From positions 1 to 41,439 of the forward strand of contig JAFLUD010000008.1 in the NCBI GenBank assembly GCA_022508965.1: a stretch of 41,439 bases of DNA, given 5' to 3'. Shown in pieces: positions 1-41,439 of the stretch (position 1 is its first letter; each line of letters starts with the position of its first letter). Origin of the DNA: Oscillospiraceae bacterium (GTDB lineage Bacteria; Bacillota; Clostridia; Oscillospirales; Ruminococcaceae). Position numbers and translations under genes: made by a program. The notes under the pieces are model-generated. The model saw only the letters and a program-made list of their open reading frames with translations, was not told the DNA's origin and made no database searches.

Positions 1-71
1 TGTTGACAAATCGGCTGGGATTTGATATAATTGTTCCTGAGATAAATCGGAATTTTATGGAAAAGGAGGTG

Positions 72-503
72 ATGTCTATGTTAAATGCACTTGCTAATAA
101 GAAGGCTGTTATTTTATCTTTAGTATTTTTGATATTGGAGTTATTAGTTGTTATTCAGCTAGTAAATAGTTTGTCAGAAAGAAAATCATATACTTATAAA
201 ACTAATGCGACAATAGATTTTATTGGACTTCCTGATGGTGTCATATTTGTGTCATGCTATGATGAAAGCGATATTTTACATAAAGATGTGATTGTAAAAA
301 ATAAAACGATACAAGGAAAACTTGATTACGTGGAATCTTTTTATGGCAAAGAGATACAAATTCTTCTAAACAATGAAAAGAATGAAGCATTATGGTTATC
401 AGATTATAAATTGTGGGTATTTGCTATTATTATTCCTTTAATTTATTTTTTGATTGTAATATATAAAAAGAAAGCAACTATAAATTCTGATTTATGCGAG
501 TAA
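72..503 (+). CDS. hypothetical membrane protein with two predicted TM segments
   Basis: ORF 3..503; AAGGAGGT at about 62-69 supports a start at ATG 72 or 78. Hydrophobic N-terminal (VILSLVFLILELLVVIQLV) and C-terminal (LWVFAIIIPLIYFLIVIY) segments. Visibly AT-rich compared with neighbours. Confidence 0.6.
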   Translation: MSMLNALANKKAVILSLVFLILELLVVIQLVNSLSERKSYTYKTNATIDFIGLPDGVIFVSCYDESDILHKDVIVKNKTIQGKLDYVESFYGKEIQILLNNEKNEALWLSDYKLWVFAIIIPLIYFLIVIYKKKATINSDLCE

Positions 504-517
504 CCTAATAAAAAAAC

Positions 518-546
518 AAGCCCCGAAGCGATCCGCCCCGGGGCTT
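518..546. terminator. bidirectional intrinsic terminator
   Basis: Inverted repeat AAGCCCCG (518-525) / CGGGGCTT (539-546), preceded by an A-run (511-516), between convergent genes. Confidence 0.75.
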
Positions 547-556
547 TATGCATACA

Positions 557-1018
557 CTATAATTGTTTTAATTCCATCTTAACGTGAACTATCCCCTCTT
601 CGAGAAATTCTCCCGAGGTAGTCACAAAGCCGAGCTTTTTGTAAAAGCCCTCGGCGTGCTTTTGCGCGTCTACCGTTATCGGGAGGGCGCCGAAATGTTC
701 CCGCGCGGATTGCACCGAAAGCTCTGCCAGCCGTTTTCCCAAGCCCTTACCTCGTGCGACCGTAAGCACTCTGCCGAGCTTTATCCTGCCGTCCTCGAGA
801 TATGCGCGGAGATACGCCGCCACCTGCCCGTTTTCCTCGAAAAAGCAGTGCAGGCAGTCATAGTCTACGTCGTCCTCGTCGAGATAACGTATGTTCTGCT
901 CGAATTGGAACACCCTCGAGCGCGCTTTCAGTATCTCGTATATTTCGGCGGCGGTAAGCTCCGAAAAGGGCTTGGCTTTGTAGGAAAGCGCGTTGCTGTT
1001 CTCCGATAAATTCTCCAT
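557..1018 (-). CDS. GNAT family N-acetyltransferase, ElaA-like
   Basis: LKARSRVFQFEQNIRYLDEDDVDYDCLH and GRVLTVARGKGLGKRL acetyl-CoA binding motif; ElaA/GNAT pattern recognised from the protein. Confidence 0.85.
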   Translation of the reverse strand: MENLSENSNALSYKAKPFSELTAAEIYEILKARSRVFQFEQNIRYLDEDDVDYDCLHCFFEENGQVAAYLRAYLEDGRIKLGRVLTVARGKGLGKRLAELSVQSAREHFGALPITVDAQKHAEGFYKKLGFVTTSGEFLEEGIVHVKMELKQL

Positions 1019-1022
1019 TCAA

Positions 1023-1853
1023 TTACTTGCCCGCGATATCGGTGATCGACCTTGTAACCAGCTTTTTGAACAGCGGAGCTACGCGGTCGGCTGTCTCCTG
1101 GACTTCCTTATGCGTGAGGGGATTCGCGCTGATGCCCGCGGCGAGATTGGAAATGCAGGAAATGCCGCAGATCTCCATTCCCGCGTGGCGCGCAGCCATT
1201 GCCTCGATAGCGGTGGACATTCCCACAGCGTCGGCACCCAAACGCCCGTACATCCGTATTTCCGCGGGAGTCTCGTAGTTGGGACCCGTGGTCTGGACGT
1301 AAACTCCGCGCTGGAGCGGCACACCCTCGGCTGCTGCGGCGTTCTCGATTATTCCGCGCAGCCGTCTTGAATACACCTCCGACATATCGGGAAAGCGCGT
1401 TCCGAGCTCCTCGATATTAGCTCCGATAAGCGGCGACGGAACAAACGACGAGATGTGGTCGGTTATCAGCATAAAGTCGCCCGCCTTGAACGCGGGGTTT
1501 ATTCCGCCGGCGGCGTTGGTGAGGAACAGCGTTTTCGCGCCCATCAGTTTCATCAGCCGCGTCGGCAGCACCGCGTCCTGAACCGAATAACCCTCGTAAT
1601 AATGCACGCGCCCCTGCATCGCCACTATTGGAACGCCGCCCGAATACCCGAAAACAAACTGCCCCTTGTGTCCTACGACCGTGCTTATCGGAAAGCCCGT
1701 TATCTCGCGGTAATCGAGCGTTTCCTTGACGTCCATCGTGTCGCAGAAATCGCCCAGACCGCTTCCTAAGATCAGCGCAAGCTCCGGCTTGAAGCTGATC
1801 TTCTTTTCGTAATCAGCGTAGCATTTTTGCAGTTTTTCGTAGACCTCGTTCAT
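1023..1853 (-). CDS. purine-nucleoside phosphorylase (PNP, trimeric type)
   Basis: LILGSGLGDF, GRVHYYEGYS, TNAAGGINPAFKAGDFMLITDHI, GMSTAIEAMAARHAGMEICGISCISNLAAGI motifs. Confidence 0.93.
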   Translation of the reverse strand: MNEVYEKLQKCYADYEKKISFKPELALILGSGLGDFCDTMDVKETLDYREITGFPISTVVGHKGQFVFGYSGGVPIVAMQGRVHYYEGYSVQDAVLPTRLMKLMGAKTLFLTNAAGGINPAFKAGDFMLITDHISSFVPSPLIGANIEELGTRFPDMSEVYSRRLRGIIENAAAAEGVPLQRGVYVQTTGPNYETPAEIRMYGRLGADAVGMSTAIEAMAARHAGMEICGISCISNLAAGISANPLTHKEVQETADRVAPLFKKLVTRSITDIAGK

Positions 1854-1878
1854 GTTTTGACCTCATTTCTTTATAATT

Positions 1879-1906
1879 TGTGCGTGCAAATACTTGACAA
1901 CGCACA
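1879..1906. promoter_or_regulatory. perfect inverted repeat, candidate antitoxin autoregulatory operator
   Basis: TGTGCGT (1879-1885) and ACGCACA (1900-1906) flank and overlap the -35 box of the TA promoter. Confidence 0.5.
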
Positions 1907-1922
1907 TAAAATGTAGTACAAT
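1894..1922 (+). promoter_or_regulatory. sigma-A type promoter for the dinJ-yafQ-like operon
   Basis: TTGACA (1894-1899), 17-nt spacer, TACAAT (1917-1922), followed by AAAGGAGATGA ribosome binding site and ATG at 1944. Confidence 0.8.
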
Positions 1923-1943
1923 ATTCTCAAAGGAGATGATATT

Positions 1944-2249
1944 ATGTCAACGACAAATTTTACTGTCAGAATGGATTCGAATCTTAAAAAGCAAGCCGAA
2001 GAGCTTTTTTCGGAGCTTGGACTTTCTATGTCGGCCGCGTTTACGGTATTTGTAAAGCAGGCTGTTTATGAGCACGCCATTCCGTTCAGGATCAGCCGCG
2101 AGCTTCCAAACGCCGAGACCTTAGCCGCGATGCGCGAAGCGGAGGATATAATTTCCGGAAAAATAAGCTCCGGATCCTATAAGAACGCCGCGGAGCTGTT
2201 TAAAGAGCTTGACTGCGAAGCCGAGGAGGACGGTAATGCTGACTCTTGA
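1944..2249 (+). CDS. type II toxin-antitoxin antitoxin, RelB/DinJ family
   Basis: MSTTNFTVRMDSNLKKQAEELFSELGLSMSAAFTVFVKQAVYEHAIPFRI is typical DinJ/RelB; overlaps the downstream toxin ORF. Confidence 0.9.
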   Translation: MSTTNFTVRMDSNLKKQAEELFSELGLSMSAAFTVFVKQAVYEHAIPFRISRELPNAETLAAMREAEDIISGKISSGSYKNAAELFKELDCEAEEDGNADS

Positions 2250-2514
2250 GACAACCTCGCGCTTTCGCAGGGATTATAAGCTGGCGAAAAAGCGCGGATG
2301 TGATATGTCGCTTTTGGAAAGGGCGATTGATCTGCTGTTGGAGGAAAAGCCGCTTGACGCAAAGTATCGCGATCACGCGCTGATCGGCGGGTTGACGGGT
2401 TTCCGCGAGTGTCATATTCAGCCGGACTGGCTGTTTGTATACAAAATTGACAGAGGGCGGCTGGTTCTTGTGGCGGCGCGCACAGGAACTCACAGTGATA
2501 TTTTTGACGAATAG
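2236..2514 (+). CDS. type II toxin-antitoxin mRNA interferase, YafQ family
   Basis: ATG at 2236 overlaps the antitoxin stop (TGA 2247-2249). MLTLETTSRFRRDYKLAKKRG..DHALIGGLTGFRECHIQPDWLFVYKID..RTGTHSDIF matches YafQ; ORF track 2209 start trimmed. Confidence 0.88.
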   Translation: MLTLETTSRFRRDYKLAKKRGCDMSLLERAIDLLLEEKPLDAKYRDHALIGGLTGFRECHIQPDWLFVYKIDRGRLVLVAARTGTHSDIFDE

Positions 2515-2515
2515 A

Positions 2516-3592
2516 TCAATTCCCCGCGTCCCTCAATATTACGGTAAACTCCGTGCCTTTCCCCGGCTCGGAGTTTACTGTTATCTCGCCTTCGCAAAGC
2601 TCGATTATCCGCTTTACGAGCGGCAGCCCCAGACCGTTTCCTTTGGTCGCGTGGGAGCTGTCGGCCTGGTAGAATTTCTCGAATATATGCGGCAGGGAGC
2701 TTTCGGGTATCCCGCAGCCGCTGTCGGTCACCTTAACGACGACCTCTTTTCCGTTCCTCTTGCAGGAAACGCATATCATGCCGCCGCTTTGGGTGAACTT
2801 CACAGCGTTGTCGAAGAGATTGTTCCAGACGTGCGCCAGAAGCTGCTCGTTCCAGAAGAAGCTGACCTCCTCGAGCGCTTCCATGTCTATCTCGATGTTT
2901 TTCGCGCTCCACTGCGGCTCTAGGCGTATCATGCAGCCGCGCAGCTGCTCGTCCAGCGAAAAGCGCGTTTTTTCGGTTACGATATCCCTGTTTTCGAGAT
3001 TGGTCATCAGCAGGGTGTTTTGCGATAACACCGACAGGTATTCCGTTTCGTCGAGGATTATTTTTGAGAACTCGCGCTGCTGCTCGGGGGTAAGATCGCC
3101 CTCGTAAAGCTGCCTCGCAAAGCCGCGTATCGACACCAGCGGAGTCTTGAATTCATGCGAAAACGACGAGATAAAATCCTTTCGGAACATCTCGGTGTTC
3201 TGAAGCTCTTCGGTCATCTCGTTGAAGTCGTGTATAAGCTCCCGAAGCTCGCGGATGGTGTATCTTTCCACCCAGCCCATTTCCAGCTTCGCGGTATAAT
3301 CGCCGTTTGCAACGCGCTTGGTCGCCTTTATCAGCAGCGACAGCGGCTTTAAAACGGCGTTTCCGATAGCAAACGACATCAGCGCCCCGATTATCGCGCT
3401 TGCGATTATCAGTCCTATTATATCGTGGGTATTGCTGGTGCCGCCCATGACCATATCTATTATGATGGTCGCCGTAAACGTCAGTATATCCGCCGCCAGT
3501 ATTATTACCAGCGTCAGCAGCATCAGCTTTACGCCGAAGCGGTTGACTATTCCGAACAGGCGGTCGGTTTTGTTGGATTTATTCTTACTCAT
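2516..3592 (-). CDS. sensor histidine kinase with TM segments and HAMP domain
   Basis: FISSFSHEFKTPLVSIRGFARQLYEG H-box, LWNNLFDNAVKFT-type N-box, DSGCGIPESSLPHIFEKFYQADSSHATKGNGLGLPLVKRI G-boxes. Confidence 0.93.
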   Translation of the reverse strand: MSKNKSNKTDRLFGIVNRFGVKLMLLTLVIILAADILTFTATIIIDMVMGGTSNTHDIIGLIIASAIIGALMSFAIGNAVLKPLSLLIKATKRVANGDYTAKLEMGWVERYTIRELRELIHDFNEMTEELQNTEMFRKDFISSFSHEFKTPLVSIRGFARQLYEGDLTPEQQREFSKIILDETEYLSVLSQNTLLMTNLENRDIVTEKTRFSLDEQLRGCMIRLEPQWSAKNIEIDMEALEEVSFFWNEQLLAHVWNNLFDNAVKFTQSGGMICVSCKRNGKEVVVKVTDSGCGIPESSLPHIFEKFYQADSSHATKGNGLGLPLVKRIIELCEGEITVNSEPGKGTEFTVILRDAGN

Positions 3593-4281
3593 AGCGCTTC
3601 GGGATTCTTCACCGCCTTATAGCCCAGCCCGCGGACGGTCACTATCGAAAAATCGTCGTTGTCGCGGAACCTCTCGCGCAGACGGTTTATGTGCACGTCA
3701 ACGGTTCTCGCTTCGCTGTCGGAATCCATCGCCCAGAATTCCTCCATAAGATTCTGACGGGTAAACGTCTTTTCGGGAAACGACAACAGCTTGAAAAGTA
3801 TCTGGAATTCCTTTCGCGGAAGCACCGTCTCGACGCCGTTTTTCACCACCGAAAAGGAATCGTAGATAAGCTCCGTGCCGCCCACGGTAATGCGCTGTTC
3901 CTCGCTTATCTTGGCACGCCGCAGCAGCGCTTTTATTCTGAGGAGCATTTCTATCTCGTCTACGGGCTTTACCATATAATCGTCGGTTCCCAGCATAAAA
4001 GAACGCCGCAGATCCTCCGAGGAATCCTTCGCTGTGATTATAAGCACCGGGATATCCGAGCCGCTGTCGCGTATCGCTTTAAGGCATCCGTAGCCGTCCA
4101 GCCCGGGCATCATCACGTCCAGAATAACGAGGTCGATATGCTGACTTCCGAGGACCTCCAGCGCTTCCTCGCCGTTTGCGGCGGTGAAGGGGCGGTATCC
4201 GTTTTTCTCCAGCGTATACTCGTATAATCTGCGAATATTCGGCTGATCGTCAGCCACTAAGATATTGAACATCTGTTTCAC
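3589..4281 (-). CDS. response regulator, OmpR/PhoB family
   Basis: Receiver domain (VADDQPN..LVILDVMMPGLDGY..ITAKD..DDYMVKP) plus winged helix (RKEFQILFKLLS..RTVDVHINRLRER..VRGLGYK). ATG at 4272 is an alternative start to GTG 4281. Confidence 0.93.
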   Translation of the reverse strand: MKQMFNILVADDQPNIRRLYEYTLEKNGYRPFTAANGEEALEVLGSQHIDLVILDVMMPGLDGYGCLKAIRDSGSDIPVLIITAKDSSEDLRRSFMLGTDDYMVKPVDEIEMLLRIKALLRRAKISEEQRITVGGTELIYDSFSVVKNGVETVLPRKEFQILFKLLSFPEKTFTRQNLMEEFWAMDSDSEARTVDVHINRLRERFRDNDDFSIVTVRGLGYKAVKNPEAL

Positions 4282-4290
4282 CCAAAATTA

Positions 4291-4410
4291 CAGTTGACAG
4301 TTGACAGTGGAGAGTGGACAGTATCGGTGCGCGGCAAAGCCGCGCGAATTTAAATTCGTCGCCGAAGGCGACACCTTTACTGTCCACTCTCCACTTTACA
4401 CTGTACACTG
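4291..4410. repeat. palindromic intergenic repeat, MITE-like
   Basis: 33-nt imperfect inverted arms CAGTTGACAGTTGACAGTGGAGAGTGGACAGTA (4291-4323) and TACTGTCCACTCTCCACTTTACACTGTACACTG (4378-4410), 28/33 paired with the inner 18 perfect; internal palindromes GCGCGGCAAAGCCGCGC, GAATTTAAATTC and GTCGCCGAAGGCGAC. Confidence 0.85.
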
Positions 4411-4412
4411 AT

Positions 4413-5666
4413 TTACGCTTCCCAAGAACTTAGGTACTTTTCTTGCTCGGGGGTGAGCTTGTCTATTTCATAGCCCCAGGCGTTCAGTTTCCGTTCGGCG
4501 ACCTTGCGGTCGATCTCCTTGGGAACGTTTATGGTCTTCTGCTCGCGGTCTTTCAGCTTGTCCGCGTTCTTCGCGATGTATTCCGCGGAGAGCGCCTGGA
4601 TAGCGAAGCTCATATCCATTATCTCGGCGGGGTGTCCGTCGCCGGCGGCGAGGTTCACCAGACGTCCCTGCGCTATTACGAACACGGTGTTGCCGTTCTT
4701 TAGTTTGTAACCCATGATGTTGTTGCGCGCGAGGTAGCTGTCCTCGGCTATTTCGCGCAGCTTCGCCATATTCACCTCAACGTCAAAATGCCCCGCGTTG
4801 CAGCAGATCGCGCCGTCCTTCATATTGAGGAACGCTTCCTCGCCGATAACGTCCGCGCAGCCGGTTACGGTAACGAAGAAATCGCCCTGCTTTGCCGCCT
4901 CGCGCATCGGCATTACCGAAAAGCCGTCCATGACCGCTTCCATAGCCTTTATCGGGTCGATCTCGGTTATGATGACCTCAGCGCCCAGACCCTTAGCGCG
5001 CATTGCAACGCCCTTGCCGCACCAGCCATAGCCCGCGACGACCACCGTTTTTCCCGCTACAATGAGGTTGGTGGTACGGTTTATTCCGTCCCAGACGGAC
5101 TGCCCCGTGCCGTAGCGGTTGTCGAACAGGTGCTTGCAGTCGGCGTCGTTTACCAATACCATGGGGAATTTCAGCGCCTTTGCCTTGTCCATCGCAAGCA
5201 GGCGGATAATGCCCGTGGTGGTCTCCTCGCAGCCGCCAAGAACATTCGGGATAAGCTCCGTGCGTTCGTTGTGGATAAGGTTCACCAGGTCGCCGCCGTC
5301 GTCTATGATTATATTGGGAGCCGCGTCGATGACCTTAGAAATGTGGCGGTGGTATTCCTCATCGGTGGAATCGTACCACGCGAAAACGTTCAGCCCGTCG
5401 TGCACCAGCGCCGCCGCAACGTCGTCCTGCGTCGACAGCGGGTTGCTTCCCGTGACGTACATCTCCGCGCCGCCCGCCGCCAGCACCTTGCAAAGATACG
5501 CGGTCTTTGCTTCCAGGTGTACCGACAGCGCCACGCGCATTCCCTTAAACGGCTTGCTTTCGGAGAATTCCTTCTCGATCCCGTTTAACAGCGGCATATT
5601 CCGCTTTACCCATTCTATCTTGCGTTTTCCGCTTTCCCACAAGCTCTCGTCGCGTATTTCACTCAT
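4413..5666 (-). CDS. ahcY: adenosylhomocysteinase (S-adenosyl-L-homocysteine hydrolase)
   Basis: LSVHLEAKTAYLCKVLAAGGAEMYVTGSNPLSTQDDVAAAL, NDADCKHLFDNRYGTGQSVWDGINRTTN, GYGWCGKGVAMRAKGLGAEVIITEIDPIKAMEA. Confidence 0.95.
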   Translation of the reverse strand: MSEIRDESLWESGKRKIEWVKRNMPLLNGIEKEFSESKPFKGMRVALSVHLEAKTAYLCKVLAAGGAEMYVTGSNPLSTQDDVAAALVHDGLNVFAWYDSTDEEYHRHISKVIDAAPNIIIDDGGDLVNLIHNERTELIPNVLGGCEETTTGIIRLLAMDKAKALKFPMVLVNDADCKHLFDNRYGTGQSVWDGINRTTNLIVAGKTVVVAGYGWCGKGVAMRAKGLGAEVIITEIDPIKAMEAVMDGFSVMPMREAAKQGDFFVTVTGCADVIGEEAFLNMKDGAICCNAGHFDVEVNMAKLREIAEDSYLARNNIMGYKLKNGNTVFVIAQGRLVNLAAGDGHPAEIMDMSFAIQALSAEYIAKNADKLKDREQKTINVPKEIDRKVAERKLNAWGYEIDKLTPEQEKYLSSWEA

Positions 5667-5721
5667 CTTTTATTCTCCTTTATTTTTACTTTTGGAATTT
5701 TTGCCGCGTTCGGCTCTCCGC

Positions 5722-6123
5722 TCACAGTATCCTGTTTAAGAACCCGCAGGCAATCTGCGTTTCGGTGTCGCCGCTTTTCAGGTGAAGAACTACCGCCCTG
5801 CCGGCAAGCTGCGTGCAGTCCGCCCTGCCGACGCAAAGCTGAAGCGTAGCGGATCCGTCCTCTTCGGACATCAGATCGGGGAGCGTCAGCATCACCTCGC
5901 CCAAGTTATTGCACAGCCTTCCCTCGTGAACGTGGAACGCCAGCTGCGAAGAGGGCGGGAGATGGTCGAAGTCCCCCTGCAAATAAACTCCCGTCGGGAG
6001 AAAATACATATACACCCTGCCCGTAAGCTCGGGGTGATCCTCGTTCCCTTTGACAAGCGCGCTCAGCACGGGGCGGTCCTGCTGCATAAATCCGTATTTC
6101 GTGACGTTTCCGATAAACTCCAT
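5722..6123 (-). CDS. Cu/Zn superoxide dismutase-like domain protein (shortened, likely no zinc loop)
   Basis: LAFHVHEGRLCNN resembles SOD FHxHE; C-terminal AGRAVVLHLKSGDTETQIACGFL resembles GRSVVIHxxxDD...IACGxI. Start at ATG 6123 (MEFIGN) preferred from GAGAGG spacing; ORF track starts at 6132. Confidence 0.65.
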   Translation of the reverse strand: MEFIGNVTKYGFMQQDRPVLSALVKGNEDHPELTGRVYMYFLPTGVYLQGDFDHLPPSSQLAFHVHEGRLCNNLGEVMLTLPDLMSEEDGSATLQLCVGRADCTQLAGRAVVLHLKSGDTETQIACGFLNRIL

Positions 6124-6173
6124 AATACACACCTCTCTTTACGAGAAGTATATGCAGATCGCCTCGGCAGAAA

Positions 6174-7013
6174 TTACTTTCTGATAAACAAAATTCCCAG
6201 GGTGTCCTCGCCGCAGTGGCAGGCTACCGTACAGCCCGCGTCGGTCGGAGCGATCTCCTTGAAATCCTTGTACTTCTTGATCTCCTCGGCGGCAAGCGAA
6301 ACGTTTGCGTCGGAGGTGGTGTGGGTTATGAATATCAGCTCCTCGTCCGCCTCAATGTCCGTCAGGCGGTCTTTGACGTAGTCGTTTATGGTCTTTTCGA
6401 TGCTGCCGCGGTATTTCTTGACAACGTGCATTTTGCCGTCGGTGACCTGAATGCAGGGCTTGAGCTTGAGAAGATTGGCTCCCAGCGCGGCGATCGACGA
6501 GCAGCGTCCGCCCTTGTGGAGATACTCGACGTTCGCTACGAAGAACGACGCGTCTACCTTGGGGATTATCTCGCCGAGCTGTTCTACGATCTCGTCCGCC
6601 GAAAGCCCTTTTGCAGCGAGCCTTGCCGCCGATACCGCGACCAATCCCTCGCCGGTGGAAAGATTGCGCGAATCCACGACCTTTACTTTCGGAAATTCCT
6701 CCGCAGCTATCACCGCGTTCTGATAGGTGCTGGAAAAATCGGAGCTTATCGTTATCATTATCAGCTCGTCATAGCCCTTGAGCTGCTCGGCATAGAACTC
6801 GGTGAAATCGGAGACGTTCACCGCCGAGGTGGCGCACAGCTTTCCCGTGGAACGGTAATGCGCGAAAACGTCCTTCTGGTTTATCTCCACGCCGTCCTTG
6901 AGAGTAAGATCTCCGCGGCTTACATACAGCGGAACAACGCTGATGTCATAACGGCTTTTGAGCTCCTCGGAAAGGTCGCAGACGCTGTCTGCGCAGATTT
7001 TTACCTTCGACAT
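6174..7013 (-). CDS. DegV family protein (FakB-like fatty-acid binding)
   Basis: KICADSVCDLSEELKSRYDISVVPLYV, TISSDFSSTYQNA, VDSRNLSTGEGL, GRCSSIAALGANLLKLKPCIQVTDGKM are DegV signatures. Confidence 0.93.
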   Translation of the reverse strand: MSKVKICADSVCDLSEELKSRYDISVVPLYVSRGDLTLKDGVEINQKDVFAHYRSTGKLCATSAVNVSDFTEFYAEQLKGYDELIMITISSDFSSTYQNAVIAAEEFPKVKVVDSRNLSTGEGLVAVSAARLAAKGLSADEIVEQLGEIIPKVDASFFVANVEYLHKGGRCSSIAALGANLLKLKPCIQVTDGKMHVVKKYRGSIEKTINDYVKDRLTDIEADEELIFITHTTSDANVSLAAEEIKKYKDFKEIAPTDAGCTVACHCGEDTLGILFIRK

Positions 7014-7111
7014 AAAAATTCTCCTTAATCAAATAATCAGATACTGATTTCCCTTGAAAAACAGACAAGATTTGCACAAAGATGTCTGTTTTTTAGCGGG
7101 GATCAGTATTT

Positions 7112-7741
7112 TCAGACCTGAGCCGCCAGAGAGTTGAGCAGCCTTTCAAGCTCCTCCTCAAGCGAGCTGTGGAACAGCGTGAAGAGTATATCGCAGCTTC
7201 CCAGCAAAAAGAGGTTTTTGTTGTTTACCGAGGCAAGCGCCGGCACATAGCCGTAAATGTATCCTTTGAACCACTCCGCGTCATACGCGGGGACGGGTCT
7301 GCCCATTTTCACCATTCTGCGGATCTCCTCGAAATCGTCCGCTATGACGTTTTCGTAGTTCCCCGCGCCCTTTGCTATCACCAGGTCGTAAATGGTCTTT
7401 ATCTGCTTGTCGTTGAGCGTGCCGCCCTTGGTTTTTATGTTCTTAAGCTCCGGCAGCCGCACCGCGAACGAATACACCATCAGCGACAATACGCGCTCAT
7501 ACTCGGGGGAGTTCATCTCCTTGCAGCGCTCTTTATCCAGCTTTATGCCCGTGTTGTAGAGGCTGGTGGTGTCGATTATATTCTTCAGCGAGATCTTGAA
7601 GATGTCCTTGACGTTTATGTTGTAAAAATCCTTGTCGGCTATCATGTAGATATACTTCACCGCGTTAAACAGGGATACTCCCGCTTTTACCACGGTGTCA
7701 GAAAGCATTGTGAAAGCCGTGCGCTCACTTATGAATTCCAT
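7112..7741 (-). CDS. hypothetical protein
   Basis: ORF with GGAGGAAAATT ribosome binding site just upstream of ATG (complement 7739-7741); ORF track start at 7807 is probably over-extended. Confidence 0.7.
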   Translation of the reverse strand: MEFISERTAFTMLSDTVVKAGVSLFNAVKYIYMIADKDFYNINVKDIFKISLKNIIDTTSLYNTGIKLDKERCKEMNSPEYERVLSLMVYSFAVRLPELKNIKTKGGTLNDKQIKTIYDLVIAKGAGNYENVIADDFEEIRRMVKMGRPVPAYDAEWFKGYIYGYVPALASVNNKNLFLLGSCDILFTLFHSSLEEELERLLNSLAAQV

Positions 7742-7819
7742 AATTTTCCTCCGTCCGTTGAAAATCCATACCTTTATTATACAATTTTTTTTCACATTTT
7801 GCAACAAGTTTTCAAAAAT

Positions 7820-7852
7820 TAATTCCCCTTAAAAATCAATAAAGGGGAATTA
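7820..7852 (-). terminator. probable intrinsic terminator of azlCD
   Basis: Perfect 11-bp stem TAATTCCCCTT (7820-7830) / AAGGGGAATTA (7842-7852); on the minus strand followed by ATTTTTG. Confidence 0.6.
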
Positions 7853-7918
7853 GACAAATTTTGGTATATTGCACAAAATATAGGGTTTGTTTTTGTGGGA
7901 ATCCACAAGCCGATCTTC

Positions 7919-8239
7919 TCACAGCAGCCGCATGATAAGCTCGGTGATGAAAACGCCTCCGCAGGCGCAGACAGCCACCGTCATCAGTCCGCGCTCGAAC
8001 AGCGAGAGCGTTACCGCAACGGCAAAGCCCACAATCGCCGCGGGCAGCATTTCCGCGCTGTAAAATACGGCGGGGATGGTCATTGCCGCCAAAACTGCGT
8101 AGGGAACGTAATACAGGAAGTTCATCACGAATTTCGACTTTATCTTCCTGCGGAACGCGGCGAGCGGCAGCATTCTTATCAGGTACGTCACCAACGCCAT
8201 TACCGCGACGCTTATAAACAAATACAGGGTGTTATTCAT
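7919..8239 (-). CDS. azlD: branched-chain amino acid transport protein AzlD family
   Basis: Small hydrophobic protein TYLIRMLPLAAFRRKIKSKFVMNFLYYVPYAVLAAMTIPAVFYS, directly downstream of azlC and overlapping it. Confidence 0.85.
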   Translation of the reverse strand: MNNTLYLFISVAVMALVTYLIRMLPLAAFRRKIKSKFVMNFLYYVPYAVLAAMTIPAVFYSAEMLPAAIVGFAVAVTLSLFERGLMTVAVCACGGVFITELIMRLL

Positions 8240-8948
8240 TTATCGGCTCCTCCTTTATTTCGCGCGGGAATATCAGCGCCCCGAGGGCGGCGGCGATGAC
8301 CGTGCAGATTATCACGGAAATTCCGCTTGAAATAAACCCGAAAACGGGGATGTAATATATCAGGCAGCTGAACAGCGCCGCCGCGGCAACCACCGCAGCC
8401 ACTCCGCGGCTTTTCTTTGAGGGGGGAACGATTATCGCTATGAACATTCCGTAGATGGCGATACCCAACGCGGATTTTATCATATCGGGGAGTATGCTTC
8501 CCAGAAACGCTCCGACTGCCGTGCCGCCGCTCCAGAACAGATACGGAAGAAGTATCAGACCGTACATATACCGCGCGGGAAGCTCGCAGCCCTTTCCGCT
8601 GGCTACCGCGAACACCTCGTCGGTCACGCAGAACGAGGTTATCAGCCTGTGAGCTATGTTATAGCGGCTGTCCAGCTTCTGCGAGAGCGACAGGCTCATC
8701 AATGCGTAGCGCAGGTTGATTATCAGCTGCGCCAGAGCCATTTCCGCATAGCCGCCGCCTGAGGCGATTATCCCTATTCCCGCGACCTGCCCTGCGCTTG
8801 TGACGTTGGTAAGCGAGATGAGTATCGCGGTTATCGGCGGTATCCCCATATTCACCGCCGTTATCCCGAAGGTGAAGGACACCGACAGATATCCCAGCGC
8901 TATCGGCAGTCCGTCCTTTATTCCGTCTTTAAATCTTGGTTTATCCAT
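8232..8948 (-). CDS. azlC: AzlC family ABC-independent branched-chain amino acid permease
   Basis: FKDGIKDGLPIALGYLSVSFTFGITAVNMG, SAGQVAGIGIIASGGGYAEMALAQLIINLRYALMSLSLSQKL motifs. Confidence 0.92.
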   Translation of the reverse strand: MDKPRFKDGIKDGLPIALGYLSVSFTFGITAVNMGIPPITAILISLTNVTSAGQVAGIGIIASGGGYAEMALAQLIINLRYALMSLSLSQKLDSRYNIAHRLITSFCVTDEVFAVASGKGCELPARYMYGLILLPYLFWSGGTAVGAFLGSILPDMIKSALGIAIYGMFIAIIVPPSKKSRGVAAVVAAAALFSCLIYYIPVFGFISSGISVIICTVIAAALGALIFPREIKEEPINE

Positions 8949-9042
8949 TTTAGCTCCCCGGTGTTTCTAAAAAAATTAATGTGACTTTAGTATTTTATCA
9001 CAATGGGGATTTTTTTTCAAGTGAAATTTATACAAAAATATA

Positions 9043-9071
9043 TTGCATTTTACAAAGAATTGTGGTACAAT
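9043..9071 (+). promoter_or_regulatory. sigma-A type promoter upstream of uvrC
   Basis: TTGCAT (9043-9048), 17-nt spacer, TACAAT (9066-9071). Confidence 0.65.
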
Positions 9072-9076
9072 GTATA

Positions 9077-9235
9077 GGGCATCTCTAAAAACCTTATTTG
9101 AGGAAAAACCGCCAGAGCACGCCGTCTTCTGCGTCAAACCTCCTAGCAAGGCATACAGCCTTGCGTCGTCGGCTTTCCTTGAATCCGACGCACTCTGTCA
9201 ATTTTTCCTTTTCAAATCGGTTTTTAGAGATGCCC
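9077..9235. mobile_element. MITE-like element with perfect 17-bp terminal inverted repeats
   Basis: GGGCATCTCTAAAAACC (9077-9093) and GGTTTTTAGAGATGCCC (9219-9235) are perfect reverse complements; inversion continues imperfectly inward; central hairpin GCAAGGC (9146-9152) / GCCTTGC (9158-9164). No coding content. Confidence 0.85.
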
Positions 9236-9284
9236 CAGTGTATAGTTATAAATACCCGCCGCACCGCCGAGGAGGTAGGATGCT

Positions 9285-11105
9285 TTGAACGAAAAACTGC
9301 CTTTTTTGCGCGATAAGGCGAACCGGCTTCCGCTGGAGCCGGGCGTTTATCTGATGAAGAATTCCGACGGGAAGATAATCTACGTCGGAAAGGCGAAGGC
9401 GCTTAAAAACCGCGTTACGTCGTATTTCCGCTCAAATTCCCAGCATACCGCGAAAACGCTGAAGCTGGTGGATAATATCCGTGACTTCGATTTTATCGTG
9501 ACCGCGAGCGAGCTGGACGCGCTGGTGCTGGAATGCAGTCTCATAAAGCTCCACCAGCCAAAGTACAATATTCTCTTAAAGGACGCCAAGGGCTACAACT
9601 ACATCAAGGTAACGCGAGGGGAATTCCCGAGGATTTCCTACGCGCTCAACACCGACGACAAGAACGCCGATTATATCGGGCCGTTCACAAGCGGATTTAC
9701 CGTAAAGCAGGCGGTCGAGGAGGCAAACGCTATTTTCATGCTGCCCTCCTGCCGAAAGAAATTCCCAAAGGATTTCGGCAAAGAACGCCCCTGCTTGAAT
9801 CACCATATAAAGCGCTGTATGGGAGTTTGCGAGGGGAAAATTTCCTCCGAGGAATATAAGAAGATAATCGACGAGGCGATAGAGTACCTCAAAAACGGCA
9901 GCAAGGCTTCCGTGGAGGAGCTTACCGCGCAGATGGAACAGGCGGCTGAAGATCTCGAATTCGAGAAAGCCGCGCGGCTGCGCGACAGGATCGCTGCCGT
10001 AACACGGCTTACCTCGCAGCAGAAGATCCTCGATTACAAGAAGGAATACGATATCATAGGCGCGGCACAGAACGTCGGAATGGCTTCCGTTGCCGTGATA
10101 AAATACCGCGGCGGACGGCTTGTCGATAAGGAGAATTTCTTTATCGGCGAGGAATATGAGGACGCGGCGATGCGAAGGGATTTTATCCTCAATTATTACT
10201 CCGAGAATGGCGATATCCCAAGGGAGATCTACGTCGACGAGGAATTCGAGGATATGGAGCTTCTCGAACAGCTTCTGCGCGAGCAATCGGGCAGGGCGGT
10301 GAGGTTCGTTATCCCTCAGCGCGGCGAGGGGCTTTCTCAGGCGCTTTTAGCTAAAAAGAACGCGGGGGAATATCTCGCGCTGCGTGTGGGTCGCACGGCA
10401 AAGGAAATTTCCGCGCTGGAGGATCTCAAGACGCTGCTGGGGCTGGAACGCGTTCCCAATATCATAGAAAGCTACGATATTTCCAACTTCGGCGAGACGG
10501 GAATGGTCGGCGGTATGATCGTTTACCGAAACGGCAGACCGTTTAAGGCGGGGTATCGGAAATTCGGCATAAAGACCGTCGCGGGTCAGAACGACTACGC
10601 GTGTATGCAGGAGGTTTTGCGAAGGCGCTTTACGCGGTATCTCGAGGGCGACGAGAGCTTTTCGCCGCTTCCCGATCTGATATTGCTGGATGGCGGCAGG
10701 GGGCATATCTCGGCGGTGGCGGAGGTAATGAACGAGCTTAAGATAGACGTTCCGCTGTTCGGGCTTGTAAAGGACTCCAAGCACCGCACCCGCGCTATCG
10801 CCAAAGAGGGCGGGGAAATCGAGATAAAGTCCAACCGCGCGCTGTTCTCGCTGCTGACGAATATTCAGGACGAGGTGCACAGGTATTCCATAACCTTCCA
10901 GAGAGCAAAGCACAAGCAAAAGACCTACTCGCTGGAGCTTACCGAGGTAAACGGTATCGGCGAGGCTAAGGCGCGGGCATTGCTCAAAGAATTCAAAACA
11001 AAACAGAAAATGAAAGAGGCGACTGTCGAGCAGCTTAGAAAAGCGGCTAAGATAAGCGAAGAAAAGGCGCGGGAGCTTTATGAGTTTATACAGGAAAGGT
11101 TTTAA
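9285..11105 (+). CDS. uvrC: excinuclease ABC subunit C
   Basis: LPLEPGVYLMKNSDGKIIYVGKAKALKNRVTSYF GIY-YIG domain, UVR motif, ESYDISNFGETGMVGGMIVYRNGRPFKAGYRKF. TTG start with GGAGGTAGGA upstream. Confidence 0.96.
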   Translation: MNEKLPFLRDKANRLPLEPGVYLMKNSDGKIIYVGKAKALKNRVTSYFRSNSQHTAKTLKLVDNIRDFDFIVTASELDALVLECSLIKLHQPKYNILLKDAKGYNYIKVTRGEFPRISYALNTDDKNADYIGPFTSGFTVKQAVEEANAIFMLPSCRKKFPKDFGKERPCLNHHIKRCMGVCEGKISSEEYKKIIDEAIEYLKNGSKASVEELTAQMEQAAEDLEFEKAARLRDRIAAVTRLTSQQKILDYKKEYDIIGAAQNVGMASVAVIKYRGGRLVDKENFFIGEEYEDAAMRRDFILNYYSENGDIPREIYVDEEFEDMELLEQLLREQSGRAVRFVIPQRGEGLSQALLAKKNAGEYLALRVGRTAKEISALEDLKTLLGLERVPNIIESYDISNFGETGMVGGMIVYRNGRPFKAGYRKFGIKTVAGQNDYACMQEVLRRRFTRYLEGDESFSPLPDLILLDGGRGHISAVAEVMNELKIDVPLFGLVKDSKHRTRAIAKEGGEIEIKSNRALFSLLTNIQDEVHRYSITFQRAKHKQKTYSLELTEVNGIGEAKARALLKEFKTKQKMKEATVEQLRKAAKISEEKARELYEFIQERF

Positions 11106-11117
11106 AAGTTTTTTGTA

Positions 11118-11705
11118 ATGAGAGTTATCACGGGTTCGGCGCGAGGAAGAAAGCTGGTCACCGTCGAGGGCACGGAGGTCGTGCGGCCTACCACCGACAG
11201 GGTAAAGGAAGCTATCTTCAGCGCAATTCAGTTTGAAATAGAGGGAAGAACGGTTCTCGATCTGTTCGCGGGGAGCGGTCAGCTCGGCATTGAGGCGCTG
11301 TCGCGGGGCGCGTCGGAATGCTGGTTTGCAGACAACTCCGCCGCTTCGATAAAGATTGTCCGCGAGAACGTCGAGAGCACGGGGTTCTCCGAGCGTTCGC
11401 ATATCGTAAATATGCCGTTTTCGGCGTTTTTGAGGACTGCGGGGACTAAATTCGGCATAGCGATACTCGACCCGCCTTACGGGCATAGGATAATCCAAAA
11501 GGCGCTTCCGCTTTTGGTTGAGAAAATGGACGAGCGTGGAGTTATCGTCTGCGAGCATGAAAAGGAATGCGTTCTCCCCGAGAGCGTGGGCGAGTTTCAT
11601 TTGGTAAAGATACTGCGTCACGGGAGGATATCGCTTTCGATTTACAGAATCCCCGAAAAAAGCGACGAAAATTCCCCGAAGGACGAGGAAGAGGAGGACG
11701 TATGA
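11118..11705 (+). CDS. rsmD: 16S rRNA (guanine(966)-N(2))-methyltransferase RsmD
   Basis: MRVITGSARGRKL, RPTTDRVKEAIFSAIQ, VLDLFAGSGQLGIEALSRGA, LDPPYGH. Confidence 0.94.
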   Translation: MRVITGSARGRKLVTVEGTEVVRPTTDRVKEAIFSAIQFEIEGRTVLDLFAGSGQLGIEALSRGASECWFADNSAASIKIVRENVESTGFSERSHIVNMPFSAFLRTAGTKFGIAILDPPYGHRIIQKALPLLVEKMDERGVIVCEHEKECVLPESVGEFHLVKILRHGRISLSIYRIPEKSDENSPKDEEEEDV

Positions 11706-12229
11706 AAACCGCAATCTATCCGGGAAGCTTCGACCCCGTTACAAACGGGCATCTGGATATAATAAAGCGCGCGGCTACGATGTTCGACAAGCTGATCGTC
11801 GTGGTGCTTATAAATCCCTTTAAGAATTACAGCTTCACCATTCCCGAGCGCGTAAAGCTGCTTTCGACGGTGACCGAAAATATCCGAAACGTCGAGATCG
11901 ACAGCTATGACGGCTTGCTCGCGGATTATTTCAAGGATCGTCCCGAGATCGACGTTATCGTAAAGGGGCTTCGCGCGACCTCGGATTTTGAATACGAGTT
12001 TCAGATGGCGCACACCAACAAGGATCTGAACCCACGCGCCGAAACGGTGTTCATTCCCGCGAGCGCTACCACGACGTTCATTTCGTCGAGCATGGTAAAG
12101 CAGGTCGCGATGTTCGGAGGGGACTTGTCAAATTATGTTCCGGCGGAAATCCACGGAGAAATAAGCGCTAAGCTCACCGCGGAATTCGCCGAGAAAAAAC
12201 GCCTGGCCGATATAAAACGAAATCAGTGA
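11702..12229 (+). CDS. coaD: pantetheine-phosphate adenylyltransferase
   Basis: ATG at 11702: MKTAIYPGSFDPVTNGHLDIIKRAATMFDKLIVVV; ISSSMVKQVAMFGGDLSNYVP. Confidence 0.96.
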   Translation: MKTAIYPGSFDPVTNGHLDIIKRAATMFDKLIVVVLINPFKNYSFTIPERVKLLSTVTENIRNVEIDSYDGLLADYFKDRPEIDVIVKGLRATSDFEYEFQMAHTNKDLNPRAETVFIPASATTTFISSSMVKQVAMFGGDLSNYVPAEIHGEISAKLTAEFAEKKRLADIKRNQ

Positions 12230-12249
12230 AAGAAAGGATTGCATTGTTT

Positions 12250-12762
12250 ATGGAAAATTCATATTCTATCGAGGAATTGATCGAGCTGCTTGAGGACCTA
12301 ATCAACGAATCCACGCGCGTTCCGTTCAACAAAAAGAGCATGGTCGACGTTGACAAGATGAGCGAGATATTGCAGGATATGCGCATGGCGCTTCCTATGG
12401 AAATTCAGCAGGCGCAGAGAGTCGTTATGGATAAGAATTCCATTATCAGCGAAGCTAAGCGCGAGGCGGAGAGCATTATCCGCAAGGCGGAGCAGCGCCG
12501 CGCCGAGCTTCTCGAGGAGAGCGACATCGTCAAGGAAGCCCGCAGACGCGCTACCGAGATGGTAAGCGCCGAGCAGAATCACTGCACCGATCTTCGCACC
12601 TCCACCAACGAATATGTTGACAAGATGCTTCAGCGCATCGAGGAGCTGCTTGCAAACGACCTCAACCACCTGAAAATTCTCAGAGGCAGCATAAACGGCG
12701 CCCAGAACAGCCTCCAGTCCTCTCAGCCGACCATGCAGCCCATGGAGAAACCGGGAGAATAA
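12250..12762 (+). CDS. hypothetical coiled-coil protein downstream of coaD
   Basis: Charged helical sequence (MDKNSIISEAKREAESIIRKAEQRRAELLEESDIVKEARRRATEM). Start uncertain: GTG 12226, TTG 12244 or ATG 12250. Confidence 0.7.
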   Translation: MENSYSIEELIELLEDLINESTRVPFNKKSMVDVDKMSEILQDMRMALPMEIQQAQRVVMDKNSIISEAKREAESIIRKAEQRRAELLEESDIVKEARRRATEMVSAEQNHCTDLRTSTNEYVDKMLQRIEELLANDLNHLKILRGSINGAQNSLQSSQPTMQPMEKPGE

Positions 12763-12780
12763 CAGTTCACAGAAAAAATA

Positions 12781-12812
12781 ACACGGTATCTGAAACGATA
12801 CCGTGTGTTTTT
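12781..12812. terminator. bidirectional intrinsic terminator
   Basis: Perfect 10-bp stem ACACGGTATC (12781-12790) / GATACCGTGT (12797-12806) with flanking A-run and T-run. Confidence 0.85.
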
Positions 12813-12817
12813 GTATG

Positions 12818-14179
12818 TTAGTTTTTGAGGCTTTGAAGCGGGGCGGGAATTCTTCCGCCGCGCGAGATGAACTTCGCAGACGAGAACGGGCTTACCTTCA
12901 TCACGGGACCGCTTCCGAACAGTCCGCCGAATTCCAGCGTGTCGCCCTCCTTCATTCCGATAGCGGGAATAACGCGCACGGCGGTGGTCTTGCTGTTTAC
13001 CATTCCGATCGCCGCTTCGTCGGCGATTATCGCGGAGATGGTGTCGGCGGGGGTGTCTCCCGGAATAACTATCATATCCAGTCCCACCGAGCAGACAGCC
13101 GTCATCGCTTCCAGCTTTTCGAGCGACAGCGCGCCGCGGTTCGCCGCGTCGATCATTCCCGCGTCCTCGGAAACGGGAATAAACGCTCCCGAAAGTCCGC
13201 CGACGTGCGAGGAAGCCATTACGCCGCCCTTTTTCACCGCGTCGTTTAACATCGCGAGGCAGGCGGTCGTTCCGTGAGCGCCGCAGCTTTCAAGACCTAT
13301 TTCCTCGAGAATATGCGCTACCGAGTCGCCCACGGCGGGTGTGGGAGCCAGCGACAGATCGACTATCCCGAACGGAACTCCCAGGCGCTTTGAAGCTTCA
13401 GTCCCGACCAGCTGTCCCATTCTCGTTATTTTGAACGCGGTTTTCTTGATAACGTCCGCGATCTCGCTGATATTCGCGTCGGGGTGCTTCGCCAGCGCCG
13501 CGCGTACAACTCCCGGTCCCGAAACGCCGACGTTTATCTCGGTGTCGTATTCGCCCACGCCGTGGAACGCTCCCGCCATGAACGGGTTGTCCTCGGGGGC
13601 GTTGCAGAACACGACTATCTTCGCCGCGCCGAAGCAGTGGTTGTCGGCGGTCTTCTCGGAGGCTTCGCGGATTATCCGACCCATCATCGCTACCGCGTCC
13701 ATGTTTATTCCGGCTTTTGTGGAACCGATATTCACCGAAGAACACACGTTTGTCGTCTCCGCGAGGGCTTCGGGTATGGATTCGATAAGCTCCTTATCGC
13801 CCGCCGAAAAGCCCTTGTGGACCAGCGCGGAATATCCGCCGATGTAGTTTACTCCCGTGCCTTCGGCTACGCGCTGGAGCGTTCTCGCGAACTTCACGGG
13901 GGACTGCTTGGTCGCCGCCGAAACGATTGATATGGGCGTTACGGAAATGCGCTTGTTGATTATCGGGATACCGTACTGCTTTTCGATGTCCTCGCCTGTT
14001 TTTACGAGATTTTCAGCGCGCCGCATCATTTTCTCGTAAACCTTTTCGCAGGCGCGGTCTATGTCGCTGTCAATGCAGTCTATCAGAGAAATTCCCATCG
14101 TTATCGTTCGGATATCGAGGTTCTCCTCCTGTATCATCTTTATTGTCTCGAGTATGTCGCCTGTGTTCAACATTCCCAT
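12818..14179 (-). CDS. PFL family protein (DUF711)
   Basis: [66 protein letters not shown]; paired with ACT-domain gene as usual. Confidence 0.9.
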
Positions 14180-14218
14180 TGATGTATCTCCTTAATTTCG
14201 TATTTTGATAGAACAAGC

Positions 14219-14488
14219 TCAGATCTTGTGCATGGAGTTGAAGATGTCCTCGTGCATAACGTGCACCTGAAGATTCATCTCGGTGCCAGCTTTTTTGAGC
14301 TTATCGGCAAAATCAATATAATCAATGCTCAGATTGGTAATTTCAATAAGCATCGTCATCGCGAACAGATCCTGCATTATCGTCTGGGTAACGTCCATGA
14401 CGTTCGCTTTGTATTCCGCGCAGATACCGCTCACCTTCGCGAGTATTCCGACGGTGTCCTTTCCTATAACCGCAACCACTGCTCTCAT
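14219..14488 (-). CDS. ACT domain-containing protein (UPF0237-like)
   Basis: MRAVVAVIGKDTVGILAKVSGICAEYKANVMDVTQTIMQDLFAMTMLIEI. Confidence 0.92.
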   Translation of the reverse strand: MRAVVAVIGKDTVGILAKVSGICAEYKANVMDVTQTIMQDLFAMTMLIEITNLSIDYIDFADKLKKAGTEMNLQVHVMHEDIFNSMHKI

Positions 14489-14599
14489 AATTCCTCCTGT
14501 TCTGCGGTCAAAATGTATAAAAATATTGCCCGCAAATGTTGTTTTTTTATATCTTCTTCTCTATTATACTAAAAAATTTTAAAAAAGTAAATCTATTCC

Positions 14600-14628
14600 T
14601 AGACAAATTTAAAATTTTGTGATAAAAT
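14600..14628 (+). promoter_or_regulatory. candidate sigma-A promoter for the PHP/Lrp/aminotransferase/ispE cluster
   Basis: TAGACA (14600-14605), 17-nt spacer, TAAAAT (14623-14628) in the divergent intergenic region. Confidence 0.5.
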
Positions 14629-14702
14629 AATAAAAGTAGGGTAATGTTTGGTTTGTTTTATGTGTATTTTTAAAAAAGTTCAGAAAGAGAAGGATGTAAA
14701 AA

Positions 14703-15542
14703 ATGGAAGTGTTGATAGATGTTCACAGTCATTCCAAGCTCTCGTTTGACGGAAGCGGCGACCCCATGGATATGGCAAAGCGCGCTCTGGGGCTTGGGGT
14801 TTCGCATTTCGCGATAACCGATCATATCGAGATCGACGAGTTTTACGACTACGAGCGCGATTATCCCGCCGTTATCGCGGGAGTCCGCCCCGCATACGAA
14901 AAGGTGCTGGCGGGTTACGGCGACAAGATGAAGATATATTTCGCCACCGAGCTTGGGCAGCCGCTGTACGATCTGCCCAGAGCCGAGAAGATAATCGCCG
15001 AGAACGATTTCGATTTCATAATCGGCTCTGTTCACAGAACCGAGAATTATGAGCACATGAGCAAGATCCCCGATACCGAGTTCGACCGCAAGCGCGTTAT
15101 CAAGGAGTATTTCGAGGAAATGCTGGCGCTTTGCGAGTGGGGAAAGTTCTGCACGCTCGGGCATATTACATTCCTTATGAGATTTGTGAACATCGACACC
15201 CCCACGGGGCTGGTTACCGAAAAAACCGAGCGTTCGCAGGCGACCTTCGACGTACATAAGCCGATAATTGACAAAATTCTGGAAACGATCATTAAAAACG
15301 ATATCGCCCTCGAGGTGAATTCCTCGGGCTATCGAAGGGGTCTGGGCTGCCCGATGCCGTCGGCGGCGTTCATAAAGCGCTATAAAGAGCTTGGCGGAAA
15401 AATGATCACCGTAGGCTCGGACGCGCACATTCTCGACGACATCGCCATTGATATTCCCCAGTGCATAGCGCTTATCAGAGAGATCGGCTTTGACGAGATA
15501 TGCGTTTTTGAAAAGAAGAATCCCGTTTTCATAAAGATTTAA
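14703..15542 (+). CDS. PHP domain phosphoesterase, histidinol-phosphatase (HisJ) family
   Basis: IDVHSHSKLSFDGSGDPMDMAKRALGLGVSHFAITDHIE; FIIGSVH; GSDAHILDDI metal-binding motifs. Confidence 0.88.
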   Translation: MEVLIDVHSHSKLSFDGSGDPMDMAKRALGLGVSHFAITDHIEIDEFYDYERDYPAVIAGVRPAYEKVLAGYGDKMKIYFATELGQPLYDLPRAEKIIAENDFDFIIGSVHRTENYEHMSKIPDTEFDRKRVIKEYFEEMLALCEWGKFCTLGHITFLMRFVNIDTPTGLVTEKTERSQATFDVHKPIIDKILETIIKNDIALEVNSSGYRRGLGCPMPSAAFIKRYKELGGKMITVGSDAHILDDIAIDIPQCIALIREIGFDEICVFEKKNPVFIKI

Positions 15543-15567
15543 ATTTGGATATTTTGGAGGAACTGTT

Positions 15568-16053
15568 ATGAGCACAAACAAACTGCTGGATCTGTTGAGG
15601 CAGAACGCGCGGCTTTCCAACGCGGAGCTTGCCGTAATGCTGGGCGACAGCGAGGAGAACGTCGCCGCCGAGATCGCGCGTCTTGAGCGCGAGGGCATTA
15701 TTATGGGCTATTCGGCGATAATCGACGAGGAAAAGGCGGACGAAAACGGCGTTACCGCGATAATCGAGATCAAGATCACTCCCATAAAGGACAGAGGCTT
15801 CGACGATCTGGCGCATACCATAATGGGCTACGAGGAGGTAGACAGCGTGTTCTTGCTGTCGGGAGCCTACGATCTGTCGGTGACTATCTCGGGAACAAGT
15901 CTCAGAAACGTCGCGCTGTTCGTGTCCGAGCGTCTGGCTGTGCTGGACGGTGTGCTGTCTACTACAACGCATTTTATTCTTCGCAGATACAAGGAGAAAA
16001 ACCATGTTTTCAACGAGGACAGCTTCGATGAAAGGAGTATGGTTTCTCCGTGA
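15568..16053 (+). CDS. Lrp/AsnC family transcriptional regulator
   Basis: LLDLLRQNARLSNAELAVMLGDSEENVAAEIARLEREGIIMGYSAIID HTH followed by a RAM-like domain. Confidence 0.92.
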   Translation: MSTNKLLDLLRQNARLSNAELAVMLGDSEENVAAEIARLEREGIIMGYSAIIDEEKADENGVTAIIEIKITPIKDRGFDDLAHTIMGYEEVDSVFLLSGAYDLSVTISGTSLRNVALFVSERLAVLDGVLSTTTHFILRRYKEKNHVFNEDSFDERSMVSP

Positions 16054-17228
16054 TGGACTATAACAAGCTAATTCCGCAGAAAATTCAGGATATCCAGCCG
16101 TCGGGAATACGAAAGTTCTTCGATATCGCTCAAGCCGTGGACGGAGTTATCTCGCTGTCTATCGGCGAGCCGGATTTCAAGACCCCGTGGGCGGCAAGAA
16201 AAGAAGCTATAAATATTCTCGAAAAGGGAAAGACCGCATACACTGCAAACAGCGGACTTTTCGAGCTTAGAAAAACCGTTTGCAGATACCTTAAGAATTT
16301 TATCCGCACGGAATACGATCCCGAAAAAGAGGTGATCATCACCGTGGGCGGCTCGGAGGCTATTGATCTTGCCGTGCGCGCGATGATCGAGCCGGGCGAC
16401 GAGGTGCTGGTTCCCGAGCCGAGCTTTGTGTGCTATTCTCCGATAGTTTCCATGATGGGGGGAACGGCAGTCCCCATTGTAACAAAGATGGAGGACAAAT
16501 TCCGCCTGACGGCACAGGCTCTCAAGGAAAAGATAACTCCGAAAACGAAAATACTTATCCTTCCCTATCCCAACAACCCGACGGGCGCCGTAATGCGACG
16601 CGGCGATCTGGAGGCGATAGCGGAGGTACTCAGAGACACCAACATCGTGGTGGTATCCGACGAGATCTACGCCGAGATGACCTACAACGGCGAAAAGCAC
16701 GTTTCCATCGCCGAGATCGACGGCATGAGGGAACGCACGGTGATAATCAGCGGATTCTCCAAGGCATACGCCATGACGGGCTGGAGACTGGGCTATGTGG
16801 TAGGTCCGCAGCCGATTATAAAGCAGATGCTGAAGCTCCACCAATACTGCATCATGTCAAGTCCGACGGTAAGTCAGTATTCCGCTATCGTCGCAATGGA
16901 AAAGTGCGGCGCGGACGTCGCGAATATGGTCGAGGAATACGATATGCGCCGCAGACTGCTTGTAAAGGGCTTTAACGACATGGGACTCGACTGCTTCGAG
17001 CCGGAGGGCGCGTTTTATGTGTTCCCGTGCATCAAGTCCACCGGGCTTTCAAGCGCGGAGTTCTGCGAGAAGCTGGTATATTCCAAAAAGGTTGCGGTGG
17101 TGCCGGGTTCGGCGTTCGGAGAAAGCGGCGAGGGCTTTGTCAGAGTGTCCTACGCATATTCGGTACAGCATCTTACCACGGCGCTGAGCCGTATACGCGA
17201 ATTCCTTGAGGAGCTGAACAGAAAGTGA
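16050..17228 (+). CDS. pyridoxal phosphate-dependent aminotransferase, class I/II
   Basis: GEPDFKTPWAARKEA, PYPNNPTGAVM, VVSDEIYAEMTYNGEKHVS, SGFSKAYAMTGWRLGYVVGP lysine motif. Confidence 0.95.
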   Translation: MMDYNKLIPQKIQDIQPSGIRKFFDIAQAVDGVISLSIGEPDFKTPWAARKEAINILEKGKTAYTANSGLFELRKTVCRYLKNFIRTEYDPEKEVIITVGGSEAIDLAVRAMIEPGDEVLVPEPSFVCYSPIVSMMGGTAVPIVTKMEDKFRLTAQALKEKITPKTKILILPYPNNPTGAVMRRGDLEAIAEVLRDTNIVVVSDEIYAEMTYNGEKHVSIAEIDGMRERTVIISGFSKAYAMTGWRLGYVVGPQPIIKQMLKLHQYCIMSSPTVSQYSAIVAMEKCGADVANMVEEYDMRRRLLVKGFNDMGLDCFEPEGAFYVFPCIKSTGLSSAEFCEKLVYSKKVAVVPGSAFGESGEGFVRVSYAYSVQHLTTALSRIREFLEELNRK

Positions 17229-18082
17229 AAGAGATATCCCTTATCGCAAACGCGAAGCTGAATCTTTATCTGGATATCACCGGAAAACGCTCGAACGGCT
17301 ATCATTCGCTGGAAACCGTCATGCAGAGCATTGATCTGAGCGACGTTATTACCGTAAGCACCGATAGCTCTTCCGACGGTATCAACATTACCTGCAGCAG
17401 CCCGCTTATTCCCGTAAACCGCAAAAACATCTGCTATAAAGCGGCGGAGGCGTTTTTTGCGGCTATTGAAAGAGAACCGCGCGCGGATATCCACATCGAA
17501 AAGCGGATCCCTCACGCGGCGGGTCTGGGCGGAGGAAGCGCGGACGCCGCGGCGGTTCTGATCGGGCTGAACACGCTTTTTGAGAATACGCTCGGCATGG
17601 AGCGGCTGCTTTCCATCGCCGAGAAAACAGGCGCGGACGTTCCGTTTTGCATGACGGGCGGAGTTAAGCTCTGCAAGGGGATCGGCGAGGATATCCACGA
17701 TATCGAGCCGCTGCCCGAGAGGGTGTATCTGGTGGTAATGCCGGATTTTTACTGCGACACGCGCGGCGCGTATATGATCTACGACGAAAACCCGCTGCCG
17801 AGGCGGAACGGTCTTGTTAAGTTCCTCAAAGCGGGGGAGGAGTTCCCGCAAAGGGTCTACAACGTTTTTAAGGAAATATACGAAAACGACCGCATCGACG
17901 GCATTGTCGAAAAGCTGTCGGAGCTTGGAGCCGAGGGCGCGAATCTTTCGGGGAGCGGCTCGGCGGTTTTCGGGATATTTAAAGACGAGGCTGCCGCTGC
18001 TGCTGCGGCGAGGGAATTCCCCAAATACTTCACGGCTGTATGCAAGCCGGTAGACGTGGGAATAATAACGATCGAGAATTAA
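17225..18082 (+). CDS. ispE: 4-(cytidine 5'-diphospho)-2-C-methyl-D-erythritol kinase
   Basis: ANAKLNLYLDITGKRSNGYHSLETVMQSIDLSD; HAAGLGGGSADAAAVL; LSGSGSAVFGIF. Confidence 0.95.
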   Translation: MKEISLIANAKLNLYLDITGKRSNGYHSLETVMQSIDLSDVITVSTDSSSDGINITCSSPLIPVNRKNICYKAAEAFFAAIEREPRADIHIEKRIPHAAGLGGGSADAAAVLIGLNTLFENTLGMERLLSIAEKTGADVPFCMTGGVKLCKGIGEDIHDIEPLPERVYLVVMPDFYCDTRGAYMIYDENPLPRRNGLVKFLKAGEEFPQRVYNVFKEIYENDRIDGIVEKLSELGAEGANLSGSGSAVFGIFKDEAAAAAAAREFPKYFTAVCKPVDVGIITIEN

Positions 18083-18130
18083 TTACGGCGATTGCCGAAA
18101 AATACGGACAATTCGGAAAGGTGGGTTTTT

Positions 18131-18487
18131 ATGGTGACCTTACAAAATCATGTCGGAAAGATATCTATTTCGCCCGACTATTTCACCGAGCTTATCGGAA
18201 ACACGGTGACGAAGTGCTTCGGAGTTATCTCGATGAACGTATCGGGACTTCGCGACACGCTGGCGGCGGCGCTGCCGAATCAAAAGAAAAGCAGCTTCGC
18301 GAGAGGCGTTCTGGTGCGGTTTGTGAAGAACAAGCTGATCATCGACCTTCACATCTCGCTGATGTACGGAGTGAATATGAACGCGGTGGTGCGTTCCATA
18401 ATCAACAAGGTGGGATACACGGTCGAGCAGAGCACGGGAATCTCAGTAGAGAGTGTCAACGTCTACGTCGACTCCATAAGAGTTTAA
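18131..18487 (+). CDS. Asp23/Gls24 family envelope stress response protein
   Basis: Start at ATG 18131 (MVTLQNHVGKISISPDYFTELIGNTVTKCFGVISMN..); directly upstream of a YloV-like gene, as in many Firmicutes. Confidence 0.85.
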   Translation: MVTLQNHVGKISISPDYFTELIGNTVTKCFGVISMNVSGLRDTLAAALPNQKKSSFARGVLVRFVKNKLIIDLHISLMYGVNMNAVVRSIINKVGYTVEQSTGISVESVNVYVDSIRV

Positions 18488-18588
18488 AACGCTCATAGCA
18501 CGCCGTCCGCGGCGTCAAGCCACCTCGGCAACCTTTTGGTTAGCATTCGGCGTCTTTCCTTGTGTACGGCGCACTCTGAGCATTTTAA
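18484..18588. repeat. palindromic repeat related to the core of the MITE at 9077-9235
   Basis: Arms TTAAAACGCTCATAGCACGCCGTC (18484-18507) and TACGGCGCACTCTGAGCATTTTAA (18565-18588) pair at 19/24; the core AGCACGCCGTC..GCGTCAA..CC..TTTCCTTG..CG.CGCACTCTG is collinear with the 9077 element. Confidence 0.75.
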
Positions 18589-18670
18589 TAAAGCGGCTCG
18601 GTGAGTTGCTCGCGAATTCTTTATTTTAGGAAATAAATGTGGCGACACATTTGAGAAAGGGTTAATAAAA

Positions 18671-20302
18671 ATGAATATGACGGGAAAGCTCCTGCGCGAC
18701 GCTATAATCTCGGGAGCGAACAACATCTACAATCAAAGACAGGCGGTCGACGAGCTGAACGTGTTCCCCGTGCCGGACGGGGACACGGGAACAAATATGT
18801 CCATGACCATCAAAAACGCCGCCGAGGAGCTTGGCAATACCCCCGACGGAGCCTTTGCGGGAGAGGTCGCGAAAAAGGCGGCTTCGGCTATGCTTCGCGG
18901 CGCGCGCGGAAATTCGGGCGTTATTCTGTCGCTGATCTTCAGGGGACTTTCAAAGGGTCTCGCGGGCAAGGAGACCGCTTCCGCGGCGGATCTGTCGGCG
19001 GCGCTGAAGCTCGGCGTTGACGCGGCTTACAAGTCGGTTATGAAGCCTACGGAGGGAACCGTTCTCACCGTGTCGCGCGAGGCGTATGAAAACACCGCGT
19101 CTCTCGCTTCGACGGGGCTTTCCGCCGCGGAATTCCTCGAAAAATACATCGAGCAGGCGAAGGTCTCGCTCGAGAAAACTCCCGAGCTGCTTCCCGCGCT
19201 TAAAAAAGCGGGCGTTGTGGACGCGGGCGGTATGGGATTTATCGTTATTCTCGAGGGAATGCTGGCGGTTCTTTCGGGCGGCGGAATCATCGCCTCCGAG
19301 GACGACACCAAGCCCTCCGCTCCCGCTGCGGTGGCGGCGGCTGCCGAGGAGATAAAGTTCGCTTACTGCACCGAGTTTATCGTTCAGAAGAGCGGTTCGA
19401 GAGATTCCGCCGCGCTGAGAGCGTTCCTTGAGACTATCGGCGACTGCGTTGTGGTAGTCGACGACGAGGAGATAATCAAGGTGCACGTTCACTCAAACCA
19501 CCCCGGAAAGGCTATCGAGGAGGGTCTGAAGTTCGGCGAGCTTACCAAGGTGAAGATCGAGAATATGCGAGAGCAGCACAACAACGTCATCAAAGCGGAT
19601 AAGGCGGCGCAGAAGAACAAGAAGCTACCCGTTGCTCCCACAAAGGATACGGGCTTTGTTGCCGTTGCGGCGGGCGCGGGCATCGAAGCGCTGTTCAAGG
19701 ATCTGGGCGTGGATCATGTGGTTCGCGGAGGTCAGACGATGAATCCCTCGACGGAGGATATTCTCGAAGCGATCGAGCAGACCCCCGCGCATAACGTTTT
19801 CGTTCTCCCCAACAACAAGAACATCATCATGGCGGCGGAGCAGGCGGTGAAGCTCGCGGACAGAAACGTATGCGTTCTTCAGACGCGTACAATTCCCCAA
19901 GGTATCTCCGCGATGATGAACTATAACCCCGATGAGAGCTTTAACGCCAACCGCGGCGCTATGACCGAGGCTCTCGACAACGTCGGCAGCGGACAGATAA
20001 CCTTCGCGGTTCGCGACAGCGAATACGACGGTCACAAGATAAAGCAGGGCGAGCTTCTCGCTATGGACAACGGCAAGATAGTCTTCACCGAGAAAAATCT
20101 CACGAAGGCTCTCGTAAAGCTCACCAAGCGGCTTATCTCTTCGCAGTCCAGTTACATCACCGTGCTTTACGGCTCGGACGTTACCGACGAGGACGCAAAC
20201 GAAGCGTTTGAAGTCCTGCGCGACAAGATCAGCGACGATATTGATATTGTGTTGGTAAACGGCGGACAGCCGGTGTATTACTACATAATATCTGTCGAGT
20301 GA
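18671..20302 (+). CDS. DAK2/DhaL domain protein, YloV/FakA family
   Basis: NVFPVPDGDTGTNMSMTIKNA, MLRGARGNSGVILSLIFRG, VVDAGGMGFIVILEGML DhaL motifs with a DegV-like C-terminal domain. Confidence 0.93.
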   Translation: MNMTGKLLRDAIISGANNIYNQRQAVDELNVFPVPDGDTGTNMSMTIKNAAEELGNTPDGAFAGEVAKKAASAMLRGARGNSGVILSLIFRGLSKGLAGKETASAADLSAALKLGVDAAYKSVMKPTEGTVLTVSREAYENTASLASTGLSAAEFLEKYIEQAKVSLEKTPELLPALKKAGVVDAGGMGFIVILEGMLAVLSGGGIIASEDDTKPSAPAAVAAAAEEIKFAYCTEFIVQKSGSRDSAALRAFLETIGDCVVVVDDEEIIKVHVHSNHPGKAIEEGLKFGELTKVKIENMREQHNNVIKADKAAQKNKKLPVAPTKDTGFVAVAAGAGIEALFKDLGVDHVVRGGQTMNPSTEDILEAIEQTPAHNVFVLPNNKNIIMAAEQAVKLADRNVCVLQTRTIPQGISAMMNYNPDESFNANRGAMTEALDNVGSGQITFAVRDSEYDGHKIKQGELLAMDNGKIVFTEKNLTKALVKLTKRLISSQSSYITVLYGSDVTDEDANEAFEVLRDKISDDIDIVLVNGGQPVYYYIISVE

Positions 20303-20358
20303 CAGACCGGCGGTAAACCCTCATCTGCGTTGTCACCGGTCTGAATTGGGGATCATTT

Positions 20359-22383
20359 ATGGAAATAACCTACCTCAAGGGCGTGGGTCCCAAAAAGGCG
20401 GAGCTGTATAAAAAACTCGGCATCGAGACCGCCGAGCAGCTCACCGAGCTTTACCCGCGCGATTATGTGGATTTTACAAATACCAAGTTGATTCGCGAGG
20501 CGGAGATCGGAGAGGTCTGCGCCTTTCGCGCGATTGTGGCGGGGAAGAAGTATCCGTCGGGGTATTCCTCGAGAATTCAGGTCTACAAGGCTATCCTCAC
20601 CGACGGCGCGGGGGAGATCACCGCGGTGTTCTTCAACACGAAATTCACCTTCGACACTCTCAAATTGAATAAAGAATATATCTTCTACGGAAAGATAAGC
20701 GGGGACTATCTCAATTTGCAGATAAACTCGCCGCAGTTCGTCGAGACCGCAAGCGAGGGGCTGCTGCCGAAATATCATCTGACGGCGGGGCTTACAAACA
20801 ACGCCGTTATCGCGAATATGAAGACCGCGCTGTCGCAGGTGAAGCGCGCCGAGACGTTCCCCGAAGAAATACTGGAGAAGTGCGCGCTTATGGGCGCGGA
20901 CGAGGCTATGCGCAAGATCCACTTCCCGAAAAACCGCGGGGAGTATTCCGAGGCGCGCAGGCGCTTGGTTTTTGAGGAGCTTCTGACCCTGAAGCTGGGG
21001 CTTTCGGCATTGAAGAACCGCGGGCGGACGCTTTCGGGGGCGGTTATGGCGGACGTGGATATGAACCGCTTTTACGGCTCTCTGCCGTTTTTGCCGACTA
21101 ACGCCCAACTCCGCGCGGTGAACGACTGCATTGCCGATATGAAGCGGCTGTATCCCATGAACAGGCTGGTGCAGGGCGACGTCGGCTCGGGAAAGACGAT
21201 GGTTGCGGCTGCGGCGGCGTATTTTACGCGCTGCAACGGCTTTACGACGCTTGTAATGGCGCCCACCGAGGTGTTGGCAAGGCAGCATTACGAGACGTTC
21301 CGGGGATTTTTGGAGCCTTTGGGAGTAAGTGTCGGACTGCTCTCGGGGAGCATGACTCCCGCTGAGAAAAAGCGCGTTCGCGCGGCTGCCGAAAGCGGCA
21401 GCATAGACGTTCTTATCGGAACTCACGCGCTTATCCAGAAAACTGTGAATATTAAGCGGCTGGGGCTTATCGTCGTTGACGAACAGCACCGCTTCGGAGT
21501 AGCGCAGCGCTCCACGCTCGCGGAAAAGGGCGCAAATCCCCATATAATGGCGATGAGCGCGACGCCCATTCCACGAACGCTGGCGCTTATCGTTTACGGA
21601 GACTTAGACGTTTCGGTACTCAACGAAATGCCTAAAGGCCGTATTCCCGTCAAGACCTACGCGGTGGATTCGAGCTTTCGCACGCGCGTTTACAACTTCA
21701 TAAAAAAGCACATCGCCGACGGTCGGCAGGCGTTTATCGTGTGTCCGAGGGTCGAACAGAACGACGAGGATTCCTCGGATAAAAAAAGCGCCATAGAATA
21801 TTACAAAAAGCTGACCGAGGGGGAATTCAAGGGGATCCCGACCGGCTTGCTGTACGGCAAAATGAAGCAGGCGGACAAAGACGCGGTGATGAGCGAGTTT
21901 CGCGAGAATAAGCTCAAGCTGCTCATTTCCACAACGGTCATCGAGGTGGGGATAGACGTTCCGAACGCCGCGGTAATGCTTATCGAGAACGCCGAGCAGT
22001 TCGGGCTGTCGCAGCTGCATCAGCTTCGCGGACGCGTCGGGCGCGGAGCGGAGCAGAGCTTTTGTATCCTCATGTCCGACAGCAAGTCGGAGTACACAAA
22101 AGCCCGCGCAAAGGCGATGACCGATACCACCGACGGCTATAAGATCGCGGATATTGATCTGCAGCTTCGCGGTCCGGGAAATTTCTTCGGTCGGGAACAG
22201 TCGGGCGCGCTGCCTATGAAGGTCGCGGATTTTGCGGACGACGCGGGAATTCTCGGCGAGGTCGAGCGGCTTGCAGGGGAGATCCTCAAAACCGACCCCG
22301 CGCTCTCAAAAGAAGAGCACAAGGGGCTTAGAGAAAACGTCGCGAAGCTGTTCGGCGGCATAGGCGAGTATGGATTGAATTAA
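20359..22383 (+). CDS. recG: ATP-dependent DNA helicase RecG
   Basis: LVQGDVGSGKTMVAAAAAYF, VVDEQHRFGVAQR, MSATPIPRTLAL, QLRGRVGRG, QLRGPGNFFGREQSG. Confidence 0.97.
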   Translation: MEITYLKGVGPKKAELYKKLGIETAEQLTELYPRDYVDFTNTKLIREAEIGEVCAFRAIVAGKKYPSGYSSRIQVYKAILTDGAGEITAVFFNTKFTFDTLKLNKEYIFYGKISGDYLNLQINSPQFVETASEGLLPKYHLTAGLTNNAVIANMKTALSQVKRAETFPEEILEKCALMGADEAMRKIHFPKNRGEYSEARRRLVFEELLTLKLGLSALKNRGRTLSGAVMADVDMNRFYGSLPFLPTNAQLRAVNDCIADMKRLYPMNRLVQGDVGSGKTMVAAAAAYFTRCNGFTTLVMAPTEVLARQHYETFRGFLEPLGVSVGLLSGSMTPAEKKRVRAAAESGSIDVLIGTHALIQKTVNIKRLGLIVVDEQHRFGVAQRSTLAEKGANPHIMAMSATPIPRTLALIVYGDLDVSVLNEMPKGRIPVKTYAVDSSFRTRVYNFIKKHIADGRQAFIVCPRVEQNDEDSSDKKSAIEYYKKLTEGEFKGIPTGLLYGKMKQADKDAVMSEFRENKLKLLISTTVIEVGIDVPNAAVMLIENAEQFGLSQLHQLRGRVGRGAEQSFCILMSDSKSEYTKARAKAMTDTTDGYKIADIDLQLRGPGNFFGREQSGALPMKVADFADDAGILGEVERLAGEILKTDPALSKEEHKGLRENVAKLFGGIGEYGLN

Positions 22384-22392
22384 GGTGATGGA

Positions 22393-23148
22393 ATGAGTAT
22401 AGAGCTTAAAATGGAGCGCTGGCGTTATCCGCGCTTTTTTACCGATAACATATCTGAGGAGCTTGCCGTGGTAAGCGGCGAGGATGCGGCGCATATCTCG
22501 CGCGTTCTCAGAATGAGGGCGGGAGACATCGCGGTTATCTGTGACGGCAAAAAAACCGACTATCTCGCAAGGCTTCGGGAATCCGCAAACGATTCCTGCG
22601 TGTTTGAGATCCTCGAAAAATCGGAGAATACAGCCGAGCCGTCCATTCACCTTCGGCTGTTTCAGGCGTTCCCAAAGGGCGATAAAATGGAATTCATAAT
22701 CCAAAAGGCGGTGGAATGCGGCGCGTCTGAAATAATCCCGTTTTTCTCAAAGCGGTGCGTTTCGCGACCCGATGAAAAGGCGCTCTCAAAAAAGCTGCCG
22801 AGGTTTCGGAAGATAGCTCTTGAAGCGGCAAAGCAATGCGGGCGCGGTGTTATTCCAACAGTAGGCGGGGCGGTGGATTTTTCCGGACTGAAAACGCTTA
22901 TTTCTCCCGAAAATACGGGAATACTGTTTTATGAATGCTGCAAGGTGCCGCTGTCGGAGGCGGTAGGCGAGTTCAAGAAAAACGTCGATATCATCATCGG
23001 AAGCGAGGGCGGCTTCGAGCCTTACGAGGCCGAGGAGCTTCAAAGCCTCGGGCTTGCGGCGGCGTCCCTCGGAACGCGTATTCTGCGCTGCGAGACCGCG
23101 CCGATCGCCGCGATTTCCGTTTTGATGAATATGACAGGAAATATGTAG
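22393..23148 (+). CDS. rsmE: 16S rRNA (uracil(1498)-N(3))-methyltransferase
   Basis: HISRVLRMRAGD, FPKGDKMEFIIQKAVECGASEIIPF, IIGSEGGFEPYEAEEL, SLGTRILRCETAPIAAISV. Confidence 0.96.
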   Translation: MSIELKMERWRYPRFFTDNISEELAVVSGEDAAHISRVLRMRAGDIAVICDGKKTDYLARLRESANDSCVFEILEKSENTAEPSIHLRLFQAFPKGDKMEFIIQKAVECGASEIIPFFSKRCVSRPDEKALSKKLPRFRKIALEAAKQCGRGVIPTVGGAVDFSGLKTLISPENTGILFYECCKVPLSEAVGEFKKNVDIIIGSEGGFEPYEAEELQSLGLAAASLGTRILRCETAPIAAISVLMNMTGNM

Positions 23149-23262
23149 AAGGTTTGGTTAAAATCACCAAAATTTTGCGCGGCACTTGCAATTGTTTTGA
23201 AAAAGGAGTATAATAGATTTGTGAATTTATTTCAAATCTCTTATTTTTAAGGAGGAAAGGCT

Positions 23263-23580
23263 ATGAAGGCTTTGGGAATTATGCTGGTTGGAGCATTGGC
23301 GGTTGCGGGCGGTATTGCCGCGGCGACTTATATCACCAAGAAAAAGCTCGAAAGAGAAAACGAGGATAACTACTACGACGACTGGGACAGCGACGATATC
23401 GACGACGATTGGGATTTCGACTTCGACGAGGATATGGAAGTAGAGGGCGAGCCTTCGCTTGCCAAGAGAGCCGTTGACGCAGTCTCCGAGGGCGCGGCTA
23501 TCCCCGAGGAGCGTTCGCCCTTCGCAAGCGACGTTTTCGACGAGGAGACCGACGAGGACGATGACGACGAGGAGCTGTGA
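23263..23580 (+). CDS. small membrane-anchored protein with a highly acidic C-terminal domain
   Basis: N-terminal MLVGALAVAGGIAAATYIT hydrophobic segment, KKKLE stop-transfer, then acidic DNYYDDWDSDDIDDDWDFDFDEDMEVE and DEETDEDDDDEEL; ribosome binding site GGAGGAAAGG. Confidence 0.8.
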   Translation: MKALGIMLVGALAVAGGIAAATYITKKKLERENEDNYYDDWDSDDIDDDWDFDFDEDMEVEGEPSLAKRAVDAVSEGAAIPEERSPFASDVFDEETDEDDDDEEL

Positions 23581-23600
23581 TCCGTAAGCAAGAAATTAAG

Positions 23601-23632
23601 AGGCAAGAATTTCCGCTTGGAGGTTCTTGCCT
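23601..23632 (+). terminator. probable intrinsic terminator
   Basis: AGGCAAGAA (23601-23609) / TTCTTGCCT (23624-23632) stem followed by TTCTTACTTCT. Confidence 0.6.
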
Positions 23633-23737
23633 TTCTTACTTCTAACCTCTTTTTCTCAAAAAAGTATTGCAAAATGATTTTAAATATGCTATAATATACT
23701 AGTAACTTTATAAATACTTCTAAAGGGGGTGTTCTCG

Positions 23738-23881
23738 TTGAAGCACATTGTTACCGTAAATAAGGCTGATCTTAAGGATTCCGCTGTGAAGGGCGGCTGC
23801 GGCAAGTGCCAGTCCTCCTGCCAGTCGGCTTGCAAGACTTCCTGCACGGTCGCTAACCAGAAGTGTGAGTCCGTAAAGTAA
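23738..23881 (+). CDS. SCIFF (six-cysteines-in-forty-five) ranthipeptide precursor
   Basis: TTG start with AAAGGGGG ribosome binding site: MKHIVTVNKADLKDSAVKGGCGKCQSSCQSACKTSCTVANQKCESVK, 47 aa with six Cys, immediately upstream of the SCIFF maturase. Below the ORF track size cutoff. Confidence 0.95.
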   Translation: MKHIVTVNKADLKDSAVKGGCGKCQSSCQSACKTSCTVANQKCESVK

Positions 23882-23917
23882 GGCAATATTATTGCCAAGT
23901 GCTTTCGGAAAACATTC

Positions 23918-23950
23918 GGGCGGGGTTTCTCGCCCTATTATTTTGATTTT
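23918..23950 (+). terminator. weak terminator/attenuator between SCIFF peptide and maturase
   Basis: GGGCG (23918-23922) / CGCCC (23931-23935) stem followed by TATTATTTTGATTTT; upstream hairpin GGCAAT/ATTGCC (23882-23896). Confidence 0.4.
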
Positions 23951-23961
23951 CAGAGGTTTTT

Positions 23962-25320
23962 ATGATCCATAAATTTAAGAAGCTGGGATATAATATAGTT
24001 CTCGACGCAAACAGCAACGCCGTTCACGTTCTGGACGACTGCGCGTTTGATATGCTGGATTTTGTGGAAGCGCCCATTCCGAAGGCTATGCCCGCGGAGC
24101 TTCCCCAGAAGCTCTCGCAATACCCCGAGATGAGCGTTCGCGAGACCTATTATGAGCTTTTGCAGCTTTATGAACACGGAATGCTCTTTTCCGAGGATAC
24201 GTTCTTGCAGTATTCTCATTCGGCGGTAAAAAGCCCCGTGAAGTCGATGTGCTTAAACGTTGCCCACGACTGCAATCTGCGCTGCGAATACTGCTTCGCG
24301 CAGACGGGAGATTTCGGCGGAGAGCGCGTTATCATGCCGCCCGAGGTTGGCAAAAAGGCTATTGATTTTCTTATTGAGAATTCGGGCGACCGCGAGAATT
24401 TAGAGCTGGATTTCTTCGGCGGCGAGCCGCTTATGGCGTGGGATACCGTTGTGGAGACGGTGAACTACGCGCGTTCTATAGAAAAGGAACACGGGAAGAA
24501 CTTCCGCTTTACCATCACCACCAACGGCGTTTTGCTGGACGACGAGAAGATCGGCTACATAAACCGCGAGATGAGCAATGTCGTGCTGTCGCTTGACGGC
24601 AGGCGCGAGGTCACCGACAGGATCCGCAAGACCTTAAACGATAAAAGCGTTTACGACGTTATCGTTCCCAAATTCCAAAGCCTGGTCGAAAACCGCGGCG
24701 TAAAGGACTATTATGTCCGCGCGACGTTCACAAAATATAATCTCGACTTCACCGAGGACGTTCTTCATTTGAGAGAACTCGGCTTCAAGCATCTTTCCGC
24801 AGAGCCTGTGGTTACCGACGAAAAGGAGCCTTACGCGCTCACCGAGGCGGATTATCCGAGAATTTTCGAGGAATACGACCGCCTTTGCGGGGTCATCGCA
24901 AACCGCACCGAAAATAAGTTCAATTTCTTCCATTTTATGATCGACTTAAACGAGGGTCCGTGCGCGATAAAGCGGCTTCGCGGCTGCGGCTGCGGAAACG
25001 ACTATGTAGCCGTCGATCCGCACGGCGACATCTACCCCTGCCACCAATTTGTGGGAATAGACAGGTGGAAAATGGGCAATCTTAATGATGGGACGTTCAA
25101 TGAAGCTATCAAAACCTACTTCTCCGAGACGCATCTCTATTCCAAGGACGGCTGCCGCGACTGCTGGGCTAAATTCTACTGCTCGGGCGGCTGCAACGCC
25201 AACAGCTTCATCTACGAGGGCGACTGCCGTCTGCCGCACAAATTCTCCTGCGAGCTTCAGCGCAAGCGCCTCGAATGCGCGCTTGCATTAGCCACCGATA
25301 AGGCGTTCAAGGATTTCTGA
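23962..25320 (+). CDS. thioether cross-link-forming SCIFF peptide maturase (radical SAM, SPASM)
   Basis: CLNVAHDCNLRCEYCFAQTGDFGGER CxxxCxxC radical SAM motif; C-terminal SPASM-type cysteines CAIKRLRGCGCGNDYVAVDPHGDIYPCHQFVG...CRDCWAKFYCSGGCNANS; adjacent to the SCIFF peptide. Confidence 0.96.
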   Translation: MIHKFKKLGYNIVLDANSNAVHVLDDCAFDMLDFVEAPIPKAMPAELPQKLSQYPEMSVRETYYELLQLYEHGMLFSEDTFLQYSHSAVKSPVKSMCLNVAHDCNLRCEYCFAQTGDFGGERVIMPPEVGKKAIDFLIENSGDRENLELDFFGGEPLMAWDTVVETVNYARSIEKEHGKNFRFTITTNGVLLDDEKIGYINREMSNVVLSLDGRREVTDRIRKTLNDKSVYDVIVPKFQSLVENRGVKDYYVRATFTKYNLDFTEDVLHLRELGFKHLSAEPVVTDEKEPYALTEADYPRIFEEYDRLCGVIANRTENKFNFFHFMIDLNEGPCAIKRLRGCGCGNDYVAVDPHGDIYPCHQFVGIDRWKMGNLNDGTFNEAIKTYFSETHLYSKDGCRDCWAKFYCSGGCNANSFIYEGDCRLPHKFSCELQRKRLECALALATDKAFKDF

Positions 25321-25468
25321 TTTTTCGTCGTTTTGTGAAATTTATGCAAAGGATTCTCCAAAAATTTCCGCGATTTTTTAATTTGTTATTCAACATAACT
25401 TCACAAGCCGAACACAATTAGGGTGTATAATTTAATCATAGAAATAAAAATTCTGCATCACATACGTT

Positions 25469-26803
25469 TTGGGAGGGTTATTCATGAACGAATATAATGA
25501 GTTTGAGAACATAAGCGCTTCCGAGGAGCAGACGGTCTCTTTGTCCGAGCCGCAGAAAAAGCCCCAAAAGCAGCGTAAGAGCTTCGCGGGCGTTAAGGTC
25601 GCGGCTCTGATACTGGCAGTGGTCATAGCGGGCGGCGGCGCAGGCTTTGGCAGCGCGTATTTTGCGGGAAGATCGCTCGGGATCAAAAATACGATCTCTG
25701 ACAGCAATACAGGCTACGGCGACGAGGATTCCCGGGTTGAATCGGGCGACAAGGACAAAGGCTCGGTTCCCACGCTCAGCGATCTTCAAAGCGGAGTAAA
25801 CGTGGGTGTTCAGCATATCGCAAGCGAAAACGTCGAGTACAATTCCGACGGCAGCTATAAATACACCCGCGATCTGGTAAGCGCTGTTCAGGACAGCATA
25901 GTCTACATCGAGGTATTCAAAAACTACCGCGGAGGCAAATCGCTTTACGGCACCGCAAGCGGCATTATTATCTCCAAGGACGGCTATATCGTTACCAACG
26001 ACCATGTTGTTGACGGCTGCGATTCGTACACAGTAAAGGTAAATTCCACCGACAGAGTAACCGGCTTGTCGGAATCGAAAACACACGACGCCAAGCTCCT
26101 CGGCACCGACAGCGAGACCGATCTCGCGGTTCTCAAAATAGAAGCGAACAACCTGCCCGCGGCAGTTCTCGGAGACTCCGACAAGCTGCGTCTGGGCGAC
26201 GACGTTATCGCTATCGGCAATCCTCTGGGACTTGAGACTTCCGTTTCAAAGGGAGTGGTTTCCGGACTTAACCGCCAGATCTCCGACAGCTCGCGCGGGC
26301 TTTCGTCTATACAGACCGACGCCGCTATCAACAGCGGAAACTCCGGCGGCGGACTGTTCAACGCCTACGGCGAGGTCGTGGGAGTTGTGAACCTGAAATA
26401 TGTTTCCGGCTATGCCGAAAGTCTCGGCTTCGCTATCACGATAAACGAGGCTAAGACGGTCATAAACGATCTTATCACGAAGGGCTATGTTTCGGGACGC
26501 GCGGTAATGGGTATCACCTACCTCAATATCACCGAGTCGATCGCCTCGTACAGAGGAATGACGGCAGGCTGGCAGGTAAGCAGCATAAACGATGATATGC
26601 CGGTAGCCAGAAGCGGTCTGGTGGTAGGCGATACCATTATCGAGATCGACGGAACGTCGGTGTTCGACAGCGATATTATGGAGGTATTCACCAAGAAAAG
26701 CCCCGGCGACACGGTTACTGTTACGGTTGTGAGAAACGATTCTCTCGGACGCAAGCGCAATGTAAAAATTGATATAGTGCTTTCGGAATCCAAGGGCAAC
26801 TAA
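25469..26803 (+). CDS. S1C family serine protease, HtrA/DegP-like, membrane anchored with PDZ domain
   Basis: TM segment VAALILAVVIAGGGAGFGSAYFAG; GIIISKDGYIVTNDHVV, SETDLAVLKI, AINSGNSGGGLFNAYGEVVGVV triad; C-terminal PDZ. Confidence 0.94.
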   Translation: MGGLFMNEYNEFENISASEEQTVSLSEPQKKPQKQRKSFAGVKVAALILAVVIAGGGAGFGSAYFAGRSLGIKNTISDSNTGYGDEDSRVESGDKDKGSVPTLSDLQSGVNVGVQHIASENVEYNSDGSYKYTRDLVSAVQDSIVYIEVFKNYRGGKSLYGTASGIIISKDGYIVTNDHVVDGCDSYTVKVNSTDRVTGLSESKTHDAKLLGTDSETDLAVLKIEANNLPAAVLGDSDKLRLGDDVIAIGNPLGLETSVSKGVVSGLNRQISDSSRGLSSIQTDAAINSGNSGGGLFNAYGEVVGVVNLKYVSGYAESLGFAITINEAKTVINDLITKGYVSGRAVMGITYLNITESIASYRGMTAGWQVSSINDDMPVARSGLVVGDTIIEIDGTSVFDSDIMEVFTKKSPGDTVTVTVVRNDSLGRKRNVKIDIVLSESKGN

Positions 26804-26845
26804 AGGGTTTCTCGGCAGTCTTTGGATTCAACCCCGTATAAATTA

Positions 26846-26881
26846 AGATCCCATAGAGCTTTCTCTATGGGATCTGTTTTT
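26846..26881 (+). terminator. intrinsic terminator of the htrA-like gene
   Basis: Perfect 13-bp stem AGATCCCATAGAG (26846-26858) / CTCTATGGGATCT (26863-26875) followed by GTTTTTATTT. Confidence 0.85.
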
Positions 26882-26883
26882 AT

Positions 26884-28491
26884 TTAGTTGAACTGTGTGG
26901 GTTTGTTGGAAGTAGGCGGTGTATTGGGAGCGGGCGGGGTGGTGTTCTTATCGGTCACAAGTCCCGAATCGGAGTTGATACCCGTGGCGATCGCTCTGCC
27001 CTGTACGAAGGAATTCACCATTTCCTTAAGGTCGATACCCAGACCCTCGAGAAGTCCCGAGGAGGCTTGGGTGGTGGCTTCGGTGATGTCCTTTACCAGC
27101 TTTGAGGTGTTGCCGTCGCCGTACATGGTGATCTTGTCGATGTTCTGGAGCGGACTTGCGATAGCCTCCGCAACAGCGGGCATCTGCTCGAAGTACATCT
27201 GGAGAACCGCTGCCTCTTCCATCTTCTTCATTGCCTCTGCCTTCTTGTCGAGACCTTCCGCCTCTGCAAGCGCCTTTGCGCGAACGGCTTCCGCTTCCGC
27301 AAGACCGCGCGCTCTGATACCCTCTGCCTCCTGCTCCGCCTTGAAGCGTGCAGCTTCCGCGCGTGCCTTTTCTGCGGCGGCTTCGTTCTCGGCTGTTACG
27401 AGAATAGCGGCTGCTTCGTTTTTCTTGATCTGCAGCTCCGCCTCGGAGTTCTGGATATCCTCATACTTCTTAGCCTCCGCGCTTCTCTGCGTGGTATACA
27501 GACGGGCGTCGGCGTTCTGCTGAGCCGCGTACTTCTGAGCCTCGGCGGTCTTCTTTACCTCGGCTTCGAGGGCGCGCTCTTTGATCTCGGCTTCCTTAGC
27601 CTTGATCTCGACTTCTTTTTCCTGCTTTGCGAGGTTTGCGTTTGCGGTCGTAATTTCGATCGTCTTACGCTGTTCTTCCTCTTGAATTCGGTAAGCCGCA
27701 TCAGCTTCCGCCTGCTTGATATCGGCGGCGCGCTTCAGCTCTGCCTGCTTGATGGCAAGCTCGTTCTGACGCTCCGCGATAGCCGTCTCGGAATCGACTC
27801 TCGCGTCGTTTGCCTTGCGGTTTGCCTCGGCTTGCGCGATCTTAATGTCGCGCTCGGCCTCCGCTTTGGAGATGGCTGCCTTTTTCTTTATCTGCATGGT
27901 GTTGTCGATACCCATGTCGTTGATGATCCCGTTGTCGTCAACGAAATTCTGGACGTTGAACGAAACGATCTCAAGTCCCATTGCGCGGAGATCAGGATCG
28001 GCGTTCTGCTTTACCTTATCCGCGAATGCCTGACGGTTGGAAACCATTTCCTCCAGCCGCATCTGACCAACTATCTCACGCATATTACCTTCCAATACCT
28101 CACGGGCAACCTGCGTGATGTAGGTTCCGTTGCGGTTGAGGAAGTTCTGCTGCGCACGGGCGATCGTGTCGGGATCGGGAGAGATCTTTACGTTTACCAC
28201 CGCGTCAACGTTGATGTTGATGTAGTCGCCGGTGGGAACGGGCTGCGCGGTCTTTACGTCAACCGACATCAGCGCCAGCTCCAGCGTATCGCAGCGCTCG
28301 AAGAACGGCAGCTTGATCGCCGCTTTTCCGATAACGACCTTCGCTTTTCTGCGAAGTCCGCTGATGATGAACGCCTTGTCGGGCGGAGCCTTGCGGTATC
28401 CCGCCGCGAACATAATAACAATAATTACGCAAACAATAATTATTGGGATCAAAAATCCCTTAGATTCCAAAAAGCTCAAACTCTCGGGCAT
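26884..28491 (-). CDS. flotillin family protein (SPFH domain)
   Basis: N-terminal TM, YRKAPPDKAFIISGLRRKAKVVIGKAAIKLPFFERCDTLELALMSVDVKT, long Ala/Glu coiled coil. ATG at 28491 preceded by AAAGGAG; ORF track start 28527 trimmed. Confidence 0.93.
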   Translation of the reverse strand: MPESLSFLESKGFLIPIIIVCVIIVIMFAAGYRKAPPDKAFIISGLRRKAKVVIGKAAIKLPFFERCDTLELALMSVDVKTAQPVPTGDYININVDAVVNVKISPDPDTIARAQQNFLNRNGTYITQVAREVLEGNMREIVGQMRLEEMVSNRQAFADKVKQNADPDLRAMGLEIVSFNVQNFVDDNGIINDMGIDNTMQIKKKAAISKAEAERDIKIAQAEANRKANDARVDSETAIAERQNELAIKQAELKRAADIKQAEADAAYRIQEEEQRKTIEITTANANLAKQEKEVEIKAKEAEIKERALEAEVKKTAEAQKYAAQQNADARLYTTQRSAEAKKYEDIQNSEAELQIKKNEAAAILVTAENEAAAEKARAEAARFKAEQEAEGIRARGLAEAEAVRAKALAEAEGLDKKAEAMKKMEEAAVLQMYFEQMPAVAEAIASPLQNIDKITMYGDGNTSKLVKDITEATTQASSGLLEGLGIDLKEMVNSFVQGRAIATGINSDSGLVTDKNTTPPAPNTPPTSNKPTQFN

Positions 28492-28708
28492 AATAAACTC
28501 CTTTCGGTATTGCCTATAGTTTCCCAATGCTAATTATATTGTATCATTTTCTAAAAATGCCGTCAAGATACGACAATCAAAATCGGCGTTTTGCACAAAA
28601 TCTCTCTTTGTTTTTTTCAAAGCGGAGAATATCTCGGTTCTTTCCAATTCCTCATATTTTTTGTAATAAATAACCAATAGAATGGAGAAAATTTGTGAAA
28701 TATCACTG

Positions 28709-28738
28709 TTGACGAAAGGGGTGGATTTGTTTTATTAT
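28709..28738 (+). promoter_or_regulatory. candidate promoter of the V/A-type ATPase operon
   Basis: TTGACG (28709-28714), 18-nt spacer, TATTAT (28733-28738) upstream of the first subunit gene. Confidence 0.5.
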
Positions 28739-28787
28739 AAATATGTATGTTTTTATTATTTAAATATGTATATCAGGCGGTGAAATC

Positions 28788-29096
28788 ATGGATATTCTCA
28801 AGCGGATAATTACTATGGACAAGGCGGCGGCTTCGCGGGTTGCCGCGGCTGTTGAAAAGGAGCGCAAGCTGTCGGAGGAATCCGGCGAGCAGGCGGCTAA
28901 GGAAAGCGGGGAGATGATCTCCGAGGAGCGCAAAAAAATGCAGGCCGCGTGCGAAGAACAGCAGCAAAAGCTTGACCGTAAGCTGAAGGAGGCGGAGAAG
29001 ATCCGCGAGGAACGCTGCGCCGAGCTTGACGAGGTCTTCAACTCCAAGCGCGAGCAGTGGAAGTCCGAAATTTTAGACCGTATAACGGGGGTTTGA
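28788..29096 (+). CDS. V/A-type ATPase peripheral stalk subunit (G/H-like coiled coil)
   Basis: 102-aa charged coiled coil, first gene of the ATPase operon. Confidence 0.75.
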   Translation: MDILKRIITMDKAAASRVAAAVEKERKLSEESGEQAAKESGEMISEERKKMQAACEEQQQKLDRKLKEAEKIREERCAELDEVFNSKREQWKSEILDRITGV

Positions 29097-29097
29097 T

Positions 29098-30132
29098 ATG
29101 TCGTTTTCTTCCAATTCCGTTATCGCTAAGGCGAGAGCGGTTTTCGGGCGTTCGCTTACTGCCGAGGACTATGCGCGGCTTTCCTCAAAGGAATCCGTAG
29201 CCGACGTCTGCGCCGAGCTAAAGCGGCTTCCGCGCTATGAGAAGGCTCTCGCTTCCGCGAATCCGCAGACTATCTACCGAGGTCAGCTCGAGGGCTTGCT
29301 GCGGCGCGCGGTTTTCGATATTTTTGAGAGCTTCAGAAAATTTGATTTCACCGAAAGCAAAGGATTTTTTAAATATATCGTAATGCGGCTTGAGATCGAG
29401 CAGATACTGCTGGCGATCCAGAGCGTTGCGGGCGGCGCGTCGGACGCGTATATCGCGGCGCTTCCGATGTTTTTGACGGATTTTGCGCAGATAGACCTTA
29501 TGGCTCTGGGAAGATCGCGAAATCTGGTAGAGGCTTCCGAAATGCTCAGGGGCTCTGTTTATTCCAAGGCGATAGGAGAGCTGCTGGTGTCCGCCGTTGA
29601 AACGGGAAAGCTGGATATCGGCGAGTGCGAACGGCGGCTGTATACTCAGTATTATATGAGAATGCTCAAAGCCGTCGACAGCGAGTATAAGGGCTCCGAG
29701 CAAAAGGAATTAAGGCGGCTTATTCTCAGAAGCATTGATATGGAGAACGTGGTTACGCTGTATCGGTATTCGCGCATATTCAAAACGGATTCCGAAGAGC
29801 TTCCCGAAAAGCTGATCCACTTTAAGTACAGGCTTTCGGAGGAGGTAATCGAGCGGCTGGCGGGCTACGGCGACGCGGGAAAGATCGCCGCAGAGCTGTC
29901 GAAGCTCGGCTATCGGCTGGACAGCGAGCCGCCGAAGGACGTTGAGCTTTTGACCGAGCGTATCAGTCTCGATTTTCTGAAGAAAACGCTCAGGCTGTCG
30001 CGAAGCTCGTCGGTGGTGTATTTCGCGCTGACCGAGTGTCTGGAGATAGAGCTTAAAAATATTATAACCATTATCGAGGGAATACGCTACGGGCTTGAGG
30101 GCGCGGCTATCCTCGATATGCTGGTAACCTAG
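29098..30132 (+). CDS. V-type ATPase subunit C (AC39 family)
   Basis: Helical V-ATPase C/d subunit pattern (RLILRSIDMENVVTLYRYSRIFK) and operon position. Confidence 0.85.
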   Translation: MSFSSNSVIAKARAVFGRSLTAEDYARLSSKESVADVCAELKRLPRYEKALASANPQTIYRGQLEGLLRRAVFDIFESFRKFDFTESKGFFKYIVMRLEIEQILLAIQSVAGGASDAYIAALPMFLTDFAQIDLMALGRSRNLVEASEMLRGSVYSKAIGELLVSAVETGKLDIGECERRLYTQYYMRMLKAVDSEYKGSEQKELRRLILRSIDMENVVTLYRYSRIFKTDSEELPEKLIHFKYRLSEEVIERLAGYGDAGKIAAELSKLGYRLDSEPPKDVELLTERISLDFLKKTLRLSRSSSVVYFALTECLEIELKNIITIIEGIRYGLEGAAILDMLVT

Positions 30133-30147
30133 AAGGGTGGTGCGGAA

Positions 30148-32127
30148 ATGGGCATTGAAAAAATGTCGATGCTGTCGGCGGAGGGTCCCATCGGGCAGCT
30201 TGACGCCGCGCTTATCGCGTGCTGCGAGAGCGGACAGTTTCAGATCTCCTCGGGCGGAGCCGCTTTGAGCAATCCGGGCGAGCAGAATCCGTATTCGGGG
30301 ATCTACGCGAAGATACGCGATATGGCGGCTGACCTTAAGATCGAAGCGGAATACTGCGATTTTAAATACCTGCCTTATGAATCGACCGACGATTTTGAGC
30401 ATTATTTCGAGGATATAAGCCGCCGCTATGAGGAGCTTAACGAAAAGTACGACGAGGTAAAGCGCAGGCTTGAAGAGCATAAGAGCACCGAGTCTTATCT
30501 TGAGCACATGGTGGGAATGGACGTTTCCTTCCGCGATCTGTTCGCGATGAAGTACGTCAAGCTGCGTATAGGCAGGCTTCCGGCGGAAAACGAACGAAAG
30601 CTCGAATATTACGCCGAAAAATGCTTTGCGTTTATTCCATTTGAGAGAAGACCCGATTTCATCTACGGTATCTATCTTACTCCCACAAATCTTTCCGGAT
30701 TTGCGGACGAGGTAATGATATCGCTGGGCTTTGAGAGAACGAGGCTTCCCGATTATCTCCAGGAGGACCCCGAGACCGCCGAAAAGCGGCTTGCAGAGCA
30801 GGTCGCCAAGGAGGAAAAGGAAAAAGAGCATATCGAGCAGGAGCTTGCGTACCTTACCAACGATCTAAGCAGCGATTTCAGGGCGGTCATGTGCAAGCTG
30901 AAATACAAGTCAGACTGCTTTGAGCTTCGCAAGAAGGCGATCATTTCCGACGATCGGTTCTCTTTTTCGGGATATTGCCCGACAAGGGAGTGCAAGAAGC
31001 TGGAAACGGCGCTCGGAGCGATCTCCGAGAATATAAAATGCGTTGAAGTCCCCATCGACAAAAAGAATGCTCCCGCGGAGGTTCCCATAAAGCTCAAAAA
31101 CAATTTCATCACACGGCCGTTTGAGATGTTTGTGAAGATGTACGGGCTTCCGACCTACGGGGCGTTTGACCCCACGCCGTACGTCGCGTTCACTTATATG
31201 ATACTCTTCGGAGTGATGTTCGGAGACGTGGGTCAGGGATTTCTGGTGTTCCTGCTGGGGCTGCTGCTTACAAGGCTCACGAAAAACGGGCTTGCTCCCA
31301 TCATGGCAAGACTTGGGATATTCTCAATGGCGGGCGGCTGTATTTACGGCTCGGTATTCGGAATAGAAACGATAATAAAGCCCATTTATCACCGCGAAAA
31401 TATCTGGAAGGGCGTTTGTAAGATGTTCGGGAATCTGGGCGTTTCCGAGCACCCCGAGAGCATTTTCCAGGCGGCGACCGCGGTGTTGTTGTTCTCGCTG
31501 ATGATCGGCGTTATATTGATACTTATTTCGATGATATTCAATATGGTTCTGAATTTCCGAAACGGAAGGATCGGCGAGGGTCTGTTTGCGGTAAACGGCG
31601 CGGCGGGGATCGTGTTCTACGTTGCGCTGGTGGCGGGCGCCGCGGGACAGCTGATGTACGGTATCCCGTTATTCTCGGCGCCTTACGTCATCTGCCTGAT
31701 AGTGCTTCCGGTTGTGCTGATCTTCTTTAAAGAACCGCTGTCGAATCTCATTTCGGGGAAGCGTTCCGAAGAAAAACACAGCGTCGGAAATTTCATCATC
31801 GAGAACTTTATCGAGCTTTTCGAATCGGCGATCAGCTTCCTTTCCAACACGATGTCCTACCTCAGAGTGGGAGGCTTCGTTCTCTCGCACGCGGGCTTTA
31901 TGCTTGTAGTTTCCCAGCTTGCGGGAACGACCGATCCGTCGGCGCCCGTTACGGTAAAGACGGTCATCACCTATATTATCGGAAATATTCTGGTTATGGG
32001 AATAGAGGGTCTGCTGGTGGGAATTCAGGCGCTGCGTCTGGAATTTTACGAGATATTCAGCCGTTTCTACGACGGAAACGGAAAGAGCTTTACTCCGACC
32101 GGGGTAGACCTCAATTCAGAAAACTAA
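30148..32127 (+). CDS. V-type ATPase subunit I (116 kDa/a subunit family)
   Basis: PTYGAFDPTPYVAFTYMILFGVMFGDVGQGF, NTMSYLRVGGFVLSHAGFMLVV, GLLVGIQALRLEFYEIFSRFYDGNGKSFTP. Confidence 0.96.
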   Translation: MGIEKMSMLSAEGPIGQLDAALIACCESGQFQISSGGAALSNPGEQNPYSGIYAKIRDMAADLKIEAEYCDFKYLPYESTDDFEHYFEDISRRYEELNEKYDEVKRRLEEHKSTESYLEHMVGMDVSFRDLFAMKYVKLRIGRLPAENERKLEYYAEKCFAFIPFERRPDFIYGIYLTPTNLSGFADEVMISLGFERTRLPDYLQEDPETAEKRLAEQVAKEEKEKEHIEQELAYLTNDLSSDFRAVMCKLKYKSDCFELRKKAIISDDRFSFSGYCPTRECKKLETALGAISENIKCVEVPIDKKNAPAEVPIKLKNNFITRPFEMFVKMYGLPTYGAFDPTPYVAFTYMILFGVMFGDVGQGFLVFLLGLLLTRLTKNGLAPIMARLGIFSMAGGCIYGSVFGIETIIKPIYHRENIWKGVCKMFGNLGVSEHPESIFQAATAVLLFSLMIGVILILISMIFNMVLNFRNGRIGEGLFAVNGAAGIVFYVALVAGAAGQLMYGIPLFSAPYVICLIVLPVVLIFFKEPLSNLISGKRSEEKHSVGNFIIENFIELFESAISFLSNTMSYLRVGGFVLSHAGFMLVVSQLAGTTDPSAPVTVKTVITYIIGNILVMGIEGLLVGIQALRLEFYEIFSRFYDGNGKSFTPTGVDLNSEN

Positions 32128-32165
32128 ACTTTGAGCGTTGGTTGAACAAGCTCTGACTAATACTT

Positions 32166-32621
32166 TTGGAGGACAAAATTATGAATTACGCACTTATTTT
32201 CATTATGCCGCTGGCGGTTGTCGCGGCAATTATGCTCCCGCTTTTCGTGAGCCTCAAGAGGATCCACGATAAAAAGCCCGTAAACAGAAAGCGCGCGGTT
32301 ATCGCAAACGTTGTTTCGTTTTTCGGGGTAATGGCGGTCATGACAATGCTGCCTCTTACAGGGGCGTTCGCAGAGACTGCCGAAGCGGCTGAAGCGGCTT
32401 CCGGCGGACTCGCGGAGGGTCTGCGCTATATCGGCGCGGCGCTTTCTACCGGTCTTGGCACCATCGGCACGGGTATCGCGGTAGGCGGAGCGGCTCCCGC
32501 GGCTATCGGGGCGGTTTCCGAGAACGACAAGTCCTTCTCCAAGGCGCTTATCTTCGTAGCGCTCGGCGAGGGCGTCGCGATCTACGGACTGCTTATCTCC
32601 ATTCTGATCCTGTTCGGTTAA
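32166..32621 (+). CDS. V/A-type ATPase subunit K (c-ring proteolipid) with N-terminal extension
   Basis: C-terminal two-helix c subunit IGAALSTGLGTIGTGIAVGGAAPAAIGAV..LIFVALGEGVAIYGLLISILIL; ATG at 32181 after RBS GGAGG in the ORF track frame; additional N-terminal hydrophobic region. Confidence 0.9.
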   Translation: MEDKIMNYALIFIMPLAVVAAIMLPLFVSLKRIHDKKPVNRKRAVIANVVSFFGVMAVMTMLPLTGAFAETAEAAEAASGGLAEGLRYIGAALSTGLGTIGTGIAVGGAAPAAIGAVSENDKSFSKALIFVALGEGVAIYGLLISILILFG

Positions 32622-32628
32622 TGTTCCC

Positions 32629-32937
32629 ATGAAGTTTTATGTTATTTGTGACAAGGTAGACGTTTTGCTCGGAATGAGAATAGCGGGCATCGAGGGGCAG
32701 CTTATCGTCGATGAGAAAGAGGCTGCGCCGACGCTTGAGAGAATTTCTCAAAACGAGGAGATCGCGGTGGTTTTGATCACCGAAAGGCTCGCAGAGCTAT
32801 GCCGCGAAAAGGTCTACGATATCAAGCTCAACCGTATGCGCCCGCTGATCGTTGAGATACCCAACCGCGACGGCTCGGGCGGCGGCATGGGCGCTATCAG
32901 CCGCTATGTCGAGGAGGCTATCGGTATCAAGCTGTAA
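32629..32937 (+). CDS. V-type ATPase subunit F
   Basis: VDVLLGMRIAGIEGQLIVDEKEAAPTLERISQNEEIAVVLITERLAELCREKV and operon context. Confidence 0.88.
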   Translation: MKFYVICDKVDVLLGMRIAGIEGQLIVDEKEAAPTLERISQNEEIAVVLITERLAELCREKVYDIKLNRMRPLIVEIPNRDGSGGGMGAISRYVEEAIGIKL

Positions 32938-32964
32938 GGCTTATTAAGGAATGAGGGAATTGCT

Positions 32965-33549
32965 ATGGATTTAAGGGCTGTAAACGCCTCTAAGCTGAAA
33001 ATGTTCAGAGCGGCTATCGAAAAGCAGGCGACCGACGAGATAGCCGAGGCTTCCAAAAATATCCGCGAAAAGAAAAGCGCCGCGGGAAAGGCTCGCGCGG
33101 AGCTTGCCGTGAGAGAGGAGCTTTCTCGGATAAGAGCGGAGCAAAGCTCTGCCGAGGCGAAATTCAAAAAAGAATTCTCGCGCTGCGATTTTGAGATCGA
33201 AAGAGCTGTGCGTATCCACAGAAAAGAGCTTATCGAGGGATTTTTCGGGGAGATCGAGGGCGAGCTGCAAAAATTCGCGGATTCGGCGAAGTATGACGAT
33301 CACCTGAAGAGCTGCATTAAAAAAGCCGAAAACGAGCTTGGAGATAGCTGCGTATTTCTGGCGTGTCCGAGGGATATGGAAAAGCTTCGGACGCTTACGA
33401 AAAAAGAGATTCGCGCGGACAATTCCATTAAGCTCGGCGGGATCTGCGCGATTGACGAGGAAAAGGGCTTGTTTGCCGATTATACGCTCGACAAGGCTCT
33501 CGAGAACGAAAAAAGCGCGTTTTCAAACCACGCGGAGCTAAGGCTCTAG
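32965..33549 (+). CDS. V-type ATPase subunit E
   Basis: Coiled-coil N-terminus plus E-subunit-like C-terminus (LGGICAIDEEKGLFADYTLDKALE) and operon context. Confidence 0.85.
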   Translation: MDLRAVNASKLKMFRAAIEKQATDEIAEASKNIREKKSAAGKARAELAVREELSRIRAEQSSAEAKFKKEFSRCDFEIERAVRIHRKELIEGFFGEIEGELQKFADSAKYDDHLKSCIKKAENELGDSCVFLACPRDMEKLRTLTKKEIRADNSIKLGGICAIDEEKGLFADYTLDKALENEKSAFSNHAELRL

Positions 33550-33585
33550 GGCAATACACTCGCAATCTTTGTGCGGTGTTGCCCT
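33548..33585. repeat. short inverted-repeat element, likely MITE remnant
   Basis: TAGGGCAA..TTGCCCTA termini; CTTTGTGCGGTGTTGCC (33567-33583) is the reverse complement of 41374-41390 with 16/17 identity. Confidence 0.65.
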
Positions 33586-33613
33586 AACTCCCTATGAAAG
33601 GAAGAAGCTATTT

Positions 33614-35365
33614 GTGAATAACACGATTTATTCTATAAACGGACCCGTTGTTAAGGCGGAGAAAACGCGCGACTTCTCTATGCTGGAGATGGTTTATGTC
33701 GGCGAGAAAAAGCTCATCGGCGAGGTCATCGGAGTTACCGACGAGTTTACGACTATTCAGGTATACGAGAACACCGGCGGACTTAAGGTCGGCGAGCCGA
33801 TCATTCCCACGGGCGCTCCCGTATGCGCGAATCTCGGTCCCGGGATAATCTCCAACATCTTCGACGGAATAGAACGTCCGCTGCGCGATATGACTAAGCT
33901 CAACGGCGCGTTTGTCGCGGAGGGAAACAATCTGTTCTCGCTGGACACTGAGAAGAAGTACGACGTTACCGTTACCGTAAAGACGGGCGACAGGCTCACC
34001 GGCGGACAGATCTACTGCACCTGCCCCGAGACCGCGCTTATCACGCATAAGTGTATGGTTCCCCCGAACCTTTCGGGAGAGGTGGTATTCGCTGCCGAGA
34101 ACGGGCAGTATACGGTCAACGATACGATAATCAGGCTCAAGACCGACGACGGCACGGAAATTCCCCTTACAATGGTTCAAAAGTGGCCGATAAAGCGCAG
34201 CCGCCCCATTGCTAAGCGACTTCCGATAAACCGTCCGCTTATCACGGGACAGCGCATTATCGACACGATAATCCCCATTGCCAAGGGCGGCGCAGCGGCT
34301 ATCCCGGGCGGCTTCGGCACGGGCAAGACCATGACCCAGCACCAGCTTGCGAAGTGGTGCGACGCGGATATCATCGTGTATATCGGCTGCGGCGAGCGCG
34401 GAAACGAGATGACGCAGGTTCTGGAGGAATTTTCCGAGCTTATCGACCCCAAATCCAACCGACCGCTGACCGACAGAACTGTGCTTATCGCGAACACCTC
34501 GAATATGCCCGTGGCAGCGCGCGAGGCGAGCATTTACACGGGAATAACGCTTGCGGAATACTACCGCGATATGGGTTATCATATAGCTATTATGGCGGAT
34601 TCCACGTCGCGCTGGGCGGAGGCTCTGCGCGAGATATCGGGACGTCTTGAGGAAATGCCCGCGGAAGAGGGCTTCCCGGCATATCTGCCGAGCCGTCTGT
34701 CAGAATTCTACGAGCGTGCGGGCTACGCCGAGAACTTAAACGGCACCGAGGGCTCTGTTACCATCATCGGAGCGGTGTCGCCTCAAGGGTCGGATTTCTC
34801 CGAGCCGGTAACGCAGAACACAAAGCGTTTTGTGCGCTGCTTCTGGGCGCTGGATAAGTCGCTGGCTTACGCGCGTCACTATCCCGCTATCGACTGGAAC
34901 AGCAGCTATTCCGAATATATTGAGGATCTGGCGGACTATTACAACGAAAATGTGGCTCCCGATTTTATGGCGCTGAGACAGGAGATCGCAAATATTCTCC
35001 AAGAGGAAAATAAGCTGATGGAGATAGTAAAGCTCATCGGCGCGGACGTTCTCCCGGACGATCAGAAGCTCGCCATCGAGACCGCGCGAGTGGTTCGCGT
35101 GGGATTTTTGCAGCAGAACGCCTATCACAAGGACGACACCTATGTTCCTCTGGAAAAGCAGAGGCTTATGATGAAGGTAATCTCGCAGCTTTATGAGAAG
35201 TCGCTGGCGGCGCTGAGGCTGGGAGTTACGCTGTCGGATATCCTGGGCACGGGACTGTTCGACAGAGCGGTAAAGCTGAAATACGATATTCCCAACGACG
35301 AGCTGCACGAGTTTGATAACTTCCTGGCTGAGATAGACTCGCAGATCGACGGCTTGACCGCGTAA
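33614..35365 (+). CDS. V-type ATPase catalytic subunit A
   Basis: Likely GTG start at 33614 after [29 protein letters not shown]-loop, [56 protein letters not shown] track start 33569 lies in the repeat. Confidence 0.96.
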
Positions 35366-35376
35366 GGAGGGCATTT

Positions 35377-36771
35377 ATGAGTTTGCAGTATATAGGTCTT
35401 AAAGACATAAACGGCCCTCTGGTAGCTCTCGAAGGAGTTTCGGGCGCGGCTTACGACGAGATCGCCGAGATCCGTCTCGACAACGGCACGACGCGCATCG
35501 GACGCGTGGTGGAGCTTGACGGCGACAGGGTCATTTTGCAGGTTTTTGAAGGAACCAACGGCATTTCTCTGAAAAACACCAGAACGATTTTTTCGGGAAG
35601 ACCGCTTGAGATCCCGCTTGCCGAGGAAATGCTCGGGCGCGTGTTCAACGGCGCGGGCAAGCCCATAGACGGCTTGGGCGCGGTGTTCCCCGAGAAAATG
35701 GGCGACGTAAACGGACAGTCGCTGAACCCTGTGGCAAGGCAGTATCCGCGTAACTATATCCACACGGGAATTTCCTCTATCGACGCGCTGATGACGCTGA
35801 TAAGAGGTCAGAAGCTGCCGATCTTCTCCGGCTCGGGACTTTCCCACAACAAATTGGCTGTGCAGATAGTAAAGCAGGCAAAGCTCTCGGGCGAGAACAG
35901 CGGGGACTTCGCTATCGTTTTCGCGGCAATGGGCGTTCAGAACGACGTCGCGGACTACTTCCGCCGTTCGTTTGTGGAAACGGGCGCTATCGAGCGCGTA
36001 TGTATGTTCTTAAATCTTTCCAGCGACCCGATCATCGAGCGATTGCTCACTCCGCTTTGCGCGCTTACGGCTGCGGAATATCTCGCGTATGAGAAGAATA
36101 TGCACATTCTCGTTATCATGACGGATATGACCTCCTATGCGGAGGCGCTGCGCGAGTTTTCGTCCTCAAAGGGCGAGATTCCCGGGCGCAAAGGCTATCC
36201 GGGTTATCTGTACTCCAACCTCGCTTCGCTTTACGAGCGCGCGGGAGTTGTCGAGGGCAGCACGGGTTCGGTAACGCAGATCCCCATTCTCACAATGCCC
36301 AACGACGATATCACGCACCCTATCCCCGACCTTACGGCGTATATCACCGAGGGGCAGATAGTTTTTGACAGAGAGCTTGACCAGAAGGGAATTTACCCCG
36401 GACTTTCGGTATTGCTGTCGCTGTCGCGTCTGATGAAGGACGGCATCGGCGAGGGCTACACGAGGGCGGATCACGCGGCGGTATCCAATCAGTTGTTCGC
36501 GGCGTATGCGAGAGTTCAGGACGCGCGTTCGCTGGCGTCGGTAATCGGCGAGGAGGAGCTTTCGGAGAACGACCGCGCTTATATGCGCTTCGGCGTGCTG
36601 TTTGAGGAGAATTTTCTCAAGCAGGGCTTCGACGAAAACCGTTCCATCGACGAGACGCTTGATCTGGGCTGGGATCTGCTGTGCGTGCTTCCCAAGAGCG
36701 AGCTTGACAGAATAGACGAGAAGCTGTTGGAGGAGAAATACGATCCCGAAAGAGCGGAGAGATTCGCGTAA
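35377..36771 (+). CDS. V-type ATPase subunit B
   Basis: [88 protein letters not shown]. Confidence 0.96.
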
Positions 36772-36903
36772 TACTTTTTTACAAATAAATTTTCGAGGGA
36801 ATTTTGTCGAGAACAGGAAAAAAAGCCGCAGGAATATACGGATATTTCAAGGTTTTTTGACGCAGTTATCGGCAAAATTTACCGAAAAAAAGGCGGTGAG
36901 GTT

Positions 36904-37527
36904 TTGGCTGAACAGATTTTCCCCACAAAAGGAAATTTAATAAAGGCAAAGCGTCAGCTCGCTCAGGCGAATATGGGCTATGAGCTGATGGACAGAAAAC
37001 GCAACATTCTCGTGCGGGAAATGGTGTCTCTGGTGGAGGAGGCAAAGGGGCTTCGCACCAGCATCGAGATCACCTACGCCGAGGCTTATCAGGCGCTCGA
37101 GCAAGCCAATACCACTCTCGGACTTGTAAGCGCGATCTCGCGAACCATTCCCGTGGACAACTCGCTTAAGCTGTCGGTAAGGAGCGTTATGGGCGTGGAG
37201 CTGCCGTCGGTTTCCGCCGAGATCCCGCCGATAACCGAGCCGGTTTATCCGATGAGCCTTACCAACATCGCGTTCGACAACGCGTATATCTGCTTTAACA
37301 AGGTAAAGGAGCTTACCGTGAGGCTGGCGGAGGTAGAAAACTGCATTTACCGCCTGGCGGTCGCGATAAAGAAGACCCAAAAGCGCGCGAACGCTCTGAA
37401 GAACATCATGATCCCGAAATTCCAGTCGCGGGTACGGTTTATTTCCGGCGCGCTGGAGGAAAAGGAGCGCGAGGAGTTCTCACGGCAAAAGGTGATCAAG
37501 GCAACGAAGATCCGTAAATCCAAGTAA
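36904..37527 (+). CDS. V-type ATPase subunit D
   Basis: FPTKGNLIKAKRQLAQANMGYELMDRKRNILVREMVSLV; ALKNIMIPKFQSRVRFISGALEEKEREEFSRQKVIK. TTG start. Confidence 0.95.
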   Translation: MAEQIFPTKGNLIKAKRQLAQANMGYELMDRKRNILVREMVSLVEEAKGLRTSIEITYAEAYQALEQANTTLGLVSAISRTIPVDNSLKLSVRSVMGVELPSVSAEIPPITEPVYPMSLTNIAFDNAYICFNKVKELTVRLAEVENCIYRLAVAIKKTQKRANALKNIMIPKFQSRVRFISGALEEKEREEFSRQKVIKATKIRKSK

Positions 37528-37533
37528 AAAAAC

Positions 37534-37568
37534 AAACCGCTCGCAAGACTTTTTGCGGGCGGTTTTTA
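37534..37568. terminator. bidirectional intrinsic terminator at the end of the ATPase operon
   Basis: AAACCGCTCGCAA (37534-37546) / TTGCGGGCGGTTT (37553-37565) stem with flanking A-run and T-run. Confidence 0.85.
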
Positions 37569-38489
37569 TATTCGTTTTATTAAGAATTCCAGTATATCGC
37601 TCATTATCTCGTCGCGGTTCAGCTCGAAAAGCAGCTCGTGGCGCGCCTCTCGGTAGATCCTGAGATTTACGTCGCAGCCGTGGTCGAGATACTTTATCAC
37701 CGCGCTGCGAACGCCGCTTCCGTATTCGCCGACGGGGTCCATTCCTCCGCTTAAAAACAGCAGGGGAATATCCGTGGGCGTATTTTCGATGACAGCCCTG
37801 CTGTTGCAGCACAAAAGCGCGTTCAGCATATCCCTAAGCCCCGCGACGGTAAACGTGAAGTTGCACTTGGGGTCCGCGAGGAAATTATCGACGTCTTTGT
37901 CGTCCCGCGACAGCCAGTCAAACTGGGTGCGGTAATTCGCCGTCCGCAGGTTGAATATGCCGTAAGCCATGTCCGTTCCCGTTTGGTGGCGGTAAAGATC
38001 GCCGTGGTTTCTCGCGACAATATCCAAAGCTCTGCGAAGCGGCGCGGAGCCTGTTATTCCGCCTGCCGTTCCCGCTAAAATAACGCCGTCCCATGCGTCG
38101 GTGCCGCTGTATTTTGAGATGTATATTCTCGATAGAAAGCTCCCCATGCTGTGACCTATAAGAAAGTGCGGGATATCGGGGAACTTGCTTTTCGCCACGG
38201 TCTTCATTCTGTGCAGATCGCGCACCATATTGATATACCCGCGTTCCGTTCCGAAAAATCCCAGCATATCCTCGTCGGTTATGGAATTTCCGTGCCCGAG
38301 ATGATCGGCTCCGCAGAACACGATGTCGTTCTTGCACAAAAACTCCGCGAAAGGCTCATAGCGCTCGACATATTCGCACATTCCGTGCGACATCATCACC
38401 AGCGCCTTTGGGTTTTCGGGGATGTAGAAATAAAACCGAATATCGCAAAGTCCGCTTGTACTGGGGAATTTGCCGGTGATCTTCTTCAT
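37566..38489 (-). CDS. alpha/beta hydrolase, lysophospholipase/monoacylglycerol lipase-like
   Basis: VMMSHGMCEYVERYEPFAEFLCKNDIVFCGADHLGHG; FLIGHSMGSFLSRIYI nucleophile elbow; C-terminal ARHELLFELNRDE. Confidence 0.92.
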   Translation of the reverse strand: MKKITGKFPSTSGLCDIRFYFYIPENPKALVMMSHGMCEYVERYEPFAEFLCKNDIVFCGADHLGHGNSITDEDMLGFFGTERGYINMVRDLHRMKTVAKSKFPDIPHFLIGHSMGSFLSRIYISKYSGTDAWDGVILAGTAGGITGSAPLRRALDIVARNHGDLYRHQTGTDMAYGIFNLRTANYRTQFDWLSRDDKDVDNFLADPKCNFTFTVAGLRDMLNALLCCNSRAVIENTPTDIPLLFLSGGMDPVGEYGSGVRSAVIKYLDHGCDVNLRIYREARHELLFELNRDEIMSDILEFLIKRI

Positions 38490-39169
38490 AGATCCTCCTT
38501 GACATTAACAGCCTCAAGCCTGAAGATCGGCTGACCGAGGTCGGTGAAGCGTTTTTCATACTCGGTCATAATATTCCCCTCAAAGCCGCTGTTATGTAGA
38601 TCGAGCGACAGGTTTTTCATAGGGAATCCGCACGCCGAAAACTGTTCGATCGAGAACTCGAAGAAATGCATATTGTCGGTTTTCTGGTGGATCTCCGCGC
38701 CGTTTTTGAGGACCTCGCGGTATATTTTGAGAAACCGCTCGTGCGTTAAGCGGTGGTTTGCGTATTGCTTTTTGGGGAACGGACAGCTGAAATTCAGGAA
38801 TATCCTGTCGATAGTATTCTCATGGAACATATGCAGAAGATACTCCGCCTGACCCATGCAAAAGCGCAGGTTGGGGAGCCGAAGCTCCATTTGCGCCTCC
38901 ATTCCCGTAACAAGAACGTTCGGCGTTTTTTCTATCGCGATAAGGTTTATTTCGGGGTTTTGCCGCGCGAATTCTATCGCGAAGCCGCCTTTGCCGCAGC
39001 CTATTTCGAGGAACAGCGGGTTGTTATTTCCGAAAACCTTCTCGGAGCTTACGAAAAACTCCTCCGAAAGCGGGTCGGAAGCGTGCTCGTTCTGGCACTG
39101 CATATAAAGCATGACCTCGCGGCAGGCGGCAATCCGCTCGTCGAGGTTCTTTTTACGTCGCATTCGCAT
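38486..39169 (-). CDS. trmB: tRNA (guanine-N(7)-)-methyltransferase
   Basis: LFLEIGCGKGGFAIEFARQNPEINLIAIEKTPNVLVTGMEA; IFLNFSCPFPKKQYANHRLTHERFLKIYREVLKNGAEIHQKTDN. Confidence 0.94.
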   Translation of the reverse strand: MRMRRKKNLDERIAACREVMLYMQCQNEHASDPLSEEFFVSSEKVFGNNNPLFLEIGCGKGGFAIEFARQNPEINLIAIEKTPNVLVTGMEAQMELRLPNLRFCMGQAEYLLHMFHENTIDRIFLNFSCPFPKKQYANHRLTHERFLKIYREVLKNGAEIHQKTDNMHFFEFSIEQFSACGFPMKNLSLDLHNSGFEGNIMTEYEKRFTDLGQPIFRLEAVNVKEDL

Positions 39170-39172
39170 TTT

Positions 39173-40585
39173 TTATTCTCCTGAATACTCGGGGGATAAT
39201 TCTCTGCCCATCAATACTCCCATTACGGAAGCCATCATAAGTCCGCGCGTCCAGCCGCTGGAATCCCCGAGACAGTGAAGTCCCTTGATATTGGTGTTGA
39301 AATGTTCGTCCATTTTAACGCGGTTGGAGTAGAATTTAAGCTCCGGCGAATACAGCAGCGTCTCGCGGCTGGCAAAGCCCGGAACTACGTCGTCCACCGC
39401 CTTTATGAAGTTTATGATGTTGGTCATCGTGCGGTAGGGAACAGCCGCTGTGATATCGCCCGCGACCGCGTCGGGAAGCGTGGGCTTTACGTTTGAGAAC
39501 GACAGCTCCTTTTCCCAGGTGCGTTTTCCGTCTAAGATATCGCCGTAGCGTTGAACGAGAATATGCCCGTTGCCGAGCATATTCGCAAGCTCGCCGACGC
39601 GGCGCGCGTACTCTATCGGCTGATTGAACGGAACGCTGAAATTATGCGAGCAGAGAATAGCGAGGTTGGTGTTATCGGATTTCAGGTTTTTAAAGGAATG
39701 TCCGTTGACGACAGCCAGACCGCCGTCATAGTTTTCCTGTGCGACAAAGCCTCCGGGGTTCTGACAGAAGGTGCGGACTTTATTCTTGAACGGCGCGGGA
39801 TAGCCGATGAGCTTTGACTCATACAGCACCTCGTTTACCTCCTCCATTACCTCGCTGCGAACCTCCACGCGAACGCCTATATCCACCGTTCCCGAACGGT
39901 GCTCGACGTCGTGCGAAACGCATATCTTTTCCAGCCAGTCGGCGCCCTTTCTTCCCGTGGCAATGACGATGTTGTCCGCGAAGAAACGCTGCTCGTCGGT
40001 GTCATGCGGGTTATTGCAGATAACGCCCTTGCATTCTCCGTTTTCGATGATGATATCGCGGCAGACGGTGTTAAAGAGGATATCCACGCCTTTTTCCTGG
40101 AGGTGCTTTTCTATTCTCAGATAAAGCTGCTGAGCCATTTCCGTTCCCAGGTGGCGAATGGGGCAGTCAACCAGCTTAAGGTTCGCGTTTATCGCTTTTT
40201 TGCGGATCTCGCGTATCTTGTCGGGGTCGCTTACTCCCTCGACATGGGTGTCCGCGCCGAATTCAAGATAGATCTTGTCGGTATAGTCGATAGTCTCCTG
40301 CGCTTTTTGCTCTCCGATAAGCTCGGGGAGGGTTCCGCCGACCTCGCTCGACAGCGACAGCTTTCCGTCAGAGAACGCGCCCGCTCCCGAAAAGCCCGCA
40401 GTGATATGGCAATAGGGCTTGCAGTTCACACACTCGCGGGTCTCGGATTTTGGGCAGCGGCGGTTTTCAACAGCCGAGCCTTTTTCGACGATCAGTATTT
40501 TCTTCCTGGAACCGCGGCGGAGCATTTCGATAGCGGTGAAGATGCCCGCGGGTCCCGCGCCGATGATTACAACGTCGTATTTCAT
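39173..40585 (-). CDS. FAD-dependent oxidoreductase (COG2509-like)
   Basis: YDVVIIGAGPAGIFTAIEML; CPKSETRECVNCKPYCHITAGFSGAGAFSDGKLSLSSEVGG; GDSSGWTRGLMMASVMGVLMGREL. Confidence 0.92.
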   Translation of the reverse strand: MKYDVVIIGAGPAGIFTAIEMLRRGSRKKILIVEKGSAVENRRCPKSETRECVNCKPYCHITAGFSGAGAFSDGKLSLSSEVGGTLPELIGEQKAQETIDYTDKIYLEFGADTHVEGVSDPDKIREIRKKAINANLKLVDCPIRHLGTEMAQQLYLRIEKHLQEKGVDILFNTVCRDIIIENGECKGVICNNPHDTDEQRFFADNIVIATGRKGADWLEKICVSHDVEHRSGTVDIGVRVEVRSEVMEEVNEVLYESKLIGYPAPFKNKVRTFCQNPGGFVAQENYDGGLAVVNGHSFKNLKSDNTNLAILCSHNFSVPFNQPIEYARRVGELANMLGNGHILVQRYGDILDGKRTWEKELSFSNVKPTLPDAVAGDITAAVPYRTMTNIINFIKAVDDVVPGFASRETLLYSPELKFYSNRVKMDEHFNTNIKGLHCLGDSSGWTRGLMMASVMGVLMGRELSPEYSGE

Positions 40586-40702
40586 ATTAACACCTCAAAA
40601 ACAGATTTGCCGGGTGGCATTTTTTTAGATTTCGTGAATATACATATATAAAACGCAAAACGTACAAGCCAAAGCATCAGGAGTTTAAAATAGGAGATCA
40701 AA

Positions 40703-41371
40703 ATGGATATCGCAGTAAAAACACACAACCGCGGCGCGCTTCCCGCCGATTTTTTTGAAGAACAGCAGCCCGAAGAGACCGCGGGCGTCACCGAGCTCAC
40801 AGACCCGCCCGAGGAGGAAGCGGCTGCCGAATATCCGCGCTATTCGCACGTCCGTTCTCCGGAGATCAGAAGAAACGGCTTTGTGATTTTAATGGCAATA
40901 TCGGCGGTTGTCGGAGCGGCAGGCGGCGCGGTTCTGGCGTTCTCAAAAAACGCCGACTTCGAAGCGCTGAGAGCGATCTCCGGCACGCTTGACGGAGAAT
41001 TCGGCAGAATATTCCTCCAGCGCGCGCTTATCGGCGCGGCGTTTCTTCTGGCGGAATATCTGCTGGGATTCTTCGCGCTGGGGGATCTTCTGGTGTGGTC
41101 GGCTCCGATGTTCTACGGAATGGGCTTGGGGCTGAGGCTCGCCGCCTCGGGGAAGTGGATACTGCTGCCGTCGGCGATCATAAGCCTTGCTGCCGCCGTA
41201 TTCGGCGCGGCTGTCTCGGCGAGCTTTTCTCAGACGCTTTTCAGATTGCTGCGCGGAGGCACCGTGTATCTCGACAGCTCACCGCGAAAGAACCTTACGC
41301 TGTGCTTTTTGGGACTGCTCGCGCTCGTGATCGCTTCTTCGATCTACGAGGGAATTATATTAAACGTGTGA
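40703..41371 (+). CDS. multi-pass membrane protein, function unknown
   Basis: Acidic cytosolic N-terminus then about four to five hydrophobic segments (GFVILMAISAVVGAAGGAVLAF, LIGAAFLLAEYLLGFFALGDLLVWSAPMFYGMGLGLRL, NLTLCFLGLLALVIASSIYEGIIL). Weak resemblance to SpoIIM, not firm. Confidence 0.7.
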   Translation: MDIAVKTHNRGALPADFFEEQQPEETAGVTELTDPPEEEAAAEYPRYSHVRSPEIRRNGFVILMAISAVVGAAGGAVLAFSKNADFEALRAISGTLDGEFGRIFLQRALIGAAFLLAEYLLGFFALGDLLVWSAPMFYGMGLGLRLAASGKWILLPSAIISLAAAVFGAAVSASFSQTLFRLLRGGTVYLDSSPRKNLTLCFLGLLALVIASSIYEGIILNV

Positions 41372-41372
41372 T

Positions 41373-41439
41373 AGGCAATACCGCACAAAGACCGCCTACG
41401 GTGCGAACGGCTCTGTTGCGCGGCGTCCTTGCCGCGCTT
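41373..41439. repeat. start of a repeat element running off the window
   Basis: GGCAATACCGCACAAAG (41374-41390) matches the reverse complement of 33567-33583 at 16/17; the remainder is non-coding and GC-rich. Confidence 0.55.

Follow-up and report, generated by a model that had tools for sequence, protein, structure and literature searches.

A predicted SCIFF ranthipeptide locus with a TTG-initiated precursor in an Oscillospiraceae genome

The window analyzed here is a stretch of 41,439 nucleotides from an Oscillospiraceae genome (contig JAFLUD010000008.1). The short cysteine-rich gene scfA, preceded by a promoter and a ribosome-binding site, is followed by a predicted hairpin, the radical SAM/SPASM gene scfB and a gene for an HtrA-like protease (Table 1). 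The original prediction had read the short gene as a 47-residue SCIFF precursor that starts with TTG behind a strong ribosome-binding site, carries six cysteines in a CxxCxxxCxxxCxxxCx6C layout and lies just upstream of its radical SAM/SPASM maturase. This description was found to be correct. Translation from the TTG to the stop codon yields exactly the predicted residues, the cysteines are C21, C24, C28, C32, C36 and C43, and scfB begins 80 bp 3' of scfA on the same strand.

Table 1. Features of the scfA-scfB locus, in positions of the window.
Feature	Position	Strand	Basis
scfA promoter, TTGCAA - 17 nt - TATAAT, TG before -10	23667..23695	+	consensus scan; genus alignment
scfA ribosome-binding site AAAGGGGG	23722..23729	+	sequence; alignment
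scfA, SCIFF ranthipeptide precursor, 47 aa, TTG start	23738..23881	+	TIGR03973, PF13165
Terminator-like hairpin GGGCGGG-GTTT-CTCGCCC, then TATTATTTT	23918..23935	+	sequence prediction
scfB, SCIFF maturase ScfB, radical SAM/SPASM, 452 aa	23962..25320	+	TIGR03974, PF04055, PF13186, CteB 5WGG
HtrA-like trypsin/PDZ protease, N-terminal hydrophobic stretch	25484..26803	+	PF13365/PF13180; TIGR02037 below cut-off

The scfA peptide is recognized by both SCIFF precursor models. It scores 79.6 bits against the NCBIfam equivalog model TIGR03973 (E=1.2e-22, model positions 1-43 of 43, curated cut-off 50 bits) and 80.7 bits against the Pfam model PF13165 (cut-off 27 bits). The six cysteines are contained within about 45 residues, and their spacing is identical in the 121 peptides that were compared. 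Residues 1-20 match the leader region of CteA and residues 21-47 make up the Cys-rich core, with a presumed boundary between them. When the core (G19-C43) was compared to 27 genus relatives, 206 synonymous and 6 non-synonymous codon differences were counted; at the codon level, the core is under strong purifying selection. A search of the source genome revealed one SCIFF and one ScfB, and no second SCIFF. The default 60-residue minimum in ORF calling would drop a gene of this length, and it has indeed been published that SCIFF peptides are readily overlooked in annotation through their small size, as had also been predicted here (PMC5300114).

The ScfB protein reaches 671.7 bits against the SCIFF maturase model TIGR03974 (E=5.1e-202, cut-off 425 bits). 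Since this score and that of the precursor both exceed their curated cut-offs with such E-values, the scfA reading frame is not a product of chance. ScfB carries both PF04055 and PF13186, the radical SAM motif CxxxCxxC is formed by C104, C108 and C111, and the cysteines of the SPASM region are found at 334-430. The only other match to TIGR03974 in the source genome is a distant radical SAM protein at a contig end (L032, G000:C3:255-1211), which scores 54 bits and thus stays far below the cut-off.

Between the two genes, a GC-rich hairpin and its T-rich tail occupy positions 23918-23944. An equivalent hairpin was detected in 71 of 80 loci, compared to 2.8 expected from dinucleotide-preserving shuffles; its position is conserved while its sequence diverges across the loci. 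Partial termination at this predicted element is quite probable. In other peptide natural-product operons, partial termination is known to leave the precursor in excess of the enzyme. These counts are evidence that SCIFF loci in this part of the Clostridia are generally built with a hairpin between precursor and maturase. The window was also scanned for Rfam families and tRNAs; neither scan gave a hit, and thus the scfA-scfB locus shows no known riboswitch.

The closest solved structure to ScfB is CteB, the maturase of thermocellin from Clostridium thermocellum (PDB 5WGG, 5WHY). The homology extends over the full length (547 bits, E=2e-163), and the radical SAM and SPASM cysteines of CteB are retained. 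The CteA leader was co-crystallized with CteB (5WGG), and residues 1-21 of the scfA peptide align to it without a gap, so that the numbering of Cys32, Thr34 and Thr37 is shared. In contrast to CteA/CteB, the source genus possesses a fixed TTG start and a gene neighborhood unlike that of most other families examined. Tte1186a and Tte1186 from Caldanaerobacter subterraneus represent the same precursor class and enzyme family according to the literature (PMC8326336, PMC8172795). The cross-link of Tte1186a was mapped between Cys32 and Thr37. PapB from Paenibacillus polymyxa (freyrasin) is, like ScfB, a ranthipeptide maturase, yet ScfB reaches just 272 bits against the PapB model (cut-off 340). The six links of its substrate PapA join Cys to Asp in a Cys-X3-Asp motif (PMC8172795), whereas the scfA core contains no Asp. 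As for the physiological role, in C. beijerinckii sporulation and quorum-sensing gene expression change when the pair is disrupted (Chen et al. 2020, cited in PMC8102284).

By its sequence, the locus is almost certainly an ordinary, functional SCIFF ranthipeptide locus. The conserved promoter would drive scfA, and most transcripts would probably stop at the hairpin behind it, yielding more precursor than enzyme. ScfB may then bind the leader (MKHIVTVNKADLKDSAVKGG) via an N-terminal recognition domain, after which its radical SAM cluster would abstract a hydrogen from the side chain of a threonine. By analogy to CteA/CteB, Cys32 would be joined to this threonine in a non-alpha thioether, and the scfA product would be a ranthipeptide. 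The SCIFF family, its pairing with a maturase and the ease with which SCIFF is missed have all been published (PMC5300114; see also PMC7738495), and scfA-scfB extends a widespread family by one further genome. The side results on the hairpin, on Thr34 and on HtrA may be new, but not with certainty, as open-access literature only was searched.

The threonine that accepts Cys32 is a matter of disagreement (PMC8326336; PMC8172795). As reviewed in PMC8326336, two in vitro studies mapped the link to Thr37 (Bruender 2016, Grove 2017), first in Tte1186a and CteA, while Hudson 2019 placed it at Thr34, via the gamma-carbon, in E. coli cells. A targeted search of the open-access literature returned, on this point, only reviews that leave the choice undecided. 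The source peptide contains both threonines. In the 121 full peptides, some species being counted twice, Thr34 is invariant and Thr37 is replaced by Gly in three. A pattern search across the class, with positions 33, 34 and 37 left free, listed 149 genuine matches and one chance match. Among the genuine matches listed, Thr34 is present in 149/149, Thr37 in 135/149 and Gly37 in 14/149, the latter distributed over at least six families (f29, f32, f63, f85, f98 and f102). Further Gly37 genomes are G045, G055 and G056, whose ScfB proteins outscore those of all other relatives; the enzyme beside such peptides is thus intact.

Because Thr34 never changes and Thr37 is sometimes Gly, Thr34 is the better candidate and most likely the true acceptor of Cys32. 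A link to Thr37, despite the two in vitro studies, appears rather unlikely for this peptide. Invariance alone is no proof: Lys33 shows the same invariance yet is not an acceptor, and the constancy of Thr34 could reflect recognition instead. Conservation nevertheless offers a testable evolutionary answer to the published disagreement, and the natural Gly37 variants provide ready-made test substrates.

Downstream of scfB, the HtrA-like protease is the most conserved neighbor in the genus. In 30 of 36 genus genomes, and likewise in about 15 loci from further afield, its gene follows scfB on the same strand. The hydrophobic N-terminal stretch of the protease presumably acts as membrane anchor. The junction between scfB and HtrA is also better conserved than two comparison junctions in the genus, namely that of RsmE near scfAB on the upstream side (5/13) and that of flotillin beside HtrA (1/19). 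From this arrangement, a three-gene unit of precursor, maturase and protease could be proposed, in which HtrA cleaves, trims or clears the exported SCIFF product outside the cell. Such a pathway is nonetheless improbable. HtrA homologues occur in genomes without SCIFF, which means that the protease is not dedicated to this pathway, and other families of the order do not have them next to ScfB. Between 156 and 1744 bp separate scfB from the HtrA-like gene, and the latter may have its own promoter. Moreover, the sampled species are not independent, and the order could simply have been inherited; shared ancestry of the gene order is the default explanation of the neighborhood. A targeted search of the open-access literature yielded no paper devoted to a link of HtrA with SCIFF loci, nor one devoted to a terminator between precursor and maturase in SCIFF loci.

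The membrane protein TIGR04086 was considered as an export partner. Several other families have its gene immediately before SCIFF, and in more distant named loci YajC and Tgt lie close to it. The source genome encodes it away from the locus (G000:C76), and genomes without SCIFF as well as Bacillus subtilis possess it too; linkage therefore gives no support for an export role here. Further along the window, a flotillin-like SPFH protein is encoded on the reverse strand (26884-28527). It displays 81-91% identity in genus relatives, two of which (G009 and G019) carry in-frame TAA codons in this gene, and a search of other families in the order found none above the threshold. A V-type ATPase cluster (H-like, C, I, E-like, A, B and D subunits) follows on the forward strand (28788-37527).

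The start codon of scfA was assessed by alignment. The TTG is fixed in 27/27 genus loci, where it stands behind a conserved promoter (TTGaAA-17-aTaTGnTATAaT among the aligned relatives) and a conserved ribosome-binding site (AAAGAGGTG against the 27 genus relatives, AAAGAGGT(G) in most of them). In the source genome, the Shine-Dalgarno sequence with two further letters, AAAGGGGG(TG), spans 23722-23731. Outside the genus, 33 loci carry ATG where the TTG stands; for 16 others, the register used falls a few codons within an earlier start. A mechanical ORF caller selects GTG 23729 instead, which shares the scfA frame in this genome and most relatives and would add three residues to give a 50-residue precursor. 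Initiation at this codon is very improbable. The GTG lies within or beside the ribosome-binding site, and the stretch that it would add before the TTG varies freely among the relatives. Where the genus has TTG, other groups mostly have an ATG start, and this is also where the CteA leader begins. In one relative (L076), the spacer is 1 nt longer and the GTG is out of frame. Because the GTG overlaps the ribosome-binding site and loses its frame in this relative, the TTG is the better start and, on the alignment, the real one.

The pairing of precursor and enzyme was followed through 61 genomes, consisting of the source genome and 60 relatives. ScfB was found in 52/61 and SCIFF in 51/61, while nine genomes contain neither gene. 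Only G019 has ScfB alone; there, ScfB starts 41 bases into its contig, so that its SCIFF would fall off the contig end. In G003, each of two contigs holds a partial SCIFF match, and one of these matches runs to the end of its contig. Contig breaks thus explain both ScfB genomes without an intact SCIFF. SCIFF is also located upstream of ScfB in 79/79 named relatives with sequence at that position. This named set consists of gut genomes from uncultured Oscillospiraceae/Ruminococcaceae, and its counts are not independent of those above because the two sets overlap. With both models exceeded and no clear exception across the 61 genomes, the predicted precursor-enzyme pairing is well supported at the sequence level. 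The broader claim that such pairs are near-universal in Clostridia was roughly right: among 392 genomes sampled from the class, 323 contain the SCIFF-core DNA pattern, although some families are without it.

The prospect that the Cys-rich frame is a chance ORF or degenerate remnant beside an orphan maturase acting elsewhere is negligible, for although ScfB also scores 527.7 bits against the 'not_ScfB' exception model NF040492 (ScfB-related orphan maturase), this is below the cut-off of 855 whereas TIGR03974 is passed, the peptide satisfies the equivalog model and accompanies ScfB in all relatives that could be resolved, and the model scores together with the 206:6 substitution ratio already refute it. 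Elsewhere in the sample, four genomes (G049, G219, G347 and G381) display two SCIFF pattern matches each, and in L163 (G064:C84:13977-14137) one reading frame contains two complete tandem SCIFF units, each with six Cys and Gly37.
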